A stretch of 10,339 nucleotides of DNA from the NCBI GenBank assembly GCA_027596195.1, contig JADGJG010000970.1, positions 1-10,339 on the forward strand, written 5' to 3'. The stretch comes from Podochytrium sp. JEL0797 (lineage: Eukaryota > Chytridiomycota > Chytridiomycetes > Chytridiales > Chytriomycetaceae). Under the pieces are notes generated by a model, which searched no databases, was not told the DNA's origin, and was given only the letters and a program-made list of their open reading frames with translations. Each line of letters begins with the position of its first letter. The first letter of the stretch is position 1. Shown here in pieces: positions 1 through 10,339 of the stretch. The position numbers were made by a program, and so were the translations under genes.

Positions 1-1
1 A

Positions 2-3
<2 letters not shown>

Positions 4-32
<29 letters not shown>
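4..32. repeat. 29-nt poly-C tract
   Basis: An uninterrupted run of 29 C sits at the extreme left edge, followed by a short CA-rich stretch. It has no telomere-like unit, so I read it as a homopolymer microsatellite or an assembly-edge artefact. Its true length cannot be trusted. Confidence 0.9.
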
Positions 33-46
33 GCAAACACACACAC

Positions 47-166
47 AAAGAACAGCTAGCGCGTTTGCAAAGTTTCGTCTGACGCAAACAGCACACCCCC
101 CACAAAGAATAGTGCAAGCAGATTCACGAGCACAATCATAATTGGAGCCCCGCGCACGACTATCGC
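47..166 (-). pseudogene. Decayed partial copy of the last exon of the 1964-3044 membrane-protein gene
   Basis: On the minus strand this stretch reads IMIVLVNLLALFFVG, nearly identical to the transmembrane segment IVMIVLVNLCALFFVG of the gene at 1964-3044. The nucleotide match runs from about 57 to 155 against about 2041 to 2147. The copy has six C at 96-101 where the intact gene has five at 2083-2087. The extra base shifts the frame, and a stop follows soon after. If that base is dropped, the reading VGVCCLRQTKL parallels VGVCCLRQTNL in the intact gene. I see no match to the upstream exons. It is either a truncated duplicate or the tail of a paralogue with a single-base error. Confidence 0.7.
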
Positions 167-853
167 GAATTTAACTCTGATTTCATCATACGCTGTTGCC
201 CTCATATCTGCTGATTGTTTAAAAATAGAGAGAAAATACCAGAGAAGTATCTTTAACTTAAAAAAAAATAATCTATTTTTGTTTTCGTGTTGGCATAACC
301 GTCGCTCTCAAGTGCGCCGCACACGTGGAAGGTTCGACTGGCTGGAGATATAATGGTCCTAACGACCAGCATGGGCCAGCAAAGTCTTGTCTTCGACTAT
401 TTTTTTCCTTATTCATAAAGGGGTAGTGCCACCCGAGCACATGGATAACGAGCGCTGGCAAGCGGCTGGTATTGTTTGCTGGTGACGGCCAGGCTCGCCT
501 TAGGATCCCTACTGAAAAGGGATTTAGTGATAAAAAAGTTGATTGCCATTTATGTTTAAAAATTTTAGTCTTCCTTCCATGGGTGTTCGACCTTCATGGC
601 GACGAGTCCTTTTTTTTTATGAAAGTCCATCGTCTGCACAACAAGGAGAAGCGCAGAAGCGTCAAACGGCGCCTCGGAAATTGTCTCGAGGGGGGGTCAA
701 AGGGTGGCGAAGCAGTGAGGCTTTCGGACATGTTTGGATTGTTTTTTTTGGAAGAAAACAAAAGAAAGTACTTTGATTTACTGATTTTTTTTTATTCACG
801 AGCCGCGACGTAGAAAAAGAAAAGAGTGAGAGGAACACCTAAAGAGAAACGCG
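167..853. other. Stretch without a supported gene
   Basis: Open frames exist here, for example about 472-813 on the plus strand. They have no recognisable domain, no splice context and several homopolymer T runs. The right end is the 3' flank of the PLAC8 gene and holds its probable poly(A) signal. I see nothing else that can be supported. Confidence 0.5.
791..796 (-). terminator. Poly(A) signal of the PLAC8-family gene
   Basis: AATAAA on the minus strand, about 58 nt beyond the TGA stop at 854. The position is typical of a eukaryotic cleavage/polyadenylation signal. Confidence 0.55.
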
Positions 854-1711
854 TCAATACTGAGGCGAAGTCATCATCATCTCATTGACTTCTTGGTACT
901 CCTGAATCAACGCACAACAATGGCAGAAAGTATGCATCATGCAGTCTCCGCATTGGTCTCCCTGGTTTGGTGCGCACAAAAGCGTCAGTGACATTTAAAA
1001 TATATATACTCATGAAAATCACCCACCCGAATCATGTAGCGGTATCGAATATCCGAGCGAAGCCCCATGGCAAAGCAAGGCAAACAGAGTCCTGCTGTCC
1101 ATGCGCCAACGCACAAGTAACTACAGCACGGCTTGCGATTTGAAAAAGGTCAGTTGAACCGCGGCTTTTCAAAAACAAATGTGTGGGATTTACCCCGATA
1201 CAGGAAGTTCCACGGTGTTTCGATGCCGTTTGTGCATATAGAATGCAAGGACACCACCAGCCTCCCGCGCATGCCACTGCAAAAAGTCGAAACGATGGCC
1301 GGGAGGGGGGGGGAATATTAATCGAAAATTGCGCGCGCGCAGATCCCAAAGAAACCATTTTGTTTTATACTCACTTATGTCACCAAAGCAGTCGAAGATA
1401 GTGTGCTTCCATTCTCTTGGGGCGCGTCTCGGCGGAGGCGCCACCTGCTGCTGAATAATAATGGGGCTCACGATTGTCGGGCTCGCCGCAACGATCATGG
1501 GAGCTGGCTGGAACATGGGTTGCGCGTACACTGGCTGAGGCTGATACATCATCTGCTGCGGTTGCATCATGGGAGACGGTGGGGCCATCATCATCTGCTG
1601 CGGCTGCATCATGGGAGACGATGGGGCCATCATCATCTGCTGTTGACCCATCACAGGAGATCCCATCTGTTGATAACCGTTTTGGTAGGAAGGGCTTCTT
1701 GAGTGATCCAT
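854..1711 (-). CDS. PLAC8 (DUF614) family Cys-rich protein, 4 exons
   Basis: Exons on the minus strand are 1711-1375, 1276-1194, 1131-1027 and 961-854. The introns are 98, 62 and 65 nt, and all phases agree, giving about 210 residues. Residues 1-105 are a low-complexity Met/Gln/Pro head with a repeated MMMAPPSPMMQPQQ unit. The PLAC8 domain follows: WKHTIFDCFGD, then GGWWCPCILYAQ, then PCCSYLC, CLPCFAMGLRSDIRYRY, and finally CGDCMMHTFCHCCALIQEY. The Cys spacing and the R-x-x-I-R-x-x-Y element are diagnostic of the family. Members are typically small membrane-associated proteins, and fungal and plant relatives are linked to metal transport or cell-size control. The role of this one is unknown. 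The ATG at 1711 was chosen because upstream in-frame sequence is a 16-nt C tract and low-complexity leader. The stop is TGA. Confidence 0.85.
1550..1633 (-). repeat. 42-nt coding tandem repeat in the PLAC8 gene
   Basis: Two near-identical 42-nt units lie at about 1550-1591 and 1592-1633, with partial units on both sides. Each encodes 14 residues of the type MMMAPPSPMMQPQQ. The period is a multiple of three, so changes in copy number keep the frame. Confidence 0.8.
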
Positions 1712-1740
1712 TTGTGCAAGTTCTATCGCGTTGCGGAGGT

Positions 1741-1756
1741 GGGGGGGGGGGGGGGG
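1741..1756. repeat. 16-nt poly-G tract in the PLAC8 leader
   Basis: The run is G on the plus strand, and C on the minus strand in the sense of the PLAC8 gene, about 30 nt upstream of its ATG. It is probably in the 5' untranslated region. Its length is error-prone in any assembly. Confidence 0.8.
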
Positions 1757-1927
1757 TAAGAAGAGAAACGTGATGGAAGGAAATAGGCTCACGTGCGATC
1801 TAGTGGGTGTGGGAGGGACGTTTCGAAAGATGTTTTCTTTCGTGACGTTCTCTTTGGGGAATTCGCGACGATTATTTTTTTTTCTGACAATTTTTTTTTT
1901 CGACGGCGATCCTGGCGGCGATCCCAA

Positions 1928-1933
1928 TTTATT
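1928..1933 (-). terminator. Poly(A) signal of the single-pass membrane protein gene
   Basis: AATAAA on the minus strand, about 30 nt past the TAA stop at 1964. Confidence 0.55.
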
Positions 1934-1963
1934 GCCAATCACCAAAAAAAAAAGTAACAACAA

Positions 1964-3044
1964 TTAAAGCTCATGAGCGCGATCAGCTGCCCACAACTCC
2001 AAGCTCTCATACCTCCCTCTCGTAGGTTTCCCCAACAAACGAGCGTACCGTTTGCGAAGGTTCGTCTGACGCAAGCAGCATACCCCCACAAAGAACAGCG
2101 CGCACAGATTCACGAGCACAATCATGACAATGTAGCCCCACGACATGCTGCTGTTGGGCTGAGTCGATCCTGGAGTTTGGGTGCCGTGAATTTGGATCTG
2201 TAATCCGCGTGTTCAGAAAGGCGAATTGAAAACACGGCAAACACCCCACCTCATGCACCCCAATCTGACAAAACCCAATCTGAGGAGTAAACGTAAAAGT
2301 CGCCCCGACAATCCCAGTAAACGTCTCCTCTGTCGCTGACGACGAAAACCCGCAGATATCCCATGGAAGCGACACGTGCCCCCCAGACGCAGCGACTGTA
2401 TCCACCTGAGCTCTCGTGCAGAGGAGGAAGTTGGATACATCGACTGTGGTTCCGGAGGTTGTTTTGAAGGCCACGGTGTCGGTTTGGACTTTGGCTGCGT
2501 GGAGGCGAGGGGTTCAGCGTTTTGAGTGAGATGGATTCAAGGAGACTTACTGGATAAGTCGTAGAGGATGGAAATGCCGGAGATGGATTGAGGTGGTGCA
2601 GTGGCGGACCAGTCGATGGTGATGCTGTCAATTTGCATTCAGGGTACTGGGTACAGATCAAAATGCTGCAGTATCAAACTCACGTCTGCGGAGTACAAGA
2701 TCCGTCTGAATGAGAGTTTCGGGGTTAGTTTGAACTGCTGGATCGCCGATCCGGCTGAATACGGGGAAGAAGCGGGATCTCACTAACCCGAAAGCCATTC
2801 AGCCAAGTGAGTCGCTTGATCGTCGATGGTCGTCTGCTTGATGTTGTTGACGTCACACGACTGGTTGAAGCATTTGGAGGTGTTGGGGTTGGTGGAGGAG
2901 GCAGACAAGCGGGACTGCGAGACGAGCTCTTGGACAGACATTTTTTTACCCGGGCGATAACAAAAAAAAATTGTTTTTTAATCAAAAATAACGTGCTGTG
3001 CAAAGAGCTGCGCGGGATAACGCCCAGTTCAGCAATTTCGCCAT
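1964..3044 (-). CDS. Predicted single-pass (type I-like) membrane protein, 6 exons, family not recognised
   Basis: Exons on the minus strand are 3044-2993, 2928-2788, 2705-2684 (22 nt), 2624-2551, 2494-2250 and 2197-1964, giving about 255 residues. Every junction agrees in phase and has GT/AG ends; the acceptor of exon 3 has a good CTAAC branch site. The N-terminus MAKLLNWALSRAALCTA could be a weak signal peptide. The middle (KCFNQSCDV, DGSCTPQT, ITIDWSATAPP, LPWDICGF) looks extracellular, with scattered Cys. Near the C-terminus, WGYIVMIVLVNLCALFFVGV is a clear membrane helix. It is followed by a basic cytosolic tail (LRKRYARLLGKPTRGRYESL). I do not recognise the family. The first exon is the least certain; an alternative start is the ATG at 2941. 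The last exon has a decayed copy at the left edge of the window. Confidence 0.6.
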
Positions 3045-3401
3045 CAGATCACCAGGCAGGCTCGCGATTTGTGGAATGAAAACCACAGTTGTGAAATATG
3101 GAACACAATCAATCCGAGTCCTGCTCTCGCTCTCGCTTTCCTCCCCCACTTGTTGAAGCCAAGTCATGAACGGTTATGCCTGACAAAAACAACGAATCAG
3201 TACCACACACACGGGATAAAACCTGAATCATCCATATAATCCTCTCACTCGACTTTCCAAACCACGATAAACACATCCTCCTCCACGATACCCCCCTGAT
3301 AAACCCAGACAACACCTTCAAAAATAACCTCGCATGCTCCTCATTCGTTTGACAATGTTCCTCCGAAATGTCCAACAAATCGAGTTGATCCTCCGCATCC
3401 A
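3045..3401. other. Unresolved stretch between two genes
   Basis: A minus-strand frame of about 97 codons (3402-3109) begins MDAEDQLDLLDISEEH and looks protein-like up to a possible donor after WMIQ. It has no recognisable domain, and no downstream exon fits convincingly. The opposite strand here should hold the start of the GPATCH4-like gene, but I find no Trp-Gly G-patch core in it. I cannot assign this stretch. Confidence 0.3.
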
Positions 3402-4196
3402 CTGCGAACCGCGCAAGGAACCGTGGGTCTCAAAAACGACACGAAAGGGATCGGATCCGCGAGCAACGAATTCGGATTCAGCTGGTGGGACCACGTCTTC
3501 AACAAGGTCAGAGCTCTAAATCCGCCCTCCGACTTCCACTTTTGTTGAAACGAGATTCACAAATTCAGGTGAGTTTTTAAAATCAAAATCTGCAAAGAAG
3601 ACGACGGCGAAATCCAAGTCAAAGTCGATCGTGACAGCAAAACGGTCAAGTCCCTTCTCTATGGCAGTTTCAAGGAGAAGACCACGAGGAAAAAGAGTAC
3701 AGCATCAAACTAACCGACAAAGAACTCTTCATTGCGTGTGAAGGCCGCACAGCACGGAAAGGTGCGCGGTCCGAGCAACCTGGGAAACTCCTGCGCGCGA
3801 CCAAAAAGCATACCGAGAGACCTGGTTGCCAAGAGCAAGAAGGAGAAGGAAAAGAAGGAAGAGAAGCGGAAGTCTCGGGACGAGGCTGTGGTGGTCGAGG
3901 AGGAGGAGCCCGTCAAGAAATCCAAAAAACGGAAGAGTAAGAATGGGGACGATGATGGGGAGGTGACGCGGCAAGTCAAGAAGAGTAAGAAGTGCAAGAA
4001 TGTGGATGTGGAGGAGCCAGCACGGGAGGACACGGTCGAGCCCAAGAAGAAGTTAAAGCGCGCAGACACCACCACCACAGCCGAAACCGACAAGGAATCC
4101 GCCAAACCCAAAAAGAAGAAGAGCAAGAAGGAATCCACCGACACGACTGCAACTCCCGAACGCAAAAAGAAATCCAAGAAGGCCGAACACGAATAA
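3402..4196 (+). CDS. GPATCH4-like nucleolar protein, frame disrupted, 5' end unresolved
   Basis: Recognisable segments in order are PLRTAQ...VGLKNDTKGIGS (end of a G-patch), FGFSWWDHVFNK, SLLYGSFKEK, LTDKELFIACEGRTARKGAR, GKLLRA, then a long Lys/Glu-rich tail ending KKKSKKAEHE and TAA. The order and the CEGRTAxKxAR motif match GPATCH4, a nucleolar G-patch protein; G-patches usually bind and stimulate DEAH helicases. A likely 62-nt intron spans 3507-3568. The pieces lie in different frames. The shifts coincide with T5 at 3574-3578, A5 at 3690-3694 and A5 at 3803-3807, so they are either indel errors or decay. For the last shift, an intron from about 3761 to 3818 is an alternative. The core with the GW-x-x-G-x-GLG motif is not visible upstream, so the gene may be truncated. 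The poly(A) hexamer overlaps the stop. Confidence 0.55.
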
Positions 4197-4197
4197 A
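4192..4197 (+). terminator. AATAAA overlapping the GPATCH4-like stop codon
   Basis: The hexamer contains the TAA stop at 4194-4196. It could act as the poly(A) signal if the 3' UTR is very short. Confidence 0.3.
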
Positions 4198-4216
4198 AGC
4201 GCCTGGTAAACTCGAT

Positions 4217-4222
4217 TTTATT
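4217..4222 (-). terminator. Poly(A) signal of the COX7A-like gene
   Basis: AATAAA on the minus strand, about 74 nt past the TAA at 4296. It lies close to the 3' end of the convergent GPATCH4-like gene. Confidence 0.5.
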
Positions 4223-4295
4223 TTGTTCGAATTCGTGAGGACGCGAAAGAGGAAATATCGAAATCCAGCTAATATGAAGTCGCAAGACATCGCAT

Positions 4296-4692
4296 TTACT
4301 TCTTCTGTAAGCCTGTAATTTAGTAACGGCTTCTGTCCAGATCGAACTCACCTCCTTCAGAATGTGGTTCTTGGACGAGTAAAGCGCTCCGGCAAACGAA
4401 ACAGCCACACATCCAGCCGTGAGTCCGAACCAAAGGCCGTCGTACTTTCTGCGGACGTAGGTGGGGATGTTCGAGTCTTGCTGTTGGGTTCCAAAGATGG
4501 GACGTCAGAAGACGGTTTCCAGTTGCGTGATATCATGCACAAACCTGCCAGAATTTGCGGAGGTTCAATTCCTTAGCTCTGAGGGCGACCTATCGGTGCG
4601 GGGGCTGTGGTTAGGACAGTGATGAGAGATCGAGCGAGAGCGGAGGTTTGACACACTTCACCGATGCCGAAGATGGACTTTCCAAGAGACAT
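4296..4692 (-). CDS. Small COX7A-like mitochondrial inner-membrane protein, 3 exons
   Basis: Exons on the minus strand are 4692-4590, 4476-4352 and 4304-4296, with introns of 113 and 47 nt. Phases agree and the product is about 78 residues. It starts MSLGKSIFGIGEV and continues DSNIPTYVRRKYDGLWFGL, then a single membrane helix TAGCVAVSFAGALYSS, and a basic end HILKEKK. The xDxxIPxY-(R/K)-x-K-x-DG stretch followed by one helix and a Lys-Lys end resembles cytochrome c oxidase subunit 7A, a nuclear-encoded single-helix subunit. The resemblance is modest. The acceptor at 4477 is uncertain; CAG at 4480-4482 is an alternative site but breaks phase. The ATG is directly preceded by a pyrimidine tract and CAG. 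Confidence 0.5.
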
Positions 4693-4712
4693 CTGTGATG
4701 GAAAAAAGAGTT
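4693..4712 (-). promoter_or_regulatory. 3' splice-site-like signal immediately before the COX7A-like ATG
   Basis: Minus strand: a CTAAC branch-site sequence overlaps the TAA stop of the upstream gene. A pyrimidine tract and CAG then abut the ATG at 4692. This is the layout expected of a cis intron in the 5' UTR or of a trans-splice acceptor. Confidence 0.45.
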
Positions 4713-5305
4713 AGTCCTCGCAACGAAAGGGATCGCTGAGGTGCGGGCAGGAGTCCTCGAGGCAGGCGGGAGCCTCACTTTTGCAGTTTTAAAAAAATTT
4801 CACTCGCATTTTGGAACGACCAGCAAAAATTCCTCGTCGTTTTCTTATATCCTACTGGCCGGAACTTACTCGCAGTCCACAATGTGATAGATCTGATCCT
4901 CCTCAAGAAGGAAAAGGAGCGAAAAAACGCGGAATTAGATGTCATGAAAATATTCTTGTACTCGACCAAAACGCGATTACAAGGTGAATACTCACTTCGT
5001 AATTCATTGAGCTCACCAACTGCTGTCCAACAGCAATGAAAGAACTGGCGTTTTTTTTATATGAAAGTGTGCGTTTCCAATTGTTCGTAAAACAGCCCCA
5101 CACCGCGACTTCCTTGATCTTGTGCCCCAATCCAACAGCCGGCATCAACGGTTTGATAAACAATCCAATGGACCCCAGAGTTGGAAGATAGTTCAAATCT
5201 GTCCTCTTTGAGACTCCTTCCGTCCCTGCTCGCGGACGCGTTGTTCATCTGTCCATGCTGCTCACTCCTGCCACCATGATCTTCGTCAGGTTCTTGCTGC
5301 TGAAG
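4711..5305 (-). CDS. Unidentified protein, five small 3' exons (5' part unresolved)
   Basis: Exons on the minus strand are 5305-5266, 5198-5110, 5022-4996, 4901-4870 and 4777-4711, with GT/AG ends and consistent phases throughout, and a TAA stop. The product reads LQQQEPDEDHGGRN, then LNYLPTLGSIGLFIKPLMPA, VGLGHKIKE, QLVSSMNYE and EDQIYHIVDCD. It ends EAPACLEDSCPHLSDPFRC plus ED. The tail has four regularly spaced Cys. I do not recognise the family. Upstream candidates are the segment GGEAEITPACE near 5400-5430, after a pyrimidine-rich acceptor, and a likely start MDALVAATLASTRPIEEG at 5694. The latter reaches the frame NDLIERIKRAPYISTYPRGDQ only if one base is added to the C4 run at 5641-5644. 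The donor at 4869 (GA|GTAAGT) could instead splice to 4692, giving a different C-terminus. Confidence 0.45.
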
Positions 5306-5856
5306 CTGTCAATTCCGAATCGAGATTGTGCTCAACCCCGAGTTTTCAAACTGGTGTGGAAATAGTAGGGCTTCCAAGTCGGATGGGAACGGAACCTCAC
5401 ACGCAGGGGTGATTTCCGCTTCTCCTCCCTGCAAGAGCAAAGCAGCAGGTTCTGCAGTCGTTGTGTCAAGATAATTGTGCGAGAATATCTTGATGGATGG
5501 ATGGAAGGATTGAGGTTTCGCTTTCGGTGAGGTGGTCCAGTGGTTCCAAAAGAAGTCCGCTGGTTGGTTCCCGACTTGATCCCCTCTTGGATATGTGGAT
5601 ATGTAAGGAGCGCGCTTGATTCTCTCAATCAAATCGTTCTCCCCTCCTCGATGGGCCGGGTGGAGGCGAGAGTTGCAGCGACAAGAGCGTCCATTTCGGT
5701 TGTGACTAAGAGAGCTGTTCGCGCCAGTGGAATAAGACAATATCGCGTTTGCAAAGAACAGTTTTCTTTTTTTGTTTCGCGCATGGAGAGAGTGGCCGAA
5801 AAGTTTCCTTTGTTCAGCGTAATACAGCACATCTCGCATCATCCCAACGCGTCAGA
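5306..5856. other. Probable 5' exons of the minus-strand gene and a divergent promoter region
   Basis: Minus-strand frames stay open from 5842 to 5309 and include protein-like pieces, but I cannot fix the exon borders. The gap between the candidate start at 5694 and the plus-strand ATG at 5857 is about 160 bases and must carry the divergent promoters. I see no clear TATA box. Confidence 0.35.
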
Positions 5857-7445
5857 ATGTCGACCAGCGATAAGAAAGCCAATCGAACCTCCAAGTTTGA
5901 TTTCTCTCAATCTGCCCGTATGTTCCCCAATCGCCCCATTTTACCCCGCTCGCGTTAACGCAAGCCACCTCAGCCACCCACTTCACCTGCGAGACCGAAA
6001 TCGCCGCCTACATCAACTGGATCAACACGCAACTCCTCCAAGACGCTGACCTCGTGAACGTGCTTCCCATCTCCGCCACGAAACCCAACGCACTTTTTAA
6101 TGCCTGTGGAGACGGAATCCTTCTCTACCACCTAGTCATCAACAGTGTTCCTGGGACGATTCCTGAAAAGAAAATCATCAAGATGGTCAAGACTGTGATT
6201 GACAAGTTTGAAAACAATCAAAGCGCGCTCGCTGGGGCTGTCAAGATTGGGGTCCATGTGCACAATTTGTCGGCGGAAGATATCATGAAGGGGACTCCTC
6301 ACTTGGTTTTGGGGTTGGTGTGGCAAGTGATCAAGGTAAAAACAAACGCCGGAATTGCGACGTCGCCGGCTGAACGAGTTTTCTCCAAAAAAAAACAGAC
6401 CTTTTGCAAAACGTTGCCACAAGTGGAACCGAGTCCTCCAATACCTCCGCAAACGATATTGTCTCTAAAGCCGAACCTGCCACCCAATCCCTTGAAAAGG
6501 CGCTCCTCAAATGGGTCAACGCGACCCTCAAAAAACAAAACCTCCAACTCCGTGTCACCAACTTTGGGTGCGACCTCAGCGACAGTGTCGCCTTGAGCCT
6601 CTTGATTTCCATCTTTGACGAAAATACCAACGAGCCCCAACCCATCTTGCAGGAACCGGATTTGAGCAAACGTGCTGAGCTTGTTCTTGATTATGCACAA
6701 AAATTTGATTGTAGACACTTTGCCTCTGCAGCGGATATCGTGAATGGAAACAAGAACTTGAGCTTGGCGTTCATGGCCGTGTTGCTCAACTTGAAAGTGT
6801 CGCGCGACAAGGCGCAGGAAGTTCGAATTCAGTTGGAAGGCGCCAAGGATACGGCCGAAGCGGCTTTGTTGCGTGTGCATTCGTCCAAGGAGTTGGAGAC
6901 CAAGAAGCTTCGTCTGCAACTCGAGGATGCTAAAGAGGAAATTGAGCGGCTGCGCAACGATCGCGATAATTTGCAAAACGATCTTGAAGCGCTGAGGGCT
7001 CAAGCGGAGGAGCAGGAAGCCGTCTATGAAGAAAACAATCAATTGATCAACAGTATGGCAGACGCGCAGAAGGAACTTGAGCAGTCCCGTCAAGTGAACG
7101 AGCATGTGTCTGCGAGTGTGGAATCTCCCTCCATTTCCAAATCGCACACACGCGACCCATTTTTGATTACGGCCGAACTTGAAAAACACCCTAAAGGCCA
7201 TCAGCACGGCCATTTTCAAGGACAGGATAACAGGCGAAAGTATAATTGCCATTTTCAGTGGGGGCGGAGGTAGGCTGGGCGGCGGGGAGAAAACAAGTCT
7301 GGCGGGAACCAACACCAAAGTCATTGCATTGTTACTTTTTTTCAAAACCTTCTTCTCTGCCTTTTTGTTTCAAGAAAAATATCTACCTCTTTAAGATGTT
7401 GCAATTGCTCTCAAACATGAAGGTGTGAAAAAAGATTGGAAATGA
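5857..7445 (+). CDS. Fimbrin/plastin-type tandem calponin-homology protein with a coiled-coil tail
   Basis: Exons are 5857-5917, 5965-6335, about 6434-7115 and 7396-7445, giving roughly 387 residues. CH1 (about 30-144) contains NALFNACGDGILLYHLVINSV, PGTIPEKKI, NLSAEDIMKGTPHLVLGLVW. CH2 (about 165-275) contains ALLKWVNATL, VTNFGCDLSDS, KRAELVLDYAQKFDCRHF and ADIVNGNKNLSLAF. These match the first actin-binding domain of fimbrin/plastin. Residues about 276-371 form a heptad-like, Glu/Lys/Leu-rich coiled coil, and the end is VAIALKHEGVKKDWK. Fimbrins carry four CH domains and EF hands; this protein has two CH domains and no EF hand. It probably bundles or links actin as a dimer. Two uncertainties: the acceptor before exon 3 (a better CAG at 6398 breaks phase by one base next to T4 at 6402-6405), and the last intron, which is a repeat copy. 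Without that splice the frame ends at 7273. Confidence 0.75.
7116..7395 (-). repeat. Repeat copy 1, filling the last intron of the CH gene
   Basis: From about 7122 to 7378 this matches the two copies to the right. Shared parts on the minus strand are the hairpin leader near 7362-7377, the ATG-CAA start at 7329, the CCCGCCAGACTTG block and a block near 7130-7160 that corresponds to the VCEIFQ region. The frame is dead: a stop follows two codons after the aligned ATG. The match begins within about 10 nt of the inferred donor (GTGTGG at 7116) and ends within about 20 nt of the acceptor at 7395. Confidence 0.7.
7362..7377. repeat. Hairpin of repeat copy 1
   Basis: An imperfect inverted repeat, TTTTTG-TTT-CAAGAAA, at the same place as the hairpins of copies 2 and 3. 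Confidence 0.55.
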
Positions 7446-7648
7446 TCTTGTTGCAAGCAAACTCCAACTCCTCCACCATCAGCCCTCCTCTGCAGGCGAG
7501 AATATTCTTGAGGCACCGCGTTTTGTCGCGTCGTACCAGTGTGCGCGAGGAAGGAGGGGGGAAAAGATTTTTAATTTTAAAACTACGACATTAAGTAAAA
7601 AAAAATACACATCGCTTGTTAGTCAACTTTTCTCTCCACTGGAAAATC
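7446..7648. other. Intergenic stretch
   Basis: AT- and homopolymer-rich sequence between the end of the CH gene and repeat copy 2. No gene is supported. GTTAGT at 7618 just left of copy 2 resembles a splice donor. Confidence 0.4.
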
Positions 7649-7876
7649 TCACACACCCGTCCCATTGTTGATGAAGGCCAGACTCGACACGCCCAACAAG
7701 TAACCCTCAACACCCGTAATAAGGCAATCAGGCCAGCGAACCAAAATTACAAGGAAAAATGGTTCAAAGATGTCTTCAAAGTATGCCAGTTCTTCGGCGG
7801 GGACGGGGGTAGGCTGGGCGGCGGCGGGGGGGAACAAGTCTGGCGGGAGGCCAACACCCGAGTCGCTGCGTTGCAT
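7649..7876 (-). pseudogene. Repeat copy 2: truncated, frame-disrupted relative of the 8136-8567 protein
   Basis: From the aligned ATG the product starts MQRSDSGVGLPPDLFPP, against MQRRDFCVGLPQDLFPP in copy 3, and ends at a stop after 75 residues. Downstream in another frame, RVWPSSTMGRVCEIFQW aligns with RVWSLVRCAYEIFQR of copy 3, so the original frame was longer and has been shifted. The repeat itself runs from about 7625 to 7920. It could also be a distinct short member of the family. Confidence 0.6.
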
Positions 7877-7896
7877 TTCGTACTTTTTTTGGAAAC

Positions 7897-7913
7897 TTTC
7901 TTGTTTCAAGAAA
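7897..7913. repeat. Hairpin of repeat copy 2
   Basis: A perfect 7-bp inverted repeat with a 3-nt loop, TTTCTTG-TTT-CAAGAAA, about 20 nt upstream of the minus-strand ATG at 7876. Confidence 0.8.
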
Positions 7914-7920
7914 AGAAAAC

Positions 7921-8135
7921 TGCGGCGCATGGCAGCCTCGACAAGGCGTTGCAATATCATCTAGGTAGATATTTTGTGTTTCATTCCAAATCTCTATCAC
8001 ATTGATATTGCTGAATTAAAAAATCCGCGAAACGCGCGTTCCCCATCCCCTTTGATGAACTAAATCAAGGCTCTTAAAACATTTTTTGTGTAGGAAGGAA
8101 AATATATTTCATTTGATAAGGGCTTGGGATTCCCT
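7921..8135. other. Intergenic stretch
   Basis: Lies between repeat copies 2 and 3. GCATGGCAG near 7930 resembles a splice acceptor just outside copy 2. No gene is supported. Confidence 0.4.
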
Positions 8136-8567
8136 TCACGCCAAGAAAAACAAGGAATGCTTCACGAGCCCTGCAACAAACTCCGAAACTCCCTCCCAAA
8201 CCAAACGCAAAACACTCCATCGCGTTTCCACAAACGTCTTTCCCCGCTGAAAAATCTCATACGCGCACCTCACCAGCGACCACACCCTGGCTTCACACAG
8301 CATCGATGCAAACCCATACACTCCAAAAGCAATCAACACAACCGTCATTGAGCGTGCGCAAACAATGAACGCTGCCATGGCGAAGGTAAAAGCAACGACG
8401 GCAGCAACAAGAGACGCGGCACAAGGGACAAGCGCGGGCAGCGCGAGAACGAGGGTTACGAGGCGAGCTGGGAAGGATATTGGATCTTGGGCGGGGGCGT
8501 GTATATGCTGAATGTCGGGGGGAAACAAGTCTTGCGGGAGGCCAACACAAAAGTCGCGACGTTGCAT
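8136..8567 (-). CDS. Repeat copy 3: intact 143-residue predicted membrane protein, family not recognised
   Basis: A single uninterrupted frame starts MQRRDFCVGLPQDLFPP, the sequence shared with copy 2, and ends HSLFFLA and TGA. Residues 34-70 (LVTLVLALPALVPCAASLVA and on) and 74-92 (MTVVLIAFGVYGFASML) are strongly hydrophobic, so two or three membrane helices are likely. The C-terminal half is amphipathic and basic/aromatic (CAYEIFQRGKTFVETRW, VWEGVSEFVAGL). The start is placed at 8567 because all three copies align at this ATG and a conserved leader with a hairpin precedes it; an in-frame upstream ATG at 8636 is possible. The family is not known to me. Because it is the undamaged member of a local three-copy set, it is the best candidate for the source or functional copy. 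Confidence 0.55.
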   Translation of the reverse strand: MQRRDFCVGLPQDLFPPDIQHIHAPAQDPISFPARLVTLVLALPALVPCAASLVAAVVAFTFAMAAFIVCARSMTVVLIAFGVYGFASMLCEARVWSLVRCAYEIFQRGKTFVETRWSVLRLVWEGVSEFVAGLVKHSLFFLA

Positions 8568-8588
8568 GGTTCCTTTCTTTTGGAAAAT

Positions 8589-8608
8589 CTTTCTTGGCTT
8601 CAAGAAAG
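8589..8608. repeat. Hairpin of repeat copy 3
   Basis: A perfect 8-bp inverted repeat with a 4-nt loop, CTTTCTTG-GCTT-CAAGAAAG, about 20 nt upstream of the minus-strand ATG at 8567. Confidence 0.8.
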
Positions 8609-8730
8609 GTACAGTAACTGCAGTAATTGTCAACAAGGTTTATTCAACTGCTCTAAAAGAATTTTGCCAAAGGGTGTGTTAGGTGGTGTTTTTTGGCTAG
8701 TCAAAATTCACTTACCTCGGGGGACGGGGG

Positions 8731-9412
8731 ATGGGCAAGTTCAGCTCGCGGGTTCTACGAATCAAATGCGAATCAAGCAGACAAACCTCGTCTTCAGCCA
8801 CATCCTCCCCTCCCCCCTTAATAACCTGACACCTCTTCATTTTCAAGAACTTGCCAAACTCGAGCACCTTGCGGCCACCGCCACTACAGCCCTTTCGATC
8901 CTACAGGAAACACGGGCGATCCGTTGTGGAACACGCGTTCGGCAGATTTGGAGTCTGGGCCGGAATATGCGTGCGCGCATCCTCGGCGTTCGCAGGCGGT
9001 TTCGACGGGGATGGAGGTCGGAGAGGTCGGATTCTTTGTGGTGGGGGTTGAGGGTTTGAACGGGTTTGGGGTAATGGCGGGGGAGGGGCTGCCATTCTTT
9101 AGCAGGTGGTAAGTTTGGCAGAGGAACAGCGGCAAAAAGTGGTTTCTTTCTGTCACGAATGCTACAGTCGCACCGAGGGAGTGCTTCCTGTATGATTCGA
9201 CTGCCAGGGGATGTCTGGACACGATGCTGGCGTGAGTTTTCCCTATCCCTTTTTTCCTCTCCCTGGCTTCTTCTCTGAAACACTTGTCTAGTCTCACTCC
9301 CAACGGCGCCCTGTGTCCCGTGTGTCGACACCGCATCCTCTCATCGCTGCACAGAAACAAGGACCACCCGATTGACGAAGACCTGCGGAGAGTGTCCGAA
9401 CTGCAACAATAG
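8731..9412 (+). CDS. Spliced protein with a RING-like CPxC end, 4 exons
   Basis: Proposed exons are 8731-8789, 8848-9105, 9178-9231 and 9292-9412, in consistent phase, giving about 163 residues. It starts MGKFSSRVLRIKCESSRQ, continues TCQTRAPCGHRHYSPFDP, a Gly/Val-rich middle (VGFFVVGVEGLNGFGV), then GCLDTMLALTPNGALCPVCR and a helical tail ending RRVSELQQ. CLDxxL followed ten residues later by CPVCR resembles the second half of a RING finger, but the first zinc-ligand pairs are not in the usual place. If the inferred second intron is retained in another frame, it contains FCHEC, which could supply the missing pair. The intron 9232-9291 (GTGAGT, strong pyrimidine tract) is the most secure junction; the second intron is the weakest. 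Confidence 0.4.
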
Positions 9413-10236
9413 CGAAACCTGTCAATTACAACAACGGCACCTACCACTACACAGCAACCAACTCCTACACACCACCACAAAACCAAACCATCCAGAGAAC
9501 CCCTCGTCCGCCGCTCCTCCCGTCTGAGTCGCGTCCCGCTTCCCCAAACAAAACACGATGCGACGAGCCCAACCTCGTCCTCTGGCTCCGGCTCATCCAC
9601 TCCCTCCCCGAAATCGAAACGCACCTTCAACATGTCTGAAATCACAAACTGTCTCCCGCACGGCCATGTGGCCGCATACCACATGCGAAAATCTTCCGTC
9701 GCAGATTTCCGCAACTCTCCGGCCCCAAAGAAGCGCGTGCCGAATGCTGCTACCAGGAAAATGTCGCATGGGGATTAAAGTGGGGAGAAGGGGAAGGGAA
9801 GGTTGTTGAGGTCCACGTCGGGGTCCTTGTCGATGGGAAGCGATGAAGTGGAGGAATCGAGTGAAGAGGAGGAGGAAGAGCCAACGCGGAGGTCTCGCGA
9901 GCAGAAGCGCGGTTGTCGGCAAAGAAAACGAGGTCGTGGGATTGTTTTGAGGCTGTGACTTTTGTTTTCGGGTGTCCTTCTTGTCCGTGATGAGCACAGC
10001 TGCTCATCAGAATACGTTATACATAAATAACCATTCAATACGCATACGGCGCGGCGAATGACTCGGTGTTGGGAAAGAGTCTTTTCCAATTTCCAAAGCA
10101 TCAAAACAATGTCCGGAAATGTCGACAATAGCACATCGAACAACAACAATCTTTTATTCAAGCACGACAACACTCCACAAAATATACAAAAACAAGGGGC
10201 GGCCCATCTTCCGACTCAGCAGCTGGTATTGGCGAA
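9413..10236. other. Unresolved C/G-biased stretch with long open frames
   Basis: The frame of the preceding gene stays open after its TAG for about 121 codons to a TAA at 9776, reading Ser/Thr/Pro/Lys-rich and then HGHVAAYHMRKSSVADFR. The same frame later encodes an acidic run, SDEVEESSEEEEEEPTRR, at about 9830-9890. Two other plus frames are also long, as expected where T is scarce, so openness alone proves little. From about 10010 the sequence is AT-richer and is the 3' flank of the H2B gene. Confidence 0.3.
10153..10158 (-). terminator. Poly(A) signal of the H2B gene
   Basis: AATAAA on the minus strand, about 80 nt after the TAA at 10237. Its presence, with no obvious histone stem-loop, suggests a polyadenylated histone mRNA, as in fungi and plants. 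Confidence 0.6.

Positions 10237-10339
<103 letters not shown>

Follow-up and report, generated by a model that had tools for sequence, protein, structure and literature searches.

Tandem multigene families evolve by birth and death, and MITEs and Helitrons can take the form of short repeats that carry a palindrome close to one of their ends. Duplications in yeast (PMC2518615) and chimeric genes at deletions and duplications (PMC5463148) are the subjects of two papers. The window analysed in this work is contig C968 (10,339 bases) of the 24.4-Mb, 995-contig assembly of the chytrid Podochytrium sp. JEL0797. Its central feature, a group of three related copies, is real and of an ordinary kind, most probably an orphan tandem family that has been duplicated with its neighbourhood and is decaying. 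Adjacent homologous copies in one orientation, by which a tandem family is recognized, are present; so is a stretch of several genes that matches a second locus of this assembly in unchanged order, by which a segmental duplication is recognized.

The locus resembles birth-and-death families in its adjacent same-strand copies, its mixture of intact and dead members and the partial homogenization of two of them (A and C, below), and differs in that the protein belongs to no recognized family, in that the six copies found lie in two clusters and in that a leader shows about the same degree of conservation as the N-terminal codons. It shares with segmental duplications and their junction chimeras a duplicated block, abrupt junctions and a truncated gene fused to a neighbour; it differs from them in that the chimera takes its tail from the opposite strand of a gene copy next to it, and in that the duplicate is old (dS 0.38) and strongly condensed. 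With MITEs and Helitrons the locus has in common that its repeats are short and have a palindrome close to one side, but paired termini and dispersed copies were not found, and by eye no shared CTRR-type end follows the palindrome.

Results

Three related copies in the window

The copies c1 (7126-7378), c2 (about 7600-7923) and c3 (about 8136-8680) are all minus-strand copies with the same orientation and consist of the following parts (copy A belongs to a second cluster, on contig C690).

7126..7329, minus strand: c1, a dead copy reading ATG CAA TGA at ATG 7329
7330..7378, minus strand: c1 leader, a degenerate palindrome and an A-rich stretch
7600..7714, minus strand: c2 3' block, 80% identical to C690 copy A
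7649..7876, minus strand: c2 ORF, truncated, 75 aa from ATGCAA (ATG 7876) plus stop
7877..7923, minus strand: c2 leader, palindrome and A-rich stretch
8136..8567, minus strand: c3 ORF, intact, 143 aa from ATGCAA (ATG 8567) plus stop
8568..8608, minus strand: c3 leader, a palindrome with perfect 8-bp arms and an A-rich stretch

Self-comparison of the window by blastn aligned c1 with c2 at 77% over 110 nt (E 6e-19) and, at their other end, at 75% over 57 nt (E 4e-8), c2 with c3 at 77% over 128 nt (E 3e-20), and c1 with c3 at 73% over 89 nt (E 2e-9). In local alignment the pairs score 98, 102 and 62, compared with maxima of 31, 35 and 30 among 500 dinucleotide shuffles each, so that the relatedness of three copies in the same orientation, as originally predicted, goes far beyond chance. 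The blocks common to the copies are those listed in that prediction: an imperfect palindrome, an A-rich leader, ATGCAA, a CCCGCCAGACTTG-like block, a Pro-rich segment and a GTGTGAGATTTT-like block. As a direct pair, the 3' blocks of c2 and c3 match weakly (30 nt, E 0.022 by blastn); their similarity becomes clear via the C690 copies.

The division into one intact, one truncated and one dead copy likewise held. The c3 protein has a Pro-rich N-terminus, a long hydrophobic middle and a more polar C-terminus. Copy c2 has lost most of the hydrophobic middle and retains leader, N-terminus and 3' block, the last in a frame that differs from that of its N-terminal part and overlapping the end of the truncated ORF; counted from an in-frame ATG further upstream, 103 of its codons are open. 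The middle is also missing from c1, whose 3' end is cut at a deletion junction at 7126.

A second cluster on C690

A search of the whole genome, proposed beforehand as the way to tell local duplication from mobility, was made with five queries (c3 DNA, c3 protein, c1-c2 DNA, C690 copy-A protein and C690 cluster DNA). Matches lay on C968 and C690 only, at least 2, 3, 6, 7 and 8 of them, the counts of matches and of copies being lower bounds. Those on C690 fall at 42.3-43.9 kb, except for a single match of 32 nt (44192-44223), which is a short repeat adjoining the cluster, and define three copies.

C690 42322-42729, minus strand: copy A, an intact frame of 136 codons
C690 about 43.2-43.5 kb: copy B, partial
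C690 about 43.6-43.9 kb: copy C, with the middle deleted

The proteins of A and c3 are 33% identical. The 3' block of c1 is nearest to A (53/65, vs 46/65 for c2, 38/61 for C and 32/62 for c3), and homology between C and c3 continues past the palindrome into the upstream flank for a further 59 columns at 81%, the homology of the c3 leader to the flank of C running on to 8680. Since the c1 3' block is nearest to A and the upstream flank of c3 matches C, the copies appear older than the split of the clusters. In the 5' block, A and C agree with each other (104/114) better than either does with a window copy, so that any pairing of copies across clusters is uncertain, and block trees were too weak to pair them (support 59, 60 and 67 for the 5' block, 73 and 47 for the 3' block). 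Gene conversion, or separate amplification within each cluster, could possibly explain the closeness of A and C. Two short stretches between A and B (32 nt at 94%, 28 nt at 89%) recur upstream of C, which would suit a tandem unit that extends beyond the gene.

The original prediction had left open a small mobile element beside a locally amplified gene family. A hairpin-led non-autonomous element of MITE or Helitron type, inserted three times, would account for the repetition of a unit that has a palindrome on one side and for the common orientation of the copies. Against such an element, the genome search found no copies beyond the two clusters (as lower bounds); the palindrome is confined to one end, and the longest inverted match between parts of a unit is 9 nt (units of c2, c3, A and C); flank homology continues beyond the palindrome; and c3 is an intact ORF with an intact counterpart, A, on C690. 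With no paired inverted termini in these four units, no dispersed copies among the matches found and flank shared past the palindrome, the mobile element was rejected as highly improbable, and local gene amplification, with a second three-copy cluster on C690, is supported.

A condensed copy of the neighbourhood

The window cluster lies within a longer stretch that matches C690 in the same order and that also contains a calponin-homology (CH) domain gene and a 46-nt scrap of the adenylosuccinate lyase gene (ADSL). Between about 2.0 and 8.7 kb the window reproduces the C131/C690 region in condensed form, in the same order and orientation and with blocks missing.

2024-3419: matches C131:17.1-18.5 kb
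3421-5062: matches C690:15.4-17.2 kb, partly also the end of C131
5094-5601: matches C690:34.0-34.5 kb
5603..5648, minus strand: ADSL scrap of 46 nt, 96% identical to C690:37472-37517
5648..7127, plus strand: 5' part of the CH-domain gene, 86% identical to C690:38930-40473, cut at the edge of c1
7126-8680, minus strand: copies c1-c3

Identity to C131/C690 is 76-96% outside the copies and 70-83% within them, the junctions are abrupt, and the gaps between the window matches correspond to about 34 kb of C131/C690. C690 has tandem arrays at 19.7-31.4 kb, and part of the gap sequence may be an insertion on that contig. The segment C690:37472-37517 falls within a match to the ADSL C-terminal domain (C690:37394-37636), and in the case of the broken ADSL and CH genes it is the window that has lost sequence. 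Window 624-1725 matches a further contig, C374.

A different origin of C968 has to be weighed here, namely that it derives from another, related organism present in the culture or from the other subgenome of a hybrid, and not from duplication. This would agree with a same-order match across much of the window at 76-96% outside the copies. In the assembly, however, three contigs carry the Rpb2 domain and ADSL_C occurs at a single place, which is the pattern of one genome; three Rpb2-domain loci are expected for RNA polymerases I-III, and these two low-copy controls, a small sample of two families, give no sign of a second, mixed-in genome. The 46-nt ADSL scrap and the truncated CH gene are also unlike a normal orthologous locus, and we regard the foreign or subgenomic origin as unlikely. 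Duplication within one genome is the reading followed below.

Several other features of these contigs were recorded. C131 and C690 share an overlap of 8.2 kb at 96%, together with two shorter pieces at 90-92%, as two haplotypes or a recent duplication would. On C690, 19667-25584 and 25776-31394 are tandem duplications (95% over 3 kb, and three units of ~1.5 kb at 73-75%), and 6160-7666 is a long array of shifted self-matches in steps of about 126 nt, a tandem repeat that is possibly coding. Within the window, 62-154 and 2049-2142 form a direct repeat (95 columns, 83%), a further sign of local duplication, the second copy lying inside a short ORF that looks membrane-like by eye. Runs of C at 7-32 and of G at 1740-1756 are perhaps hard-to-sequence tracts. 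The plus-strand reading of 9160-9412 ends in CPVCRHRILSSLHRNKDHPIDEDLRRVSELQQ (by eye), which suggests a zinc-finger-type gene beside c3. The last 103 nt (10237-10339), which look like histone H2B, have matches at 94-99% on four further contigs, on one of which the match spans just 59 nt, and the contig end at 10339 is perhaps an assembly break at a repeated gene.

The CH gene and its antisense-derived tail

At 7126/7127 the CH frame is fused to antisense c1, which adds one feature on the opposite strand to the copies.

7127..7273, plus strand: C-terminal tail of HDU98_012201, 48 aa of 420, antisense through c1

The last 59 residues of HDU98_012201, a hypothetical protein of Podochytrium sp. 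JEL0797, agree with the reading frame of the window. The locus suggests that this protein is a shortened and fused paralogue of the CH gene that C690 has in longer form. By eye, both parent sequences have TCTCTC at the junction where the window has TCTCCC, and the junction is compatible with a microhomology-mediated deletion. Between window and C690 the CH pieces differ by a dS of 0.38 and a dN of 0.04 (dN/dS 0.10, 335 codons). With the protein of Chytriomyces sp. MP71 as outgroup, 10 of 11 polarized amino-acid changes fall on the window branch and one on that of C690 (12 more were not polarized), and on account of this excess the window CH copy looks relaxed.

A predicted orphan protein under seemingly weak constraint

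The original prediction knew of no named family that would fit, and our searches bear this out. Pfam gave no match to c3, c2 or A at E 0.1; NCBIfam gave none to A or c2, and two rows for c3 that lie far below cut-off (E 0.062 and 0.9); among PDB sequences A had no match at E 1; and in a protein-database search, which needs shared 5-residue words, c3 had no match at E 1 and the alignment of c3 with A none at E 10. Common to c3 and A is the N-terminal pattern MQRxDxxVGxPxDxFPP. Hydropathy windows of 19 residues reaching at least 1.6 start at positions 32-60 in A and at 29-69 and 73-75 in c3, from which the family protein would have two or three membrane helices; an AlphaFold model is mostly helical and of low confidence (mean pLDDT 54, pTM 0.27).

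Considering that dN/dS between A and c3 is 0.79 and that their differences are spread almost equally over the codon positions (51, 53 and 56), constraint on the protein appears weak. The same figures would suit neutral debris of a single former gene, in which c3 and A are open by chance, as would the failure to find homologues of, or a database entry for, c3. Yet in neutral, substitution-only simulations a frame stayed free of stops in just 1.4-3.6% of 20,000 runs (each of six settings), a DNA alignment made without regard to frame gives coding gaps of 3 and 12 nt for A against c3, and leader and N-terminus are well kept in c2, c3, A and C. We consider neutral debris a minor possibility, to be kept in mind beside a family that would encode a membrane protein.

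The common leader

The leader (45 nt before the ATG) was compared with the first 51 coding nt in the six pairs formed by c2, c3, A and C. Leader identities range from 35/39 to 43/45 and those of the coding stretch from 43/51 to 46/48, raw figures that are favoured by free end gaps and for which C was taken one base off. In five of the six pairs the leader is at least as conserved as the N-terminal stretch, the exception being c2/C (36/39 vs 46/48). Leader and first 17 codons are the best-kept part of four of the six copies (c2, c3, A and C); the copies agree less well in the 3' block (98/152 for c3/A, for example), and in c1 and B the leader is degenerate. By eye, TTCNNGAA is found upstream in all six copies. 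The common leader, with its TTCNNGAA palindrome and A-rich stretch, suggests a control site for expression, and a recent gene conversion between A and C could account for part of its conservation. In a promoter site of the heat-shock-element type, the functional unit is an array of alternating GAA/TTC units, whereas TTCNNGAA in the copies amounts to two units only.

What had been called a hairpin is an imperfect palindrome in the sequence. Among the five leaders folded as RNA (c1, c2, c3, A and C), only that of c3 beats its shuffles (z -3.8, 0/200); the corresponding counts are 30/200 for c2, 161/200 for c1, 114/200 for A and 49/200 for C. An RNA hairpin as a common feature was rejected accordingly, and Rfam gave 0 matches at gathering scores.

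The exact degenerate palindrome pattern occurs three times in the genome (A, C and c2; control 0) and does not fit c1, c3 or B. With matches all within the family and none in the control, the palindrome was rejected as a genome-wide promoter element. Allowing up to two mismatches, the palindrome of A has five matches (A, C, c2, C507 with one mismatch and C84 with two) and the reversed control one, so a few further sites outside the family (C507, C84) are possible.

Discussion

Taken together, we hold it quite probable that an old tandem family of orphan small membrane proteins was duplicated with its neighbourhood and that the window cluster is decaying by deletion. In the order of events that we infer, a lineage-restricted, fast-evolving family, whose product would be a membrane protein of about 140 aa, would have multiplied by tandem duplication beside the CH-domain gene, probably before a longer chromosome stretch was duplicated. 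The window would be the decaying duplicate, from which deletions took out large blocks; one of these deletions would have joined the truncated CH gene to c1, and c3 would have stayed open while c2 and c1 lost the hydrophobic middle. A more far-reaching proposal, in which the orphan membrane family works in both clusters, selection on its leader equals or exceeds that on the protein and the antisense-tailed CH chimera is expressed and functional, seems to us distinctly unlikely.

The interest of the locus is modest and lies in its orphan protein, its well-kept leader and its antisense-tailed chimera. It offers a case, dated by a dS of 0.38 in the linked CH gene, of an orphan family multiplying and dying within one small fungal genome, and likewise of how a deletion can create a chimeric gene with an antisense-derived tail.
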